Shown one piece after another: positions 1-64,000 of a DNA stretch of 64,000 nt (within the stretch, counting starts at the first letter, position 1; every line of letters begins with the position of its first letter). Location: assembly GCA_905181825.1 (NCBI GenBank), contig CAJIZJ010000044.1, positions 1 to 64,000 on the forward strand. The letters are read 5' to 3'. Made by a program: the position numbers and the translations under genes. A model generated the notes under the pieces. The model saw nothing but the letters and a program-made list of their open reading frames with translations. It was not told where the DNA came from and searched no databases. The stretch comes from an uncultured Flavobacteriaceae bacterium. GTDB taxonomy: Bacteria > Bacteroidota > Bacteroidia > Flavobacteriales > Flavobacteriaceae.

Positions 1-2002
1 CAATAGTTTCGGCAGCAACGAAATCTTTACTCCTGCGTTTGAAGTGTCTTATGCCGCTCATCCAGACTCACTGCTTGAGAATTTAATATATGAGTTGAAA
101 ATAACTAAAAATGGTTATGAGATAACAGATTCCGAGTCTGAAGAAAGCTTCACCACTTCTGGGTATAGCTATAAAGGAACTGAAAAGGGATTTCCAATAA
201 ACATTACACCCCTAGCTGAAATAGACGCCTCTGTCCTTGAAAACCCAAACTATAGTGTACAAATAAATACTGTATTAAATACGGCTACAGCCCTCAAAAA
301 AGTTGTAGAAATTAATGTGGAGGGAGAGGATAATGATGTTCTGCTCTTGAGCTTAATAAGTAATAACGGAGGAAAAGCCAAAACCATACTCAACGCCTTA
401 ATCGCCGAATATGAAGCGGATGGAATTAATGACCGTCAAGAAATATCTAAAAGGACAATCGAATTTGTTAACCAGCGTTTTGAGTTTTTATTGAAAGAAC
501 TGGATTCTATTGAAGACACTAAAAAGAATTACAAAACCTCCAATAACATCAGTTTTATAGAGGCTGATGCCGGTATTTCTATTCAAAATCAAAACCTAAA
601 AGAAGAGGTTTTATTTAATATCGAAACCCAAATTTTATTGTCTGACATTTTAAAAAACACACTGATTGATGATGCTGGGTTTCAATTATTGCCGGCCAAT
701 ATTGGAATTGAAAACGCTAGTACTAATCAACTTATTTCAGATTATAATACCGCCTTATTAACCTATGAAAAGCTAAAAACCAGTGGAGGGGCAAACAACC
801 CCACGGTGAGTGCATTGGAATCCAACATCAATGAGCTTAAAAACAACATCTCTAGATCAGTTAATGGCTATCTGCAACAGCTACAAACCACTCTAAACCA
901 AAGTAAAGCCGCTCAGCAAAGAGCAAACTCGGCTTTTGCGATGCTTCCGGAAAAAGAAAATATACTTCGGAAAATAGAACGACAGCAAAACTTAAAAGAA
1001 AAGCTATACATCATTCTACTGCAAAAAAGAGAACAAGCGGCGGTGGAGTATGCCGTGACCGTTTCTAATGTAAAAGTCATTGATTATGGGATTACAAACC
1101 CCATTCCTGTCGGACCAAAAAAGAAAATCATTTACTTAGGCGCACTACTTATGGGGCTTTTGGTTCCGTTGGGAGTGATTTACCTGATGTTTCTATTAGA
1201 CACTAAAGTGCGCAGTACTAAAGAGCTGGTAAAAGCCCTAAAAGAGCTGCCACTACTTGCTGAAATACCACAATTTGCAAAAAACAAACTGTTTTTGGAC
1301 CCCAACGAAAACACCCCTTTTACAGAATCATTCCGGATTTTAACCACTTCGATCGATTTCTTAATGCCTAAAAAACCCACAACGGAAGCACAAGTAATAT
1401 TTTTCACTTCTTCTATTAAGGGTGAAGGGAAAACTTTTAATGCGATCAATACAGCCTTAGCGTATAGCAGTATTAACAAAAAAGTATTAATAGTAGGAGC
1501 TGACTTAAGAAACCCTCAGCTACATAGCTATTTTGGAATTGATAAAAATCAAAAAGGACTGTCGTTATACTTGAATGATCCTGAAATGAAAGCAGCAGAT
1601 TGTATTTTAAAAGAAAGCAATTCTAAGAAATTACCTATTGATATGGTGTTGTCTGGAGCCATCCCACCAAATGCATCAGCACTTCTAAAAAATGGTAGAT
1701 TTGAGCACTTTATTACAGAAATGAAACCCCTCTATGATTACATTATATTTGATACTGCTCCTATATTGCTTGTAGCAGACACCAGCCTAATTAGTAAGTA
1801 CTGTGATTTTATGGTCTTCCTTACTAAATTTGGGCATACAGAGAAATCACTGCTAGAAATACCTGCTAATCTACTCAAAAGTGGAAAAGTGAATCATATT
1901 GGGGTCATATTTAACGGGATTGGAGAAAAATTAGGCTATAAATATGAATACGGCTATAACTATGGGTATGGATATGGGTATGGAGTGTCTGAACAAAAAT
2001 AA
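1..2002 (+). CDS. Wzc-type polysaccharide biosynthesis tyrosine autokinase (5' end outside window)
   Basis: Inner-membrane co-polymerase and BY-kinase that normally controls chain length and export of capsular or exopolysaccharide. The reading frame is open from base 2, so the N-terminal part lies upstream of the window; 666 residues are visible. A long helical, probably coiled-coil, periplasmic region is followed by a proline-containing stretch and a membrane segment near visible residues 375-397. The cytoplasmic kinase carries Walker A (GEGKT near 474), Walker A' (GADLRNP near 499) and Walker B (IIFDTAP). The last 25 residues hold eight tyrosines alternating with glycine, the usual autophosphorylation cluster. 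Both Wzz-like and kinase parts are on one chain, as in Gram-negative Wzc. Family call is firm. The polysaccharide it serves cannot be told because the rest of the locus is not in view. Confidence 0.9.
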   Translation, partial: NSFGSNEIFTPAFEVSYAAHPDSLLENLIYELKITKNGYEITDSESEESFTTSGYSYKGTEKGFPINITPLAEIDASVLENPNYSVQINTVLNTATALKKVVEINVEGEDNDVLLLSLISNNGGKAKTILNALIAEYEADGINDRQEISKRTIEFVNQRFEFLLKELDSIEDTKKNYKTSNNISFIEADAGISIQNQNLKEEVLFNIETQILLSDILKNTLIDDAGFQLLPANIGIENASTNQLISDYNTALLTYEKLKTSGGANNPTVSALESNINELKNNISRSVNGYLQQLQTTLNQSKAAQQRANSAFAMLPEKENILRKIERQQNLKEKLYIILLQKREQAAVEYAVTVSNVKVIDYGITNPIPVGPKKKIIYLGALLMGLLVPLGVIYLMFLLDTKVRSTKELVKALKELPLLAEIPQFAKNKLFLDPNENTPFTESFRILTTSIDFLMPKKPTTEAQVIFFTSSIKGEGKTFNAINTALAYSSINKKVLIVGADLRNPQLHSYFGIDKNQKGLSLYLNDPEMKAADCILKESNSKKLPIDMVLSGAIPPNASALLKNGRFEHFITEMKPLYDYIIFDTAPILLVADTSLISKYCDFMVFLTKFGHTEKSLLEIPANLLKSGKVNHIGVIFNGIGEKLGYKYEYGYNYGYGYGYGVSEQK

Positions 2003-2217
2003 GTTACATTCTTCTAAAAACAACTCTGTTTAAAATATTGAGACTGTACCAATACTAATTTTAGGACTGTCATCTAAAACCATAAAACTAAACAATCCCT
2101 AACAAAAACCTAGTCTAATCCTTACAGCCTTTTTGAATAATACGCCCGTTTTAGTATCAGATATTACAAAAACAAAACAGTTGCATATAGCAATTCATAA
2201 GGTTATTTAACATCTTT

Positions 2218-2251
2218 TTGTGAAATTCATCTATTTTATTACATACTTTTG
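2218..2251 (+). promoter_or_regulatory. Bacteroidota-type promoter for the small lipoprotein gene
   Basis: TTG at 2218-2220 and TACTTTTG at 2244-2251 are separated by 23 bp, fitting the -33/-7 pattern TTG-N(17-23)-TAnnTTTG. The start codon at 2283 lies about 31 bp downstream. The spacing is at the long end of the range. Confidence 0.5.
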
Positions 2252-2282
2252 TGGCTGTTAAAACCAAAACAGCGACCCATTG

Positions 2283-2801
2283 ATGATTTATAAATCCAAG
2301 ACTATACTTTTTTCTTTGTTCGCGTTTATTGCCTTACAAAACTGTAAAGAAGCTTCCAAAAGCAATTCCAGTCCAGGGCCAGAACTATCTGAAATTACAA
2401 AAATTAAGAATACCCCCCCAGAAGCTAAACTTAGTATTAATAACGACATGCCCTCGTCGCTTTCAGACTGGAGCGCTTTAACCGATCTTACAAAAGCAAT
2501 TACAGATATTTCTGACGGAAAATACCAGCTTTTTGAAGATACAGAAGAGGCTTTAAAATCCTTGTTTTCAAACCTAGAATCCGATATCCCAAACACTTTA
2601 AATACCCCTAGTATTTTGGCTCGTTTTAAGGTCTTGGAGACTTTGGCATATAAATTGAGAATAGAATATGGTATTGATCAAAATAATTCAATTGAATTTG
2701 ATCCTGCTAAAGAGTCTTTAGTTGAAGCCTACTCAAATTTAATGTTTCAAATATCTAAAACACTAGAAAAAGAGTCACAACTTATCTCTAAAACTAAGTA
2801 G
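2283..2801 (+). CDS. Small uncharacterised lipoprotein
   Basis: A 172-aa protein with a lipoprotein signal: a basic N-terminus, a hydrophobic core and Cys21 in the context ALQNC, so it is probably exported and lipid-anchored. I chose ATG 2283 over the in-frame TTG at 2280 because the ATG directly precedes a normal signal sequence. The mature part is hydrophilic and rich in Ser, Glu and Leu, suggesting a helical protein. I do not recognise a family. It has its own promoter and a weak hairpin downstream, and sits 99 bp upstream of the large T9SS Asp-box protein in the same direction. Shared function with that neighbour is possible but unsupported. Confidence 0.7.
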   Translation: MIYKSKTILFSLFAFIALQNCKEASKSNSSPGPELSEITKIKNTPPEAKLSINNDMPSSLSDWSALTDLTKAITDISDGKYQLFEDTEEALKSLFSNLESDIPNTLNTPSILARFKVLETLAYKLRIEYGIDQNNSIEFDPAKESLVEAYSNLMFQISKTLEKESQLISKTK

Positions 2802-2860
2802 TTTAGCTATTTTTTAATTTAAAAAAATATAACAACAACTAATAACCAATAAGTACTAAT

Positions 2861-2881
2861 AAAGAGCTAAAACTCTTTTTT
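2861..2881 (+). terminator. Weak hairpin-plus-T terminator candidate
   Basis: A 6-bp stem (AAAGAG/CTCTTT) with a six-base loop runs into a T-rich tract, between the lipoprotein gene and the start of the T9SS protein. The stem is short and AT-rich, so this is tentative. Confidence 0.35.
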
Positions 2882-2900
2882 ATTAAATTTCAATTTAACC

Positions 2901-5900
2901 ATGAAAAACTACTTTTTACTGTTAGGACTTTGCACTTTATTAGGGGCCAATGCCCAAATAGAATTAGAAACTCCCTGGATGAAAGAACTTAAATCATCAC
3001 AACGGGGTCCATTAACTTATGATGCTATAGTTAGTGCAGGGAATGCATATTGGGAAACACACAATAAAGAGGCCAAGGGAAGTGGTTACAAACCCTTTAA
3101 ACGCTGGGAAGCTCATTGGGAAAATTATGTTGATGTCAATGGGTTTTTACCGTCTACAATAGAAATGTGGAACAGCTGGGAACAAAAAACATTTAAAAAA
3201 CAGTTACGCACTACTAGTTCTGCAGCTATGACAGACGAGAGTGATTGGTACTCTCTGGGTCCGGTAGATTTTATAAACCGTTCTACAAATTACTTGAATT
3301 TAGGACGTGTAAACTGTATTATTATGGATCCAAACAACTCCAACACTATGTATGTAGGGGCACCAGGTGGGGGTATTTGGAAGTCTATAGATGCAGGGAT
3401 AACCTATGTACCCCTGACAGACAACCTTCCACAAATAGGAGTCTCTGGAATTGCAATTGACCCAAATGATAGTAACATAATTTATATTGCTACTGGAGAC
3501 GACGATGCAAACGATACCTACAGCGTTGGAATATGGAAATCTACCAATGGCGGGGCAAGCTGGGAGCAAACAGGGCTGAACCCTTCCAATTCTCCGGGCA
3601 GAACTTCAGAAATTTATATCAACCCAACAGACTCCAACATGTTATGGGTGGTTACAAGTAATGGGGTTTACAAAACCACAAATGGAGGAACAAATTGGGT
3701 CATCACTCAGTCCGGGGATTTTAGAGATTTGAAAGTAAACCCTTCAGATCCGAACATAATTTATGCGACGACTAATTCGCAGTTTTTTAGATCCACTGAT
3801 GCAGGTGATAGTTTTACTCAAATTACTTTAGGACTTCCATCATCAGCTGGACGCCTAATTATAGATGTGACCCAAGCAAATGGAGCCTATGTATATGTAG
3901 CAGCCGCTACAGAGGGCTATGACTACCAAGGAATCTATAGATCCACAAATAATGGCTTGGCATTCACCCAAATGGCTAATACAACAGATCTTTTTGACGG
4001 GGTGTCACAAGCATGGTATGATTTTGCACTCGGGGCTTCCAATACCAATCCGGATGAAATATATGTTGGTGTCTTAAATATTTGGAAATCTGAAGACGGA
4101 GGGGATTCATTCTCTCAAATCAATGATTGGGGCACTAGAAACGCTTCTTATACCCATGCAGATATTCATTTTATTCGAGATTTTGATAACGGATTATTTG
4201 TAGGTTCGGATGGCGGTGTGTTTAAATCTACCGATAGTGGCACTTCTTTTGAAGATTTGACTGTAGGCCTATCAATCACCCAATTTTACAGAATATCAGT
4301 ATCAAAACTAGACTCCAATAAAATTGCTGGAGGAGCACAAGATAACGGAGGTTTTGGATTTGGTGGTCAATGGGCTAGTTGGCATGGAGGCGACGGAATG
4401 GAGGGGGTCATTGACCCCAATAACGACAGCTTATATTATGGTTTTATGCAAAGGGGTCAAAGCCTGTTTGTGAATGATAATTCTGGGCTTCCAGGGAGCA
4501 CCTCTGGATATAACGGACCAACAACCGGCAATTGGATTACCCCACTTTCAATAAATAAAGACAGTGAGGTTTATGCCGGATATAGCAGTCTGTATAATTT
4601 TAACCAGGGTATCTGGACCGAAGTATCTCCAAGTTTTGGAACAAATATTGACGTTTTAGAACTAGACCCGATTAACTCTGATATTATCTATGTTGGATTG
4701 AACGCAACCCTTCAAAAAAGTTCCGATCACGGACTTACCTTTTCTACCGTAACAAACTTTTCTAATAACATCACATCGATTGAAGTAAACAACTCAGATA
4801 ATACGGTTTTATATGTAACCACTAGAGGGAATAACGGAAACGTATACAGATCAATTAACCAAGGGGATAGTTTTACGGACATTACAGGCTCGCTGCCTAA
4901 TGTGGCCAAAAATATTATAAAACATCAAAAGAATACCTCTGACAATGTGCTTTATCTAGGTACTAGTTTGGGTGTTTACCGATTTAATGACAATGACAAT
5001 GACTGGGAAGCTTTTGATACTAACTTACCTAATTCAGATGTAAGAGATTTAAGCATTAACAGTATTGATAATAATATCACAGCAGCCACCTATGGAAGAG
5101 GCGCTTGGAGAAGTGAACTCGCTGTTTCAGAAGTTGCGGCAAATGACATCCAACTTGTTGGGGTAGAAAATCCACTGTCTACACAAGTTAATTGTGGGGA
5201 TATCTCTCCACAACTAAAAGTAAAAAACAATGGGCAAAACACCATAAGCAACGTGGATATCGTCTATACTGTTGATGGTGGTGAGCAAGTTTCATCAAGC
5301 TGGAGCGGAAGTATTATTTCTGGAGACAATGCCTTTATTGATTTGGACACGCTTGAGCTTAGTAGAGGTCTACACACCCTAAACGTAACCACTACTATAG
5401 TAGATGACTTTTTTAGTTCCAATAACAATGTAGAAATAATTTTTTATGCCAACGACCTCGGAACTGCTCAACAAGTTAATACGTTTGAAAACGTTGAAGA
5501 TGCCCTTATTGTATTGACTGAAACTGGGGATGATATATGGGAGCTTGGAGTCCCAAGTGGGGCACTACTTAACAGCGCTGCCTCACCCGTAAATGTGTAT
5601 GCAACCAATTTGGATGGAAATCATGGGGATCAACAAAAAGGGTACCTGGTATCTCAATGCTATGATTTGACTAATATCGCCAACCCAGTGCTAAAATTTG
5701 ATATGGCTTTTGATTTGGAAACCGACTGGGATTTAGTGTATGTAGAATATTCAACAAATCAAGGAGTATCATGGAATTTGTTAGGCTCAGCCGATACTCC
5801 AAACTGGTACAACAGTAGCCGAATCGCAGGAGATGGGGTCGCTGATAATTGCTTTAACTGTGTGGGAGGGCAATGGACTGGAACGGAAAGTGCGCTGAAC

Positions 5901-6290
5901 CAATACAGCTATGCTCTAGACGCTTTTAGTACAGAACCTAGCATGATTTTTAGAATTGTATTTGAAGCAGATCAAAGTGTGAACCAAGAAGGGGTGGTTA
6001 TTGATGACTTTTTTGTAGATGGTACCGCATTGAACACCGGAAGTTTTGAACTAAGTCAACTCGCCGTTTACCCAAACCCTTCTAAAGATGTGTTTTACAT
6101 ACAAGTACAAAATAATAAACCGTACGACCTCCAAGTAACAGATATTACAGGAAAGCGATTGTTTGTAAATAAAAACATAAATCCATCAACAACATATCCG
6201 TTGCAAATGCAAGGTTATTCTAGTGGAATTTATTTTTTACAAATCAAAGTTGATGACCAACAAACTACACGCAAACTGATTTTGAATTAA
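2901..6290 (+). CDS. T9SS-secreted Asp-box (VPS10/sortilin-like) repeat protein
   Basis: A 1129-aa secreted protein. Residues 1-18 form a signal peptide (cleavage after ANA). The central region carries at least nine Asp-box loops of the form S/T-x-D/N-x-G-x-[ST]-[WFY], for example STNGGASW, TTNGGTNW, STDAGDSF, SEDGGDSF and SSDHGLTF, typical of beta-propeller blades in sialidase- and VPS10-like folds. A CARDB-like region and a probable jelly-roll domain (near 860-1040, with CFNC) follow. Residues about 1054-1129 are a type A T9SS sorting domain starting at YPNPSKD and ending in KLILN, so export through the outer membrane by T9SS and surface attachment or release is likely. Enzymatic activity cannot be assigned: no conserved sialidase catalytic set is apparent, and a binding or adhesive role is equally possible. 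Confidence 0.88.
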   Translation: MKNYFLLLGLCTLLGANAQIELETPWMKELKSSQRGPLTYDAIVSAGNAYWETHNKEAKGSGYKPFKRWEAHWENYVDVNGFLPSTIEMWNSWEQKTFKKQLRTTSSAAMTDESDWYSLGPVDFINRSTNYLNLGRVNCIIMDPNNSNTMYVGAPGGGIWKSIDAGITYVPLTDNLPQIGVSGIAIDPNDSNIIYIATGDDDANDTYSVGIWKSTNGGASWEQTGLNPSNSPGRTSEIYINPTDSNMLWVVTSNGVYKTTNGGTNWVITQSGDFRDLKVNPSDPNIIYATTNSQFFRSTDAGDSFTQITLGLPSSAGRLIIDVTQANGAYVYVAAATEGYDYQGIYRSTNNGLAFTQMANTTDLFDGVSQAWYDFALGASNTNPDEIYVGVLNIWKSEDGGDSFSQINDWGTRNASYTHADIHFIRDFDNGLFVGSDGGVFKSTDSGTSFEDLTVGLSITQFYRISVSKLDSNKIAGGAQDNGGFGFGGQWASWHGGDGMEGVIDPNNDSLYYGFMQRGQSLFVNDNSGLPGSTSGYNGPTTGNWITPLSINKDSEVYAGYSSLYNFNQGIWTEVSPSFGTNIDVLELDPINSDIIYVGLNATLQKSSDHGLTFSTVTNFSNNITSIEVNNSDNTVLYVTTRGNNGNVYRSINQGDSFTDITGSLPNVAKNIIKHQKNTSDNVLYLGTSLGVYRFNDNDNDWEAFDTNLPNSDVRDLSINSIDNNITAATYGRGAWRSELAVSEVAANDIQLVGVENPLSTQVNCGDISPQLKVKNNGQNTISNVDIVYTVDGGEQVSSSWSGSIISGDNAFIDLDTLELSRGLHTLNVTTTIVDDFFSSNNNVEIIFYANDLGTAQQVNTFENVEDALIVLTETGDDIWELGVPSGALLNSAASPVNVYATNLDGNHGDQQKGYLVSQCYDLTNIANPVLKFDMAFDLETDWDLVYVEYSTNQGVSWNLLGSADTPNWYNSSRIAGDGVADNCFNCVGGQWTGTESALNQYSYALDAFSTEPSMIFRIVFEADQSVNQEGVVIDDFFVDGTALNTGSFELSQLAVYPNPSKDVFYIQVQNNKPYDLQVTDITGKRLFVNKNINPSTTYPLQMQGYSSGIYFLQIKVDDQQTTRKLILN

Positions 6291-6387
6291 TTATAGAATT
6301 AATAGCTCTTATAAGTTTAACATTTAAAATTGTAATTACCTCTAATTTTTAGCTAAATTGAAGCTCTATTTACTTAAAAACAAACTT

Positions 6388-8445
6388 ATGAACCTCAAAA
6401 AATTGACATTGCTAAGTGCGCTTAGTATTTTAAGCTTGAATGCTTGCAAAAACAACTCAAACAACCCCTCCGCTGAGACCAACAAAATTCCAGGAATCAT
6501 ATTAGAAAACATGGATCCTTCGGTCAATCCAAAAGACAACTTCTATGACTATGTGAATGGAAACTGGATGAAAACCAATACCATTCCAGACGATGAAACA
6601 CGCTGGGGAGGGTTTGGCGTCCTCAGAAAATCAACACGGAATGATGTGCTTGATATAATAAAAACCTCTAAGGAATTTGGAACCTACGCTGATGGAACGG
6701 ATCAGAAAAAAGCATTATTAGTTTTTGAATCAGAATTAGATACCGTTGCTAGAAACAAAGTAGGCATCTCCCCCATTAAATCACTTTTAGAAGCGATTAA
6801 CAGCATACAAACAATTTCAGATATGCAAACTGTATATGCAACCACTATAGGAGTTTCGGCGCCTTTTGCAGGCATAGGAGCATCTCCAGATTTAAATGAT
6901 AGTAGTATGAATACCGCTTGGGTATTTCCTGGTGGTTTGGGGCTTCAACGTGATTACTATTTAGATGAAGATACTAAGTCCGTAGAAATTAGAGGACAAT
7001 ACATAGACCATATTGCACGCATGCTACAATTTGTTGATTATGATGAGGAAAGTGCAATGACCGCTGCAAAACGTATTCTTGAACTAGAAACAAAACTTGC
7101 GAAGCCAAGATTGGATAAAGTTGAAAGTCGTGATATTCGCAACTTTAATAACCCTCGTACTCTTAAAGAACTCAATGCAATGACACCAGTTATAGACTGG
7201 GATAAGTTTAGTGCAGACTTAGGGATTACGGCCCCTTTAGAGTCCGTACTTGTAATGCAACCGTCTTATATGGTTGCTTTAAACAGCTTTCTTAGCACGA
7301 CCTCTATCGAGGATATCAAAACCCTAATGACTTGGAGCACAATTGACAGTGCCGCTGGTTATTTAACTACAGAAATTGAAACCGCAAACTGGGAGTTTTA
7401 TAGCAAAACACTCAATGGTTCTAAAGCACAACGTGCTGCTGAAGAACGCGCCTTAGGAACCGTCAATGGTTCAGTGGGAGAAGCTATCGGGAAATTATAT
7501 GTGGAAGCTAAGTTTCCACCAGAAGCTAAAGAAAAAGCTGAAAAAATGATTGCTAACGTCATCAAAGCCTTCCAAAGCAGAATAATGGCATTGGATTGGA
7601 TGAGTGATGAAACGAAAGTAAAAGCTGTAGAAAAACTAGATAAGTTTACCGTAAAAATCGCCTACCCAGACGAATGGGAAGACTACTCAGATTTACAGGT
7701 ACTAGAAGGAAATAGTTATGCAGAAAATATGATGGCAGTTGCTAACTGGAGTTCAAAAGAGAATATATCCAGAATTGGACAGCCCGTAGATAAAGCCGAG
7801 TGGGGAATGCCTCCTCAAACCGTAAACGCCTATTTTAATCCGATGAACAATGAGATTGTTTTTCCAGCAGCAATTCTACAACCTCCTTTCTATAACTTTA
7901 CCGCTGATGAGGCCGTTAATTATGGAGGAATTGGAGCCGTTATTGGCCACGAAATATCACATGCCTTTGACGATTCTGGAGCCCGTTTTGATGGCGATGG
8001 AAATGTGAATAATTGGTGGACAGATGCGGATTTAATTGAATTTGAAAAACGCGGAAATGCCCTTGCAGAACAGTACAGTGCTATTGAAGTTTTGGACAGT
8101 GTATACATTAATGGAAAGTTTACCTTAGGAGAAAATATTGGTGACTTAGGTGGGGTCTTAGGAGCTTATGACGGACTTCAATTATATATGGACACTAATG
8201 GACGACCCGAAGACATAGACGGATTTACGGCAGAACAACGATTTTTCATGTCCTGGGCAACAGTTTGGAGAACACTCACGCGCGAAGATGCTCTTAGAAC
8301 ACAAATTAAAACAGATCCACATTCTCCAGGGATTCAAAGAGCCACTCAACCTTTAAAAAATATAGATGCTTTTTACGAAGCTTTTGACATTAAAGAAGGA
8401 GACGAAATGTACATAGCTGAAGAACAGCGCGTTCGAATCTGGTAA
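6388..8445 (+). CDS. M13-family zinc metallopeptidase, lipoprotein (neprilysin/PepO-like)
   Basis: A 685-aa endopeptidase cutting oligopeptides, anchored in the envelope. The zinc motif HEISH starts at residue 521 (H521, E522, H525), and the third ligand lies in the downstream GENIGDLGG motif, both hallmarks of family M13. The substrate-binding NAYFNP motif (NAYYxP type) is also present. The start was set at ATG 6388 rather than the in-frame TTG at 6358, because 6388 gives a standard lipoprotein signal with Cys20 (SLNAC). Length matches bacterial M13 enzymes (about 670-700 aa). It stands alone, closed by a strong terminator. Substrate unknown; peptide scavenging is the usual proposal for the family. 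Confidence 0.93.
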   Translation: MNLKKLTLLSALSILSLNACKNNSNNPSAETNKIPGIILENMDPSVNPKDNFYDYVNGNWMKTNTIPDDETRWGGFGVLRKSTRNDVLDIIKTSKEFGTYADGTDQKKALLVFESELDTVARNKVGISPIKSLLEAINSIQTISDMQTVYATTIGVSAPFAGIGASPDLNDSSMNTAWVFPGGLGLQRDYYLDEDTKSVEIRGQYIDHIARMLQFVDYDEESAMTAAKRILELETKLAKPRLDKVESRDIRNFNNPRTLKELNAMTPVIDWDKFSADLGITAPLESVLVMQPSYMVALNSFLSTTSIEDIKTLMTWSTIDSAAGYLTTEIETANWEFYSKTLNGSKAQRAAEERALGTVNGSVGEAIGKLYVEAKFPPEAKEKAEKMIANVIKAFQSRIMALDWMSDETKVKAVEKLDKFTVKIAYPDEWEDYSDLQVLEGNSYAENMMAVANWSSKENISRIGQPVDKAEWGMPPQTVNAYFNPMNNEIVFPAAILQPPFYNFTADEAVNYGGIGAVIGHEISHAFDDSGARFDGDGNVNNWWTDADLIEFEKRGNALAEQYSAIEVLDSVYINGKFTLGENIGDLGGVLGAYDGLQLYMDTNGRPEDIDGFTAEQRFFMSWATVWRTLTREDALRTQIKTDPHSPGIQRATQPLKNIDAFYEAFDIKEGDEMYIAEEQRVRIW

Positions 8446-8463
8446 AACAAGATAAGATCATAA

Positions 8464-8499
8464 CAAAAAAAGCAGCGCTGTAGCGCTGCTTTTTTTTTG
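8464..8499. terminator. Bidirectional intrinsic terminator
   Basis: An 8-bp perfect stem, AGCAGCGC (8471-8478) with GCGCTGCT (8483-8490), has a loop of four bases. A-run on the left and nine Ts on the right let it serve both the M13 peptidase (+) and the convergent TPR-like gene (-). Confidence 0.9.
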
Positions 8500-8513
8500 T
8501 AATAATAAAACAC

Positions 8514-9215
8514 TTATTTGGTTTCTAAACTTTCTTTTTGAGAACCTATGGCATTAATAGCAATCGTTGCTAAATTAAAGTTTGGTGCTATTTGTAGTGC
8601 TTCTTCCAAAATAGCTATTGAAGCATCGTGATTGGTCTCCGGGTTTTCTCGAAACTTAATAATCGCTTTTAAGTACACAAAGCCTGCCATTAAAGAGACT
8701 TGATAAGGCGTTTGTGACTCATAGTAAGCCTTCATCATGTCGGAGGTAGCATATGCAATACCATATGAAATGTTTATAGTAGCTCCTGTAAGGTCGTCTG
8801 TTATAATCTTAAGATCTGCTAATTCATACGCCAATTGAGGAGATGGCTTGCGCTTGTAAAGTACTTCGTAATGCTCAATGGCAAGTTTGGGTTCATTTAA
8901 AGATTTCAAACTAATTGCTTTGACCTGAGAATCTAAATCTGTGTCCGATTCGTTTACCTCAGCTCCCAAAAGCGAGATTGCCTGGCGATGCTTCCCATCA
9001 CTCATATAAATATATGCTAAGGTGTCTAGGCGTCTAACAGTTGGCTCAAGAATAGTCAAATGGTTCATAGCATTAATAATTCCTTGAGTATCCCCTAATT
9101 GTTGCATTTGTGCATAATAGGCTTTGTAATGCGCTAACAAGTCAGAACTGTTTTGTGATTGCATTTGCATAGTAAAGGCAAAAGCTAAAATAAGAGTGAA
9201 TTTGAGTTTATTCAT
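8514..9215 (-). CDS. Exported TPR-like protein of unknown function
   Basis: A 233-aa protein with a Sec signal peptide (about residues 1-20, cleaving near MQSQ). The mature part is helical with recurring Tyr/Ala/Leu spacing such as the LAIEHYEVLYKRKPSP stretch, which reads as a chain of tetratricopeptide-like helices. I set the start at ATG 9215. The frame stays open another 28 codons upstream, but that extension lacks a signal sequence and places the real signal internally. TPR proteins scaffold protein-protein contacts; no partner is indicated. It is a single gene, convergent with the M13 peptidase. Family assignment below TPR-like level is not possible by eye. Confidence 0.7.
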   Translation of the reverse strand: MNKLKFTLILAFAFTMQMQSQNSSDLLAHYKAYYAQMQQLGDTQGIINAMNHLTILEPTVRRLDTLAYIYMSDGKHRQAISLLGAEVNESDTDLDSQVKAISLKSLNEPKLAIEHYEVLYKRKPSPQLAYELADLKIITDDLTGATINISYGIAYATSDMMKAYYESQTPYQVSLMAGFVYLKAIIKFRENPETNHDASIAILEEALQIAPNFNLATIAINAIGSQKESLETK

Positions 9216-9601
9216 TATATATAATTTTAAACCCAAAAGTAACTGATTTATTTGAAATCTACTAGCATAAATTTTCAGGCCAATACAAGAGCACAGCAAT
9301 AGAAGCGTTCGTCTTTACTCCTATTTAACAAAATAGGGACACAAAACATGAGTCCGACTAAACAGGATAAGAAATCAAAGACTAAGCAAACAATAAACGG
9401 GAAATATTTTAGATCGAATCAAAAAAAAAGCACTACCGAAGTAGTGCTTTTCAAAATTAACCAATTTAACTTTTAAGTAAGATATTAAATTACATACTTC
9501 AAATATATGAGAGTTATAAAGCACCTGCAAGGGCAAAGTAACCAAGAAGCTAATGAGGTAATAAACGGGAAAGTTTTCTGATAAAGTGAAAAAATAGGGA
9601 T
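9216..9601. other. Intergenic region with a short lysine-rich frame, a terminator and a 13-bp repeat
   Basis: These 386 bases hold no gene I can defend. They contain a 42-codon plus-strand frame (9348-9476, Lys/Gln-rich, running through the terminator hairpin at 9421-9451) and a 24-codon frame (9508-9582). Both contain the 13-bp string AATAAACGGGAAA, at 9392 and 9561, giving I-N-G-K in each frame. This could be a decayed gene or chance. Confidence 0.35.
9421..9451 (-). terminator. Intrinsic terminator for the Zn-ribbon gene
   Basis: The stem GCACTAC/GTAGTGC (9430-9436 with 9441-9447) has a CGAA tetraloop, and nine As on the left read as a T-tract on the minus strand. It lies about 150 bp downstream of the minus-strand Zn-ribbon gene. 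Confidence 0.8.
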
Positions 9602-9949
9602 CTATTCTCTTTTTACCAATGCATAATACTCGTTTTCTAAAGGCAAATATCCTTGATCATAGACAAAATAGTAAACGGTTCCTGATTTGGTGGTGTATAT
9701 ACTTGTAAAATAGTTAAAGTCAAATCCTTTAGCTATTAACTTATCACGTGTTGACTTTGTTTTTTGATGCGGATTAAGAGATTCTAAAATTCGCCAATTT
9801 TTTCGCAATCTGTTATTAATATTACGGATCAGATTTTTTTGATCTTTATTGACACGGTTGTTGTAGCTGTTGCGACAACCATCGCTACAGAATTTCTTGT
9901 CCGTGCGGCCAATAATTAAATCATCACATTCTGGGCATTGCTTTTTCAT
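9602..9949 (-). CDS. Small zinc-ribbon protein (DUF2116-like)
   Basis: A 115-aa protein with an N-terminal zinc ribbon: Cys5 and Cys8 (CPEC), then Cys21 and Cys25 (FCSDGC), a CxxC-x12-CxxxC arrangement like DUF2116 Zn-ribbons. The rest is basic (many Lys, Arg, Asn) and ends in a Tyr-rich beta-like region. A nucleic-acid-binding role is plausible from the ribbon and charge, but it is inference. It is divergently transcribed from ssb across a 179-bp spacer with a good promoter and three phased TACAA boxes, suggesting joint regulation with ssb. A terminator lies 150 bp downstream. Start ATG 9949 is the only reasonable one, directly before the CPEC ribbon. Confidence 0.75.
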   Translation of the reverse strand: MKKQCPECDDLIIGRTDKKFCSDGCRNSYNNRVNKDQKNLIRNINNRLRKNWRILESLNPHQKTKSTRDKLIAKGFDFNYFTSIYTTKSGTVYYFVYDQGYLPLENEYYALVKRE

Positions 9950-9975
9950 TTGGTAACTATTTAATTAGACTCTCT

Positions 9976-10004
9976 CAAAGATACTATAAATTATTCAATT
10001 ACAA
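9976..10004 (-). promoter_or_regulatory. Promoter of the Zn-ribbon gene
   Basis: On the minus strand, TTG (10004-10002) and TATCTTTG (9983-9976) are separated by 18 bp, matching the Bacteroidota -33/-7 consensus. The -33 element lies inside the first TACAA box, so a protein bound to the array would be placed to control RNA polymerase access. Confidence 0.65.
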
Positions 10005-10024
10005 ACGACTACAAGTGTTTACAA
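10000..10024 (+). promoter_or_regulatory. Three TACAA boxes on exact 10-bp phasing (operator candidate)
   Basis: TACAA begins at 10000, 10010 and 10020 on the plus strand. First and third repeats share TTACAAACGA; the middle is CTACAAGTGT. Same-face spacing over three helical turns suggests cooperative binding of a regulator to direct repeats, similar in style to the tandem TnTACA repeats bound by CarH/LitR MerR-family proteins (which use 11 bp). The array sits between the Zn-ribbon gene and ssb. Confidence 0.5.
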
Positions 10025-10082
10025 ACGAAATCAAATAGATACTAACCGACTAATTCTTAAGCGGTGTCGCATATTTGCAAAG

Positions 10083-10095
10083 TCGAATCATTCGA
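10083..10095. promoter_or_regulatory. Perfect inverted repeat upstream of ssb
   Basis: TCGAAT and ATTCGA flank a single C, 33 bp before the ssb start codon and just after a near-consensus -7 (CATATTTG, 10071-10078). This could be an operator or a 5'-UTR element; no regulator is implied. Confidence 0.35.
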
Positions 10096-10128
10096 TAGTA
10101 AACTGTAATAACCTTAAAATTAATAATT

Positions 10129-10470
10129 ATGAACACACTTAGAAACAAAGTACAGTTAATTGGAAACTTGGGAAATGACCCAGAAATAATAACTTTAGAT
10201 AGTGGCAAAAAATTAGCTAAGTTTTCTCTAGCAACTAATGAATCCTATAAAGATGCTAATGGAGAAAAACAAACTAAAACAGAATGGCATAATCTTGTTG
10301 CATGGAACAAGACCGCTGAACTCATTGAAAACTATGTGAAAAAAGGGCAAGAAATTGCAATCGAGGGCAAGCTTACCTCACGAAGCTATGATGATAAGGA
10401 AGGGATTAAAAAGTATATTACTGAAGTTGTGGTAAACGAATTGCTTCTGTTAGGAAAGGCAACTGCATAA
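10129..10470 (+). CDS. ssb: Single-stranded DNA-binding protein, short paralogue without acidic tail
   Basis: A 113-aa OB-fold protein that coats single-stranded DNA in replication, repair or recombination. The diagnostic SSB signature is present: NKVQLIGNLGNDPE near the start, then FSLATNE, TEWHNLVAWNKTAE and GQEIAIEGKL. Canonical SSBs (about 140-180 aa) end in a disordered region and an acidic DDDIPF-type tip that recruits partner proteins. This one stops soon after the OB fold at LLLLGKATA, so it cannot recruit partners in the usual way. That makes it a probable accessory paralogue rather than the main replicative SSB. It is divergent from the Zn-ribbon gene and is followed by a hairpin shared with the convergent LacI-type gene. 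Confidence 0.93.
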   Translation: MNTLRNKVQLIGNLGNDPEIITLDSGKKLAKFSLATNESYKDANGEKQTKTEWHNLVAWNKTAELIENYVKKGQEIAIEGKLTSRSYDDKEGIKKYITEVVVNELLLLGKATA

Positions 10471-10478
10471 AACTCACA

Positions 10479-10503
10479 TACAAGCTCACTTTGTGGGCTT
10501 GTA
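10479..10503. terminator. Hairpin between convergent ssb and LacI-type genes
   Basis: An 11-bp stem (TACAAGCTCAC with GTGGGCTTGTA, one G-T pair) has a TTT loop. T-tracts on both sides are poor, so efficiency is uncertain, but position between two convergent stops favours termination. Confidence 0.6.
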
Positions 10504-10507
10504 GCGT

Positions 10508-11506
10508 TTAAGACGAGTCACGCACCGATAATGTTGAACTAACAACTACTTGCTTTATTTCCTTGGATTTGGTTCTGAGCGCTTCTACCATCATGGTTGC
10601 AGCAGAATTCCCAATCGTATAACTATGTTGGTTGATCGTTGTTAATTCGGGTGTTAGGTTGTGTGCCATTCGCTCACTAACATAGCCAATAACCGCTATG
10701 TCTTTTGGAATTTGTTTTCCGGAAGCTTTTACTGCTTTTAAAGCGGCTAAAGAAGCGTCTGTATCTAACGCAATGACAGCATCTGCGACGTTTGATTTTA
10801 AATATGCTCCCATGACAGCTCCTGCTTGCTTATCATCTGATTCTAACATAATTGCTGGTAAGCCTGCAGCCTCCATGGCTTTTACATAGCCTTGTGCTCG
10901 CTGCTTTCCAACATTTAACTTATGAATCGTAGATAATAATATGATTTCCTTACGCCCTGAACTAATTAGTTTTTGAGTGGCCTCAGATAAAGCAGTGAAA
11001 TCATTCGTGGTTACTTTTCCGCAGTCAACAGAATCAATTACTCTATCAAACATGACTACAGTTTTCCCATTATCAATCACATTGGTGAAGTGATCATAGT
11101 TTTGTAAGTTCTGTGTTTCTTCACAAACAGCTACAATAAAACCATCGACAACGCCATTGGATAACATATTAAAAGTCTCTACTTCTTTGGCATGTGACTC
11201 TTTTGTTAAACACACAATTATATTAAAATTTGTGTCAGAGATCATACTTTCAATTCCATATAATGCACGTGCAAAAAAACTATTTTGTACGCTAGGAATC
11301 ACCACCGCAATGGTGTTGGTTTTACCAGACTTGAGCCCTACGGCGATTTTGTTTGGTTGGTAATTATGTAATTTGGCCAACTCTACAATCCTTTTTTTGG
11401 TAGCATCACTTATTTCATGACTATCATTAAGGGCTTTTGAGATGGTCGAAATAGACACCCCTAATATAGATGAAAGTTGTTTTAAAGTAATATTTGATCC
11501 CGCCAT
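10508..11506 (-). CDS. LacI/GalR-family transcriptional regulator
   Basis: A 332-aa DNA-binding repressor of the LacI family. Residues about 5-55 form the helix-turn-helix and hinge (TLKQLSSILGVSISTISKALN, then NYQPNKIAVGLKSG). Residues about 60-330 are the periplasmic-binding-protein-like effector domain (IAVVIPSVQNSFFARALYGIE, DGFIVAV, VVMFDRV, AVIGYVSE). The start is set at ATG 11506, because the 18 extra codons upstream precede a normal N-terminus. Such proteins usually sense a sugar or sugar phosphate and repress a carbohydrate operon. No sugar genes are adjacent here (ssb is convergent, metG lies upstream on the same strand), so the target is distant and the ligand unknown. Confidence 0.92.
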   Translation of the reverse strand: MAGSNITLKQLSSILGVSISTISKALNDSHEISDATKKRIVELAKLHNYQPNKIAVGLKSGKTNTIAVVIPSVQNSFFARALYGIESMISDTNFNIIVCLTKESHAKEVETFNMLSNGVVDGFIVAVCEETQNLQNYDHFTNVIDNGKTVVMFDRVIDSVDCGKVTTNDFTALSEATQKLISSGRKEIILLSTIHKLNVGKQRAQGYVKAMEAAGLPAIMLESDDKQAGAVMGAYLKSNVADAVIALDTDASLAALKAVKASGKQIPKDIAVIGYVSERMAHNLTPELTTINQHSYTIGNSAATMMVEALRTKSKEIKQVVVSSTLSVRDSS

Positions 11507-11594
11507 AAAAGCTATACAATTAGTTAGGGATAAAGGTACTACAACCTTAGGTCTCAACAAAATTTATAACTTACATATTAGCAGTCGGAGTAAC

Positions 11595-13646
11595 CTAGCT
11601 AATTTTTAAACCATTTGTAGTGTCATGGGTTGCGTCTGGATTCACAAATACGAGCCTTCCTTCAGCCGTTTCAGTCATTAAAATCATTCCTTGACTTTCA
11701 ACTCCTCGTAAGGCACGTGGTGCTAGGTTTATTAATACAGTCACGCGCTTACCAATCACCTCTTCAGCTGTGAAGCTATCGGCAATCCCTGAGACAATGG
11801 TCCGAACATCAACTCCAGTGTCTACCTGAAGCACTAAAAGTTTTTTTGCTTTTGGCATTTTCTTAGCTTCAATAATGGTTCCTACGCGAATGTCTAACTT
11901 TGAAAAGTCTTCAAAAGAAACCGTTTCTTTTTGAGGCTCTATTACTTTATTAGCTATTTCATTAGCCAACTTACTTTGAGCTAGTTTCTCTAACTGGTAT
12001 TCAACTTCTGTATCTTCAATCTTTTCAAATAATAAATAGGCCTCACCAATTTGATGAGAAGACTTCAATAGCGGATCTCCACTTTCTATATCAGCCCATG
12101 TAAGAGGCTCCAAATTAAGCATTGTTTTTAGCTTTTGAGAGGTCCTTGGCAAAAAGGGTTCCGACACTACCGCTAGAGCTGCTGCGATTTGTAGTGCTAC
12201 ATACATGATTGTCTGTACCCGTTCTGGAGCTGTTTTTACAACTTTCCAGGGTTCAGCATCCGCTAAATACTTATTTCCAAGACGCGCCAAGTTCATAAGT
12301 TCTTGACTGGCTTCTCTAAAACGATAACGTTCAGTAGACTTAGAAATGATTTCTGGGTAAGATTGAAGTGTTTTTAAAGTTTCTTTATCTACCTCTAAAA
12401 ACGCATTAGGCGATGGAATGACCCCATCATAATATTTATTGGTCAACACCACTACTCTATTGATAAAGTTACCAAAAATAGCCACTAATTCATTATTATT
12501 TCGAGCTTGAAAATCTTTCCAAGTAAAATCATTGTCTTTTGTCTCAGGGGCTGTTGCTGTAAGTACATAACGCAACACATCCTGTTTTTCAGGAAATTCA
12601 TTTAAATAATCTGGTAGCCACACCGCCCAGTTTTTGGACGTGGATAATTTTTGACCTTCCAAATTTAAAAATTCATTCGCAGGGACATTTGTAGGAAGAA
12701 TATAACTGCCTTCCGCTTTTAGCATAGCCGGAAAAATAATACAGTGAAATACAATATTATCTTTGCCAATAAAATGGACTAAAGTAGTGTCTTTATCTTT
12801 CCAATAAGGCTCCCAATCTTTACCTTCTCTTTGGGCCCATTCTTTGGTAGAAGAAATATAGCCTATTGGGGCGTCAAACCAAACGTACAAAACTTTTCCA
12901 TCAGCGCCTTTGACAGGGACAGGGATCCCCCAGTCTAAGTCACGAGTGACCGCTCGTGGGCGTAATCCATCATCAATCCAGGATTTACATTGACCATAAA
13001 CATTAGGTTTCCAATCTGACTTATGTCCTTCTAAAATCCATTCTTTTAAAAATGCTTCATGCTTGTCAAGCGGAAGAAACCAGTGTTTTGTTTCTTTTAA
13101 GCTGGGAGTTGCTCCCGTAATAGCTGATTTTGGCTTTATAAGATCCGTGGCATTATGAGACGTCCCACAGGCTTCACATTGGTCGCCGTAACTTTCTTCA
13201 TTCCCACACTTAGGACAGGTACCAACCACAAAACGATCGGCTAGGAACTGCCCTGCTTCAGCATCATACAACTGCGCATTTGTCTCTTCAATAAATTCTC
13301 CTTTGCCATGAAGGGTCGTGAAAAATTCGGAAGCTGTTTCGTGATGTATTTTTGCAGAGGTTCGTGAGTAATTATCAAACGAAATACCAAATTCTTTAAA
13401 GGAGGCCTTAATGTTTGCATTGTAGTGGTCTACAATATCTTGGGGAGTGACTCCTTCTTTTTTTGCTTTAATTGTAATAGGCACACCATGTTCATCACTT
13501 CCACAAATAAAAGCCACATCATGACCCTTTAAACGCAAATAGCGGGCATAGATATCTGCAGGGACATAAACGCCTGCCAAGTGCCCTATATGCAAGGGTC
13601 CGTTGGTGTAAGGTAAGGCGGCTGTAATGGTATAACGTTTTGACAT
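11595..13646 (-). CDS. metG: Methionyl-tRNA synthetase
   Basis: Charges initiator and elongator tRNA-Met with methionine in the cytoplasm. This is a 683-aa class I synthetase: HIGH at residues 19-22, KLSTS (KMSKS variant) at 333-337, and a zinc knuckle C144-x2-C147-x9-C157-x2-C160 in the connective peptide, as in E. coli-type MetRS. The C-terminal roughly 110 residues (from [16 protein letters not shown]) form the EMAP-II-like tRNA-binding OB domain that dimerises the enzyme. Length is normal for the two-domain form. It sits alone; the divergent S66 peptidase begins 95 bp upstream, and TATTTTTG in that gap is a possible -7 element without a clear -33. Confidence 0.98.
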
Positions 13647-13741
13647 TGTATGTTATTTATAAGCACAAAAATACATAATATTACTTCTAATTAGAAACAG
13701 AATTTTAGAGAAATTCTTATCTTTACGAAAAGCCCTGTAAA

Positions 13742-14764
13742 ATGATTTTTAAATCTTTCATCTGCTGCCTTTTTCTGTTATCGATTGCTAGTACAGATGT
13801 TCTGCCTATGCAGATCCCTAAAACAAAAAAAATGACTACTAATACTGTTTCTGAGATGATTCGTCCCGCTTACTTAAAAATTGGAGATACTGTTGCTGTA
13901 ATAGCTCCTGCAGGCGTATTGAAACAAGATAGTGAAGTCATTGAAAAAACAAAAACACTTCTAAATAATTGGGGTCTAGAGGTGGTCTTTGGAAAGCACA
14001 TAGAAACAAAAGCAAATCATTTTGCTGGGTCTGATAAAGAGAGAGCTAGCGATTTTCAATGGGCATTAGATCAACCAAATATAAAAGCAATATGGTGTGC
14101 AAGAGGTGGCTACGGCAGCTTGCGAATTATTGATAAACTCAATTTTGAGGGTTTTATAAAATCCCCGAAATGGATTGTGGGGTATTCAGACATTACAGTC
14201 CTACATTCCACACTAAACCATTTAGGCTATGAAAGCATACACGGCATGATGTGTATTAACTTAACAGAAGATGAGCAAGCCATAAAACCGTCTATTGAAA
14301 CTTTGAAATCAGCACTTTTTGGGGCCCTTGATAGCTATGACATAAAAGGCCATAAAGAAAACAAGCTAGGAATTGCCTCCGGACAACTTATTGGCGGGAA
14401 TTTATCATTACTAACGGCCACTCTAGGAAGTAAAACAAGCTTAAATACCAAAGGGAAAATTATTTTTATTGAAGAAATTGGTGAACACAAATACCATATT
14501 GATCGGCAATTACAAAGCTTAAAACGTGCTGGTTATTTCAAACAATGTTCTGCAGTAATTGTTGGAGATATGAGTAAGCTAAAAACCAACAACCCTGAAT
14601 GGGGACAAACTATTGAAGCACTCATATTAGACATTCTAGAAAATACCAATATTCCAGTCGCTTTTGGATTTCCTGCAGGACATGAACTAGAAAACAGAGC
14701 GCTTTATTTCGGACGTCATATTAAACTCGATGTGACTAAAAAACATACTAGGGTCTCATTCTAA
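13742..14764 (+). CDS. S66-family LD-carboxypeptidase
   Basis: A serine carboxypeptidase that trims murein tetrapeptides (L,D-carboxypeptidase, LdcA/MccF family). Visible features are the nucleophile Ser149 in the GYSDIT motif, the preceding WCARGGYGS loop, the glutamate-containing FIEEIGE region and the C-terminal histidine in AGHELEN. These form the expected Ser-Glu-His triad. The protein is 340 aa. The first 22 residues look like a signal peptide or membrane anchor, unlike cytoplasmic E. coli LdcA. If ATG 13832 (residue 31) is the true start, the enzyme would be cytoplasmic. It is followed 15 bp later by YraN in the same direction, a likely two-gene operon. Confidence 0.9.
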   Translation: MIFKSFICCLFLLSIASTDVLPMQIPKTKKMTTNTVSEMIRPAYLKIGDTVAVIAPAGVLKQDSEVIEKTKTLLNNWGLEVVFGKHIETKANHFAGSDKERASDFQWALDQPNIKAIWCARGGYGSLRIIDKLNFEGFIKSPKWIVGYSDITVLHSTLNHLGYESIHGMMCINLTEDEQAIKPSIETLKSALFGALDSYDIKGHKENKLGIASGQLIGGNLSLLTATLGSKTSLNTKGKIIFIEEIGEHKYHIDRQLQSLKRAGYFKQCSAVIVGDMSKLKTNNPEWGQTIEALILDILENTNIPVAFGFPAGHELENRALYFGRHIKLDVTKKHTRVSF

Positions 14765-14779
14765 GAAACCCCTAAACAA

Positions 14780-15139
14780 ATGTCCCAGTCCTATAATCGA
14801 GGCTTGTCTGGAGAACAAACAGCAGCTAACTATCTAAAATCAAATGGGTATAAAATCTTAACCCAAAATTACCGCTATCAAAAAGCAGAAGTTGATATTA
14901 TTGCTCAAAAAGAGGGGTGGCTAATTGCCGTAGAAGTTAAAACTCGAAGTACCTCGGCTTTTGGATCCCCACAAGAGTTTTTAAAACCCGCACAAATTCA
15001 ACGCATCATTGTAGCGGTTGATTACTATGTGGTGTCTCATAAATTAGATTTAGAAGTACGATTTGATATTATCGCTATTGTAGCAACAAAAGACACTTCT
15101 CAAATTGAACATATCAAAAATGCTTTTTATCACTTTTAA
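14780..15139 (+). CDS. YraN/UPF0102 endonuclease-like protein
   Basis: A 119-aa member of the UPF0102 family, whose fold resembles Holliday-junction resolvases and other restriction-endonuclease-like nucleases. Motif residues are in place: GExxAxxYL near 11-19, the N30-Y31 region followed by E37-V-D39, and E52-V-K54 with Arg56 (VEVKTRS), the predicted metal-binding core. Length is typical. The biological role of the family is not established; a DNA or RNA processing function is inferred from the fold. It is translated with the upstream S66 peptidase and is convergent with mfd, whose stop lies 30 bp away. Confidence 0.9.
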   Translation: MSQSYNRGLSGEQTAANYLKSNGYKILTQNYRYQKAEVDIIAQKEGWLIAVEVKTRSTSAFGSPQEFLKPAQIQRIIVAVDYYVVSHKLDLEVRFDIIAIVATKDTSQIEHIKNAFYHF

Positions 15140-15169
15140 GACTATTTGTTGTTAATAACTTAAGCGTCC

Positions 15170-18100
15170 CTACAAAAGAATTGGCTTTAATACTTCTAAA
15201 CCCTCTTGAACAGATTTGATATTTGGAAAACTCATTAAAAGTCGAAGCCCCAAGCGCAGTTGCTTTTCTTTTACAGTGCATAATCTTGGATTCGCTTGAA
15301 CGTATTGTAGCACTTTAGAGAAATGAATACTTTGATAGAAACGACTGTCTTGATCACTAATAAAATACCCAATAAGCCTGTCTTGCTTCATCACTATTTT
15401 CTCAAAACCTAAAGTCGTTGCCAACCATTTAATACGCACACTGTCCAAAAGATCTACTACCTGAGTTGGCAAAGCCCCAAAACGATCAATTAAATCGCGT
15501 TCAAACAACTCTAGTTCAGGTTCAGTTTTCAATGAATTTAATTGTGTGTAGAGACTCAAACGCTCTGTGATATTATTGACAAAATCATCTGGAAACAAAA
15601 GTGAAAAATCCGTATCAACAGTGACTTCTTTTACAAATTCTTTAGTGTTTATATCTTCGTTATATAAATTTTTAAATTCTGTTTCTTTGAGTTCTTCAAT
15701 CGCCTCATTAAGAATTTTCTGATAGGTTTCAAATCCAATATCATTAATAAACCCACTTTGTTCACCTCCCAACAAATCACCTGCACCTCTTATTTCTAAA
15801 TCTTTCATGGCAATATTAAATCCACTTCCTAAAGCAGTGTATTGTTCTAAAGCAGATATGCGCTTTCGCGCATCATCAGTCATCGCATGAAAGTCAGGAG
15901 TAATGAAATAACAAAAGGCTTTCTTATTACTTCTTCCTACACGTCCACGCATTTGGTGTAAGTCACTCAATCCAAAATTATTGGCATTATTAATAAAAAT
16001 GGTGTTGGCGTTTGGGACGTCTAATCCACTTTCCACAATAGTAGTACTGACCAGTACATCAAACTCACCGCTCATAAAATCAAGCATAAGTTGTTCCAGC
16101 TTACGTCCTTCTAACTGCCCATGACCCACACGAATTTTTGCATCGGGTACTAGACGCTGGATAAGCCCCGCCACTTCTTTAATATTTTCAATCCGGTTAT
16201 GAATAAAATAAACCTGCCCTGACCGCTGAATTTCATAATGAATCGCATCCCGAATAATAGTTTCACTCAAACGAATTACTTGACTATCTATGGGGTATCT
16301 GTTAGGAGGTGGAGTGGTAATGACAGATAAATCACGTGCTGCCATTAAACTAAACTGCAAGGTTCTTGGAATAGGGGTCGCTGTCAGAGTCAACACATCT
16401 ACATTGTCTTTAAGCGTTTTGAGCTTCTCTTTGACGGCCACTCCAAACTTTTGCTCTTCGTCTACAATAAGAAGACCTAAATCTTTAAACTTAACTGACT
16501 TATTGACCAGTTGATGTGTTCCAATAATAATATCTAACTGCCCTGATTCTAATTGCTCCAATACTTCTTTTCGTTGTTTGGTGCTTTTAAACCTGTTCAC
16601 ATAATCAATGGTAACTGGAAACTCCTTGAAACGAGCCTTAAATGTCTTGGCATGTTGAAAAGCCAGTATGGTTGTAGGAACCAGAATAGCGACTTGTTTT
16701 CCGTTATCAACCGCTTTAAAAGCAGCTCTTAAGGCCACTTCTGTTTTTCCAAACCCTACATCACCACAAATCAATCGATCCATTGGGCGCTCACTTTCCA
16801 TATCTGCTTTAATATCAGCAGTTGCAGTGACTTGATCCGGCGTATCCTCGTACATGAAGGAGGCCTCTAATTCAAGTTGCATCGAACTGTCCGGCTTATA
16901 CCTAAAACCTGTTTCTAATTTACGCTTCGCATATAGTTTGATTAAATTAAAAGCCACTTCTTTAACTCTTAACTTGGTCTTTTGTTTTAAAACCTTCCAA
17001 GCCTTACTCCCTAGCTTATAAATTTTAGGGAGCTTGCCATCTTTCCCATTAAACTTAGTAATCTTGTGAAGCGCATGAATGCTTAAATACAATACATCAC
17101 GTTCGCCGTAAAACAACTTGATGGCTTCTTGTTTTTTGCCCTCAACATCAATTTTCTGTAAACCTCCAAATTTCCCAATCCCATGATCAATATGGGTGAT
17201 GTAATCGCCTATTTCAAGTTTTGTTAATTCTTTAAGGGTGATGGATTGCTTTTTTGCATAGCCATTTTTTAAATGGAATTTATGATAACGTTCAAATATC
17301 TGGTGGTCTGTATAGCAGACTATCTTTTTATCGTGATCTACAAACCCTTGGTATAAAGACATCACAATTGTTTGACAATGAACCTCCTGATCTACAGTTT
17401 CAAAAATATCGTAAAAACGTTGCGCTTGCTGCGCATTAGAGCAACATATATAATTTTGATACCCTAAATCATGTTGGGTATTTAAATCTTCAATTAATAA
17501 ATTAAATTGCTTATTAAAGGAGGGTTGTGGACTAACGTGAACCTCTACTTTTTGAGTTGCCGCTGTCGCTAGCACAGCATTTGATCCAAATTCAACTACA
17601 GAAAAATCTAGTAACTGAGATTTAAAATTAGTTGAGGTACAAAATAAATCTTCTGGACGACTGTGATTAATTGCTGAAGAAAGTTCTGAATATGCCTCTA
17701 TTGCTTTTTCTTGAAGTGCATCAGTAGCAGCTAAAAAGGCTGAAATATCTTTCGCAAAAACTACTGTATTGGAAGAAATATATTCTAAAAAACTCTGACG
17801 AGTTTCGTTAAGTAATTTATGTTCAATATTGGGTATGATTTGAATTTTTTTAACCGGCTTTATAGAAAGTTGAGACTCTACATCAAAAGTTCGAATGCTA
17901 TCAACCTCATCGCCAAAAAACTCAATTCGATAAGGCTCGTCATTCGAAAAGGAAAACACATCAACAATACCGCCACGAACAGAAAACTCACCAGGGTCTG
18001 TGACAAAATCAACTCTAGAGAATTGATATTCAAAAAGAACCTCATTAAAAAAATCTAGATTAAGTGTTTCTCCAACCGCAAGCTTGAAAGTAGACTTTTC

Positions 18101-18514
18101 AAGTTGTTTTCTCGAAACTACTTTTTCAAAAAGTGCTTCTGGATAAGTAACTATTAGGGCCGGTTTTTTCTGGGAATTAATTCTGCCCAGAACTTCTGCT
18201 CTAAGCAAAACATTTGCGTTATCAGTTTCTTCAATCTGATAAGGTCTTCGGTAGCTCCCTGGATAAAATAACACTTCCTTTTCATCCAATAGCATTTCAA
18301 AATCATTCAAGTAATAAGCCGCTTCCTCTTTAGTGTCAAACAACAATAAAAAAGGCCTCTCTGATGATTTAAAAATTGTGGAAATTGAAAAGGTTAAAGA
18401 AGAACCTAAAGCCCCTTTAAAATGTAGTTTTTCTTTAGAATTGGATATGAAATCACTCAGTTTTTGATGAATCAAAGACTGTTTAAATTTTTGAGAAAGA
18501 ATTGTTTTACTCAA
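15170..18514 (-). CDS. mfd: Transcription-repair coupling factor Mfd
   Basis: Displaces RNA polymerase stalled at DNA lesions and recruits UvrA for nucleotide excision repair. The protein is 1114 aa. An N-terminal UvrB-homology region precedes the RNA-polymerase-interaction domain (GDYITHIDHGIGKFGGL). The RecG-like SF2 translocase follows, with Walker A GDVGFGKT at 584-591, DEEQ box (VDEEQKFG), motif III TLTATPIPRT and motif VI MRGRVGRSNK. The TRCF C-terminal domain ends the chain. It starts at TTG 18514. The next in-frame Met is about 70 codons in and would remove conserved sequence, so TTG is the probable start. A -7 element lies 15 bp upstream, implying a very short leader. Confidence 0.97.
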   Translation of the reverse strand: MSKTILSQKFKQSLIHQKLSDFISNSKEKLHFKGALGSSLTFSISTIFKSSERPFLLLFDTKEEAAYYLNDFEMLLDEKEVLFYPGSYRRPYQIEETDNANVLLRAEVLGRINSQKKPALIVTYPEALFEKVVSRKQLEKSTFKLAVGETLNLDFFNEVLFEYQFSRVDFVTDPGEFSVRGGIVDVFSFSNDEPYRIEFFGDEVDSIRTFDVESQLSIKPVKKIQIIPNIEHKLLNETRQSFLEYISSNTVVFAKDISAFLAATDALQEKAIEAYSELSSAINHSRPEDLFCTSTNFKSQLLDFSVVEFGSNAVLATAATQKVEVHVSPQPSFNKQFNLLIEDLNTQHDLGYQNYICCSNAQQAQRFYDIFETVDQEVHCQTIVMSLYQGFVDHDKKIVCYTDHQIFERYHKFHLKNGYAKKQSITLKELTKLEIGDYITHIDHGIGKFGGLQKIDVEGKKQEAIKLFYGERDVLYLSIHALHKITKFNGKDGKLPKIYKLGSKAWKVLKQKTKLRVKEVAFNLIKLYAKRKLETGFRYKPDSSMQLELEASFMYEDTPDQVTATADIKADMESERPMDRLICGDVGFGKTEVALRAAFKAVDNGKQVAILVPTTILAFQHAKTFKARFKEFPVTIDYVNRFKSTKQRKEVLEQLESGQLDIIIGTHQLVNKSVKFKDLGLLIVDEEQKFGVAVKEKLKTLKDNVDVLTLTATPIPRTLQFSLMAARDLSVITTPPPNRYPIDSQVIRLSETIIRDAIHYEIQRSGQVYFIHNRIENIKEVAGLIQRLVPDAKIRVGHGQLEGRKLEQLMLDFMSGEFDVLVSTTIVESGLDVPNANTIFINNANNFGLSDLHQMRGRVGRSNKKAFCYFITPDFHAMTDDARKRISALEQYTALGSGFNIAMKDLEIRGAGDLLGGEQSGFINDIGFETYQKILNEAIEELKETEFKNLYNEDINTKEFVKEVTVDTDFSLLFPDDFVNNITERLSLYTQLNSLKTEPELELFERDLIDRFGALPTQVVDLLDSVRIKWLATTLGFEKIVMKQDRLIGYFISDQDSRFYQSIHFSKVLQYVQANPRLCTVKEKQLRLGLRLLMSFPNIKSVQEGLEVLKPILL

Positions 18515-18528
18515 TATAAAAATTTTGG

Positions 18529-18536
18529 CAAATATA
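18529..18536 (-). promoter_or_regulatory. -7 element upstream of mfd
   Basis: TATATTTG on the minus strand matches TAnnTTTG. No TTG lies at the right distance for -33. It would give a leader of roughly 8 nt before the TTG start. Confidence 0.35.
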
Positions 18537-18640
18537 GGATATTACAATGTCTTTGTACTAAATTTAAGAGACTCATAACAGCTGTTTTTATTATAATAAT
18601 TAAAAATAATGTAAGTTTACTATCCCTAAACTACATACCT

Positions 18641-19078
18641 ATGACTATTTCAGACTTATTTACTAGCGGGTTCAACACCCGAAACCAAGATCATTTTGCA
18701 GCCATCGTAAAAGTCGCTATGAGTGACGCTACTATATCCATGCAAGAAAAAAAATTTCTTGATCGACTGGCTCAGAAACTAGATATTTCTAAAGAAATGT
18801 ATGCAAGGATCTTAAAAGACTACAAATCACACCCTATTAATCCGCCAGCAAACTTAGAAAAACGAATAGAAAGGCTGTATGACCTAACACGAATGGTTAG
18901 TGTAGACACCATAAACTTCTCTCAAAAAGTAAAACTATTGACTAAGCTAGCTATCGGACTGGGCTTTGCTAGTAACGCAGTTTCTAAAGTGGTTTCTGTG
19001 GCCCTAAGCCGTATCGCTAAAGGAGATAAATATGACCTATTTAAGAAAAAGATTTCTTTTTTAGGAATCCCTAAATAG
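18641..19078 (+). CDS. TerB-like (tellurite-resistance-fold) protein
   Basis: A 145-aa all-helical protein. Motif DHFAAIVKVAMSDATIS, then EKKFLDRLAQKLDIS, matches the TerB/DjlA N-terminal fold, in which acidic residues on a helical bundle are thought to bind metal. Here the pattern is variable and binding is not certain. I chose ATG 18641: the open frame reaches back to 18464, but that extension overlaps the start of mfd on the other strand and is not protein-like. Function of single-domain TerB proteins in Bacteroidota is not established. The gene is divergent from mfd, and its stop overlaps the convergent tesB stop by 8 bp. Confidence 0.8.
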   Translation: MTISDLFTSGFNTRNQDHFAAIVKVAMSDATISMQEKKFLDRLAQKLDISKEMYARILKDYKSHPINPPANLEKRIERLYDLTRMVSVDTINFSQKVKLLTKLAIGLGFASNAVSKVVSVALSRIAKGDKYDLFKKKISFLGIPK

Positions 19079-19955
19079 TACCTTTTTTAGACCCTTGGTT
19101 TAAAATCCGCATCAAACCCTCTTGGGCTACCGATGCGATTAAATTCCCTTTAGAATCAAAAACGCTACCTCTTGAAAACCCTCTTGAATTTGAAGCGCTT
19201 GGACTGTCTATAGCATATAACAACCATTCACTGATGTCAAAATCACGATGAAACCAAATTGCATGGTCTAAACTTGTGTAAAAGACTTCTTTTGAATTTA
19301 AAAATTCACGGTGAGGCATTGAGGCTGGTCTCAAAATATTATAATCTGAAGCGTAAGCCAGTAACTGATGCTGGAGTGCGATATTCTGAGCCACTTTTTC
19401 ACAGGTTTTAAACCATATGTTATCAAACGGCGGGCTGTTTTTTACCAGCTTAGTTAACATGTTATCTACAGGCTTAAATTCAAATATTTTTGGCAAAAAA
19501 GACTTGTATCGCTTGTAAGTATCTGGAATGACGTCCTTGAACTGCTCAATTTGAGCGTGACTATTCATTAACTCTTCAGGTGGAAAAACATTGGGCATTG
19601 AAATTTGATGATCAACACCTTCTTGTTTTCTCTGAAAAGAAGCAGACATATTAAATATGGGGGTTTCATTTTGAAAAGCTACCACCCTTCGAGTGGTAAA
19701 ACTACCACCATCTCTAATCACGTCAACTTCATATTTAATAGGAATATCAATATTTCCCCCCAAAATAAAATAAGCATGCATGGAATGCGCAAAGCGATCG
19801 TCTGCTACGGTTTGGTATGCTGCGTGCAAGGATTGCGCCAAAACTTGGCCTCCAAAAACACGACCCCAAGGGGCTTTATAATTTTTTCCTATAAAGGTGT
19901 GATCATTAATTTTGTCTAAAGTGACTAGGTCTATAAGTTCTGAAAGGGATTGCAT
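19071..19955 (-). CDS. tesB: Acyl-CoA thioesterase II
   Basis: Hydrolyses medium- and long-chain acyl-CoA to free fatty acid and CoA in the cytoplasm. At 294 aa it matches TesB length (about 286). Two hotdog domains are visible: the first includes GRVFGGQVLAQSLHAA and HSMHAYFILGG, the second HREFLNSKEVFYTSLDHAIWFH and the closing AQEGLMR motif, which carries the catalytic Gln of the family. The S-x-D-H-x-x-W-F-H segment is also typical. A possible -7 (TATTTTTG) lies just upstream. The gene is monocistronic and convergent with the TerB-like gene. Confidence 0.95.
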   Translation of the reverse strand: MQSLSELIDLVTLDKINDHTFIGKNYKAPWGRVFGGQVLAQSLHAAYQTVADDRFAHSMHAYFILGGNIDIPIKYEVDVIRDGGSFTTRRVVAFQNETPIFNMSASFQRKQEGVDHQISMPNVFPPEELMNSHAQIEQFKDVIPDTYKRYKSFLPKIFEFKPVDNMLTKLVKNSPPFDNIWFKTCEKVAQNIALQHQLLAYASDYNILRPASMPHREFLNSKEVFYTSLDHAIWFHRDFDISEWLLYAIDSPSASNSRGFSRGSVFDSKGNLIASVAQEGLMRILNQGSKKGTI

Positions 19956-20066
19956 ATAAAAATTTTTAGCAAAAATAATGATTTGTACACAAAATGACTT
20001 TTTTATTACTTTAACAATCTGTTAAATTTTTGTAATATTGAATAGAACTTAATCTCTTGAAAACAA

Positions 20067-20564
20067 ATGGATCAATTATTAATCATTTTTGCTAGTGTTC
20101 TAATGCTTTTGGGACTTATAGGTAGTTTTCTCCCTGTTCTTCCTGGCCCCTTAACAAGTTGGGCTGGGCTTTTAATTTTATATTTTAATCCCAATATTGA
20201 GTTAAGTAATACGACTATCATTGTGACTCTTATAATAGCTGTCTTAATTTGGGTACTAGACTATATCATCCCCGCAATGGGAACGAAACGATTTGGCGGC
20301 ACAAAAGCCGGAATGATCGGAACCACCATTGGGCTCATTTTAGGAATACTATCCCCAATTCCAGGTGGAATTATTTTAGGTCCTTTTATTGGAGCATTTG
20401 TTGGCGAACTATTAAATAACGCCACCATAAAAACAGCTTTAAGAGCTGCTTTTGGAAGCCTATTAGGGTTTTTAACTTCTGCCTTTATAAAATTAATAGT
20501 TTCAATTGTCTACTTAGGACTTTTTATTTCAATTATTTGGAGTCACAAAGAAAAGCTATTCTAG
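20067..20564 (+). CDS. DUF456-family membrane protein
   Basis: A 165-aa integral membrane protein with about four hydrophobic segments and a glycine-rich repeat region (GTKAGMIGTTIGLILG and GGIILGPFIGAFVGE) that is the signature of the DUF456 family. The glycine zipper arrangement suggests tightly packed membrane helices. No substrate or role is established for the family. Start ATG 20067 directly precedes the first membrane segment. The gene stands between tesB (divergent) and the M1 peptidase (88 bp downstream, same strand). Confidence 0.88.
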   Translation: MDQLLIIFASVLMLLGLIGSFLPVLPGPLTSWAGLLILYFNPNIELSNTTIIVTLIIAVLIWVLDYIIPAMGTKRFGGTKAGMIGTTIGLILGILSPIPGGIILGPFIGAFVGELLNNATIKTALRAAFGSLLGFLTSAFIKLIVSIVYLGLFISIIWSHKEKLF

Positions 20565-20590
20565 TACTCAAAAAGCATTTAACAATTTAT

Positions 20591-20623
20591 TTGATAATTA
20601 ATCTATAATTTACATTAAATTCG
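20591..20623 (+). promoter_or_regulatory. Promoter candidate for the M1 peptidase
   Basis: TTG at 20591 and TAAATTCG at 20616-20623 are 22 bp apart; the -7 has one mismatch to TAnnTTTG. The start codon is 28 bp downstream. Confidence 0.35.
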
Positions 20624-20651
20624 CGCTATAAAATTATAAAAATTTAACACT

Positions 20652-22886
20652 ATGAACAAGTATATTACCTCCTTATTCTGTGGTTTATTTTTTCTGTCAA
20701 CTGCTCTAACAGCACAAGAAAAACAGGAATCAAACTACAACTACAATGATGCCTTTGGTCATGATTTCTATTCCAAAAACGGTACAGCTACTAGATCGGC
20801 TAGCGGAAAACCTGGACATGCCTATTGGCAAAATAGCGCCGATTACACAATCGACGTAAACTTAAATGAAACCACTAAAGAAATTTCAGGATCTGAGACA
20901 ATCACATACACAAATAACAGTCCGGATGAACTTGAGTTTTTGTGGATGCAATTAGATCAAAACTTATTCAAGCAAGACTCACGTGGTAATGCTATCATCC
21001 CTTTGAAAGGCAGTCGAAACGGCGCTAAAGGCCAAAGTTTTGATGGGGGTTACGGGATTAACAACATTCAATTAGTTTACAAAAAAGGACGTCGTTCTAA
21101 CGTTGTAAACACAACCTATTCAATTGTAGATACACGAATGAAAGTCAACTTACCAAAAGCACTAAGTGCTAATGGAGGTACGGTTGGAATACAAATTGAT
21201 TTTTCGTTTACATCCCCAGATTATGGCTCGGACAGAATGGGGGTCCTTGAAACTAAAAACGGACGTGTTTTCACACTTGCACAATGGTACCCAAGAATGT
21301 GCGTTTATGATGACGTGACTGGCTGGAACACCTTACCTTACCTTGGTGCGGGAGAGTTCTATTTAGAATACGGAACTTTTGATGTAAACATTACAGCCCC
21401 AGCAAGCCATATTGTGGTGTGTTCAGGAGCACTTTTAAACCCCTCAGAAGTTTATACAGAAGAACAACAAAATAGATTGAAATTAGCAGAAGCAAGCGAC
21501 GCTACCGTTATGATTCGTTCCGAATCTGAAGTGACTAAATCAAGTTCTCGCCCCATAAGCACTTCCACTTTAACATGGAAATTTAGAATTGAAAACTCCA
21601 GAGATGTTGCATGGGCATCCTCGGCAGCTTTTATATTAGACGCCGCACGTATAAATCTGCCTAGCGGAAAAAAATCTCTAGCAATGTCTGCATACCCTGT
21701 AGAAAGCGTAGGAGAAGATGCATGGACACGTTCTACAGAATACACGAAGGCATCTATTGAACATTATTCTGAGAAATGGTTAGAATACCCTTACCCTGCA
21801 GCTATTAATGTTGCTGGTAATGAAGGAGGAATGGAATATCCTGGAATTGTGTTTTGTAATTTTGAATCAAAAACAGAACGTTTATGGGGGGTTACAGATC
21901 ACGAATTTGGACATATTTGGTTTCCAATGATTGTGGGATCTAACGAGCGTTTACATGCTTGGATGGATGAAGGGTTCAATACCTTTATTAACTCGCTTAG
22001 TACCGATGCATTCAACGAAGGAGAATATAAAGAACCCGTACGAAACATGCACCGATTTTCTAACATGTTAGTTAACGATAATCTTGAAGCAGTCTACACA
22101 TCTCCAGACAACTTAAAGGAAACGAACTTAGGGGTGCTAGCCTATTACAAACCAAGTGCTGGATTATCCATATTACGCGAACACATTTTAGGCGAAGAGC
22201 GTTTTGACGAAGCATTCACAGCCTATATTGATCGTTGGGCTTACAAACACCCAACTCCAGATGACTTTTTTAGAACCATTGAAAATGTAGCTGGTGAAGA
22301 CTTAAGGTGGTTTTGGAGAGGTTGGTTTATTAATAGCTGGAAAGTAGACCAAGCGATTACTGAAGTAAAATACGTGAAAAACGACCCTAAACAGGGTGCT
22401 ATTATTACAATTGAGAACCTAGAACAGATGCCTATGCCAGTGATCATTGAATTTAAAACAGTTAGCGGCTCTGTAACACGGCACACACTTCCCGTTGAAA
22501 TCTGGAAAAGAAATACATCATGGACCTTTCAATATGACTCTACTGAAGCGTTAGCGAAGGTTGTCATTGATCCTGATTATGTATTGCCAGACGTAAACTC
22601 TAGTAATAATAAATGGAAAGCTTCGGACGGCACTGCTAGTGTAGAAATTTTAACGGATTATGCAGGTGATTACTCCTCTCCAGAGCTTCCTATGAAAATT
22701 ACGGTTTCCGAAAATGCGGGAGTACTTGTACTTGAAGCTGAAGGACAACCAGTATTGCCATTAGAAAGTGAAGGTGGTGGCGAGTTTTCTATGGAAGAAG
22801 CTGGATTAAGCATTCAATTTAATCCTGAAAAAAATGGTTTTAAATTGAATATAGGGGGGCAGACTTTTGATTTAAAGAAAGAATAA
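20652..22886 (+). CDS. M1-family zinc metallopeptidase (exported aminopeptidase-like)
   Basis: A 744-aa gluzincin peptidase with an N-terminal signal peptide (about 1-21, cleavage near LTA-QE), so it is periplasmic or surface-exposed. Zinc site: H417-E418-x-x-H421 (HEFGH) and the third ligand E440 in WMDEGF, the exact HExxH-x18-E spacing of M1. The exopeptidase loop reads GNEGGMEYPGIV, a variant of the GAMEN motif with GGMEY. This matches Bacteroidota M1 proteins that differ from classic PepN. After the catalytic half the protein lacks the long C-terminal HEAT-like domain of PepN, carrying instead a shorter beta-rich tail. Substrates unknown. A strong terminator follows. Confidence 0.93.
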   Translation: MNKYITSLFCGLFFLSTALTAQEKQESNYNYNDAFGHDFYSKNGTATRSASGKPGHAYWQNSADYTIDVNLNETTKEISGSETITYTNNSPDELEFLWMQLDQNLFKQDSRGNAIIPLKGSRNGAKGQSFDGGYGINNIQLVYKKGRRSNVVNTTYSIVDTRMKVNLPKALSANGGTVGIQIDFSFTSPDYGSDRMGVLETKNGRVFTLAQWYPRMCVYDDVTGWNTLPYLGAGEFYLEYGTFDVNITAPASHIVVCSGALLNPSEVYTEEQQNRLKLAEASDATVMIRSESEVTKSSSRPISTSTLTWKFRIENSRDVAWASSAAFILDAARINLPSGKKSLAMSAYPVESVGEDAWTRSTEYTKASIEHYSEKWLEYPYPAAINVAGNEGGMEYPGIVFCNFESKTERLWGVTDHEFGHIWFPMIVGSNERLHAWMDEGFNTFINSLSTDAFNEGEYKEPVRNMHRFSNMLVNDNLEAVYTSPDNLKETNLGVLAYYKPSAGLSILREHILGEERFDEAFTAYIDRWAYKHPTPDDFFRTIENVAGEDLRWFWRGWFINSWKVDQAITEVKYVKNDPKQGAIITIENLEQMPMPVIIEFKTVSGSVTRHTLPVEIWKRNTSWTFQYDSTEALAKVVIDPDYVLPDVNSSNNKWKASDGTASVEILTDYAGDYSSPELPMKITVSENAGVLVLEAEGQPVLPLESEGGGEFSMEEAGLSIQFNPEKNGFKLNIGGQTFDLKKE

Positions 22887-22912
22887 GCTAGAAGAATTTA
22901 TTATAAGAAATG

Positions 22913-22940
22913 AGACTGTCTGAAAAGGCAGTCTTTTTTT
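22913..22940 (+). terminator. Intrinsic terminator after M1 peptidase
   Basis: An 8-bp stem (AGACTGTC with GGCAGTCT, one G-T pair) with loop TGAAAA is followed by a run of seven Ts. Confidence 0.85.
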
Positions 22941-23046
22941 ATTTCTTTTTAGATGAAACATTGTGTACTAGAAAGTGAAAGGTGCAAAAATAAAAAAAGC
23001 CCTCCGTTTTCAGGAAAGCTTCTCACTGGTTTTGTCACAAACCACG

Positions 23047-23064
23047 GATAATCGTTTGATTATC
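23047..23064. other. Isolated perfect hairpin downstream of tRNA-Asp
   Basis: GATAATC and GATTATC form a 7-bp stem around a GTTT loop, just beside a second small hairpin (GGTTT/AAACC at 23018-23033 region). No T-tract follows, so it is not a standard terminator. The role is unknown; it may be part of the tRNA-Asp 3' trailer or an unannotated RNA. Confidence 0.25.
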
Positions 23065-23111
23065 ACAACACAACATCTTTTATACTATTGTATTTTTTTA
23101 AAAATACTTAG

Positions 23112-23185
23112 CGGTCTGGACGGGACTCGAACCCGCGACCCCCTGCGTGACAGGCAGGTATTCTAACCAACTGAACTACCAAACC
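23112..23185 (-). tRNA. tRNA-Asp (anticodon GTC)
   Basis: A 74-nt cloverleaf without encoded CCA. Acceptor stem GGTTTGG/CCAGACC, D-arm with the conserved GG in AGTTGGTTA, anticodon stem CCTGC/GCAGG with loop CTGTCAC (anticodon GTC), and T-arm GCGGG-TTCGAGT-CCCGT. The discriminator is G, as expected for aspartate. All tertiary-contact bases look normal. It is a single tRNA gene with its own consensus promoter. An open reading frame on the opposite strand across it is spurious. Confidence 0.97.
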
Positions 23186-23203
23186 GTTGCGTTATTGCGG
23201 TTG

Positions 23204-23233
23204 CAAATATACACTGCATTTTTCATAACACAA
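23204..23233 (-). promoter_or_regulatory. Promoter of tRNA-Asp
   Basis: On the minus strand TTG (23233-23231), a 19-bp spacer and TATATTTG (23211-23204) form a full match to the Bacteroidota consensus, about 19 bp upstream of the mature tRNA 5' end. Confidence 0.8.
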
Positions 23234-23268
23234 GTGTTTTTGGATTTATTTTTCACTAAAATGTATAT

Positions 23269-24198
23269 TTAAATAAATTTTTGACGCTCTACCAAAAAGG
23301 CGGTTAATAGTTTATCAAAACCTTCTTTGATATCAACGCCTACATAATTAATTTTGTACTGCCCACAGGTTGTGCGTAAGTCCTTGAAATAGGCTTCTAT
23401 AGCTGCTTCATAGCTTTGCTGAAGTGCTTCTGGGTGTACATCAACTGCAGCGCCAGACTCCACATCTACAAAGCGTTTAGGGGCGTTATCAAATTTGAAA
23501 TTATATTCTGTAGCCTTATCATAAACATGAAACAACACCAATTCATGCTTATTATGTTTTAAATGTCGCAAAGCTTCAAAGAGTTTATCGGCCACTTGTT
23601 CCGGTTGAAGCATGTCCGTAAATAAAAAGATCAAAGAGCGGCGGTGTAGCTTTTCTGCAATTTGGTGTAATACCTCATAGGTTTTAGTCCCCGCTGACTC
23701 TGGAGCTTGGGTAGCTATTGTGGCTAAACAATCCAATAGCATTTGATGATGGCGCTCACTTCCTTTTTCGGGCGCGTAGTAGTCTAGCGTATCCGAATAT
23801 ACACTTAGACCTACAGCATCCCGTTGCTTTTTTAAAAGCTGCATCACGGCTGCGGCAGCAAGGGCTGAGAAACTTATTTTATTGAGATGGTCTATATCCT
23901 GTTGCGGCTGCTTAGGATAATGCATGGAGCTACTATTATCCACAATCAAATGACAGCGTAAATTGGTTTCTTCGTCATAACGCTTGGTATATAGCTTATC
24001 TGTCTTTGCAAATAGCTTCCAATCGATGTGACGGGTACTCTCGCCATTATTATAAATTTTATGTTCAGCAAATTCGGCTGAGAACCCATGAAATGGACTT
24101 TTATGCATCCCAGAAATAAAGCCCTCTACAATAGATTTGGCTAATAAATCAAAATTTAAAAACCCGGAGGCTTGCTGTAATTCTTTCTGAATATCCAT
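23269..24198 (-). CDS. DUF58-family protein (MoxR-associated, vWA-like)
   Basis: A 309-aa cytoplasmic protein of the DUF58 family. Typical features: the HKSPFHGFSAEFAEHKIY region, the signature GESTRHIDWKLFAKTDKLYTKRY, and the vWA-like metal site DNSSSM. DUF58 proteins usually work with MoxR AAA ATPases and other vWA proteins (BatA/B-type) in envelope stress or complex assembly. No MoxR gene lies beside it here, so the partner is elsewhere. I set the start at ATG 24198. The frame extends to 24234, but those 12 codons fall inside the trxA terminator hairpin. It follows trxA on the same strand. Confidence 0.9.
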   Translation of the reverse strand: MDIQKELQQASGFLNFDLLAKSIVEGFISGMHKSPFHGFSAEFAEHKIYNNGESTRHIDWKLFAKTDKLYTKRYDEETNLRCHLIVDNSSSMHYPKQPQQDIDHLNKISFSALAAAAVMQLLKKQRDAVGLSVYSDTLDYYAPEKGSERHHQMLLDCLATIATQAPESAGTKTYEVLHQIAEKLHRRSLIFLFTDMLQPEQVADKLFEALRHLKHNKHELVLFHVYDKATEYNFKFDNAPKRFVDVESGAAVDVHPEALQQSYEAAIEAYFKDLRTTCGQYKINYVGVDIKEGFDKLLTAFLVERQKFI

Positions 24199-24211
24199 AG
24201 GTTCTAAACTA

Positions 24212-24242
24212 AAAAAGGTTTGCCAATAAGACAAACCTTTTT
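24212..24242 (-). terminator. Terminator of trxA
   Basis: An 11-bp perfect stem (AAAAAGGTTTG at 24212-24222 with CAAACCTTTTT at 24232-24242), loop of nine, with T-rich 3' side on the minus strand, 22 bp after the trxA stop. It also shows that the upstream extension of the DUF58 frame is not coding. Confidence 0.85.
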
Positions 24243-24264
24243 AATAATCTTTTTTAAGTACATA

Positions 24265-24582
24265 TTATAGTAAGGCGTCAATTGCTTCTGTATATACGTT
24301 TTTTGGAGACACCCCTACTTGACGGCCTACAACTTCACCGTTTTGAAACACCAATACAGTGGGGATATTTCGAACGCCGTATTTAGCAGCAAATTCTTGA
24401 TTTGCGTCTACATCTACTTTTCCAACAACGGCTTTATCACCATATTCTGTACTAATTTCTTCAATGATAGGACCTACCATTCGACAAGGGCCGCACCAAG
24501 CTGCCCAAAAGTCTACCAATACAGGTTTTGTGCTTTTTAATACTGTTTCTTCAAAATTTGCGTCTGTTATTTCTAATGCCAT
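24265..24582 (-). CDS. trxA: Thioredoxin
   Basis: A 105-aa cytoplasmic disulfide reductase that supplies electrons to ribonucleotide reductase, peroxiredoxins and methionine sulfoxide reductases. The active site WAAWCGPC places the redox cysteines at 30 and 33, and the conserved cis-Pro is in the GVRNIPTVLVF motif. Length and sequence are those of classic TrxA. It is followed by a strong terminator. Upstream lies a small membrane protein gene on the same strand, 80 bp away. Confidence 0.98.
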   Translation of the reverse strand: MALEITDANFEETVLKSTKPVLVDFWAAWCGPCRMVGPIIEEISTEYGDKAVVGKVDVDANQEFAAKYGVRNIPTVLVFQNGEVVGRQVGVSPKNVYTEAIDALL

Positions 24583-24662
24583 GCTATTATTTTTAACTAT
24601 TTATAATTATATTAATTTGTGTATTCGTACTCTATAAAAGTGGTGTCCTTAAAAAATTATGA

Positions 24663-24938
24663 TTAAGGAGATGCTTTTTCTTCCATTTTACCTAAATAAG
24701 TCGCAATGAGGATAGTAACACCCAGAGCAATGTTAATTAAGAACCAGAAATCTATCTCTGATTTTTCAATACAATTAACGACTCCGCTAAAGATTAAAAA
24801 CAAGCCATAAAAATAAAAGAATACTTTCTTAAATTTTGCTTTTTTAACTCCTTCCAGTTTCATCAATTTAAGTGACGAATAATTCAGCAATGCAATTACT
24901 GAAAAAACTGCTAAAAGTATTAATAATCCTTTACCCAT
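24663..24938 (-). CDS. Small membrane protein, unknown
   Basis: A 91-aa protein with three hydrophobic stretches: residues about 3-17, 39-59 and 65-83. A basic loop between the first and second (GVKKAKFKKV) suggests cytoplasmic placement of that loop. One Cys lies in the second segment. I do not recognise the family. It lies between dnaE and trxA on the same strand, with gaps of 100 and 80 bp, so co-transcription with either is possible but unproven. The protein-like composition and clean start with a membrane segment support it being a real gene. Confidence 0.6.
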   Translation of the reverse strand: MGKGLLILLAVFSVIALLNYSSLKLMKLEGVKKAKFKKVFFYFYGLFLIFSGVVNCIEKSEIDFWFLINIALGVTILIATYLGKMEEKASP

Positions 24939-25038
24939 AACACTGTTATCTACATGTAAAATTAATTAAAAAATTAAGGAATCCGAATCTTATGCGATTT
25001 GTTTTTCCTATGTTGAGATTGCTCAAAATTATACCTCT

Positions 25039-28000
25039 TTAATTTAACTTGTAAAATACCTCTTGAGATTTTAGCTCTTCTAACAACTCTTGGGATATTT
25101 TAATTTTTTGTAAGCGACTACTCATTTCTAATTTTAATTCGTCGTCGTCGTCATAAACCACAAATTTAAGGGCATGATTCCCCGAGTGCATTTGCAGAAG
25201 CTCTTTTAGACTCTGTATTTTCTCTTCAGAGACTTCTTTTATATTTAACTGTATCGATAGTTTCTTGGCATAGGACTCCATGATATCATGTAGAAGCTGA
25301 AAGCTATTAAATTGCAGGCGCGGCTCCCCTTTGGCACCTGTGTCCCTGTTGGTCCAGCCTTCTCTAACAAGGGTACGCACAAACACAAAATTATTATGCA
25401 TCAAAAAGTGTTTAAACTTTAGGTATTCCTCACCAAAGATTCGAAATTCATGGCTGTTCATGTAATCTTCTATAACAAACGTACCCCAGCCTTTACCCTG
25501 TTTGCTGACGCGGTGCTGTACATCTGTGACCACACCACCAAAAGAGATTTCTTTATTTAAAAACCCAGGTAAATCCCGAAAAACAGAAATATCACCATTA
25601 CAAAAATTCTGCATTTCAAGTTTAAAATCATCTAAGGGATGGCCAGAAATATAAATCCCCACCACTTCTTTTTCACGGGCTAATTTCTCCATAGTCCCCC
25701 ATAATTCACAGGGCGGGATTAGAGGTTCATCAATCTGAACATCACTCGATTCACCAAACAAACTCACCTGTGCTGAGTTTTTATTTTCTTGATAGCGATT
25801 GGCATATTTAATGGTTTTCTCTAAAAAAGTAACTCCATCGCCTTCGTCCTGAAAATATTGGGCTCTATGAGTACTTGAAAAACAATCAAACCCACCTGCA
25901 TTGGCTAGGTTTTCAAATGCTTTTTTATTAGCAGCTCTAAGGTCTATTCGTTTGGCTAAATCAAAAATTGATTTGTATGGCCCTTCATTTTTTCGTTCTT
26001 CAACAATGGTTTTAACGGCCCCGTGACCAACCCCTTTAATGGCGCCCATTCCAAAACGAACAGCATTATTTTGATTGACCGAAAATTTATAATAACTCTC
26101 GTTGACATCCGGTCCTAAAACATTTAATTTCATACGCTTGCACTCTTCCATAAAGAAGGTGACTTGCTTGATATCATTCATGTTATTTGACAGGACTGAC
26201 GCCATATATTCAGCAGGGTAATGCGCCTTTAAATAAGCTGTTTGATAGGCAATCCAGGCATAACAGGTAGAGTGCGATTTGTTAAAGGCATAACTTGCGA
26301 ATTTTTCCCAATCCGTCCAAATCTTTTCTAGTTTATCCGAAGCCATTCCTTTGGCGGCGGCCTGATTGATAAACTTCGGTTTCATTTTATCGAGTACCGC
26401 AATTTGCTTTTTACCCATCGCCTTACGCAATACATCTGCCTCACCTTTGGTAAAGTCTGCTAGCTTTTGCGACAACAGCATTACTTGCTCTTGGTAGACT
26501 GTAATACCATAGGTTTCCTTGAGATACTCTTCCATTTCTGGAAGGTCATAACTAATCTCTTCATCCCCTTGTTTACGTCGAATAAAACTAGGAATGTATT
26601 CAATAGGCCCTGGTCTGTATAAAGCGTTCATGGCAATTAAATCTGCAAAAACGGTGGGCTTTAAATCCCGCATGTGTTTCTGCATACCAGGTGATTCGTA
26701 TTGAAAGACGCCGACTGTGTCCCCTCTTTGAAACAGCTCATAAGTGAGCTCGTCATCTAAAGGGAAGTTTTCTGGATCTAAGGTCACATCGTGTTTTGCC
26801 TTTACAATTTTTACCGTATCCTTGATTAATGTTAGTGTTTTCAGCCCTAAAAAATCCATCTTTAGAAGACCTGCATCTTCTACGACTGAGTTATCAAACT
26901 GAGTCACATAAAGGTCCGAATCTTTGGCGGTCGCAATTGGTACATAATTTGTAATATCACTAGGCGTAATAATCACTCCACAGGCGTGAATCCCTGTGTT
27001 TCTTAGTGAGCCTTCTAATACCTGCGCTTGATTAATGGTTTCTGCTTCAAGGTCATCGCCTTCTGATAAATTAAGCAGCTGATTAATCAACTCCATATCC
27101 TCTGCCCTAAACTTGGCCTTTAATTCTTTTTCTGGAGTGTTGAAAATCTTACTCAACTTGGCCATGTTAGGAATTAACTTGGCAATTCGATCGGCATCTC
27201 CTAAAGGTAAATCTAAAACACGAGCAGTATCACGGATGGAAGACTTTGCAGCCATGGTTCCGTACGTAATAATTTGAGCCACTTGACTGGACCCATACTT
27301 ATTAATCACATAGTCCATCACACGTCCACGACCTTCATCATCAAAATCGATATCAATATCCGGCATACTCACACGATCTGGATTTAAGAAACGCTCAAAA
27401 AGTAAATCGTATTTAATGGGGTCAATATTGGTAATCCACAAACAGTATGCTACCACGGATCCCGCAGCAGACCCTCGTCCGGGCCCAACCGACACATCCA
27501 TGGAACGAGCCACACGTATAAAATCTTCTACAATCAAAAAATATCCAGGATAGCCCGTATTTTCAATTGTTTTTAGCTCAAAATCAAGTCGTTCTTTTAT
27601 GGCATCGGTAAGCTCGCCATAGCGCTTTTCGGCCCCTATATAAGTTAAATGTCTTAAGTAAGCATTTTCACCACGGTTTCCACTGTCGACCGTATCGGCA
27701 GGGTCAATAAATGAGGCGGGGATATCAAACTTTGGAAGTAAAACATCACGCGCCAACTCAAATGGGTCAATTTTATCAACAACTTCTTGAATGTTAATAA
27801 TTGCCTCTGGAATATCTTTAAAAAGAGATTTCATCTCATCGGAGGACTTAAAATAATATTCTTGATTGGGGAGTCCGTAACGGTACCCACGACCACGACC
27901 AATAGGAGTGGCTTGTTTTTCACCATCCTTTACACATAGTAAAATATCATGTGCATTGGCATCTTCTTGATTGATGTAATAGGTGTTGTTGGTAGCAACC

Positions 28001-29424
28001 AATTTGACTTGGTGCTTTTGGGCCATGCTAATGAGTACCGGATTAACTCGGTCCTCATCTTCTTGTTGATGCCGCATAATCTCCACGTATAAATCCGCTC
28101 TAAATTTTTCTTTCCACCACAAAAGAGCCTCTTCTGCTTGGCGCTCGCCAACGTTTAATATTTTTGAAGGAACCTCACCATATAAATTTCCCGTTAGGAC
28201 AATGAGATCTTCTTTATAAGTTTCAACAATACTTCGGTCGATCCTTGGCAAATAGTAAAAACCATCGGTGTAAGCCTTAGACGACATTTTTACTAAATTA
28301 TGATATCCTTTTTTTGTTTTAGCTAAAAACACAACCTGATAGCCGTTGTCTTTTTGTGACTTATTAGTGTGGTCTTCACATACAAAAAACTCACAACCAA
28401 CGATTCCTTTAATTTCTTGTGCGTCTGCGGGTTCATTGGCTGCTTCGGCGTCTTTATTTTTTTGACGTATGTCTCTATTGTAATTCCCTATTTCTTTCAC
28501 AAAATGAAAGGCACCCATCATATTACCATGATCGGTAATTGCCACAGCAGGCATCTGATTATCGGATGCTGCTGCTACTAGGTTTTTTACACTTATCGTA
28601 GATTGTAAAACCGAAAACTGGGAATGGTTATGCAAATGAACAACTTCCACATCATTGAGAACCTCTGGAACTCCTGTAGGTACATACTGAGGCGTTACCG
28701 ACTCTTTTTCTTGCTGTATTCTCGCCGCTATTTTAGCAGATTGATCTTTGAGATTGACATGCTTAAGCCCTGCTGGCAAAATTGAGTTTTGATTGACAGA
28801 CTGAAACTGTTGGTAATAATCGTTTGGAGCTTGGAGTTGATCAATACTAAATTCTTGACGTCGTATGAGTTCTAAAAAACATCGTGTTGTTGCCTCTACA
28901 TCGGCGGTGGCATTATGCGCCTCACCAAAAGATTTATTAAATAAAAATTGATGTAATTCTGTTAGGGTGGGTAACTTAAACTTACCCCCTCTACCTCCTG
29001 GAATCTGACACATAGAAGCCGTTTTTTCGGTACAGGTGTCTAAAATAGGGAGTTGATTTAGAGGGGATTCAACTTGAAGACGGTGAAATTCACAGCCCAT
29101 AATGTTTAAATCAAAGCCTACGTTTTGTCCCACTACAAATGTAGCTTTGGAAAGCGCTATGTTAAAAAGATCTAATACTTCCGAAAGGCCAAGACCTTGT
29201 TCGGAAGCTAATTCTGTAGAGATGCCATGAATCTTTTCTGCATCGTAAGGAATATTAAAACCCTCGGGGCGAATTAAATAATCATGATGTTCTAAACACC
29301 GCCCCATATCATCGTGTAATTGCCATGCAATTTGAATACAACGCGGCCAATTATCCGTATCAGTAATGGGTACGTTCCAACGCTTAGGCAACCCAGTAGT
29401 TTCGGTGTCAAATATTAAATACAT
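25039..29424 (-). CDS. dnaE: DNA polymerase III alpha subunit with fused N-terminal DEDDh exonuclease
   Basis: The replicative polymerase; 1461 aa against about 1160 in E. coli. Residues 1-200 are a DnaQ-like 3'-5' exonuclease: FDTETTG supplies D6 and E8, with the later NVGFDLN and HNATADVEAT motifs giving the remaining DEDDh residues. The PHP domain begins near 260 (H263-L-H265-N-H). The polymerase palm follows, with the catalytic acids in PDIDIDFDDE (688-697), then fingers, helix-hairpin-helix, an OB fold (ISFGGVVTDVQHRV) and a C-terminal tail. The position equivalent to a PHP metal-binding Asp is Gln here (SVLQST), so proofreading probably depends on the fused exonuclease. ATG start at 29424. 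Confidence 0.97.
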   Translation of the reverse strand: MYLIFDTETTGLPKRWNVPITDTDNWPRCIQIAWQLHDDMGRCLEHHDYLIRPEGFNIPYDAEKIHGISTELASEQGLGLSEVLDLFNIALSKATFVVGQNVGFDLNIMGCEFHRLQVESPLNQLPILDTCTEKTASMCQIPGGRGGKFKLPTLTELHQFLFNKSFGEAHNATADVEATTRCFLELIRRQEFSIDQLQAPNDYYQQFQSVNQNSILPAGLKHVNLKDQSAKIAARIQQEKESVTPQYVPTGVPEVLNDVEVVHLHNHSQFSVLQSTISVKNLVAAASDNQMPAVAITDHGNMMGAFHFVKEIGNYNRDIRQKNKDAEAANEPADAQEIKGIVGCEFFVCEDHTNKSQKDNGYQVVFLAKTKKGYHNLVKMSSKAYTDGFYYLPRIDRSIVETYKEDLIVLTGNLYGEVPSKILNVGERQAEEALLWWKEKFRADLYVEIMRHQQEDEDRVNPVLISMAQKHQVKLVATNNTYYINQEDANAHDILLCVKDGEKQATPIGRGRGYRYGLPNQEYYFKSSDEMKSLFKDIPEAIINIQEVVDKIDPFELARDVLLPKFDIPASFIDPADTVDSGNRGENAYLRHLTYIGAEKRYGELTDAIKERLDFELKTIENTGYPGYFLIVEDFIRVARSMDVSVGPGRGSAAGSVVAYCLWITNIDPIKYDLLFERFLNPDRVSMPDIDIDFDDEGRGRVMDYVINKYGSSQVAQIITYGTMAAKSSIRDTARVLDLPLGDADRIAKLIPNMAKLSKIFNTPEKELKAKFRAEDMELINQLLNLSEGDDLEAETINQAQVLEGSLRNTGIHACGVIITPSDITNYVPIATAKDSDLYVTQFDNSVVEDAGLLKMDFLGLKTLTLIKDTVKIVKAKHDVTLDPENFPLDDELTYELFQRGDTVGVFQYESPGMQKHMRDLKPTVFADLIAMNALYRPGPIEYIPSFIRRKQGDEEISYDLPEMEEYLKETYGITVYQEQVMLLSQKLADFTKGEADVLRKAMGKKQIAVLDKMKPKFINQAAAKGMASDKLEKIWTDWEKFASYAFNKSHSTCYAWIAYQTAYLKAHYPAEYMASVLSNNMNDIKQVTFFMEECKRMKLNVLGPDVNESYYKFSVNQNNAVRFGMGAIKGVGHGAVKTIVEERKNEGPYKSIFDLAKRIDLRAANKKAFENLANAGGFDCFSSTHRAQYFQDEGDGVTFLEKTIKYANRYQENKNSAQVSLFGESSDVQIDEPLIPPCELWGTMEKLAREKEVVGIYISGHPLDDFKLEMQNFCNGDISVFRDLPGFLNKEISFGGVVTDVQHRVSKQGKGWGTFVIEDYMNSHEFRIFGEEYLKFKHFLMHNNFVFVRTLVREGWTNRDTGAKGEPRLQFNSFQLLHDIMESYAKKLSIQLNIKEVSEEKIQSLKELLQMHSGNHALKFVVYDDDDELKLEMSSRLQKIKISQELLEELKSQEVFYKLN

Positions 29425-29506
29425 CTATTTTTTTTGGTATAAAACGGAATTATAAATATAAAACTATTTAAGAATTTGAAGAGTCAAAAAGGATAATAAT
29501 TATGAA

Positions 29507-29534
29507 CAAAAAAAACAGTGCCGCTGGGCACTGT
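29507..29534 (-). terminator. Intrinsic terminator for the lipoprotein gene
   Basis: An 8-bp perfect stem ACAGTGCC/GGCACTGT (29515-29522 and 29527-29534) with GCTG loop, and an A-run on the left that reads as Ts on the minus strand. Confidence 0.85.
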
Positions 29535-29567
29535 AGATCACTAACTTGTAAGCTCTAAGAGCTAAAC

Positions 29568-30038
29568 TTACGGGTTAATAACTGGTAATTTATATAAAAT
29601 CCCTTCTGAGAAGTTAACAACATTAGTCCCCGATGCACTGTAGGCATTAAAGTAAAAAGAACCTGTAATGGCTCCGGTTTCATCAATCTCTTCTACAGAA
29701 ATAAGACCATCACTGGTGTAAACAATACTACCCACGCCATTATTTAAAGTGCTGTATTCAAAACCATCTTCTAAATATGAAGCTACCGCTACTGAGCTTG
29801 AACCTAGCTCATAAGAACCTAAAACTAATTCAGGGATCTGCAGTATGATAGTACCAAATCCATCTGATCCTGTAAAAGTAGTGACACCAGTGGCATCACT
29901 AACTGCCGAAGAAACAGTAGACTTCCATTGAAAATCTCCATTTTTTAAGCTTTGAAAAGCTGGTAAGCTCGTTTCAATATTGTCTTGACAACCAAACAAT
30001 GTGGCTGTAATTAGAAAAAAAGTATAAATGTTTTTCAC
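29568..30038 (-). CDS. Small uncharacterised lipoprotein
   Basis: A 156-aa protein with lipoprotein signal and Cys17 in ATLFGC, so it is probably envelope-anchored. I used GTG at 30038 as the start: it immediately precedes a basic-hydrophobic signal, whereas the frame opening upstream to 30191 overlaps the rpsP promoter and has no sensible N-terminus. The mature part is beta-rich (alternating Val, Gly, Ser, Thr, Tyr), resembling a small beta-sandwich or barrel. I do not recognise the family (DUF6252-like is possible). It is divergent from rpsP and has its own terminator. Confidence 0.65.
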   Translation of the reverse strand: MKNIYTFFLITATLFGCQDNIETSLPAFQSLKNGDFQWKSTVSSAVSDATGVTTFTGSDGFGTIILQIPELVLGSYELGSSSVAVASYLEDGFEYSTLNNGVGSIVYTSDGLISVEEIDETGAITGSFYFNAYSASGTNVVNFSEGILYKLPVINP

Positions 30039-30128
30039 AACTAAAGTTTTTTTAATTTTGATATTAGGCACAAAATAGCAATCGTTTTTGCAGTAGGAGT
30101 CAAAAGTATAAAAAAAATAGACAAAAGA

Positions 30129-30157
30129 TTGTATAAAGGAAAAATATAGTATATTTG
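30129..30157 (+). promoter_or_regulatory. Promoter of rpsP operon
   Basis: TTG at 30129-30131, 18-bp spacer, and TATATTTG at 30150-30157: full consensus. The implied leader to the rpsP start is about 40 nt. Confidence 0.85.
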
Positions 30158-30174
30158 CCGACTCATTAATAACC

Positions 30175-30189
30175 GAGGTCGAGAACCTC
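30175..30189 (+). promoter_or_regulatory. Leader hairpin before rpsP
   Basis: GAGGT and ACCTC pair around CGAGA, ending 14 nt before the ATG. It could be a translational control element for S16, or just a small stem; comparative data are needed. Confidence 0.3.
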
Positions 30190-30203
30190 ACAAATTAATT
30201 ATT

Positions 30204-30827
30204 ATGCCTGTAAAAATAAGATTACAAAGACACGGTAAAAAAGGAAAACCTTTTTATTGGATCGTAGCTGCAGATGCACGCTCAAAAAGAGATGGTAAAT
30301 ACCTTGAGAAATTAGGAACTTACAATCCAAACTTCAACCCTGCAAAAATCGAAATTAACGTTGACGGTACTGTACAATGGCTTCAAAACGGAGCACAACC
30401 TACTGATACTGCTAAGTCGATTTTATCATACAAAGGGATCTTACTAAAAAATCACCTTGTAGGTGGTGTTCGTAAGGGCGCGTTGACAGAAGAGCAAGCA
30501 GAAGCAAAATTTCAAGCATGGATTGAAGATAAATCAACTAAAATTGATGCTAAGAAAAGTGACTTAGAAAAAGCTGTGGACGCTGAAAAAGCAAAAATAT
30601 TTGAAGCTGAAAAAGCAGCAAACGAAGCAAGAATTGCAGCTGCAGTTCCTGTTGTTGAAGAAGTTATTGAAGAAGCTGCACCTATTGTAGAAGAAGCTAC
30701 TACTGAAGAAGTTGTTGCTGAAGAAGCTCCTGCTGATGAAGTTGTTGCTGAAGATGCTACTACTGAAGAAGTTGTTGCTGAAGAAGCTCCTGCTGCTGAT
30801 GAAGCTCCTGCTACTGACGAAAAATAA
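30204..30827 (+). CDS. rpsP: 30S ribosomal protein S16 with long acidic C-terminal extension
   Basis: Small-subunit assembly protein binding 16S rRNA. Residues 1-85 are classic S16 (KIRLQRHGKKGKPFYWIVAAD, then GKYLEKLGTYNP). Ordinary S16 is about 80-90 aa; this chain is 207 aa. Residues 85-150 are charged and helical (EAEKAANEARIAA). The final 55 residues are almost only Glu, Ala, Val, Thr, Asp and Pro, encoded by a tandem repeat: 40 bp at 30696-30735 recurs unchanged at 30756-30795. Extended S16 proteins are usual in Bacteroidota. The role of the tail is unknown. It heads the rpsP-rimM-trmN6 group and is followed by a terminator or attenuator hairpin. Confidence 0.97.
   Translation: MPVKIRLQRHGKKGKPFYWIVAADARSKRDGKYLEKLGTYNPNFNPAKIEINVDGTVQWLQNGAQPTDTAKSILSYKGILLKNHLVGGVRKGALTEEQAEAKFQAWIEDKSTKIDAKKSDLEKAVDAEKAKIFEAEKAANEARIAAAVPVVEEVIEEAAPIVEEATTEEVVAEEAPADEVVAEDATTEEVVAEEAPAADEAPATDEK
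30696..30795 (+). repeat. In-frame 60-bp-period tandem repeat in rpsP
   Basis: A 40-bp block at 30696-30735 is repeated exactly at 30756-30795, encoding A-T-T-E-E-V-V-A-E-E-A-P-A. Being in frame and a multiple of three, it can expand or contract without breaking the gene. Confidence 0.9.
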
Positions 30828-30852
30828 AAATATAAAATTTTTATACCTTTAA

Positions 30853-30879
30853 AACCTGGCAACACTGTCAGGTTTTTTT
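30853..30879 (+). terminator. Terminator or attenuator between rpsP and rimM
   Basis: A 9-bp stem AACCTGGCA/TGTCAGGTT (one G-T pair) with a four-base loop and seven Ts. It sits 13 bp before rimM, which has no obvious separate promoter, so partial read-through would set a high S16 to RimM ratio. Confidence 0.8.
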
Positions 30880-30891
30880 ATGAAATAAATC

Positions 30892-31419
30892 ATGACAACA
30901 AAGGACTGTTTTTACTTAGGGAAAATCGTAAAGAAATATAGTTTCAAAGGGGAGCTATTAGCTAAACTTGACACTGATGAACCTGCTATTTATGAAAATT
31001 TAGATGCTATCTTCATTGAGGTGAACGGCACTCTGATACCTTTTTTTATTGAAAAATCACAATTACATAAGTCGGACTTGCTCCGATTAAAATTTGATGA
31101 TGTTACTTGTGAAGCCGATGCAGATGCTCTTCTGAAGAGTGACCTTTACTTGCCTTTAGATTTACTACCCAAGCTCGAGGGGGATAAATTTTATTTTCAT
31201 GAAATCATTAACTTTCAACTAATTGATGAAAACTTCGGTCCTGTTGGGAGCGTGAAAGGAATTAATGACACAACTGCACAAGCACTATTTGAAGTAGACC
31301 GTGATGGCATAGAAATTTTAATTCCTATGAACGATGATTTCATAAAAAAACTTGACAGAATAAACAAGACCATCACAGTAAACACACCACCTGGACTTAT
31401 TGAGTTATACTTAGAATAA
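30892..31419 (+). CDS. rimM: 16S rRNA processing protein RimM
   Basis: Assembly factor for the 30S head domain, acting late in maturation with S19. The protein is 175 aa. An N-terminal beta-barrel domain (YLGKIVKKYSFKGELLAKLD) precedes the PRC-barrel domain (FHEIINFQLIDENFGPVGSVKGI, ending with EILIPMNDDFIKKLD). Both halves match the family, and location directly after rpsP is conserved across bacteria. Its stop overlaps the trmN6 start (TAATG), giving tight translational coupling. Expression likely depends on read-through of the hairpin after rpsP. Confidence 0.95.
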   Translation: MTTKDCFYLGKIVKKYSFKGELLAKLDTDEPAIYENLDAIFIEVNGTLIPFFIEKSQLHKSDLLRLKFDDVTCEADADALLKSDLYLPLDLLPKLEGDKFYFHEIINFQLIDENFGPVGSVKGINDTTAQALFEVDRDGIEILIPMNDDFIKKLDRINKTITVNTPPGLIELYLE

Positions 31420-32135
31420 TGGCTAAACCATTTCAATTCAAACAGTTTAGTATCGCCCAAGATCGTTGCGCCATGAAAGTGGGCACCGATTCGGTGTTAC
31501 TAGGGGCTTGGAGTAATTTGGACGCTGCACCAAAAACAATTTTAGACATTGGAGCAGGCACGGGTATTCTAGCTCTAATTATGGCGCAAAGAAGTGCTGC
31601 AGAACTCATTGATGCCATAGAAATTGACGCTGACGCTTATGAGCAATGCGTCCATAATTTTGAAAACTCTGATTGGGGAGATCGCTTATTTTGTTACCAT
31701 GCTTCTTTAGAAGAATTTGTAGATGAAATTGAAGACACCTATGACTTAATTATCTCCAATCCCCCCTTCTACACTGATGATTTTAAATCCGGTAATAAGG
31801 CAAGGGATAAGGCACGTTTTGAAGAGGCTCTACCATTTAAAGTACTCCTGTCATCAGCCTCAAAACTGCTTTCATCAACGGGGCAGTTAAACGTAATAAT
31901 CCCGTTTAGCGAAGAGGAAAGATTTATAAGTATTGCTAAAAAAGAAGGCCTCTACCCTAGCCGAATAATGCAGGTTAGAGGGCAAGAATCAAGCCGTCTA
32001 AAACGCAGCTTAATCTGTTTTACATTTAAAGAGAGGAGCGTAAAAGACATTTCTGAACTCACTATTGAAATCACTCGCCATCAATACACAGAAGACTACA
32101 TCAACCTCACCAAAGATTTCTATTTAAAGTTGTAG
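31419..32135 (+). CDS. trmN6: tRNA1(Val) (adenine37-N6)-methyltransferase
   Basis: A 238-aa class I SAM-dependent methyltransferase. Motif I is ILDIGAGTGILALIMAQR, the acidic motif is IDAIEIDADAYEQC, and the catalytic N-P-P-F motif appears in LIISNPPFYTDDF, typical of N6-adenine methyltransferases. The N-terminal FKQFSIAQDRCAMKVGTDSV pattern matches YfiC/TrmN6, which modifies A37 of tRNA-Val. Coupled translation with rimM groups it with ribosome-related functions. Substrate identity is from family resemblance; other adenine substrates are possible. Confidence 0.9.
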   Translation: MAKPFQFKQFSIAQDRCAMKVGTDSVLLGAWSNLDAAPKTILDIGAGTGILALIMAQRSAAELIDAIEIDADAYEQCVHNFENSDWGDRLFCYHASLEEFVDEIEDTYDLIISNPPFYTDDFKSGNKARDKARFEEALPFKVLLSSASKLLSSTGQLNVIIPFSEEERFISIAKKEGLYPSRIMQVRGQESSRLKRSLICFTFKERSVKDISELTIEITRHQYTEDYINLTKDFYLKL

Positions 32136-32162
32136 AATTTTCAAGTAGATTAAGTAAATTTG
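32130..32162 (+). promoter_or_regulatory. Promoter of the acyl-CoA dehydrogenase gene
   Basis: TTG (32130-32132), 22-bp spacer, TAAATTTG (32155-32162). The -33 overlaps the trmN6 stop codon; start codon 63 bp downstream. Confidence 0.55.
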
Positions 32163-32224
32163 TATATTGGTTAAGGAATTCTCATTTTTAGCCACTAAAA
32201 TTGAATTAATTTTAAAAGCATCCA

Positions 32225-33403
32225 ATGAAAGCAGATTTATTTGAAGCCCCTGATTATTATAATTTAGACGATTTATTATCTGAAGAGCACAAACTTGTTA
32301 GGAGTGCTGCTCGTGATTGGGTAAAAAGAGATGTCTCTCCAATAATAAATGACTATGCTCAAAAGGCAGAATTTCCAACACAAATTATTAGTGGATTGGC
32401 TGACATTGGTGCTTTTGGCCCCTACATACCAACCGAATACGGAGGTGCTGGATTGGACCAAATTTCTTATGGCTTAATAATGCAAGAAATTGAACGTGGG
32501 GATTCAGGTGTGCGAAGCACAGCTTCCGTTCAATCCTCATTAGTGATGTATCCTATTTGGAAATATGGAAATGAAGAACAACGACAAAAATACTTACCAA
32601 AACTAGCAAGTGGTGAATGGATTGGCTGTTTTGGACTCACCGAACCAGACCATGGAAGTAATCCTGGAGGCATGACCACCAACTTTAAAGATATGGGTGA
32701 CCATTATTTGTTAAATGGTGCTAAAATGTGGATTTCTAACTCCCCAATAGCACAACTAGCTGTCGTATGGGCTAAAAATGAAGAAGGGCGAATACATGGA
32801 TTAATTGTTGAACGAGGCATGGAAGGATTCACAACTCCTGAAACGCATAATAAATGGTCTCTAAGAGCAAGTTCTACCGGAGAACTCATATTTGATGACG
32901 TTAAAATTCCAAAAGAAAATTTACTTCCAAACAAATCAGGACTCGGCGCTCCACTAGGATGTTTAGACTCTGCACGTTATGGAATCGCTTGGGGCGCTAT
33001 TGGAGCTGCTATGGACTGCTACGATACAGCCCTAAGATATAGTAAGGAACGCATACAATTTGGAAAACCAATTGGTCAATTTCAATTACAACAAAAGAAA
33101 TTGTCAGAAATGATCACTGAGATCACAAAAGCACAGTTACTGACTTGGCGCCTAGGGGTGTTGAGAAATGAAGATCGTGCAACTACTGCTCAAATTTCAA
33201 TGGCAAAAAGAAATAATGTGGATATGGCTATAAAAATAGCCCGTGAAGCACGCCAAATGCTAGGAGGTATGGGGATTAGCGGAGACTATAGTATTATGCG
33301 CCACTCTATGAATTTAGAAAGTGTTATTACCTATGAAGGCACCCACGACATACATTTACTAATAACTGGGTTTGACATTACTGGCTTAAATGCATTCAAG
33401 TAA
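32225..33403 (+). CDS. Acyl-CoA dehydrogenase, glutaryl-CoA-dehydrogenase-like
   Basis: A 392-aa FAD-dependent acyl-CoA dehydrogenase. Motifs include CFGLTEPDHGSNPGGM (flavin and substrate contact), WISNSPIAQLAVVWAK, and RYGIAWGAIGAAMDCYDTA. The catalytic base is E371 in ITYEGTHDIH. The EGTHDIH context, SVQSSLVMYPI and overall length match glutaryl-CoA dehydrogenase, which oxidatively decarboxylates glutaryl-CoA to crotonyl-CoA in lysine and tryptophan breakdown. A general acyl-CoA dehydrogenase role cannot be excluded without structure-guided alignment. It has its own promoter; the SGNH lipoprotein gene starts 9 bp after its stop, so the two are likely co-transcribed. Confidence 0.92.
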   Translation: MKADLFEAPDYYNLDDLLSEEHKLVRSAARDWVKRDVSPIINDYAQKAEFPTQIISGLADIGAFGPYIPTEYGGAGLDQISYGLIMQEIERGDSGVRSTASVQSSLVMYPIWKYGNEEQRQKYLPKLASGEWIGCFGLTEPDHGSNPGGMTTNFKDMGDHYLLNGAKMWISNSPIAQLAVVWAKNEEGRIHGLIVERGMEGFTTPETHNKWSLRASSTGELIFDDVKIPKENLLPNKSGLGAPLGCLDSARYGIAWGAIGAAMDCYDTALRYSKERIQFGKPIGQFQLQQKKLSEMITEITKAQLLTWRLGVLRNEDRATTAQISMAKRNNVDMAIKIAREARQMLGGMGISGDYSIMRHSMNLESVITYEGTHDIHLLITGFDITGLNAFK

Positions 33404-33412
33404 AATTTTGTC

Positions 33413-34174
33413 ATGAAAATTATTTTTCGATTACTTATACTAAGCTTATCAATTGGAATAAGCATTCTGAGTTGTAACATAAAAGCTGAAATTCCAGAAG
33501 TTCCCAATTATAATGGAGGTAATGAAGTTGTGGAAGAGGAAGAAGAGGACGAAACTCCTATTCCAAGAGACTTTAGGCTAATTTCGTTGGGAGATAGTTA
33601 TACTATTGGGCAGAACGTTTGTGAAAACTGTCGGTTTCCAGCACAGTTAAAAGACAGCTTAGTAACTTATTTTCCCACATATGATTCCTTTAGTTTAGAA
33701 GTTATTGCGCAAACTGGGTGGACAACAACCAACTTAAAAAGTGCAATTGCAACAGCGGAACCAGCAGTTGACTTTGATTTAGTAACCCTTTTAATAGGCG
33801 TAAACAATCAATACCAAAACAAACCATTTGAACTTTATGAGACTGAATTCATAGAACTTGTTAATACCGCTATTTCATTAGTTGGCGGAGATGCTTCAAA
33901 ACTAATAGTCGTTTCCATACCGGATTATGCCTACACATTATTTGGACAAAACTACAACCCAACTAACATAAGTGAACAACTTGTGTTATATAACACATAC
34001 GCTGAGAACTATTGTGCTGATAATAATTTGAATTATGTTTACATAACGGATATTACACAGCAAGGACTATCAAACCCCGAACTTGTAGCTTCGGATAACC
34101 TTCACCCATCCACACTAGCCTATACCAAGTTTGTAGAGCGTATTTTACCAAGAGCCTTAGAGATTTTAGAATAG
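33413..34174 (+). CDS. SGNH/GDSL-type hydrolase lipoprotein
   Basis: A 253-aa esterase-like protein. Lipoprotein signal with Cys21 (SILSC), then an acidic linker of nearly uninterrupted Glu (residues 39-48), then the SGNH domain. Block I is SLGDSYTIG with nucleophile Ser62, block III is LLIGVNNQYQ (Asn), and block V is DNLHPSTLAY with the Asp and His of the triad. Cys70 and Cys73 (CENC) may form a disulfide. The family hydrolyses acyl or acetyl esters of lipids or glycans; the substrate is unknown. It shares a transcript with the upstream acyl-CoA dehydrogenase. Confidence 0.88.
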   Translation: MKIIFRLLILSLSIGISILSCNIKAEIPEVPNYNGGNEVVEEEEEDETPIPRDFRLISLGDSYTIGQNVCENCRFPAQLKDSLVTYFPTYDSFSLEVIAQTGWTTTNLKSAIATAEPAVDFDLVTLLIGVNNQYQNKPFELYETEFIELVNTAISLVGGDASKLIVVSIPDYAYTLFGQNYNPTNISEQLVLYNTYAENYCADNNLNYVYITDITQQGLSNPELVASDNLHPSTLAYTKFVERILPRALEILE

Positions 34175-34198
34175 TAAAATTGTTAGTTTTTGAATCGA

Positions 34199-34531
34199 CT
34201 AATCTTCTGGAGCCAGCTCAATTTGAAGCCCCTCAAGTTCAGGATTTATTTGAATTTGACAGCCTAACCGACTTGTGGGTTTAACATTAAAGGCTTCACT
34301 AAGCATGGCGTCTTCATCCTCTAACTTTTCGGTGAGTTGGTGATCGGAGTGAATATAACACTGACAAGAGGCACACATGGCCATTCCCCCGCAAACGCCT
34401 ATAGTTCCTTCGGGAGCTAATTCAAAAAGGCGCACCACTTCCATTAAGTTCAAAGCCATATCTGTAGGTGCCTGAACATCATGTCGGATACCGTCACGGT
34501 CCGTAATTTGTATGTGTACGTCCAGAGTCAT
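34199..34531 (-). CDS. 2Fe-2S ferredoxin (adrenodoxin type)
   Basis: A 110-aa electron carrier. Cluster ligands C47, C53, C56 (CGGMAMCASC) and C91 (RLGCQI) have the C-x5-C-x2-C-x34-C spacing of vertebrate- and ISC-type ferredoxins, not plant type. The protein is acidic, which fits docking to a basic reductase. Its start codon overlaps the stop of the upstream reductase by one base (TAATG), so the two are translationally coupled and very likely partners. It is the last gene of the mrp-nfu-fnr-fdx operon. Electrons could go to Fe-S assembly or to a monooxygenase; no acceptor is shown here. Confidence 0.92.
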   Translation of the reverse strand: MTLDVHIQITDRDGIRHDVQAPTDMALNLMEVVRLFELAPEGTIGVCGGMAMCASCQCYIHSDHQLTEKLEDEDAMLSEAFNVKPTSRLGCQIQINPELEGLQIELAPED

Positions 34532-35586
34532 TATTCTATAGATTTCACAACAGCTTTCGGAGCTTCTTTTCGACTCCCATCGAAGCCGTCTATACCACTA
34601 ACTGTTGTATATTTTAATACGTATCGCTTACCAGGGTTTATGATTTTGTAAGCCGCTTGACACATAAGAGTCGCTTCATGAAAACCACACAGTATAAGTT
34701 TTAGTTTCCCAGGATAGGTATTAACATCCCCAATCGCAAAAACTCCCGGAATATTGGTTTGGTAATCTAGGGCGTTATTTACCTTGATTGCATTTTTTTC
34801 AATTTCTAGACCCCAATCGGCAATTGGACCTAATTTTGGAGACAATCCAAATAGTGGAATAAAGGCATCCGTTTGTATTCTTACAGCTGACTCACCTAAC
34901 TTTACAACTTCAATCGACTCTAACTTAGTTTCTCCAAACACAGCTGTTACTTCAGCAGGAGTGATGAGTTTGATTAATCCTTTATCTTTTAATTCTTGAA
35001 CTTTATCCACAGAATCTAAGGCTCCTCTAAATTCATTACGGCGGTGAATAAGAGTAACCTCACTCGCCACATCGCTTAAAAATATAGCCCAGTCTAGTGC
35101 AGAATCTCCACCTCCAGCAATGACTACTTTTTTATTTCTATAAACCTCAGGATCTTTAATAATATAGGCCACTCCTTTGTCCTCAAAAGACTGTAAGTGT
35201 TCAATAGCAGGTTTTCTTGGCTCAAAACTTCCAAGTCCCCCAGCAATTGCAACAACTGTTGCTTTATGCTGTGTGCCTTTATTTGTAGTCACAACAAAAG
35301 AGCCATCTGATTGTTTTTCGATAGTTTCAGCACGTTCTCCCAATGTAAATCCCGGCTCAAATTGCTTTGACTGCTCCAAAAGTTTATCTGTAAGGTCACC
35401 AGCCAAAATTTCTGGATAAGCGGGGATATCATAAATTGGTTTTTTAGGATATATTTCAGAGCATTGCCCACCTGGTTGTGGCAAGGCATCTATTAGGTGG
35501 CACTTAAGCTTTAGGAGTCCCGCTTCAAAGACTGTAAATAAGCCTGTTGGCCCAGCGCCAATAATTAAAATATCAGTCGTAATCAT
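34531..35586 (-). CDS. Thioredoxin-reductase-like ferredoxin-NADP reductase
   Basis: A 351-aa FAD/NAD(P)-binding oxidoreductase. The FAD motif LIIGAGPTG is at the N-terminus, the NAD(P)-binding motif is VVIAGGGDSALDWAI, and a third FAD contact is FAIGDVNTYPGKLKL. It lacks the CxxC pair of real thioredoxin reductases and ends with a C-terminal extension, matching the YumC/TrxR-like FNR family (type 2 ferredoxin-NADP reductases). I chose ATG 35586 over TTG 35598, because 35598 overlaps the nfu coding end. A single base separates it from nfu. It probably reduces the co-encoded ferredoxin with NADPH. Confidence 0.92.
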   Translation of the reverse strand: MITTDILIIGAGPTGLFTVFEAGLLKLKCHLIDALPQPGGQCSEIYPKKPIYDIPAYPEILAGDLTDKLLEQSKQFEPGFTLGERAETIEKQSDGSFVVTTNKGTQHKATVVAIAGGLGSFEPRKPAIEHLQSFEDKGVAYIIKDPEVYRNKKVVIAGGGDSALDWAIFLSDVASEVTLIHRRNEFRGALDSVDKVQELKDKGLIKLITPAEVTAVFGETKLESIEVVKLGESAVRIQTDAFIPLFGLSPKLGPIADWGLEIEKNAIKVNNALDYQTNIPGVFAIGDVNTYPGKLKLILCGFHEATLMCQAAYKIINPGKRYVLKYTTVSGIDGFDGSRKEAPKAVVKSIE

Positions 35587-35587
35587 C

Positions 35588-35830
35588 TTATAATTCAATA
35601 TTTATTACTGACTCAATTTGAGGTGCATATTTTTTAATAGTCAATTCAACTCCTGACTTTAATGTCATTTGATTAACACTACAAGACGAGCAGGCCCCAA
35701 TAAGCTGCACTGTAACTAAACGATCATCCTCAATTGAAATAAGGTTGATATTTCCACCATCATTTTCTAAAAAAGGTCGAATTTCATCTAAAGCTTTCTC
35801 GACGTTTAGTCTAATTTCTTCTGAACTCAT
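35588..35830 (-). CDS. NifU-like Fe-S scaffold/carrier (Nfu domain)
   Basis: An 80-aa stand-alone Nfu domain. It carries C47-S-S-C50 in LIGACSSCSVNQ, the cysteines that bridge a 4Fe-4S cluster between two subunits, and the FLENDGGNINL motif of the family. It delivers preformed clusters to apo-proteins. The arrangement directly after Mrp and before the ferredoxin reductase supports an Fe-S maturation role. Length is at the minimal end, lacking the N-terminal A-type domain of E. coli NfuA. Confidence 0.93.
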   Translation of the reverse strand: MSSEEIRLNVEKALDEIRPFLENDGGNINLISIEDDRLVTVQLIGACSSCSVNQMTLKSGVELTIKKYAPQIESVINIEL

Positions 35831-35835
35831 AGTTG

Positions 35836-36969
35836 TTATTTTTTAACTGCGGCACAGCCTGCCATTGTTGTTATTTTTATTGCATCTGTAGGGGGTAACG
35901 CTGTGTTTCTGCGAACGACCTCTTGCGCAACATTTTGAGTAATTATGTTAAAGGCTTCTTGCGCAGCAGTGGCTGTTTGCATTGCTGCTGGACGGCCAAA
36001 ATCACCCGCTTCTCTCACACTTTGAACCAGTGGAATTTCGCCCAAAAACGGAACTTGTAAATCCTCTGCTAAATGCTTAGCCCCTTCTTTACCAAAAATA
36101 AAATACTTGTGTTCTGGTAGTTCTTCAGGGGTGAAATAAGCCATGTTTTCAATAATACCTAAAACTGGTACATTAATACTTTCTTGTTGAAACATTGCAA
36201 CGCCTTTTTTAGCATCTGCAAGTGCTACAGTTTGAGGCGTACTCACAACAACGGCGCCAGTGATTGGTAAAGCCTGCATTATACTCAAATGGATATCCCC
36301 TGTTCCAGGTGGTAAATCAATTAAGAGAAAATCAAGTTCTCCCCAGGAAGCATCAAAAATCATCTGATTAAGCGCTTTAGCTGCCATAGGACCTCTCCAA
36401 ACGACCGCTTGATCTGGCTTGGTAAAAAACCCTATAGATAATATTTTAACGCCGTAGTTTTCTACGGGCTTCATTTTGGACTTCCCATCCACTGTGACTG
36501 CAAGTGGCTTTTCGTTCTGAACATCAAACATAATGGGAATAGAAGGCCCATATATATCGGCATCAAGTATCCCAACCTTGAAACCCATTTTTGAAAGGGT
36601 TACAGCAAGATTTGAAGTCACAGTTGATTTACCAACCCCGCCCTTACCAGAAGCCACGGCTACTATATTTTGAATTCCAGGAATTGACTTCCCTTTGATT
36701 TCATTTTTGGGTTTTGTTGAAATCTCTACTTTAATGTTGATCGTAATTTTTGCTTTGGCATACACCAACTCATGAATTGTTTTTAGGATGTCAACCTCGG
36801 TTCGTTTTTTAGCCTGTAAGCTAGGATTAGAAATAGTAATATCTACAATAACCTCATCGCCAAAAACGATTATATTTTTAACAGCCTGGCTATCGATCAT
36901 GTTTTGACCTTCTCCAGGAACTGTAATTGTTTTGAGCGCTTGCTCAATATCTTTTTTATTAAATTTCAA
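35836..36969 (-). CDS. mrp: Mrp/NBP35-family P-loop Fe-S carrier ATPase
   Basis: A 377-aa ATPase implicated in Fe-S cluster transfer. The N-terminal MIP18/DUF59-like domain (residues 1-90) is fused to a deviant-Walker-A P-loop ATPase: SGKGGVGKST at 107-116, switch region LLIDLPPGTGD, and PQTVALADA. In E. coli Apbc-type enzymes the ENM motif is followed by a CxxC that binds the bridging cluster. Here ENMAYFTPEELPEHKY has no cysteine pair, leaving only Cys372 near the C-terminus (MAGCAAV). The start is TTG 36969; no ATG lies at a suitable place. It heads a tight four-gene operon. Confidence 0.92.
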   Translation of the reverse strand: MKFNKKDIEQALKTITVPGEGQNMIDSQAVKNIIVFGDEVIVDITISNPSLQAKKRTEVDILKTIHELVYAKAKITINIKVEISTKPKNEIKGKSIPGIQNIVAVASGKGGVGKSTVTSNLAVTLSKMGFKVGILDADIYGPSIPIMFDVQNEKPLAVTVDGKSKMKPVENYGVKILSIGFFTKPDQAVVWRGPMAAKALNQMIFDASWGELDFLLIDLPPGTGDIHLSIMQALPITGAVVVSTPQTVALADAKKGVAMFQQESINVPVLGIIENMAYFTPEELPEHKYFIFGKEGAKHLAEDLQVPFLGEIPLVQSVREAGDFGRPAAMQTATAAQEAFNIITQNVAQEVVRRNTALPPTDAIKITTMAGCAAVKK

Positions 36970-36998
36970 ATTTTCTAATTTAGATGGATTCTAAAGTA

Positions 36999-37006
36999 CA
37001 AATATA
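36999..37006 (-). promoter_or_regulatory. -7 element of the mrp operon
   Basis: TATATTTG on the minus strand is a full -7 match, roughly 30 bp upstream of the mrp start. No clear TTG lies 17-23 bp further up. Confidence 0.4.
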
Positions 37007-37059
37007 CTGTGAAATGTTTAAAAATAGAAGTGGAATACGGTAAATGATAAAGTTGAAGA

Positions 37060-37386
37060 CTAAAGCGCTTTTGCAGGATCCCAAAACACAGATTCAAAGT
37101 CTATAATTTGATTCTCTTTAACCTGTATACCTTCACTTTCCAGAAGCTGTTGCATTAAATTAGTACCTTCAAAATGATGCTTACCTGTAAGCAGGCCTTT
37201 GCGATTCACTACACGGTGTGCAGGGACGTCTTTGTTATGTGAGGCTGTCATTGCATACCCAACCATTCGTGCACTTTTGGCTGCACCAAGATAACGAGCA
37301 ACAGCGCCATAACTAGTGACTCTTCCAAATGGTATCTGTCGTACCACTTCATAACATTTATCAAAAAAAAGAGATGAGTTAGACAT
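37060..37386 (-). CDS. Alkyltransferase-like protein (MGMT family, active Cys replaced)
   Basis: A 108-aa homologue of the C-terminal domain of O6-alkylguanine-DNA alkyltransferase. The region around the acceptor site reads VPAHRVVNRKG, so the catalytic Cys of PCHR is Ala56. Such proteins (ATLs) cannot remove the alkyl group. They bind and flip damaged guanine and hand the lesion to nucleotide excision repair. Helix-turn-helix residues (GRVTSYGAVARYLG) and the Arg finger region are retained. It is the last gene of trmB-LysE-ATL with gaps of 3 and 5 bp; mfd elsewhere in this window is part of the same repair route. Confidence 0.9.
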   Translation of the reverse strand: MSNSSLFFDKCYEVVRQIPFGRVTSYGAVARYLGAAKSARMVGYAMTASHNKDVPAHRVVNRKGLLTGKHHFEGTNLMQQLLESEGIQVKENQIIDFESVFWDPAKAL

Positions 37387-37391
37387 AAAGG

Positions 37392-38021
37392 CTATGAAAT
37401 TAATAGAACATCCACTAAAGTAATGATCGCTACCAAAGCAGTGATGCTAGCAATCGCTAGGCTCATATATTTTTGTGAGGAGATTTTAGAATTTTTAATT
37501 TTCTCAAAAAAGAGAATATAGATATAAAACCCTACAAAAGTTCCAGATACTGTCCCAGCAACATAGGCTACTATAGATAAATTATCCAAAAAAATCCACT
37601 TAATTGTTACTAATGTAGTGATTATATAGGCTTGGTAAGGAATCGGAAACATATTTAGGGCAGACATGAAAATGCCTTGAAAAAAACGACTTTTTTTACT
37701 TTCTAAGGCATCTATCTCCTTGGCATTAGCATCTCTCTTAGCTAGGAAAAAAAAATAAATAGACACTAGAACAAAAACAACCAAAGCCACTCGTTTAAGA
37801 ATTTCAACTATTTCTAGATGTTGATTGAGGTATTTAGCAAAAATAGCTGCTAAATACGTTTGAAATCCCACAATTACACAAGCACCTAATGAAAATATAA
37901 ATCCACGTGGATAGCCTTCTTTAAGGCTGATTTTTGCTGCGGTCAGATTAAGTAATCCTGGAGGAACAACCCCAATAAACGCAACCAATAACCCCAGTAA
38001 AAACACAAATGAAATGTTCAA
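37392..38021 (-). CDS. LysE/RhtB-family transporter
   Basis: A 209-aa inner-membrane protein with about six hydrophobic segments. The N-terminal motif GLLVAFIGVVPPGLLNLTAA, with the conserved G-x-x-P-P-G, matches the LysE superfamily of amino-acid and small-molecule exporters. Substrate cannot be told from sequence. It is packed between trmB and the ATL gene, so it is part of one transcript, without an obvious functional link to them. Confidence 0.85.
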   Translation of the reverse strand: MNISFVFLLGLLVAFIGVVPPGLLNLTAAKISLKEGYPRGFIFSLGACVIVGFQTYLAAIFAKYLNQHLEIVEILKRVALVVFVLVSIYFFFLAKRDANAKEIDALESKKSRFFQGIFMSALNMFPIPYQAYIITTLVTIKWIFLDNLSIVAYVAGTVSGTFVGFYIYILFFEKIKNSKISSQKYMSLAIASITALVAIITLVDVLLIS

Positions 38022-38024
38022 AAT

Positions 38025-38699
38025 TTAGTTTATTTTGAACCTAATATACGTAATTGCTTTTTGAGTTGCTAGGTATTGATTCTCATAAAATGTTTGAATT
38101 GCAGTCACTTCTTCTGGACTTCCTTCCTGCCTGTACACATCGTGATTTGCATATTGAACTTCATGCCCTTGTCCATGCAAAAGACCTAGGGTATATCCGT
38201 GCATAAATTCACTGTCTGTTTTTAGGTGCATTATACCAGCATCGTTTAAAATGTTTTTGTAGCGTTTCAAAAACGCATCATTAGTCATCCTGTGTTTGGT
38301 TCGCTTGTATTTAATTTGAGGATCTGGAAATGTAATCCATATTTCATTTACCTCATTGGTAGCAAATAAAGATTCTACAAGTTCAATTTGAGCCCTAATA
38401 AAAGCGACATTGGGAAGTTTATTTTCAATGGCTGTTTTGGCACCTCTCCAAAACCTTGCGCCTTTTATGTCTATGCCAATAAAGTTTTTTTCTGGGTATC
38501 GCTCAGCTAATCCAACTGTATACTCGCCTTTTCCACAACCTAACTCTAAAACTAAGGGATTATTATTTTTAAAAAATTGTTGATTCCATTGTCCTTTTAA
38601 CGGATATACAGCATCGACTAGCTCTTCGCGCTTAGGCTGGAACACATTGTGAAATGTGTCATTTTCGTTGAATCGTTTAAGTTTATTTTTACTTCCCAC
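38025..38699 (-). CDS. trmB: tRNA (guanine46-N7)-methyltransferase
   Basis: A 224-aa SAM-dependent enzyme that forms m7G46 in the variable loop of tRNAs. Motifs are LELGCGKGEYTVGLAERYP for SAM binding, FIGIDIKGARFWRG, and the catalytic region IWITFPDPQIKYKRTKHRMT, in which the Asp after FP is essential in homologues. It starts at GTG 38699. A -7 candidate (TATTTTTG) lies just upstream. It heads the trmB-LysE-ATL operon. Confidence 0.96.
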   Translation of the reverse strand: MGSKNKLKRFNENDTFHNVFQPKREELVDAVYPLKGQWNQQFFKNNNPLVLELGCGKGEYTVGLAERYPEKNFIGIDIKGARFWRGAKTAIENKLPNVAFIRAQIELVESLFATNEVNEIWITFPDPQIKYKRTKHRMTNDAFLKRYKNILNDAGIMHLKTDSEFMHGYTLGLLHGQGHEVQYANHDVYRQEGSPEEVTAIQTFYENQYLATQKAITYIRFKIN

Positions 38700-38741
38700 T
38701 TTAATTAATTTTTGTCAAAAATACGGAAAGAAATCTGGATT

Positions 38742-39785
38742 CTAGTTTTGTTTTTGAAGTGTAAATGAGAATTCACTTCCCACAGCAAATTTACTTTCTA
38801 CATAAATTTTCTCTTCATGAGCTTCAATAATGTGTTTGACAATAGACAAGCCAAGCCCGGAGCCCCCTTCTTCTCTAGAGCCACTTTTATCAACCCGATA
38901 AAATCGCTCAAACAAACGGGTTAGATGTGCATTTTCAATTCCTTCTCCATTATCGGTCACTCTAACAATTAGCTTGCTGGAATTTAGATTTTCTACACTA
39001 ATTTCGGTGGTTCCATTTTTGTGTCCATATTTGATGGAATTGACCACCAGGTTTGTTAAGACTTGTTGAATTCGTTCTTGATCTGCAACAACCATAATTG
39101 GGGTCGTATAGTCCTTATCTAAAAGCAAAGAGATGTTTTTATGCTTTGCTTTAATCTCTAGTAATTCAAAAACATTTGTTATCAGTTCGATAATATCAAA
39201 AGTCTTTAGAGTTAAATTTGCATCTCCAATTTCTAGCTTGGTAATCATGTCTAAGTCCTTGACAATATAAATTAACCTATCGACCCCTTTATCAGCGCGT
39301 TTTAGATACTTATCTCTTATTTCAGGATCCTCAGCAGCCCCCTCAATAAGGGTGGAAATATAGCCCTGAACTGTAAAAAGAGGCGTTTTGAGTTCATGGG
39401 AGACGTTGCCTATAAATTCTTTTCGATATTCTTCTCTTCCTTTTAGCGCTTCGAGTTCAAGTTTTTTGTTTTTAGCGTAGGCATCGATTTCTTTTTTCAA
39501 TGTTGCCATATCAGTGTTAATAGGGCTATTATTAAAAGTAGTTGTCTCTAAGAGTGTAAGATCTTTATAAATCTTTTTTATGCTATTAAAAACATACTTT
39601 TCAAGACGCAAGTGAATTAAAACAGCTGAAAAAGTATAAGAAAAGAGAGTCCAGTAAAATAAAAAATAGAAGTTGATCTCTGTAAATATGTACAAAAAAA
39701 CACTCAATAGGAGTGTTTGTAAAAGCGTTATATAAAACGCTGTAAGTAAAGAGAATTTTTGTGATTTTTTTAATTTATTTTTCAT
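38742..39785 (-). CDS. Membrane sensor histidine kinase (PhoR-like)
   Basis: A 347-aa kinase with two adjacent membrane segments (about 13-35 and 39-58) and almost no periplasmic loop, so it likely senses within the membrane or through a partner. H130 in NVSHELKTP is the phosphoacceptor. The catalytic domain has the N box (NSIKYG), G1 (DNGEGI), F box (FERFYRV) and G2 (GGSGLGLSI). There is no PAS or HAMP domain between the membrane and HisKA regions, unlike E. coli PhoR, but a linker (residues 60-125) is present. The start overlaps the response regulator stop by one base. Signal is unknown; phosphate sensing is only a guess from similarity. Confidence 0.93.
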   Translation of the reverse strand: MKNKLKKSQKFSLLTAFYITLLQTLLLSVFLYIFTEINFYFLFYWTLFSYTFSAVLIHLRLEKYVFNSIKKIYKDLTLLETTTFNNSPINTDMATLKKEIDAYAKNKKLELEALKGREEYRKEFIGNVSHELKTPLFTVQGYISTLIEGAAEDPEIRDKYLKRADKGVDRLIYIVKDLDMITKLEIGDANLTLKTFDIIELITNVFELLEIKAKHKNISLLLDKDYTTPIMVVADQERIQQVLTNLVVNSIKYGHKNGTTEISVENLNSSKLIVRVTDNGEGIENAHLTRLFERFYRVDKSGSREEGGSGLGLSIVKHIIEAHEEKIYVESKFAVGSEFSFTLQKQN

Positions 39786-40474
39786 TAAGTTGTAAACTTA
39801 TATCCGACTCCTTTAATTGTTTTAAACGAATCATCTCCTATTTTTTCTCGGAGTTTTCGAATATGAACATCTATGGTTCGGCCCCCAACAACGACTTCAT
39901 TTCCCCAGACTTTGTCTAGGATTTCATCTCTTTTGAAAACTTTACCCGGCTTAGAGGCTAGCAAAGATAATAATTCAAATTCTTTTCGAGGTAAAACAAG
40001 TTCGTTTCCTTTGTGTATGATCTTGTAGGCTTCTCTATCAATTGTTAAATCACCTACTGTAATAAGTTCTGAGTTTTCTGTGGGAGTCGCTTCGTTAAGA
40101 CGTCTTAATAATGCTTTTATTTTACTAACCAATACTTTGGGCTTGATTGGTTTTGTGATATAATCATCCGCGCCGGCCTCAAATCCAGCTACTTGTGAGT
40201 AGTCTTCACCGCGGGCCGTTAAAAACGTAATGATCGTATCTTTTAGTTCCGGAAACGTACGGATTTGCTCACAGGCTTCAATCCCATCCATTTCTGGCAT
40301 CATGACATCCATAAGAATCAAATGAGGTTGGTTTTTTTTGGCAGACTTCACCGCTTCCAGTCCATTAGAAGCAGTTAGAACCTTATACCCCTCTGCAATC
40401 AAGTTGTAGCTTAAAATTTCTAAGATATCTGGCTCGTCATCTACTAGTAGTATTTTAATGGAATCGTTACTCAT
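39785..40474 (-). CDS. OmpR/PhoB-family response regulator
   Basis: A 229-aa two-domain regulator. The receiver has the acidic pair D12-D13, the phosphorylated D56 (LILMDVMMP) and K105 in DDYITKPIKPK. The C-terminal winged helix includes LPRKEFELLSLLASKPGKVF and RTIDVHIRKLREKIGDD. It is transcribed before, and coupled to, the histidine kinase. The closest general resemblance is to PhoB-type regulators. It may control itself and the divergent T9SS lamin-tail gene, whose shared upstream region holds repeated TTAAC motifs. Confidence 0.95.
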   Translation of the reverse strand: MSNDSIKILLVDDEPDILEILSYNLIAEGYKVLTASNGLEAVKSAKKNQPHLILMDVMMPEMDGIEACEQIRTFPELKDTIITFLTARGEDYSQVAGFEAGADDYITKPIKPKVLVSKIKALLRRLNEATPTENSELITVGDLTIDREAYKIIHKGNELVLPRKEFELLSLLASKPGKVFKRDEILDKVWGNEVVVGGRTIDVHIRKLREKIGDDSFKTIKGVGYKFTT

Positions 40475-40540
40475 TTTTTGTGTTTGTAATATTTTATAAA
40501 GATAGAAAAATTAAACGCTGTAGTGAAAAATATAAATTTA

Positions 40541-40628
40541 ATAACATTAAATTAAAGCCCTCATAACATTAGAAGAAAAGCATTCGTAAAATCATAAATT
40601 AATTAACAACATTGTGTTAACTATTAAC
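40541..40628. promoter_or_regulatory. Repeat-rich control region between the response regulator and T9SS gene
   Basis: ATAACATTA occurs at 40541 and 40563 (22 bp apart). TTAAC occurs at 40603, 40617 and 40624, spaced 14 and 7 bp. An imperfect inverted repeat (TTAACA/TGTTAA, 40603-40620) overlaps. Direct heptad-like repeats are the usual form of an OmpR/PhoB-family site, so self-regulation is possible. Confidence 0.3.
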
Positions 40629-40686
40629 AATCTTATTAAAACCTAATTTAATTTGCTTAAATTTGGTTGAATTAAAAAAATATAAC

Positions 40687-42771
40687 ATGAAAAAAATTTA
40701 CTTTTTACTTTTAACCCTCACGCTTACAAACCTATCTTTTGGGCAAATTACAGATATTTATATAAGTATGTTTGGAGAGGGGTCAAGCAACAATAAATTT
40801 ATAGAGATATACAATGGCACAGACGCAGATATCGATTTAAGTCAATATTCAATATCTACATGTAGTAATGGATGTGATATAGCTGATCAATTTGATTATC
40901 CAGACAATGTATCCTTTGAAGTAGGCACAATAATTACCGCGGGAGATGTATATGTTATAGCACATGGCTCTGCTGACCCATTAATAGTAGCAGATCAAAC
41001 ATTCACTTATTTATCTAACGGAGACGACTTTATGGCCTTGACGCTTGCTGGAGCTACTGCGGATTTGTATACTATAATAGATGCATTAGGAGATATGGGA
41101 GGTGACCCCGGATCTGGCTGGGATATTGCTGGAGTTGCCAATGGAACACAAAACCACACCCTGGTCAGAAAATCAACAGTTTGTGGGCCTAATCCAACTC
41201 CTTTAGGATCATTTGGAACCAATGCTGAAGACTCTGAATGGTTGGTTGGCGCGATTGATACTGGTTGGTCAGACATCGGAACCTATGCTGGCTGTGCTAG
41301 CGGCCCGGTATTGTCAATTAACAACCCTAGCAATGGACAAGAATTCGCTTCAGGAACAACAGCTGTAACGCTGTCTGTAAGTGTAGCCAATTTTGAAGTC
41401 GATGCGACTCCGGCAAATGGTGGAACTGGTGACGGCCACATCCACTGGTCCTTAGATGGTGTAGATCAACCTATGAAATATGATACTGCGGACGAGACAG
41501 TAAATGTTGTTGATGGTGGATCACATACCGTTGTAATGACTTTAGTAAATAATGACCACCAGCCTATAACACCCGAAATTAGTCAAACAGTTAGCTTTTC
41601 TGTACTATTTCCTTGTGATTTACAAGTAGGAACTATTACGTCTACTTGTGACAGTACTACAGCTGAAGACACAGATACATACACCACAACTCTTACTTTT
41701 ACTGGTGGGGGTACAACTACTTATATCATTGGTACTGGCGAGACTGGAATTATTACTGGAGATGATCCTTCTACGGTAAGTGAAGGAACTATAATTGTGA
41801 GTGGAGTTAACGAAGGGACAGATTTTGTTGTAACTTTTAATGGCGATTCGTCGAACAGTTCTTGCGACTTGACAAGAAGCATAAGCAGCCCGAATTGTAA
41901 TCCTGCAATAGAACTCCCTTTTAACGATAACTTCAGCTATAGCAATGGTTCATTAATATCTGCTTCTAGTTGGAGTACTTTTTCTGGGACAGAAGGAGAC
42001 TTAATTGTATCTGATGGACAAGCATTAGTTCAACACGGTACTCCGTCTGAGGATGCTAGTGTCGCATTTAACTCTGTTGTTGGCTCTATATATTACGCTT
42101 TTGATTTTACAGTTAATGCCGCTGAAGCAATTAGTGGAGGGGACTATGAATATTTTTCGGTACTGAAGGATGATGGCTATAACTACCGTGGAAGGCTCGA
42201 CATTGTAAATGCAAATACTGAAGGAAATGATTTTACAGTCGGAATTTCAACGATAGGAAGTACAGCTGACACGGTATGGGCTTCTGACTTAAGCTTTGGA
42301 AATACCTACAGGGCTACTGTTAAGTTTGATCAAGACACAAATATTTCTCAATTGTGGATTGATGCTAGTTCAGAATCTGATACGTCAATTTCTGGGAATG
42401 ATGAAACTGATCCTGGAACAACAATCACACAATTTGGCTTAAGACAATCTGATTCATCTGTAAACGAAAGTATTCTCGTGGATAATTTAAATATCGCACA
42501 AACGTTTAATGAAACATTATCGACTAACTCTATGTCTATTAATACAGATTTCAGCATATACCCTAACCCAAGTAATGTTGGTTATGTAAACATCTCATCA
42601 ACCGAGTCTGAAACCATACAAGTTAACGTATATGACATACTTGGAAAGCAAGTTATCAATGCAGCTGTTGCAAGTGGTCGCTTAGATATATCAACGCTTA
42701 ATACAGGTGTTTATATTGTTAAGTTAACACAAGGATCTGCTACAACTACTAAAAAATTGATTGTTCAGTAA
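40687..42771 (+). CDS. T9SS-secreted lamin-tail-domain protein
   Basis: A 694-aa exported protein. ATG 40687 is chosen because it directly precedes the signal peptide (KKIYFLLLTLTLTNLSFG); the frame extends 8 codons upstream without purpose. Residues about 20-190 form a lamin-tail-like domain (FIEIYNGTDADIDLSQYSI), often found on secreted nucleases and surface proteins. An Ig-like region containing GDGHIHWSLDG, and a probable lectin-like jelly roll follow. The last 75 residues form a type A T9SS sorting domain (IYPNPSNVGYVN ... KKLIVQ). No catalytic domain is recognised. It probably lies on the cell surface or is released. Confidence 0.87.
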   Translation: MKKIYFLLLTLTLTNLSFGQITDIYISMFGEGSSNNKFIEIYNGTDADIDLSQYSISTCSNGCDIADQFDYPDNVSFEVGTIITAGDVYVIAHGSADPLIVADQTFTYLSNGDDFMALTLAGATADLYTIIDALGDMGGDPGSGWDIAGVANGTQNHTLVRKSTVCGPNPTPLGSFGTNAEDSEWLVGAIDTGWSDIGTYAGCASGPVLSINNPSNGQEFASGTTAVTLSVSVANFEVDATPANGGTGDGHIHWSLDGVDQPMKYDTADETVNVVDGGSHTVVMTLVNNDHQPITPEISQTVSFSVLFPCDLQVGTITSTCDSTTAEDTDTYTTTLTFTGGGTTTYIIGTGETGIITGDDPSTVSEGTIIVSGVNEGTDFVVTFNGDSSNSSCDLTRSISSPNCNPAIELPFNDNFSYSNGSLISASSWSTFSGTEGDLIVSDGQALVQHGTPSEDASVAFNSVVGSIYYAFDFTVNAAEAISGGDYEYFSVLKDDGYNYRGRLDIVNANTEGNDFTVGISTIGSTADTVWASDLSFGNTYRATVKFDQDTNISQLWIDASSESDTSISGNDETDPGTTITQFGLRQSDSSVNESILVDNLNIAQTFNETLSTNSMSINTDFSIYPNPSNVGYVNISSTESETIQVNVYDILGKQVINAAVASGRLDISTLNTGVYIVKLTQGSATTTKKLIVQ

Positions 42772-42790
42772 TCCATTTTAAAATACTTAA

Positions 42791-42822
42791 AAAGAGCGTT
42801 GCCATAAGGCAACGCTCTTTTT
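42791..42822. terminator. Strong intrinsic terminator
   Basis: A 13-bp perfect stem AAAGAGCGTTGCC/GGCAACGCTCTTT (42791-42803, 42808-42820) with ATAA loop and T-run, ending the T9SS lamin-tail gene. Confidence 0.92.
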
Positions 42823-42831
42823 ACTTTTAAC

Positions 42832-42839
42832 TACTTTTG
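42832..42839 (+). promoter_or_regulatory. -7 element of the LuxE-like gene
   Basis: TACTTTTG is a full -7 match 18 bp before the ATG at 42858, between terminator and gene. No clear -33. Confidence 0.35.
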
Positions 42840-42857
42840 TAGTGGAATTTAAGTGAT

Positions 42858-43838
42858 ATGGTTAGCAAAGATTTAATTTTTAACATCACATCCGAAGCCA
42901 GTTTTAACGCGGCGGCTTTAGCTGTTTTTAAACATCAATTTGAACATAACTCTGTATATCGTTCGTTTTGCGACTTACTGTACAAACACCCCAGCGAGGT
43001 GAAGAGAGTGCAACAAATTCCTTTTTTACCGATTCAATTTTTTAAGAGTCACACAATCGTGTCTAATATTAAATCTGCAGATGCTACCTTTACAAGCAGC
43101 GGAACTACTGGTAGTATTGTTAGTAAGCATTTTGTGAGTGACTTAGAAATATACAAACAAAGCTTTAGACGCGGATTTAAATCGTTTTATGGAGCGATTG
43201 AAGAGTATACAGTCTTGGCGCTATTGCCTTCCTATTTAGAGCGTGAGGGCTCGTCATTAGTGTATATGGCAAATGACATGATTACACAATCAAACCAGCC
43301 TGAAAGCGGCTTTTATTTGCATGATTTGGAGGCCTTAAAAAACACCTTACTAAAACTAGAGGCTAAAAGGCAAAAAACCTTGCTTATAGGCGTTTCTTAT
43401 GCTTTATTAGATTTGATTGAAGCGCATTCATTTAAGCTAAAACATACCACTGTTATGGAAACAGGTGGTATGAAAGGTCAACGTAAAGAGCTTGTAAAAT
43501 CAGAACTACATACTATTTTAAAACATGGATTTGGAGTTGATAAGATTCATAGTGAATACGGGATGACAGAGTTATTATCTCAAGCCTATTCCAAAGGAGA
43601 TGGAATATTTAAGGCACCAGCTTGGATGAAAATTTTGACAAGAGATCCGGAAGATGCTTTGAGCATTCAGCCCATTGGAAAATCGGGTGGTGTTAATATA
43701 ATTGACTTGGCAAACATAAATTCGTGTGCCTTTATTGCCACTCAAGATTTAGGAAAAATTCACAGCAACGGGACGTTTGAAATCTTAGGCAGATTCGATG
43801 AGTCGGATATCAGAGGCTGCAACTTGATGGTGCTTTAA
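42858..43838 (+). CDS. LuxE/PaaK-like acyl-protein synthetase family protein
   Basis: A 326-aa member of the ANL-type adenylating family resembling LuxE, which activates fatty acids as acyl-AMP in bacterial bioluminescence. Seen here: the T-S-S-G-T-T-G phosphate loop (ATFTSSGTTGS), the METGGMKGQRKEL segment, HSEYGMTELLSQAY (the A5-like YGMTE motif) and the C-terminal GRFDESDIRGCNL (GRxD motif). No luxCDAB genes accompany it, so luminescence is not implied. Similar solo proteins occur in Bacteroidota, and their substrate is unknown. It has a -7 element upstream. Its stop overlaps the convergent tyrS stop by 4 bp. Confidence 0.85.
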   Translation: MVSKDLIFNITSEASFNAAALAVFKHQFEHNSVYRSFCDLLYKHPSEVKRVQQIPFLPIQFFKSHTIVSNIKSADATFTSSGTTGSIVSKHFVSDLEIYKQSFRRGFKSFYGAIEEYTVLALLPSYLEREGSSLVYMANDMITQSNQPESGFYLHDLEALKNTLLKLEAKRQKTLLIGVSYALLDLIEAHSFKLKHTTVMETGGMKGQRKELVKSELHTILKHGFGVDKIHSEYGMTELLSQAYSKGDGIFKAPAWMKILTRDPEDALSIQPIGKSGGVNIIDLANINSCAFIATQDLGKIHSNGTFEILGRFDESDIRGCNLMVL

Positions 43839-45130
43839 ACCACTCGTATTATAAACGTACTGCGCTTACCACGATTGATAATCACATAGGTATTGTTAAT
43901 CAAATCGGTCGTTGAGATTTTATAGTCCTCCCCTACTTTTTCTTTATTTACTGAAATTGAATTCTCTTTTAACGCGCGTCGTGCTTCTCCATTAGACCCC
44001 AAGAATTTTGTTTCTGCTGAAAGTGCCGCAATCATATCTAGCCCAGCATCTAACAACTCCTTTGACACCTCAGCAGTAGGCACCCCTTCAAAAACATCTA
44101 AAAAAGTGGCTTCGTCTAAGGTTTGAATATCAGCTTTAAAGGACTTACTATATAATATAGTAGAGGCCTTTTCAGCATTTTCAAAATCGGCTTGGCTGTG
44201 AACCATCGTAGTGATTTCTTGAGCTAAACGCTTTTGAAGTAAGCGTAAGTGCGGTTGTTCTTTGTGTGATTCTGTGAGTGCCTTTACCTGTTGCTCATCA
44301 AGAAACGTAAATATTCTAATGTATTTATCTGCATCATCATCGCTTGAATTTAACCAATATTGATAAAACTTATAAGGGGAGGTTCGCTTGGCGTCTAGCC
44401 ACACATTACCCCCTTCACTTTTACCAAACTTAGACCCGTCTGATTTAGTAATTAATGGACAGGTTATAGCAAACCCTTTTCCATTACCTACACGTCTAAT
44501 AAGTTCAGTCCCCGTGGTAATATTGCCCCATTGATCACTACCACCCATTTGAATGGTACAGTCATGAGCTTTGAACAAATGAAGGAAATCATACCCTTGA
44601 ACGAGTTGATAGGTAAATTCGGTAAAACTCATTCCGTCAGAGCTTTCCGCTGAAATCCTGTTTTTAACAGAATCTTTGGCCATCATATAATTAACAGTAA
44701 TGTGCTTACCAACATCTCTAATAAAGTCTAGAAAAGAAAAGTCTTTCATCCAGTCATAATTATTTACTAGGACGGCAGCATTCCTTTCGCCGTTATCAAA
44801 ATCTAAAAAATGAGCCAATTGTTTTTTGATCGACTCCTGGTTGTGACGTAGTGTTTTTTCGTCTAAAAAATTACGTTCAGTAGATTTTCCAGAGGGATCA
44901 CCAATCATTCCTGTGGCACCGCCAACCAAAGCAAAGGGTTTATGACCACATTTTTGATAATGCGCCAACAACATAATAGGCACCAAATTTCCAATATGCA
45001 AAGAGTCGGCTGTGGGATCAAAACCTATGTAAGCGCTTCTCATTTTTTCTAATAAATGTGCTTCTGCACCCGGCATGACGTCATGAATCATTCCTCTCCA
45101 ACGCAAAACTTCTATAAAATTACTGGCCAT
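43835..45130 (-). CDS. tyrS: Tyrosyl-tRNA synthetase
   Basis: Charges tRNA-Tyr. The protein is 431 aa: HIGN at 45-48 (class I HIGH variant), tyrosine-binding YDFLHLF/QMGGSDQWGN, and the KMSKS-like motif KFGKS in SDGSKFGKSEGG. The S4 RNA-binding domain is at the C-terminus (ALKENSISVNKEKVGEDY). It matches the bacterial TyrRS type in length and layout. It is monocistronic; a -7 element lies about 20 bp upstream. It overlaps the convergent LuxE-like gene by 4 bp at the stop codons. Confidence 0.98.
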   Translation of the reverse strand: MASNFIEVLRWRGMIHDVMPGAEAHLLEKMRSAYIGFDPTADSLHIGNLVPIMLLAHYQKCGHKPFALVGGATGMIGDPSGKSTERNFLDEKTLRHNQESIKKQLAHFLDFDNGERNAAVLVNNYDWMKDFSFLDFIRDVGKHITVNYMMAKDSVKNRISAESSDGMSFTEFTYQLVQGYDFLHLFKAHDCTIQMGGSDQWGNITTGTELIRRVGNGKGFAITCPLITKSDGSKFGKSEGGNVWLDAKRTSPYKFYQYWLNSSDDDADKYIRIFTFLDEQQVKALTESHKEQPHLRLLQKRLAQEITTMVHSQADFENAEKASTILYSKSFKADIQTLDEATFLDVFEGVPTAEVSKELLDAGLDMIAALSAETKFLGSNGEARRALKENSISVNKEKVGEDYKISTTDLINNTYVIINRGKRSTFIIRVV

Positions 45131-45150
45131 TTTAGTGTTTTTAATTAAGA

Positions 45151-45158
45151 CAAAGATA
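45151..45158 (-). promoter_or_regulatory. -7 element of tyrS
   Basis: TATCTTTG on the minus strand, 20 bp upstream of the tyrS start codon; -33 is not clear. Confidence 0.35.
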
Positions 45159-45204
45159 ACAGATTCATAAGCGATGAGAAAAGAAAAAATAGTAATTTAG
45201 TGCT

Positions 45205-46218
45205 ATGATATTAGTTACTGGAGGTACTGGGTTAGTAGGGAGCCACTTATTGTTTGAACTCACCAAAGCAGATCAAAACATTCGGGCCTTGTACCGACGC
45301 ACTGAAAGCATTGAAAAAGTTAAGACTATTTTCTCTTATTACTCAAACAATATCGACACTCAATTTAAAAAAATTGAATGGGTTCAAGCAGATTTAAATG
45401 ACGTACCAAGACTAAATGCAGCGTTTGAGGATGTTAGCCACGTGTATCATTGTGCCGCTTTAATTTCTTTTGCACCTAAAGATTTTACTCAATTAAACAA
45501 AACAAACACGGAAGGAACCGCCAATATTGTAAACCTATGTATTATCCATTCAATACAAAAATTGTGCTACGTGAGTTCCGTAGCGACTATGGGAGTTGAC
45601 CCGCATAAAATAACCGAAGAGACCACTTGGAAGTCTGAGGATATACAAAATGTTTATGCTATTACAAAACACAATGCTGAAATGGAAGTTTGGCGTGGAA
45701 TCCAAGAAGGAGTACCTAGTGTAATTGTGAATCCTGGGGTGATTTTAGGAGCTGGATTTTTTAATTCTGGTAGCGGACTCCTGTTTAAGGTTATTCATAA
45801 AGGATTAAGGTATAAGACAGAGGGGGTCACAGGCTATGTAGGAGTAAATGATGTGGTTAAAAGCATGGTTTTACTAATGAATAGTAACCATACAAATGAA
45901 CGGTATATTCTTGTTAGCGATACGCTTACATTTGGAGATTTCACCAAAACATTATCAAATGCATTGGGAGTAAAACCTCCAAAAAAGACAGCCAAAAACT
46001 GGATGCTTTCAATGGCATGGCGCTTAGATTGGCTTGCCTATATTATTATAGGTAAGAAAAGGCTTTTAACAAGAAACATGTGCCGGACTTTAAACAGTAA
46101 GAACTATTATAGCTCTGAGAAATTTTTAAACGCAGAAAAGAAATTCAAATTCACACCTATTTCAAAAACTATTTCCGAAGTGAGTCAAATTTACTTAAAG
46201 GAAGTGAGGGCTTCTTAA
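45205..46218 (+). CDS. NAD-dependent epimerase/dehydratase (extended SDR)
   Basis: A 337-aa Rossmann-fold enzyme. The nucleotide-binding motif GGTGLVGSH begins at residue 6, the catalytic Y-x-x-x-K appears as VYAITKHNAE, and the Ser in CYVSSVATMG completes the triad. This belongs to extended SDRs, similar to dihydroflavonol-reductase-like or sugar-nucleotide enzymes. The substrate is unknown. The last 50 bp overlap the 3' end of the convergent DUF4296 gene, an unusually long tail-to-tail overlap. It is monocistronic. Confidence 0.9.
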   Translation: MILVTGGTGLVGSHLLFELTKADQNIRALYRRTESIEKVKTIFSYYSNNIDTQFKKIEWVQADLNDVPRLNAAFEDVSHVYHCAALISFAPKDFTQLNKTNTEGTANIVNLCIIHSIQKLCYVSSVATMGVDPHKITEETTWKSEDIQNVYAITKHNAEMEVWRGIQEGVPSVIVNPGVILGAGFFNSGSGLLFKVIHKGLRYKTEGVTGYVGVNDVVKSMVLLMNSNHTNERYILVSDTLTFGDFTKTLSNALGVKPPKKTAKNWMLSMAWRLDWLAYIIIGKKRLLTRNMCRTLNSKNYYSSEKFLNAEKKFKFTPISKTISEVSQIYLKEVRAS

Positions 46219-46645
46219 CATACCTTTTTTTATCACGAGCTATTTTAGTAGTGTCGATTTGATTTTGTTGAGCCTTTTTAATTGAATCTTTGATTCGTAT
46301 TTTATTATCGATAATAGCTTGGTAAGCTACCTTCTCTTTATCTAATTTAGACTCTACTTTTTCATAAATTGAATTATATTGGTCGGTATGATATGTGTAA
46401 TAAGTATTACTTTCTGTAAACTGCAGACTATCTATTCCATAGGTCCTGTAAATATAGTTTAGTGGGTTTTCAATATTATTTTGTAGCAGCTGTTTATTTA
46501 CTCCCTTTGCGGAATTAATTAAAATCACATCAAAAAGTATCTCTACCATTTGATCTTCTGAAATCAAATTAGCTGGTTTTTTTACGGTGGAATTTCCACA
46601 GGACATAAAAATTAAGATACTAAATAATACTGCTATTTTCCTCAT
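46169..46645 (-). CDS. DUF4296 lipoprotein
   Basis: A 158-aa predicted lipoprotein (Cys16 in IFMSCGN). The region LISEDQMVEILFDVILINSAKG and the later YRTYGIDSLQFTESNTYYTYHTDQY match the Bacteroidota family DUF4296. The C-terminal 60 residues are basic, helical and coiled-coil-like. Function is unknown. Its start overlaps the pyrC stop by 4 bp, so it is the last gene of GT2-pyrC-DUF4296. Its 3' 50 bp lie inside the convergent SDR gene. Confidence 0.88.
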   Translation of the reverse strand: MRKIAVLFSILIFMSCGNSTVKKPANLISEDQMVEILFDVILINSAKGVNKQLLQNNIENPLNYIYRTYGIDSLQFTESNTYYTYHTDQYNSIYEKVESKLDKEKVAYQAIIDNKIRIKDSIKKAQQNQIDTTKIARDKKRYVKKPSLPLSKFDSLRK

Positions 46646-47988
46646 CTGTTAAATGTTAGTCGCATCGCTGCGTTGACATTAGTAAAGTTAGCATTCTCAT
46701 AGACTATAGCACCATTTAAAATGGTGTGGGTTACTCTTGACTTAAAAGTGGAACCTTCAAAAGGAGACCAACCACACTTATAAAGTATATTATCTTTATT
46801 AACGGTCCATGGATTATTTGGGTTAACTAAGACTAAATCTGCAAAATACCCTTCTTTAATGTAACCTCTTTTTTCAATTTGAAACAAAATAGCTGGATTA
46901 TGACACATTTTCTCCACCATTTTTTCAACAGATATTTTGCCTTTATGATAGGCTTCCATCATTGCAACTAAAGCATGTTGAACCAAGGGACCTCCAGAGG
47001 GTGCGTTCATATAATTATTTGACTTCTCTTCAAGGGTATGAGGGGCGTGGTCTGTTGCTATAACATCAATTTTATCGTTTAAAAGAGCCTCCCATAATGC
47101 GTCTCTATCCTTGGACGATTTTACTGCTGGATTCCATTTTATAAGTGTTCCTTTTTTCTCATAATCTGCATCCGAAAACCACAAGTGATGAACACAAACC
47201 TCTGCCGTTATTTTCTTGTCTTTTAAAGGTTTTTTATTAGAAAATAAAGCCATTTCTTTTGCTGTAGTAAGATGGAATACATGTAAACGTGCGCCCGTTT
47301 TTTTGGCTAAAGCAATTGCTTTTGAAGATGAAATATAACAGGCTTCCGCACTTCTAATTTCTGGATGACATTTAATAGGAATGTCTTCTCCATAAGTTTC
47401 TAGATAACGAGCTGTATTTTGTTTAATAGTATCTTCATCTTCGCAATGAACCGAAATTAATAAGTCGGTACTATTAAAAATTTTTTCTAAAACTTCAGGA
47501 TTATCAACTAGCATATTTCCAGTTGAGGAGCCTAAAAAAAGTTTAAGACCAGCTACTTTTTGAGGGTCTACTTTTAAGATTTCATTTAGGTTGTCATTGG
47601 TTCCTCCAAACATAAATGAATAATTTGCAGACGATGTTTTGGCAGCAATCTGAAATTTATCCTCCAATTTATCAATGGTCGTTGCTTGAGGAGTGGTATT
47701 TGGCATTTCTATGAATGATGTAATTCCTCCTGCAATAGCTGCTCTCGATTCTGTTTCAATAGTCGCTTTATGAGTGAGACCAGGCTCCCTAAAATGAACT
47801 TGATCGTCAATAACTCCTGGTAAGAGGAAATTATTTTCAGCATCAATAACAGTGACATTAGAATTCTTTACACTAATGGAGCTCGCAATTTCTTTAATAT
47901 ATTGATCCTCAATTAACACATCACCAAGAACGATAGTTCCTTCATTGACAATACGAGCATTTTTTATGAGTATAGATTTTATGTGCAT
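46642..47988 (-). CDS. pyrC: Dihydroorotase (class I type, variant metal motif)
   Basis: Cyclises N-carbamoyl-aspartate to dihydroorotate in pyrimidine synthesis. The protein is 448 aa, amidohydrolase fold. The motif that normally reads D-x-H-x-H-F-R-E-P-G appears as DDQVHFREPG (61-70): Gln63 replaces the first metal-binding His while H65 remains. Other metal-site motifs (ISVHCEDE, ATDHAPHT) are intact. Similar sequences occur in other Bacteroidota as far as I recall. An allantoinase or hydantoinase identity is possible but less likely. It starts at ATG directly after the GT2 stop (no gap) and overlaps DUF4296 by 4 bp. Confidence 0.9.
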   Translation of the reverse strand: MHIKSILIKNARIVNEGTIVLGDVLIEDQYIKEIASSISVKNSNVTVIDAENNFLLPGVIDDQVHFREPGLTHKATIETESRAAIAGGITSFIEMPNTTPQATTIDKLEDKFQIAAKTSSANYSFMFGGTNDNLNEILKVDPQKVAGLKLFLGSSTGNMLVDNPEVLEKIFNSTDLLISVHCEDEDTIKQNTARYLETYGEDIPIKCHPEIRSAEACYISSSKAIALAKKTGARLHVFHLTTAKEMALFSNKKPLKDKKITAEVCVHHLWFSDADYEKKGTLIKWNPAVKSSKDRDALWEALLNDKIDVIATDHAPHTLEEKSNNYMNAPSGGPLVQHALVAMMEAYHKGKISVEKMVEKMCHNPAILFQIEKRGYIKEGYFADLVLVNPNNPWTVNKDNILYKCGWSPFEGSTFKSRVTHTILNGAIVYENANFTNVNAAMRLTFNR

Positions 47989-48714
47989 TTATCGCTTTCC
48001 TAAAATTGTTTTTAATCGCATTTGAATGACTCCAAAAACCGCTTCTTTAATTATCCCTTTGCTAAGCTTTGAAACTCCGTAGAGTCTGTCGGTAAAGATA
48101 ATGGGGATTTCTTTGATATTAAACTTTTTCTTATGAGTATTATATTTCATTTCAATTTGAAAAGCATAGCCAACAAATTTAATTTCATCTAAATTAATTG
48201 CTTCTAAAACAGCCCGTTTATAACAGACAAATCCTGCCGTAGGGTCAAGAATATTCATTCCTGTAATTAGCCTTACATACAAAGACGCTCCATAGGAAAG
48301 CAGAACCCTAGACAAAGGCCAATTTACAACATTAACCCCTTTTATGTACCTTGAGCCAATAGCAAGATCAATATGTTGGTCTTTACAGACTTCGTAAAGT
48401 CGTTTAAGATCCTTTGGGTCGTGAGAAAGATCTGCATCCATTTCAAATACAAATTCATAGTCTCGTTCCAAGCACCATTTAAAGCCGTCTACATAAGCAG
48501 TTCCTAATCCTTGTTTACCTTGTCGTTTAAGTAAAAAAAGTTGCTCTAGATATCTAGGCTGACAGGCTTCTACCTTTTGAGCTGTCTGGTCTGGTGAATT
48601 ATCATCAACCACCAAAATATGGACCTCACTGTACTGTGAAAAAACAGCATCTATGATTGCCTCGATATTTTCAATCTCATTATAAGTTGGTATGATGACT
48701 ATAGCATCTTGCAT
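47989..48714 (-). CDS. Polyprenol monophosphomannose synthase-like GT2 glycosyltransferase
   Basis: A 241-aa GT-A glycosyltransferase. IIPTYNEIENI is the donor-binding start, VDDNSPDQTA follows, and the metal-binding D-x-D is in MDADLSHDPKDL. The sequence has the DPM1-like signature (GSRYIKGVNVVNWPLSR, FVGYAFQIEMKY). It would transfer mannose or glucose from a nucleotide sugar to a polyprenyl phosphate for later extracytoplasmic glycosylation, which in Bacteroidota includes protein O-glycosylation. It lacks the C-terminal membrane domain of some homologues. It heads the GT2-pyrC-DUF4296 operon. Confidence 0.92.
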   Translation of the reverse strand: MQDAIVIIPTYNEIENIEAIIDAVFSQYSEVHILVVDDNSPDQTAQKVEACQPRYLEQLFLLKRQGKQGLGTAYVDGFKWCLERDYEFVFEMDADLSHDPKDLKRLYEVCKDQHIDLAIGSRYIKGVNVVNWPLSRVLLSYGASLYVRLITGMNILDPTAGFVCYKRAVLEAINLDEIKFVGYAFQIEMKYNTHKKKFNIKEIPIIFTDRLYGVSKLSKGIIKEAVFGVIQMRLKTILGKR

Positions 48715-48731
48715 TCAGTAGAAAATTTTGA

Positions 48732-48739
48732 CAAAAGTA
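48732..48739 (-). promoter_or_regulatory. -7 element of the GT2 operon
   Basis: TACTTTTG on the minus strand lies 17 bp before the GT2 start codon; no clear -33. Confidence 0.35.
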
Positions 48740-48788
48740 AGTTATTTTTTGCGGACTCATTTTATAAATATTCTTCATAACTTTGAAT

Positions 48789-49442
48789 ATGCTTAGAGAG
48801 GTACTAAATAACGACTGGTATACAACTATTATTATAGTGAGTCTTACAATAATTGTAAGCGCTAAGCTTTTGAACCCTAACCGGTTTATGGACTTTCTGA
48901 GGCTAATTGGCAACTCTAATTACTTAAGAATTCACTTTAAAGACCATCGGTTTTTTGACCCTTTTGATGTGCTATTATTTATAAACTTCTGTACTAATGC
49001 CGTACTCACAATAATTCTCGCTTACAATTACTATAAATCCATGGCTGACTTAACTCATAATGAATTTATAAAACTAGTTGCAATTCTGGGGCTTAGTTTT
49101 CTGGCAAAAATACTACTAGAGTTAGGAATTGGATACCTTTTTGAAATTGAGAAACTATCACATAGCTATGTATTTCAACAAGTAAGTATTCTAAACTTTT
49201 TAGGCGTTTTGCTACTTCCTTTAAATGCTTTATTGATTTTTAGTTTCCCAGGACATGGCTCGTTATTAGTCATAATCCTGACCATTTCGGTCCTAATTAT
49301 CATAATTGGCTTATTTAAATCGATCAAATCCTATCAAAAACTTCTTATCAATAATTTCTTTTATTTTATTTTGTATCTTTGCACTCTCGAAATTGGTCCT
49401 TACGTGATTTTATGTAAGCTATTTTCGTACGATATAAATTAA
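48789..49442 (+). CDS. DUF4271 membrane protein
   Basis: A 217-aa integral membrane protein with about six hydrophobic segments and a conserved interface (FKDHRFFDPFDVLLFINF) that identifies DUF4271 of Bacteroidota. I chose ATG 48789 over TTG 48783. Its function is not established. It is followed 20 bp downstream by hemD on the same strand, a recurrent pairing in Flavobacteriia as I recall. The gene has no obvious promoter apart from the shared gap with the divergent GT2 operon. Confidence 0.88.
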   Translation: MLREVLNNDWYTTIIIVSLTIIVSAKLLNPNRFMDFLRLIGNSNYLRIHFKDHRFFDPFDVLLFINFCTNAVLTIILAYNYYKSMADLTHNEFIKLVAILGLSFLAKILLELGIGYLFEIEKLSHSYVFQQVSILNFLGVLLLPLNALLIFSFPGHGSLLVIILTISVLIIIIGLFKSIKSYQKLLINNFFYFILYLCTLEIGPYVILCKLFSYDIN

Positions 49443-49462
49443 CATTTTAGAGTAATTGATCT

Positions 49463-50209
49463 ATGAAAATAAAAACCATTTTAGTATCTCAACCAGAACC
49501 TAAAATAGAAAACTCACCTTACTTTGACTTAGAGGAAAAGCAAAAAGTAAAGATTGATTTTCGCCCGTTTATTCATGTTGAAGGGGTTACCGCAAAAGAA
49601 ATCAGATTACAAAAAGTAGATTTTTCCATTTACTCTGCTGTTATTTTAACGAGTAGAAATGCTGTAGATCACTTCTTTAGAATTGCAGATGAAATGCGTT
49701 TTAAGGTGCCCGACTCTATGAAATATTTTTGTCAGTCAGAAGCTGTGGCTTACTACCTACAAAAATATGTAGTATACCGTAAACGAAAAATTTATGTTGG
49801 AAAGCGTAACTTTTCGGACTTAGCTCCATTGATAAATAAATATAAAAATGAAAAGTTTTTATTACCTTCTTCAGACAAACTTAAAGCTTCAGTACCTGCT
49901 GCACTTGACGAGCTAGGTATCCAATGGAAACAGGCCGTTTTTTACAAAACAGTTATTAGTGATTTATCTGACTTAGCTAATGTCTATTATGATATTCTAG
50001 TGTTTTTTAGTCCTTCTGGAATTGACTCTTTATTTCATAATTTTCCAGATTTCAAGCAAAATGACACCCGTATTGCTGTTTTTGGAAATACGACTGTTAA
50101 AGCTGTTGAAAACAAAGGACTTCGAGTTGATGTTGCAGCGCCAACCACAGAAATGCCTTCAATGACTATGGCGCTTAACAAATACATACAAGAAATAAAT
50201 AAAAAATAA
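49463..50209 (+). CDS. hemD: Uroporphyrinogen-III synthase
   Basis: Closes and inverts ring D of hydroxymethylbilane to uroporphyrinogen III in heme, siroheme and B12 synthesis. The protein is 248 aa, two Rossmann-like domains of the HemD fold. Visible conserved pieces are AVILTSRNAVDHFF, the interdomain segment FLLPSSDKLKASVPAAL and ILVFFSPSGIDSLF, followed by IAVFGNTTVKAVENKGL and the closing PTTEMPSMTMAL (TxxxM pattern). HemD is generally poorly conserved, so these matter more than overall identity. It is followed by a strong terminator and is probably co-transcribed with DUF4271. Confidence 0.93.
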   Translation: MKIKTILVSQPEPKIENSPYFDLEEKQKVKIDFRPFIHVEGVTAKEIRLQKVDFSIYSAVILTSRNAVDHFFRIADEMRFKVPDSMKYFCQSEAVAYYLQKYVVYRKRKIYVGKRNFSDLAPLINKYKNEKFLLPSSDKLKASVPAALDELGIQWKQAVFYKTVISDLSDLANVYYDILVFFSPSGIDSLFHNFPDFKQNDTRIAVFGNTTVKAVENKGLRVDVAAPTTEMPSMTMALNKYIQEINKK

Positions 50210-50233
50210 TATATCGTTTCACTTGATGATTCG

Positions 50234-50262
50234 AAACCCACTCTTTGAGTGGGTTTTTTTTT
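50234..50262 (+). terminator. Intrinsic terminator after hemD
   Basis: A 10-bp perfect stem AAACCCACTC/GAGTGGGTTT with TTT loop and nine Ts. Confidence 0.95.
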
Positions 50263-50356
50263 GTTAAAATCTAAAATATTATAAATAGCACTCCCTTTAA
50301 GCCAATGAAATTTACAAATCAAATTATACTATATTAGCTACAAAAAAAATACAACC

Positions 50357-51205
50357 ATGAAATACTTATATTTATTTTTATTTATGTTCATTTTTATTAG
50401 CTGCTCTAGCGATGATAATGGAAGTGATAATGGGAGTAATACCCCTATTTTGACTGCATCAGATTTCAACCCAAATTCGCAGGATAATTATTGGATATAC
50501 AACGTAGACAGTAGCAGTGCTGACCTCCCTGAAATGGACTTCTCTTCTATTGATTCATTATATGTGGCCTCAACATCAGCGACTTCATACACACTTGATG
50601 CTAACGATGGAATGGGTGCAGATGGCAGCATGAACAGTATTCTAACAAGTGGTAGCTTATCTTCAACTAATACAATTTTGAAGTACAATGGAACTTTAGA
50701 CCTCCCACTAGATTTTGATCTTGAGCAAACCCCTGAAATTACTGATCTTATATTGCTTGATTTAGAAGCAGCAAACGGAGCAATCCTTTCAAGTGTTAGT
50801 GGTGCGTTTTCCGATACTATTGACATTCAAGGTTCTGCAATTCCCTTAAATATCTCTTACGAACTCTCGACTATAAAAGAAAATTTATACGACACAAAAT
50901 TAGTTAACGGAACAACTTATACAAATGTCTATGAAGGCACACTAAGCTTTAATTTGTCTGTAACTGGCACAATTACAATTTTTGGGTTTAGTCAAGCTTT
51001 AAATATTATTGAACCACAAAATGTTTTATCTGTTCGTTATTACTATGGAGCTAACGTTGGTCTTCTTCGTGCAGAAAGCAGCCAAGGGTTTGAGTTAGCT
51101 ACCGAAATAATTGCTCTAATCGCTCAAACTGGTGGTGGACTTGACTTTCCAGCCTCAGCCACCGTCACAGGCTTAGAAGCGTTAAGTAATTACATAATAA
51201 ACTAA
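50357..51205 (+). CDS. Uncharacterised lipoprotein
   Basis: A 282-aa predicted lipoprotein with signal MKYLYLFLFMFIFISC (Cys16), then a Ser/Asp/Gly/Asn-rich linker (SSDDNGSDNGSN), then a mature domain of alternating beta-type residues (Ser, Thr, Leu, Ile, Asp). I recognise no family. The acidic linker right after the lipid-anchored Cys recalls the SDDDD-type surface export signal of Bacteroidota lipoproteins, so surface exposure is plausible. It is monocistronic, convergent with the PepSY gene. Confidence 0.75.
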   Translation: MKYLYLFLFMFIFISCSSDDNGSDNGSNTPILTASDFNPNSQDNYWIYNVDSSSADLPEMDFSSIDSLYVASTSATSYTLDANDGMGADGSMNSILTSGSLSSTNTILKYNGTLDLPLDFDLEQTPEITDLILLDLEAANGAILSSVSGAFSDTIDIQGSAIPLNISYELSTIKENLYDTKLVNGTTYTNVYEGTLSFNLSVTGTITIFGFSQALNIIEPQNVLSVRYYYGANVGLLRAESSQGFELATEIIALIAQTGGGLDFPASATVTGLEALSNYIIN

Positions 51206-51230
51206 GTGAAAGTTCATTTAATACAAAAAG

Positions 51231-51938
51231 TTAAAATAACTTTCCCTTAAGTTTTCTAATTGTTGGCGAAGAAACAACAAACAGTACAAACCCACTCAGT
51301 ACAGTTATAAGTCCAAGCAGTGAAAACACTCTTAAAAGAGTGGTGTTAAAGTTATCTCTAGACTGGTAATCCATAGTATGAGTCATCCATAAAAAATCAA
51401 ACCATCTCCAATCTCTATGGCGAACGGTTTGAAAACCGCCGTCTGCATATGAAATATAAGCTGTAATTGCCTCTGGATGTTTGTAATTTATTGCATATGC
51501 AGGGAGTGGTCTCCCTCTATATTCGTGATGCGCATCTGAAGACACGATTAACTCAACAGATTTATAAATAAGTTCAGGAATCATGTTTTGATCTGCAACA
51601 TAAAGCGCTTCTTCTTGTGAAATTCCTTGACGTTTTTCTCCAGAACTTGCATTGTATAACTCAGAATCATTGATCCAAAAATGAGGGATTCCTTTTAAAT
51701 CCCTAAGTGCAATTTTGGAAATAGTTAGTTGAGAAAAAAGAGAGTCAGAAATTAACAAATCCTCAAAACCATTACTAGGAGGTTGAATTCTATAGTCGTC
51801 TCCGTGAATAGCATCAATATCTGTCCAACTAAAGTACAATCCGCTGACCGTCCAAAAGATAAACTGAAGCCCTAAAAATAAGCCTAAGTAACGATGGGAT
51901 TTACGTATGAGCCCTTGTGTTTTACGATTGAGTGCCAC
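51231..51938 (-). CDS. PepSY-associated membrane protein
   Basis: A 235-aa protein with N- and C-terminal membrane segments (about 15-38 and 208-229) and a periplasmic PepSY-like domain between (ISQEEALYVADQN, then AITAYISYADGGFQTVRHRDWRWFDFLWMTHTMDY). The layout is that of PepSY-TM proteins linked to siderophore or heme iron reduction and uptake, but half the usual length (four TM in FhuF/PiuB-type). The start is GTG 51938. Eleven bases after its start lies the stop of the upstream zinc-ribbon gene (same strand), so they may form an operon. Confidence 0.82.
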   Translation of the reverse strand: MALNRKTQGLIRKSHRYLGLFLGLQFIFWTVSGLYFSWTDIDAIHGDDYRIQPPSNGFEDLLISDSLFSQLTISKIALRDLKGIPHFWINDSELYNASSGEKRQGISQEEALYVADQNMIPELIYKSVELIVSSDAHHEYRGRPLPAYAINYKHPEAITAYISYADGGFQTVRHRDWRWFDFLWMTHTMDYQSRDNFNTTLLRVFSLLGLITVLSGFVLFVVSSPTIRKLKGKLF

Positions 51939-51949
51939 CTAAAAAAGTA

Positions 51950-52144
51950 CTATAAATTACAACTCATATCATCTCCACAACACATTGGTGACTTAATCTT
52001 CCCCTCACATTCTGGACATTTGGAAACCTGTACTTGCGAACCATCAGCAAGGTCTATCATTCCATTTTCTAAAGGAATATCACAGTTACCACACGTAGCC
52101 TTCACAGCCATTCCACATTGTTTACATTCGTAAGTATTCATCAT
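51950..52144 (-). CDS. Small multi-Cys zinc-ribbon protein
   Basis: A 64-aa protein containing ten cysteines: CKQCG near the start, CGNC at about 18-21, CPEC at about 43-46 and a closing CCGDDMSC. This gives probably two zinc ribbons. It starts at ATG 52144 or the neighbouring in-frame ATG 52141; both produce the same protein but for one Met. The family is unrecognised; redox or metal-related roles are possible because it precedes the PepSY gene on the same strand. Confidence 0.75.
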   Translation of the reverse strand: MMNTYECKQCGMAVKATCGNCDIPLENGMIDLADGSQVQVSKCPECEGKIKSPMCCGDDMSCNL

Positions 52145-52192
52145 TTTATAGTATAGTTTAGAAACGATTATTTTATTAAAATTAATCTTTTT

Positions 52193-53131
52193 TTAGTAAG
52201 TAAACACTAAGTACAAAAATAGTCCATAAATAAAAACCAAGGTAAAGCCTTCTGTTTTTTTAATTTCATGTCGTTTCAACAGCAATGCCAATGGCAGTAA
52301 AACTGCTGCAAAGACCAACATCCAAATTAAGTCCCTAGAAATAATTAAAGGATCTTCAACAATAATTGGCTTAATCATGGCTGTTAATCCTAGTACAGAT
52401 CCTATATTAAATATATTTGAGCCAATTAAATTACCTAAAGAAATTGCTTTTTCATTTCGAACTATGGCCATAACTGAAGCTGCAAGTTCAGGAACGCTTG
52501 TGCCAACGGCAATAATAGACACCGAAATTACTGCTTCGCTTACCCCTATTTCTTGAGCGATTACAACGGCACCTTTGACAAGCCAATCCGAACCAAAATA
52601 CAAGGCAATAGCCCCTATTAGCAGCCAAATTCCTATTTTAAAATTTGAGATCACTGTTAATTCATCTATGGAATCATCAGGCTCAGAGCCATTAGATTTT
52701 CTTAAAACCAAAATGATAAAAATAATTAATCCTGTAAATAAAATAGCACCTTCAACAGCCGAGAGTTGATTGTCATTAGATAAAAAATAATAAAACAGCA
52801 TTGAAAATAACATTAGAACAGGCCAATGAAACCTATAAAATGTTTTATCTACATAGATTGTTCCTATCAAGGCAGTAATCCCGAGAACCAATCCTATATT
52901 AGCTATATTAGAACCAACCACGTTATTAATTGCAATAGAAGGAGACCCATTTAAAGCGGCATTTAAGCTTACTAATAGCTCTGGAAGCGAGGTAGCGAAG
53001 GAGACAACAGTCAACCCAATAACCATTTTAGAAACATTGAGCTTAAGCGATAAAGCTACAGAAGCACGCACCAAGAAGTCACCTCCGACAACAAGGTTCC
53101 CAAACCCCAACAACATCAAAACAACATCCAT
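52193..53131 (-). CDS. Calcium/sodium antiporter (CaCA family, YrbG-like)
   Basis: A 312-aa inner-membrane exchanger with about ten membrane segments. Two inverted alpha-repeats carry the ion-binding residues: SFATSLPELLVSL with GSNIANIGLVLG in the first, and AVGTSVPELAASV with GSNIFNIGSVLG in the second. The match to bacterial CaCA proteins such as E. coli YrbG is clear. The direction of transport is likely Ca2+ export driven by Na+ or H+. It is monocistronic and divergent from the 51-aa gene. Confidence 0.94.
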   Translation of the reverse strand: MDVVLMLLGFGNLVVGGDFLVRASVALSLKLNVSKMVIGLTVVSFATSLPELLVSLNAALNGSPSIAINNVVGSNIANIGLVLGITALIGTIYVDKTFYRFHWPVLMLFSMLFYYFLSNDNQLSAVEGAILFTGLIIFIILVLRKSNGSEPDDSIDELTVISNFKIGIWLLIGAIALYFGSDWLVKGAVVIAQEIGVSEAVISVSIIAVGTSVPELAASVMAIVRNEKAISLGNLIGSNIFNIGSVLGLTAMIKPIIVEDPLIISRDLIWMLVFAAVLLPLALLLKRHEIKKTEGFTLVFIYGLFLYLVFTY

Positions 53132-53208
53132 ATTCTATTTTTTTACGAAGATAAATCTAAGATATTAAATTTGCTTATATTTATATGAAGAATTTCTATT
53201 TTTGAACA

Positions 53209-53364
53209 ATGAACTCACAAATATTTTTTAAGGTCCTGGCAAAAGTTAATAAGATGCTACTTCCTAGCTTAACAAAAAAACAAGTAGATCTCTCTAAAGC
53301 AACTAAATTACAAATGGCTTTGTTTGGCTGGCGACTGTATGTCACTAAAAAAGCACTGGACTAG
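53209..53364 (+). CDS. Conserved-looking 51-aa basic protein
   Basis: A short gene, 51 residues, ATG to TAG. It is basic (10 Lys, 1 Arg) and amphipathic, with pattern FFKVLAKVNKMLLPSLTKK, then DLSKATKLQMALFGWRLYVTKKALD. Very similar short proteins next to unrelated genes in Flavobacteriaceae are, as I recall, often listed as SsrA-binding-protein-like; it does not contain the SmpB fold and I would not transfer that name. Codon usage is like its neighbours. It is divergent from the CaCA exchanger, and its stop overlaps the convergent apt stop by 4 bp. Confidence 0.7.
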   Translation: MNSQIFFKVLAKVNKMLLPSLTKKQVDLSKATKLQMALFGWRLYVTKKALD

Positions 53365-53876
53365 TAGCTTACTGCTGCAAAAACGGGGTGTGCTGCAATT
53401 TTTTTAACCCCTTGAAGAAAGTCAATTTTCATGATAAAATTACATTGCACAATTTGGCCTCCTGCTGATTCTATCATTTTACAAACCGCTTCGGCAGTTC
53501 CTCCAGTAGCCAATACATCGTCGTGAATAAGAACCTTATCTCCTTTTTGGATGGCGTCTTTATGCATTTCTAATACATCAGAACCATATTCTAAATCATA
53601 AGACTGTGAAACCACCTTTCGGGGTAGTTTTCCAGATTTTCGAACAGGTATAAAAGGAACTTTAAGCGCTTGTGCTAACAACATCCCAAAGAAAAAACCA
53701 CGTGCCTCTATAGCCACTACCTTATCTACCTTTTTCGTTAGCAACTGAGATAGTAACAATTCCAAACATTCAGCAACCCCTTCTGGACTCTGTAGTAGAG
53801 ATGTAATATCCTTAAAGTGAATGCCCTCTTTTGGAAAATTAGGCACATCCTGAATGTATGATTTTAGTGAATTCAT
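53361..53876 (-). CDS. apt: Adenine phosphoribosyltransferase
   Basis: Salvages adenine to AMP using PRPP. The protein is 171 aa, single type I PRTase fold. The PRPP-binding loop is VLIHDDVLATGGTAEA with two adjacent acidic residues. The N-terminal HFKDITSLLQSP is the family's hood region and the flexible loop is FIPVRKSGKLPRK. Length is typical. It is monocistronic, downstream of the tRNA-Arg region on the same strand. The convergent 51-aa gene overlaps its stop. Confidence 0.97.
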   Translation of the reverse strand: MNSLKSYIQDVPNFPKEGIHFKDITSLLQSPEGVAECLELLLSQLLTKKVDKVVAIEARGFFFGMLLAQALKVPFIPVRKSGKLPRKVVSQSYDLEYGSDVLEMHKDAIQKGDKVLIHDDVLATGGTAEAVCKMIESAGGQIVQCNFIMKIDFLQGVKKIAAHPVFAAVSY

Positions 53877-53984
53877 AGAAAAATAAAAAATGGCAGTTAT
53901 TATTTAATAGTTTTAAACGCTAGAGTCTGATTTTAACGGTACGAGCTTGCCCAAATATAAGAAAATTGACCGTATGGTTTAAAC

Positions 53985-54023
53985 AAAAAAAGGAACTACA
54001 TTTCTGTAATTCCTTTTGTGACC
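53985..54023 (-). repeat. Second copy of the tRNA-Arg 3' flank (terminator-bearing)
   Basis: Bases 53985-54023 match 54277-54314 across the A-tract, the hairpin GGAACTACA...TTCC and TTTGTGACC, with about one substitution and one length difference. On the minus strand the right end still reads GGGTCAC, close to the tRNA's AAGGTCAC end, but the rest of the tRNA is absent. Confidence 0.7.
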
Positions 54024-54276
54024 CAAGCTTACGAAAGTTCAAACTTTGTTGAGGATTTCAGACACTTTTAATGCTATAAATTTAAATCCTAAAACATACC
54101 CGTAAATAATAGTTAAAGCTGATTCAAATAGGGATTCAATATGTGATTCCTAGATTAAAACAAGTTGAAGATGCATCTGACGAAATGCCAAGAAAGTTTG
54201 AAATAGAAATAATTGATTCCTTGAGCAGATATTCAGATAAAGAGTTAGACAAAGCAGTATAAAGTGTACAATAAAT

Positions 54277-54304
54277 AAAAAAGGAACTACATTTCTGTAA
54301 TTCC
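54277..54304 (-). terminator. Terminator of tRNA-Arg
   Basis: The imperfect stem GGAAcTACA/TGTAaTTCC with a TTTC loop is followed on the minus strand by a run of Ts, right after the tRNA 3' end. Confidence 0.7.
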
Positions 54305-54309
54305 CTTTG

Positions 54310-54383
54310 TGACCTTGACAGGATTCAAACCTGTAACCTCTTGAGCCGTAATCAAGTGCACTATTCAGTTATGCTACAAGGCC
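54310..54383 (-). tRNA. tRNA-Arg (anticodon ACG) with A19/U56 swap
   Basis: A 74-nt tRNA with no encoded CCA. Acceptor GGCCTTG/CAAGGTC (one G-U), anticodon stem CTTGA/TCAAG with loop TTACGGC (anticodon ACG, to be deaminated to inosine by TadA), and T-stem ACAGG/CCTGT. Two nearly invariant bases differ: the D-loop reads AACTGAATA with A at position 19 instead of G, and the T-loop reads TTTGAAT with U at 56 instead of C. The two changes would replace the G19-C56 tertiary pair by A19-U56. Promoter and terminator are intact, so it is likely expressed. Confidence 0.95.
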
Positions 54384-54395
54384 ATTTTGAGGGTG

Positions 54396-54424
54396 CAAAT
54401 ATAAGGTAATAATCTTTTTATCAA
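54396..54424 (-). promoter_or_regulatory. Promoter of tRNA-Arg
   Basis: On the minus strand TTG (54424-54422), 18-bp spacer and TATATTTG (54403-54396), a full consensus match about 13 bp upstream of the tRNA. Confidence 0.8.
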
Positions 54425-54452
54425 AAGAATATAGCATCAATTTCAAAAAACT

Positions 54453-54460
54453 TACTTTTG
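54453..54460 (+). promoter_or_regulatory. -7 element of the MBL-rhodanese gene
   Basis: TACTTTTG, 26 bp before the ATG at 54487; no clear -33. Confidence 0.35.
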
Positions 54461-54486
54461 TCTGTATACAATAATAATATTCTGTC

Positions 54487-55899
54487 ATGAAAATCGAACA
54501 AATCTACACAAGCTGTTTGGCTCAAGGCGCCTACTATATCGAATCTAATGGAGAGGTTGCCATTATAGACCCCTTAAGAGAAACTCAACAATATGTAGAT
54601 AAAGCAAAGGCTAACAATGCTGTGATTAAGTTTGTTTTTGAAACACATATTCATGCTGATTTTGTATCCGGACATTTAGATTTAGCAAAAAAAACTGGCG
54701 CGACCATTGTGTATGGTCCTAACGCAAACACTGTTTTTGATTGTTATAATGCATCCGACAATGAAGAATTTAAAATTGGAAACATCACATTAAAAGCATT
54801 GCATACCCCTGGGCATACGTTAGAGTCTGTAACTTATTTACTCATTGATAAAAACGGCAAAAATCATGCTATATTCACGGGTGACACACTGTTTCTTGGC
54901 GATGTAGGAAGACCAGACTTAGCTATTAAGTCTGACCTTACAGAAAAAGATTTGGCGGGAATGCTATTTAAATCTTTACGCACCAAAATTATGCCCTTAG
55001 ACGATTCTATAGTTGTATACCCTGCTCACGGAGCAGGATCCGCTTGTGGAAAAAATTTGAGTAAAGAAACAGTAGGCACAGTAGGGAATCAAAAAAAAAC
55101 CAACTACGCCTTGCGTGCAAACATGACTAAAGACGAGTTTGTAAAAGAAGTCTTAAATGGGATCGGCAAAGCGCCTCAATATTTTTCCAAAAACGCAAAA
55201 TTGAATCAATCGGGATATTCTGAATTAGAGGAAGTCCTAAAAAAAGGTAACATCCCCCTTTCAGTATCTGAATTTGAATCTCATGCAGTAAAAGAAAATA
55301 TTCTTGTATTGGATGTTCGGACCCAAAAAGACTTCATAGATAGTCATATTCCCGGTTCTCTTTTCATTGGACTTAATGGCGGATTTGCGCCTTGGGTAGG
55401 CGCGCTAATAAGTGACATCAAACAACCTATACTTTTGGTAGTTCCTGAAGGCAAATCCGAAGAGGCTGTTACACGCTTAGCTCGTGTTGGGTATGACTAC
55501 GCTCTTGGGTATCTAGAAGGCGGTATGGAAGCTTGGATCGCTGCAGGAAAAATAAGTGACAAACTAACTTCTATCTCTTCATTAGAGTTTGAGCAACGTA
55601 CTAAAAAACAAACGCTTTCAGTTTTGGATGTTCGAAAGAAAGGGGAATATGATACCATGCATTTAAAGCTAGACGGCTTGCAACACTTATCTTTAGACCA
55701 AATTAATCATAGATTAGATCAGATAGACACACAGAAAACGTATTATATTCATTGTGCAGGAGGGTATCGTTCTGTGATTGCAGCATCGATCCTAAAAGCA
55801 AATAGATTTCATAATGTGATTGATATTGCTGGTGGATTTGCAGCTATCAAAAAAACCGAATTAAGTTTATCAGAATCTATATGCCCGTCAACACTATAG
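54487..55899 (+). CDS. Persulfide dioxygenase-like MBL hydrolase fused to two rhodanese domains
   Basis: A 470-aa protein. Residues 1-240 are a metallo-beta-lactamase fold with H54-x-H56-x-D58...H63 (THIHADFVSGH), then LHTPGHTLES, FTGDTLFLGDVGRPDL and VYPAHGAGSACGK. This pattern is that of ETHE1/persulfide dioxygenase, which oxidises glutathione persulfide to sulfite. Rhodanese 1 (about 270-360) has no Cys in its active loop (VVPEGKSEEA). Rhodanese 2 (about 370-470) has Cys423 in IHCAGGYRS and so should be able to transfer sulfur. Together they suggest sulfide detoxification. It is monocistronic. Confidence 0.93.
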   Translation: MKIEQIYTSCLAQGAYYIESNGEVAIIDPLRETQQYVDKAKANNAVIKFVFETHIHADFVSGHLDLAKKTGATIVYGPNANTVFDCYNASDNEEFKIGNITLKALHTPGHTLESVTYLLIDKNGKNHAIFTGDTLFLGDVGRPDLAIKSDLTEKDLAGMLFKSLRTKIMPLDDSIVVYPAHGAGSACGKNLSKETVGTVGNQKKTNYALRANMTKDEFVKEVLNGIGKAPQYFSKNAKLNQSGYSELEEVLKKGNIPLSVSEFESHAVKENILVLDVRTQKDFIDSHIPGSLFIGLNGGFAPWVGALISDIKQPILLVVPEGKSEEAVTRLARVGYDYALGYLEGGMEAWIAAGKISDKLTSISSLEFEQRTKKQTLSVLDVRKKGEYDTMHLKLDGLQHLSLDQINHRLDQIDTQKTYYIHCAGGYRSVIAASILKANRFHNVIDIAGGFAAIKKTELSLSESICPSTL

Positions 55900-55987
55900 T
55901 ATTGAAAATGGAACAAATAAATTGCACTTAAAAGCAATTTCGATCAATCTTCCCAAGATGAAGTAGTGAAATTAAAATAGTTAATCC

Positions 55988-56263
55988 TTAAGTGATTTCA
56001 GCACTCAACCCAAGCTGTAACAACTTACTACACAAAGGATCTAGCTCATCGTACACACCCGTTTTTACTGTACATTTACCCTTGTAATGAACTAGAAGTG
56101 CACATTGCTCGGCCTGCTCATGAGAATGACTACAAATAGCGACTAGTGAATCGATTACATGATCAAAAGTATTTACATCATCATTAAAAAGAACGATTTC
56201 ATTTAAGTGCCCTTCTTCAGTTAATGTATCAAACTGTTCACTGATTTTTTCTTTTGTACTCAT
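55988..56263 (-). CDS. clpS: ATP-dependent Clp protease adaptor ClpS
   Basis: A 91-aa adaptor delivering N-end-rule substrates to ClpAP/ClpCP. The region VLFNDDVNTFDHVIDSLVAIC has the D-D-x-x-T-x-x-x-V signature that forms the binding pocket for N-terminal bulky residues, and the later HSHEQAEQCALLVHYKGKCTVKTG matches family. The start is ATG 56263. The frame extends to 56293, overlapping prmA's stop. It is the last gene of the DUF1599-to-clpS operon. Confidence 0.95.
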   Translation of the reverse strand: MSTKEKISEQFDTLTEEGHLNEIVLFNDDVNTFDHVIDSLVAICSHSHEQAEQCALLVHYKGKCTVKTGVYDELDPLCSKLLQLGLSAEIT

Positions 56264-56265
56264 AA

Positions 56266-57102
56266 TTAATTCACGAATTTTAAAGCTACCCAATTGTTTC
56301 GAGTACGTTTTGTTTCGAGCTTAAGACCTAATTTTTGACAACTTGCTTCAATAAGCGCGCAGTCGGAATTATAAAACCCACTTAAAAATAGGGAAGAATT
56401 TTTATTTAAACAAGCTACATAAGTACTTAAGTCATTTAATAATATATTCCGATTGATATTTGCTATAATTACATCATATTGTTTGCCTTCAAGTAAAGAG
56501 GCATCTCCTTCTAAAACAATAATCTGATTACAATCATTTCTGGAGATGTTTTCTAAACTATTTAAATAGCACCAGTTGTCGATATCTATCGCTTCTACTT
56601 TTGGAGCTCCTTTTTTCATAGCCAAAATAGCGAGAATTCCGGTACCACATCCCATGTCTAAAACAGACTTATTGGTGAAATCAGATGCTAAAATATGCTC
56701 AATCATCATATGTGTTGTTTCATGATGACCAGTCCCAAAACTCATTTTGGGTTCGATTATAATATCATATTTAACTTCAAAAGGTTCGTGAAATGGGGCA
56801 CGAATAGCGCATTGATCTCCGACCACTATAGGGTTAAAGTTTTTTTCCCACTCTGCATTCCAATTAGTTTGCGCAATGGTCTCAAAGGTAAAAGTAATTT
56901 TAAATTCTTCAGAACTTAAAATATAAATTGACTCTAAAATAGACTCTGAATGCCCCCCCTCTTGAATGTAAGCAATAACCCCATCAGGCGTTTCTACGAA
57001 ACTTTCAAAACCCGCATAACCTAACTCCGCGATTAAAATTTCGGTACCTGGCTGAACGGGTTCAACTTTAAAAGTATATCCGATGTAGATAGAGTCTGCC
57101 AA
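56266..57102 (-). CDS. prmA: Ribosomal protein L11 methyltransferase
   Basis: Trimethylates several amino groups of ribosomal protein L11. The protein is 278 aa, with a small N-terminal substrate-recognition domain and a SAM-binding domain: motif I is VLDMGCGTGILAILAMKKG, and the methylation-site region is IIANINRNILL. The PKMSFGTGHHETTHMMI segment is the family's hallmark. The neighbourhood (tpiA before, clpS after, gaps of 2 bp) is one tight transcript. Confidence 0.96.
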   Translation of the reverse strand: MADSIYIGYTFKVEPVQPGTEILIAELGYAGFESFVETPDGVIAYIQEGGHSESILESIYILSSEEFKITFTFETIAQTNWNAEWEKNFNPIVVGDQCAIRAPFHEPFEVKYDIIIEPKMSFGTGHHETTHMMIEHILASDFTNKSVLDMGCGTGILAILAMKKGAPKVEAIDIDNWCYLNSLENISRNDCNQIIVLEGDASLLEGKQYDVIIANINRNILLNDLSTYVACLNKNSSLFLSGFYNSDCALIEASCQKLGLKLETKRTRNNWVALKFVN

Positions 57103-57104
57103 AT

Positions 57105-57854
57105 TTAAAATGCGTTTATGATGGCTGTAAATTGAGTCACATCCAATGCAGCTCCTCCAATTAATCCTCCATCAACATCTGCTTTTGAAAAAATCTCTTT
57201 TGCATTTGCTGGTTTTACACTTCCTCCATAAAGAATTGAGACCTCAGCTGCTAAACCTGAAGAGTATTTATTTGCAATCGTTTGACGTATAAAATTATGC
57301 ATATCCTGTGCTTGTTCTGGCGAAGCTGTTTCTCCAGTTCCAATGGCCCATACTGGCTCATAAGCTAAGACAATTTGTTCCCAAGCTGAAGCTGGTAAAT
57401 GGAATAATGCATTCTTAATTTGACCTTCCACGATTGCTTCCTCATTTCCAGATTTACGATCAGCTAATTCCTCACCAAAGCAAAAAATAACACGTATGTT
57501 GTGCTGTAACGCAGCATCTACTTTTTTTGCTAAAAGTGCATCTGTTTCACCAAAATAAGCACGACGCTCACTGTGTCCTAAGATGACTGTCTGAACACCA
57601 ACACCTTTAAGCATCGCCGCACTCACCTCTCCTGTGTAGGCACCATTTTCAGCATAATGCATGTTTTGAGCCGCAACAGTAATCTGGCTTCCTTTTAGTG
57701 AGTTTGAAGAGGATAACAGACTTGTAAAAGGAGGTGCTATGATAACCTCTGTTTGTGAATGGGTGTGCTGCTCTAAAAGTTTAGAAACTAAAAGTTCTGA
57801 ATCGACATAGTCGTTATTCATTTTCCAATTTCCTGCTACAATTTGTTTTCTCAT
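57105..57854 (-). CDS. tpiA: Triose-phosphate isomerase
   Basis: Interconverts dihydroxyacetone phosphate and glyceraldehyde 3-phosphate in glycolysis. The protein is 249 aa, TIM barrel. The catalytic His is in ILGHSERR, the catalytic Glu in AYEPVWAIGTG, the substrate Lys in GNWKMN and the phosphate loop in LYGGSVKPAN. All active-site residues are present. Its start overlaps the stop of the thioredoxin-like gene by 4 bp. Confidence 0.98.
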   Translation of the reverse strand: MRKQIVAGNWKMNNDYVDSELLVSKLLEQHTHSQTEVIIAPPFTSLLSSSNSLKGSQITVAAQNMHYAENGAYTGEVSAAMLKGVGVQTVILGHSERRAYFGETDALLAKKVDAALQHNIRVIFCFGEELADRKSGNEEAIVEGQIKNALFHLPASAWEQIVLAYEPVWAIGTGETASPEQAQDMHNFIRQTIANKYSSGLAAEVSILYGGSVKPANAKEIFSKADVDGGLIGGAALDVTQFTAIINAF

Positions 57855-58339
57855 TTTAAATTATTTAAAAGTTTTTTATCGGTTGTTTCAATTGCGTTAA
57901 ATACCTTAATCCCTCCATCTTTGTCAATAATCAAGTAACGTGGAATCCAATCTAATCCTAAAAACGTGCCCAAAGCTCCTTTCCAGCCAGATTGCATGAA
58001 GTAATGTTCCCCTGAGATCTTTAATCGATCGATTCCCTTTTTCCAAGCAACTTGAGACTTGTCCAGTGACAAGAAAACAAAGTCAATTTCTTGGTGTGTT
58101 TCCTGTAGTTTTTTTACTCCAGGTAAGCCTTTTAGACAATCTTTACACCAAGAGGCCCATACGTCCACAAAAACGGCACTTCCTTTGTGTTTTTCTAAAA
58201 TGGATTTGAATGACACTGAATCTCCTTGCAAATTAATTAACTTATCATTTAACGCTTCTAATGAAAACTGAGTTTCATTTCTGTTTTGACAACTCAAAAC
58301 TGTAGTAATAAAAAGAGTAAATACTAGAATATGTTTCAT
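57851..58339 (-). CDS. Thioredoxin-like TlpA-family lipoprotein
   Basis: A 162-aa predicted lipoprotein (Cys17 in TVLSC) with a thioredoxin fold and WASWCKDC motif. This is the TlpA/ResA type of periplasmic disulfide reductase, acting in cytochrome c maturation or oxidative repair. Since the active pair is C-K-D-C rather than C-G-P-C, its redox potential may differ from that of TrxA. It overlaps tpiA by 4 bp and is in the DUF1599-to-clpS operon. Confidence 0.88.
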   Translation of the reverse strand: MKHILVFTLFITTVLSCQNRNETQFSLEALNDKLINLQGDSVSFKSILEKHKGSAVFVDVWASWCKDCLKGLPGVKKLQETHQEIDFVFLSLDKSQVAWKKGIDRLKISGEHYFMQSGWKGALGTFLGLDWIPRYLIIDKDGGIKVFNAIETTDKKLLNNLK

Positions 58340-58352
58340 ATTTTAATTTTTA

Positions 58353-59432
58353 TTAAGCGTTAATTTTAATTTTTGGATCCAAATACGTGTAAATAATATC
58401 AACTAAAATGTTTATGATTACAAAAGTAAGGGCAATTATTAAAACAGCCCCCATAATTACTGGCAAATCTAGGGTATTTAATGCATTTACGATTTCCTTT
58501 CCTAATCCGTTCCACGAAAATATATATTCCACAAAAACAGCACCTGCCAGTAAAGACGCAAACCAACCCGAAATAGCTGTAACTACTGGGTTTAAGGCAT
58601 TTTTCATGGCATGCTTTGTGATCACTTGAAACGGAGTCAATCCTTTGGCTCTTGCCGTGCGTATATAGTCTTGATTAAAAACTTCTAACAAGGAGTTACG
58701 CATCAATTGAGTAACCACTGCCAAAGGACGAATACCTAGAACCACAGCAGGTAATATTAAGTTTTTTATTTTTAAAACATTGGCCTCTCCAAAATCATCT
58801 AATTCATACAGGCTCCCCGTCATTTCTAAGCCCGTATATTCGTGCCATAAAAAACCAAATATCCAAGCAGCAAGTATAGCGCTAAAAAAAGAAGGCAAAC
58901 TCATTCCCAAAGTACTCACTACTAAAATAGACTTGTCGATCCATTGGTCCTTATAGAGTGCTGAAATTACACCAAAAAATAAACCAATAATTAACGCAAT
59001 ACAAATGGAAGCCACAGCCAGTATGATCGTATTTGGAAGTGTTTCGCTTAGTATCTGACTTACTTTTTTACCTTGTTTAGTGAAGGAGGTTCTCAAGTAA
59101 GGGTATTTTATAACAACGGTTGATTTTGAAGTATTAAAAAGTGCTTGGTAACTGTAGTCGTGAGATTTTAAAAAGGTGTAATTTTTTGGATCCTTAGAAT
59201 GAAAAGACAAAGGCGAAACATCATTTAGATAATATAAATATTGAGTCACCACTGGTTGGTCAAATCCATATTTTTGCTTTACAATTGCTAACTGGGCTTG
59301 GTCTTCATTTTGTCCCAGCATCATTTGAGCGGGATCACCTGGCAATACGTTAAAAAGAAAAAAGATAGCAGTAACCACTCCTAAGAGAGTCCAAAAAGCG
59401 TGCTGTATTTTTTTTAGTAAGTAGCGCCCCAA
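58353..59432 (-). CDS. DppB/OppB-type ABC transporter permease
   Basis: A 359-aa inner-membrane permease with about six membrane segments, a long periplasmic insertion (residues 60-130), and the ABC-binding EAA loop VFNQDYIRTARAKGLTPFQ. The N-terminus (FFLFNVLPGDPAQMMLGQ) is diagnostic of DppB-type peptide permeases. The start is TTG 59432, because no ATG or GTG lies between the upstream stop and the first membrane segment. No partner permease (DppC), ATPase or binding protein is in the operon or window, so its system is encoded elsewhere. Confidence 0.9.
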   Translation of the reverse strand: MGRYLLKKIQHAFWTLLGVVTAIFFLFNVLPGDPAQMMLGQNEDQAQLAIVKQKYGFDQPVVTQYLYYLNDVSPLSFHSKDPKNYTFLKSHDYSYQALFNTSKSTVVIKYPYLRTSFTKQGKKVSQILSETLPNTIILAVASICIALIIGLFFGVISALYKDQWIDKSILVVSTLGMSLPSFFSAILAAWIFGFLWHEYTGLEMTGSLYELDDFGEANVLKIKNLILPAVVLGIRPLAVVTQLMRNSLLEVFNQDYIRTARAKGLTPFQVITKHAMKNALNPVVTAISGWFASLLAGAVFVEYIFSWNGLGKEIVNALNTLDLPVIMGAVLIIALTFVIINILVDIIYTYLDPKIKINA

Positions 59433-59437
59433 ATCAA

Positions 59438-60532
59438 TTAAAGATCTAGGTTATCAATATCATTCCAATGTGCTTTTTGCTCCACAGTTCCACGTCTTAA
59501 AATTAAAACCCCTGGATTGGAGCGCACTACAGTTTTGAGTGCTTTTTCATCGCAAAGATAAAATTCAAAATCAAGCCCATAAGACGATTTAACGGCTTCT
59601 TTAACATCTCCTCCTGACGCGCTTAATCCTATGACAGTATAGCCTTTAGATATAGCTTCTTTAGAAAATAACTTCAAGGCTTCTAATCCTTTAGTTTCTG
59701 CAGTTTCTAAGTTGTAAGATACGATCATAACAAGCTTGTCTTTCGCTAAAAAGGTACTAGTTAAGTCATCTGTCTCAGATTCTATAGAAAAATCTAATAT
59801 CGATGGCTGGTAACCTTCCTTAACAACTTTCGTTTCTACACTAACATAGTCGCCATTAACTTCGGGATAAGAGCCGTCGGTGACAACGGTTTGTTGTTCT
59901 CCGTTAACATCAAAAACCCATGTAAATTCTTGTACTACTTTTGGAGCATTTTCTGGTGTGCTCATATTTTTCAACAGGCTGTCCCCTATTTTATAAGCCC
60001 TAAAGTCTATACTAGGTAAATGCATCAATACATGGTATCCAAAAGCCAAACTAGCTACAAAACTCAAAAGAGCAAGTACTGTAGTTGGCAACGATTTAAA
60101 CACGGGTGTTATATATGATTTACCAAAAAATAAAATCAGAACAAACACCAACAACACAACATCTTTTGTAAAGCTTTCCCATGGAGTTAACTTTAAAGCG
60201 TCTCCAAAACAACCACAGTCTTTTACCTTATCAAAGTAAGCTGAATAAAATGTTAGAAATGTAAAAAACACAATCATTATTAATAAACTCCAAACCGTAA
60301 ACTTAGGTTTATATCCAATCAATAAAAACACCCCAAGAACTACTTCAAAAACCACTACCAAAACAGAAATAGCTAAAGCGTAAGGCTCTAAAAAAGGAAG
60401 ATTTAAAACCTCCGCGCTAAAATACTCTTGCAGCTTGTAAGAAAACCCTAGAGGGTCATTGAGCTTAATGAAGCCCGAGATTATAAATAAAATTCCTACA
60501 AAAATTCTTGAGATTGGGACTAGTATTTTCAT
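59438..60532 (-). CDS. BT_3928-like DoxX-fold membrane protein
   Basis: A 364-aa protein. The N-terminal 160 residues are four or five membrane segments of the DoxX/MauE type (ISRIFVGILFIISGFIKLNDP), including Cys106/Cys108 (KDCGCF). The C-terminal 200 residues are soluble and beta-alpha, resembling a thioredoxin fold but without CxxC. Such fusions are usual in Bacteroidota as BT_3928 family. MauE-type proteins help form disulfides in periplasmic proteins, and the thioredoxin-like lipoprotein two genes on supports a redox link. Exact function is not established. Confidence 0.87.
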   Translation of the reverse strand: MKILVPISRIFVGILFIISGFIKLNDPLGFSYKLQEYFSAEVLNLPFLEPYALAISVLVVVFEVVLGVFLLIGYKPKFTVWSLLIMIVFFTFLTFYSAYFDKVKDCGCFGDALKLTPWESFTKDVVLLVFVLILFFGKSYITPVFKSLPTTVLALLSFVASLAFGYHVLMHLPSIDFRAYKIGDSLLKNMSTPENAPKVVQEFTWVFDVNGEQQTVVTDGSYPEVNGDYVSVETKVVKEGYQPSILDFSIESETDDLTSTFLAKDKLVMIVSYNLETAETKGLEALKLFSKEAISKGYTVIGLSASGGDVKEAVKSSYGLDFEFYLCDEKALKTVVRSNPGVLILRRGTVEQKAHWNDIDNLDL

Positions 60533-60533
60533 C

Positions 60534-61073
60534 TTATGATTTGTTTAAATGTATTAGAGCAAATACTGCATAATTGATCATATCTTGGTAATTAGCATCA
60601 ATTCCTTCGCTAACAAGCGTATGCCCTGCATTGTCTTCAATCTGTTTGACACGCAGAAGTTTTTGTAAAATTAAATCTGTTAACGAACTCACACGCATGT
60701 CACGCCATGCCTCTCCGTAATCATGATTTTTATCCATCATGAGTTGTTTGGTGATAGTGATTTTATCTGCATACTGTGAAACCGCTTCTTCAAATGATAA
60801 ATCAGGCTGTTCTACAACTCCTTTTTCTATCTGAATAAGAGCCATTATACAATAATTAATAATTCCAATAAACTCACTTGCAGCACCTTCGTCAACCTTT
60901 TGAACTGCGTTTTGCTGTATTCCTCTTATTCGTTGCGCTTTTATATAAATTTGGTCAGTGAGGGAAGGCAATCTAAGAATACGCCATGCACATCCATAGT
61001 CTTTCATTTTTTTACTAAACAAGTCTTGACAAACCTGAACAACCGCGTCGTATTCTTTTGAAGTATTTTGCAT
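60534..61073 (-). CDS. DUF1599 protein with duplicated domain
   Basis: A 179-aa soluble protein consisting of two similar halves: residues about 18-80 (MKDYGCAWRILRLPSLTDQI) and about 115-175 (HDYGEAWRDMRVSSLTDLIL). Both share K-x-x-D-Y-G-x-A-W-R-x-x-R-x-x-S-L-T-D. The family is DUF1599, widespread in Bacteroidota. It probably is a nucleotide-modifying or all-helical MazG-like protein; this is unproven. It heads the seven-gene operon and is divergent from folP. Confidence 0.9.
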   Translation of the reverse strand: MQNTSKEYDAVVQVCQDLFSKKMKDYGCAWRILRLPSLTDQIYIKAQRIRGIQQNAVQKVDEGAASEFIGIINYCIMALIQIEKGVVEQPDLSFEEAVSQYADKITITKQLMMDKNHDYGEAWRDMRVSSLTDLILQKLLRVKQIEDNAGHTLVSEGIDANYQDMINYAVFALIHLNKS

Positions 61074-61170
61074 GAAATAAATCGAATTTTCCGTAAATTT
61101 CGCTTAAAATATTTGAAACATCAAGATTTATAGTTTAAATCTTGATAAAAACAAACAATAATCAGTATTT

Positions 61171-61995
61171 ATGACCTTAAATTGTAACGGCAAACTTATT
61201 GACCTTAGCAGTCCCAAAGTGATGGGGATTTTAAATGTGACTCCAGACTCATTTTATGATGGAGGAAAATTTAAAAATGATAAAAGCATTTTAATTCAGA
61301 CAGAAAAACTGATAAGTGAAGGGGCTAATTTTATAGACATTGGAGCTTACAGCTCAAAACCTGGTGCGGATTTTGTTTCTGAAACAGAAGAATTAAATCG
61401 ACTGATTCCGATTGTTCGCTTAATCCATGATGCCTTTCCTGAAACACCTATTTCAATAGATAGCTTTAGAAGCAATGTAATTAACATGTCAATACAGGCT
61501 GGAGCAGCTATGGTGAATGATATTTCAGGCGGACAGTTAGATCCTTTGATGTTTGAGACTGTAGGAAAACTTGGGGTCCCATACATTTTGATGCACATGC
61601 GAGGTACACCTCAAACAATGCAGCGAATGACAAGCTATTCAAATGTAATCAAAGAGGTTTATTCTTACTTTACAGAGCGAATTGAACTGGCAAAGAAACA
61701 CCAGATAAAAGATATCATAATCGATTTAGGCTTTGGGTTTTCAAAAACTTTAGAACAAAACTTTAAACTACTAGAATCATTAGATTTTTATAAAAACCTA
61801 AACCTCCCCATTCTTGCTGGAGTCTCTAGAAAATCTATGATTTACAAAACCTTAGATACCAACGCAGACCAGGCTCTTAATGGAACAACTGCATTACATA
61901 TGATCGCACTTGAAAAAGGAGCAAAATTACTCAGAGTTCACGACGTTAAAGAAGCGTTGGAGTGTATAAAACTTCATAGAGCGCTTAAAAACTAA
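61171..61995 (+). CDS. folP: Dihydropteroate synthase
   Basis: Joins p-aminobenzoate and hydroxymethyldihydropterin diphosphate to form dihydropteroate in folate synthesis; the sulfonamide target. The protein is 274 aa, TIM barrel. Signatures are GILNVTPDSFYDGG, the diphosphate loop IDIGAYSSKPGA, MVNDISGG, and LAGVSRKSMI. Length matches. It is followed 43 bp later by cdaA on the same strand, a gene order common in Bacteroidota. Confidence 0.98.
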   Translation: MTLNCNGKLIDLSSPKVMGILNVTPDSFYDGGKFKNDKSILIQTEKLISEGANFIDIGAYSSKPGADFVSETEELNRLIPIVRLIHDAFPETPISIDSFRSNVINMSIQAGAAMVNDISGGQLDPLMFETVGKLGVPYILMHMRGTPQTMQRMTSYSNVIKEVYSYFTERIELAKKHQIKDIIIDLGFGFSKTLEQNFKLLESLDFYKNLNLPILAGVSRKSMIYKTLDTNADQALNGTTALHMIALEKGAKLLRVHDVKEALECIKLHRALKN

Positions 61996-62038
61996 CATTC
62001 AGTTTATATTTATTATATTTATTAAAATTTTCGGACCA

Positions 62039-62824
62039 TTGGACATCTTTAAAGACTTATTAAATTTCAACATATTAGACATTATCGACATCACCCTAGT
62101 CGCTTTTCTACTCTACTATGTTTACAAACTAATTAAAGGAACTGTTGCCATTAATATCTTTTTTGGGATTGTTATTTTTTACCTTTTTTACTTATTAGTA
62201 GATGTTTTACAAATGCGAATGCTTAGTAATATATTAGGAGGGTTTATGAGTGTTGGAATTATTGCATTGATTGTTGTTTTTCAACCAGAAATCCGTAAGT
62301 TTTTATTAATGATTGGCTCTACAAACTTAAGTAAAAGCGGTTCATTCATGAAGCGATTTAGTTTTTTAAAGACCCAAGGCAGAAGCGCATCAGATACAGA
62401 CGTCATTGTAAAGGCATGTACTAAAATGGGGGCTACCAAAACAGGGGCTCTTATAGTAATTGAACGCAACAATAATTTAGATTTTTTGGTCGAAACTGGA
62501 GACGAAATGAATATTACAGTAACGCAGCCAATTTTAGAAAGCATCTTTTTTAAAAACAGTCCTCTTCACGATGGAGCCATTATCATTTCTAATAATATTA
62601 TTAAAGCTACACGAGTTATACTCCCGGTAAATAATGAAAAAAACATACCTTCTCATTTTGGACTAAGGCACCGTGCAGCGATAGGTATTTCTGAAAAAAC
62701 CGATGCATTAGCAATTGTTGTTAGTGAAGAAACTGGTCTTGTATCTTATGTAAACAATGGAGAGTTTATTATCTTTAAAGACACTCTAGATTTAATTAAA
62801 AGAGTGAAGGCTGATCTATCATAA
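62039..62824 (+). CDS. cdaA: Diadenylate cyclase CdaA (c-di-AMP synthase)
   Basis: A 261-aa membrane enzyme making cyclic di-AMP from two ATP. There are three N-terminal membrane segments (residues about 12-80), then the DisA_N/DAC domain with catalytic DGA (SPLHDGAIIIS) and RHR (GLRHRAAIG). These two motifs are the diagnostic active-site pair. The start is TTG 62039: there is no upstream ATG in frame, and the first ATG would cut into the membrane region. Synthesis is likely coupled to turgor or potassium homeostasis, as in other phyla. Located after folP. Confidence 0.95.
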   Translation: MDIFKDLLNFNILDIIDITLVAFLLYYVYKLIKGTVAINIFFGIVIFYLFYLLVDVLQMRMLSNILGGFMSVGIIALIVVFQPEIRKFLLMIGSTNLSKSGSFMKRFSFLKTQGRSASDTDVIVKACTKMGATKTGALIVIERNNNLDFLVETGDEMNITVTQPILESIFFKNSPLHDGAIIISNNIIKATRVILPVNNEKNIPSHFGLRHRAAIGISEKTDALAIVVSEETGLVSYVNNGEFIIFKDTLDLIKRVKADLS

Positions 62825-62826
62825 AC

Positions 62827-64000
62827 CTAGCTTTTTTTGGTCAAAAACTGAGCGTCATACAAATTTCTATAGAACCCATTTTTTAGAGTAAGCAACTCAC
62901 TATGAGTCCCTTTCTCTACAATTTCTCCAGCGTCTAGTACAATAATCAAATCTGATTTCTGAATCGTTGCTAGTCGGTGTGCAATTACTATGGATGTTCG
63001 TCCATATGTGATTTTCTGAGTGGCTTTTTGAATGAGTTGCTCCGAATAAGAGTCTATAGAGGCCGTTGCCTCGTCAAGTATTAAAATTTTGGGGTTTGTC
63101 ACATAGGCTCTTAAAAATGAAATCAATTGTCTTTGCCCAGAAGACAACATCACACCGCGTTCTTTTACGTTATAATGATACCCATTTGGCAAACTCATTA
63201 TAAAATCGTGCACACCAATCTCTTTAGCAGCAGACTGCACTTCCAACTCACTAATAGCAGGATTGTTCAGCGTTATATTGTTTAAAATCGTATCAGCAAA
63301 CAAGAACACATCTTGAAGCACTACGGCAATATTTTGTCTTAGACTCTTAAGAGATATACTTTTTATATCTTTAGAATCTATTGTAATATTCCCTGAATCG
63401 ATATCATAGAGACGGTTTAATAAATTTACAATAGTAGACTTTCCCGCCCCAGTAGAACCAACAATAGCGATTGTATCACCTGCTGACACATTAAAGGATA
63501 CCCCTTTTAAAACTGGTTCATTTTCCACATATGAAAACTTAACATCCTTAAACTCCAAGTCCCCTTTTATATTTTCAATAGTCCCTTCTCCATGGTCTTG
63601 GATATTCGATGTAGTATCAATTACCTTAAAAACCCTATCGGCAGCGACCATTCCCATTTGTAGTGTATTAAATTTATTGGCAATCTGGTTAAGGGGTCTA
63701 AACATCATAGGAACCATCATGATAAAAGCGGTTAAATCTCCTACTGAGGCTGTTTGATCAAGAACGGTATTTAGACCTCCCACCCATATGACCGTCCCCA
63801 AAGTGATGGACGACAATAATTCTGCAATTGGAAAAAAAACAGAGTTGTACCAAACGGTTTTAATCCATCCCTTTCTGTGACGTGCATTAATAGCTTTAAA
63901 GTTTTGATACTCAATTTCTTCTCTAGCAAATATTTGAACGATTTTCATTCCTGTAATGCGCTCTTGCACAAATGAATTTAAATTTGAAACTTCAGTTCGT
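62827..64000 (-). CDS. ABC transporter ATP-binding/permease (MsbA-like), 5' end beyond window
   Basis: At least 390 aa are visible, with no start within the window; the frame is open to the last base. The remaining part of the transmembrane domain (about 140 residues) includes segments near SVFFPIAELLSSITLGTVIW. The nucleotide-binding domain has Walker A (GSTGAGKST), Q-loop (AVVLQDVFLFA), signature LSSGQRQL and Walker B ILILDEATAS with the D-loop and H-loop (IVIAHRLAT). It is a half-transporter of the lipid/drug exporter type, exporting lipid A precursors or small hydrophobic compounds. Substrate unknown. Confidence 0.92.
   Translation of the reverse strand, partial: RTEVSNLNSFVQERITGMKIVQIFAREEIEYQNFKAINARHRKGWIKTVWYNSVFFPIAELLSSITLGTVIWVGGLNTVLDQTASVGDLTAFIMMVPMMFRPLNQIANKFNTLQMGMVAADRVFKVIDTTSNIQDHGEGTIENIKGDLEFKDVKFSYVENEPVLKGVSFNVSAGDTIAIVGSTGAGKSTIVNLLNRLYDIDSGNITIDSKDIKSISLKSLRQNIAVVLQDVFLFADTILNNITLNNPAISELEVQSAAKEIGVHDFIMSLPNGYHYNVKERGVMLSSGQRQLISFLRAYVTNPKILILDEATASIDSYSEQLIQKATQKITYGRTSIVIAHRLATIQKSDLIIVLDAGEIVEKGTHSELLTLKNGFYRNLYDAQFLTKKS

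Follow-up and report, generated by a model that had tools for sequence, protein, structure and literature searches.

The closest known counterparts of the locus described here are additive islands, CIMEs and integron arrays. According to the part of PMC10872708 that deals with them, the fGI-2 additive islands of 'Ca. Methylopumilus' are inserted at tRNA-Lys, range from 330 bp to 42 kb, and are accompanied by a repeat of the last 20 nt of the tRNA. They resemble the present system in several ways, including islands of variable size at one tRNA, recurring copies of the tRNA 3' end, streamlined aquatic hosts, and many genes of unknown function. They differ in that the units examined here end in a separate motif (hereafter x) that shares only a core with the tRNA, often carry terminators, are in some cases 100 bp long and geneless, and are associated with a serine recombinase (comparison limited to that part of PMC10872708). 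Tycheposons, as portrayed in the same source, are also tRNA-bounded cargo islands of marine bacteria, but they use a tyrosine recombinase and span 4-200 kb (via PMC10872708). CIMEs, in the sections of PMC5704250 devoted to accretion, are integrase-less remnants located between attachment sites and can in principle stand in tandem with other elements. These sections pair tRNA 3' ends with tyrosine integrases and describe site-specific serine-recombinase IMEs as disrupting dispensable genes, so that a large serine recombinase (LSR) at a tRNA 3' end would be unusual by their account (PMC5704250).

By analogy with these systems, the unit described below would work like a CIME-like cassette in an array growing at a tRNA gene. 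Integron arrays share with it the single-gene cassettes, the recombination site at one end, and the row formed behind one anchor, but the anchor here is a tRNA gene and x is not an attC by inspection. The integron attC core is RYYYAAC/GTTRRRY; x reads GTTTGGGTCAC, which does not fit this core, and its assignment as attC was rejected. Staphylococcal SCC likewise comprises serine-recombinase elements that enter the 3' end of a single gene and include tandem and recombinase-less forms, but its target is a protein gene and its hosts belong to another phylum.

The locus lies in a 64,000-bp stretch of contig CAJIZJ010000044.1 of an uncultured Flavobacteriaceae bacterium (the window; features in Table 1), whose genus presumably resembles the Formosa-like marine clade. 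Along the tRNA strand, a tRNA ending in GGTCAC was followed by a terminator, a spacer, x, a second near-identical terminator, and a presumably apt-like gene. Attachment-like sequence was therefore present on both sides of the unit, as the GGTCAC of the tRNA end on one side and as x ending in GGTCAC on the other. The near-unchanged repeat reported beside the tRNA in the preliminary description was real (38 nt, 37/38 identical, 291 bp from start to start), with the first copy starting one base after the reported 53985. Read along the tRNA, it consisted of the last 6 nt of the tRNA (GGTCAC), a 13-bp hairpin and a T run. The two hairpins had folding energies of -14.4 and -14.7 kcal/mol (z = -5.9 and -5.3), and none of 200 shuffles was equally stable. 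The repeat is thus mostly a transcription terminator and not an attachment core, and the common core of the tRNA and of the sequence upstream of the far copy is GGTCAC only. Of the earlier view of the repeat as an att-like tRNA 3' end, the site-specific junction stands, and the attachment core shrinks to these six bases. The x pattern occurred once in the window, as an exact match, with 0.06 occurrences expected at up to 3 mismatches.

Table 1. Coordinates of the tRNA-Arg(ACG) locus in the window.
Feature	Position	Strand	Basis or remark
tRNA-Arg(ACG), anchor of the unit	54309..54383	-	ARAGORN; 3' end GGTCAC
Cassette-like unit, 291 bp	54018..54308	-	From just after the TCAC of the tRNA to the TCAC ending x
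Terminator hairpin 1, near copy (repeat copy 54277-54314)	54279..54308	-	Repeat and folding
Terminator hairpin 2, far copy (repeat copy 53986-54023)	53988..54017	-	Repeat and folding
Motif x, GTTTGAACTTTCGTAAGCTTGGGTCAC, 27 nt, directly before the far terminator	54018..54044	-	Putative attachment half-site and core
Remnant of a small gene, 49 codons	54113..54262	+	Homology; about 40 N-terminal codons absent relative to an 82-aa homolog
Segment of 65 bp shared with a relative	54058..54122	-	83% identity with G016 DNA located about 3 kb beyond the corresponding tRNA
Presumed apt-like gene, beyond the far repeat copy	53361..53876	-	ORF list

The 291-bp unit contained no ORF of at least 50 aa, and accordingly no integrase or transfer gene. 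The plus-strand frame in the spacer was open over 49 codons from stop to stop, with the first common start at 54143, and matched the C-terminal parts of two longer proteins, one of 82 aa in G152 (63% over 38 aa) and one of 64 aa in G255 (61% over 49 aa). Judged by these homologies, it is a genuine remnant of a small gene, in agreement with the gene scraps proposed earlier for the spacer. The remnant had no match in Pfam, while its 82-aa homolog matched PHROG 12031 weakly (E = 1.3e-4) and had no match among phage records. The minus-strand frame at 54039-54149 had no internal stop, yet was not among the ORFs of at least 30 aa with a common start. In same-genus genomes the spacer DNA, which includes this frame, was matched piecemeal only, over 65 bp in G016 and over 20-35 nt in G009, G013, G014 and G002. 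A family-wide DNA search with the spacer returned matches in 53 of 299 genomes at E 0.01; apart from those in G152 and G255, the spacer matches, nearly all of 20-40 nt, were taken as chance.

Fifteen of the 18 same-genus genomes had a match to the region, and the 3' contents were described for 11 tRNA loci, several contigs ending just behind the tRNA. This comparison with relatives, suggested in the preliminary description, revealed a conserved 5' side, with neighbours that we take to be MBL-fold, clpS-, prmA- and tpiA-like genes, and a 3' side that varied from genome to genome. The 3' side held a tyrosine integrase followed by phage-like genes in G001 (L063 232-12304; Pfam Phage_integrase, immediately adjacent to the tRNA-Arg(ACG)), the 3' terminus of a serine recombinase gene in G015 and G003, and other inserts in G016, G011 and G004. 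In G002, a DUF1295 gene and further DNA separated the tRNA from apt, which was 2.9 kb away. Relatives thus showed repeated insertion at a single tRNA, with recurring copies of its 3' end, and the window holds one unit. A separate arrangement was seen in G004 (L033 3699-4099), where a tRNA-Arg copy broken after the first 47 nt matched was followed by an 86-aa ORF, presumably GIY-YIG-like, and then by a complete tRNA-Arg(ACG).

Beyond the window, x was found at 15 places in seven of the 18 same-genus genomes, two of these places being further copies in the window's own genome, and the reversed pattern was found at one place. The 3-mismatch pattern matched four of 249 family genomes, and the weak match in G171 was taken as chance. 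A degenerate x pattern, built from the then-known copies and therefore dependent on the window's copy, had matches in 47 stretches when 84,980 genomes were searched, distributed over 36 assemblies (assemblies and taxon labels counted by hand from record titles). Thirty-four of these assemblies were labelled Flavobacteriales, Flavobacteriaceae, Flavobacteria, Crocinitomicaceae, Polaribacter, Formosa, Ulvibacter or Bacteroidetes; the other two were labelled 'Proteobacteria' and Thermodesulfobacterium, the latter match looking like chance. Carriage by phages was also considered: the x pattern had no match in viral contigs, and of the four stretches matched by the LSR peptide pattern none was confirmed.

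Motif x formed the far end of units starting just after the TCAC of tRNA-Arg or of another x, and at some boundaries 10-17 nt of true tRNA 3' end stood in its place. The sequence to the right of the core was unconserved between cassettes, unlike that of a two-sided attachment site. A terminator-like hairpin followed 26 of the 52 x matches with 45 bases of flank (53 matches in total), against 45 of 1060 random windows, so that half of the matches were without such a hairpin by the same test. In G063 (L094 8340-10025) and G013 (L059, from 9558 on), x-bounded units stood in stretches in which no tRNA was found, beside genes that we assume to be UDP-glucose-dehydrogenase-, rpe- and rpoD-like; these units point to a second anchor site or else to an array extending beyond the stretch seen.

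With unit boundaries set at the TCAC that closes a tRNA-Arg, an x or a tRNA-end fragment, 31 distinct units shorter than 4 kb were delimited, eight of which rest on tRNA-end fragments at up to 6 mismatches, some possibly matched by chance. Sixteen units were 99-166 bp long and had no ORF of 50 aa; the remainder comprised the window's unit of 291 bp, one of 301 bp with a 56-aa ORF (G013), and 13 of 0.9-3.3 kb with ORFs. Units therefore ranged from geneless stretches of about 100 bp to single-gene cassettes, and larger polysaccharide clusters also terminated at x. Among eight cassette proteins, six had no Pfam match at E 0.001, and the others contained a Fib_succ_major domain or surface-protein domains. 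Ten copies of a 101-bp unit were 89-99% identical in pairs, with 84 of 103 alignment columns invariant; the alignment omits the second tandem copies present in L154 and L155, as well as L117 (assembly of L116). These copies were located after tRNA-Arg(ACG) (2), tRNA-Arg(TCG) (3), the 3' half of a broken tRNA-Arg(ACG) (1; L154), and x (4). Occupied and vacant versions of the boundary were observed across species: in three hand-picked pairs of genomes from different species, the sequences broke at TCAC, and 41-43 of 45 bases were similar between the DNA after the tRNA and that after the inserted unit.

Two further arrangements were recorded. At L101 (about 16780-17340; G088), an intact LSR element had at its right end five 112-bp tandem units, each bearing a terminator-like hairpin and ending in GGCTCAC instead of GGTCAC. 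In a large-genome genus (L256/L257; G419:C3, about 99-129 kb), three near-identical stretches with an x end and a terminator lay about 7.4 kb apart and are probably an array of big units. A transposon with a 5-bp target duplication was considered as well; no inverted repeats were visible by eye at the mini-unit ends.

Some of the larger cargo ended at or near x. In G013 a sugar-acid gene cluster (KDPG aldolase, PfkB kinase, UxaC, UxuA) was present twice, the copies being 98.9% identical over 7,919 bp, with the alignment stopping exactly at the last base of x, and G014 possessed two cluster copies 99.98% identical over 4,623 bp, with the alignment stopping 3 bases beyond x. A 7,645-bp stretch encoding a sulfatase, a hybrid two-component regulator and part of a TonB receptor was 99.8% identical between G013 and G060, which belong to different genera, and was located near tRNA-Arg(TCG) in the former and near tRNA-Arg(TCT) in the latter; it was not x-bounded on the side seen. 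For scale, ftsZ-side DNA was 71.6% identical between G013 and G063 (another genus; the comparison is with G063, not G060). The estimated contamination of G013 was 8%, and both 7,645-bp stretches were on a contig with the tRNA (575,788 and 155,733 bp).

Concerning the recombinase, the serine recombinase gene of G015 encoded Resolvase and Recombinase domains, with a zinc ribbon below its cut-off; it was frameshifted, and its 3' end overlapped the tRNA end. A search with the intact relative from G088 recovered 20 LSR loci in 17 genomes (397 family genomes searched). In 15 of them the LSR abutted tRNA-Arg at TCAC (8 ACG, 4 TCG, 3 TCT), the same boundary as that of the units; two abutted tRNA-Leu, and three had no tRNA in the stretch, one stretch being incomplete. 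LSR-type left ends stood directly behind x in 7 of the 47 loci, six of these with a tblastn match to the LSR C terminus, and the x-bearing G060 and G063, outside the window's genus, contained LSR fragments at 83-85% identity. Two intact LSR elements at tRNA-Arg had an x-like right end with a terminator, 26.4 kb away in G368 and 16.6 kb away in G088 (0.0 and 0.017 matches expected per region, respectively, from 60 shuffles). The G088 right end had 8 mismatches to x, and the 3-mismatch pattern found no x in that genome. In the seven other elements (G068, G027, G093, G097, G217, G303, G409) no right end was found, all candidates within 38-46 kb having 10 or more mismatches, and the elements of G242 and G377 ran off their contigs. 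When the right flanks of the intact G088 and G368 elements were used to look for a vacant LSR site, no clean one was found: the G088 flank consisted of the five tandem units, G088 being the sole genome of its genus compared, and the G368 flank recurred in seven congeneric genomes, where the short loci showed no tRNA and longer stretches placed a tRNA-Arg 3-5 kb upstream in two of the seven (TCG in G420, ACG in G415).

More distant LSRs (L195, L197, L198, L199) were preceded by a conserved gene of about 290 aa and a divergent gene of about 150 aa, as in G088, where neither had a Pfam match; some of these loci ended at tRNA-Met or tRNA-Leu.

No LSR gene was present in the window's unit, and the window's genome, which is 76.65% complete, had no PF00239 match. 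The serine recombinase catalytic domain was found in G013 and G014 only among ten x-bearing genomes tested, and was absent from the other eight (G000, G002, G009, G011, G012, G060, G063, G280), including the 99% complete G060 and G063. An LSR, if it is the agent, would thus work in trans and would often be absent. These counts also bear on the strongest competing explanation, in which the same cassette arrays are moved by a tyrosine recombinase, either a phage-type integrase or an Xer-like enzyme, using the tRNA 3' end, the LSR being one visitor among several. The tyrosine integrase in G001, the boundaries with true tRNA 3' ends, and the presence of tyrosine recombinases in 15 of 15 genomes tested (general PF00589 search), also in those without a serine recombinase, all speak for it. 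It leaves aside what links x with LSRs of this family (its place at the right end of intact elements, the left ends after it, and co-occurrence), and we regard it as unlikely. The tyrosine integrase that the preliminary description suggested looking for at this tRNA does exist, in G001, but the recombinase associated with x is the LSR, and the balance leans towards the LSR being the enzyme responsible.

That the locus is a site-specific relic or cassette is very probable. With fair confidence, the complete reading is that the window holds tRNA-Arg(ACG) and one short cassette belonging to a system of site-specific integration in marine Flavobacteriaceae, with the LSR presumably acting in trans; the unit itself is probably an integrase-less cassette of a tRNA-Arg-anchored array, putatively mobile. 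A cassette would begin immediately behind TCAC, in many cases bring a terminator along, and close with x, the last bases of which are GGTCAC. Recombination at the core would place it between the TCAC of the tRNA and the former downstream sequence, leaving the tRNA intact and supplying a terminator, and an LSR provided in trans would carry out the exchange. The new x would add another boundary of the kind at which cassettes are seen, and arrays would thereby grow at the tRNA. Neither excision nor transfer was seen. The window's unit may have been inserted small or may have shrunk from a larger element. The earlier claim of an integration relic thus retains its site-specific junction and its gene scrap, while there is no need to postulate a large element that was almost wholly lost, as units of about 100-300 bp recur. 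Neither outcome named in the preliminary description as refuting such a relic was observed.

The window's two terminators are nearly alike, whereas one simple insertion into a native site predicts different ones. In G009, x was followed by a window-type terminator, about 25 bp like those behind copy 1, and then DUF1295-side DNA as in G002. We infer a mosaic origin, through tandem duplication, or two units with the same terminator class, followed by loss. A terminator copied by local tandem duplication or homologous recombination alone, with no site-specific event, would suit a repeat that is mostly terminator, the same terminator type behind tRNA-Ala in G014 and G017, and the tandem units in G088, L154 and L155; it leaves unexplained x, the recurrence in other genera, and the presence of one unit at different tRNA-Arg genes. 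It is very improbable, x being the main reason. The decay of a second tRNA-Arg at the far copy, raised in the preliminary description, would be in line with a short T-arm-like inverted repeat in x around GTTTGAAC with a GGTCAC end (by inspection) and with the broken tRNA-Arg copies beside an intact one in G004 and in L154, but it was rejected as next to impossible, since ARAGORN detected no tRNA there (the window's only other tRNA is tRNA-Asp at 23111) and the sequence upstream is x, a conserved motif that recurs elsewhere, also at loci where no tRNA was found.

The cassette reading can be extended beyond this locus. Tentatively, and with rather more doubt than for the window itself, marine Flavobacteria may possess an LSR-based integron-like cassette system with tRNA-Arg as anchor, x as cassette site, and cassettes with their own terminators, in which ORF-less cassettes of 100 bp, single-gene cassettes and whole polysaccharide gene clusters move between genera. 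In the open-licence literature, no description of motif x or of an LSR at tRNA-Arg in Flavobacteria was recognised. The window would hold one modest, putatively mobile example of this system. With x as a searchable end motif, cassettes, array growth and cargo become countable, and the LSR would be a possible means of placing DNA downstream of tRNA-Arg while leaving the tRNA unharmed. The exchange of polysaccharide gene clusters among marine flavobacteria is a question of wide interest, and the slotting of cassettes at tRNA-Arg is likely a route by which genes, such as those for the use of algal sugars, are swapped.
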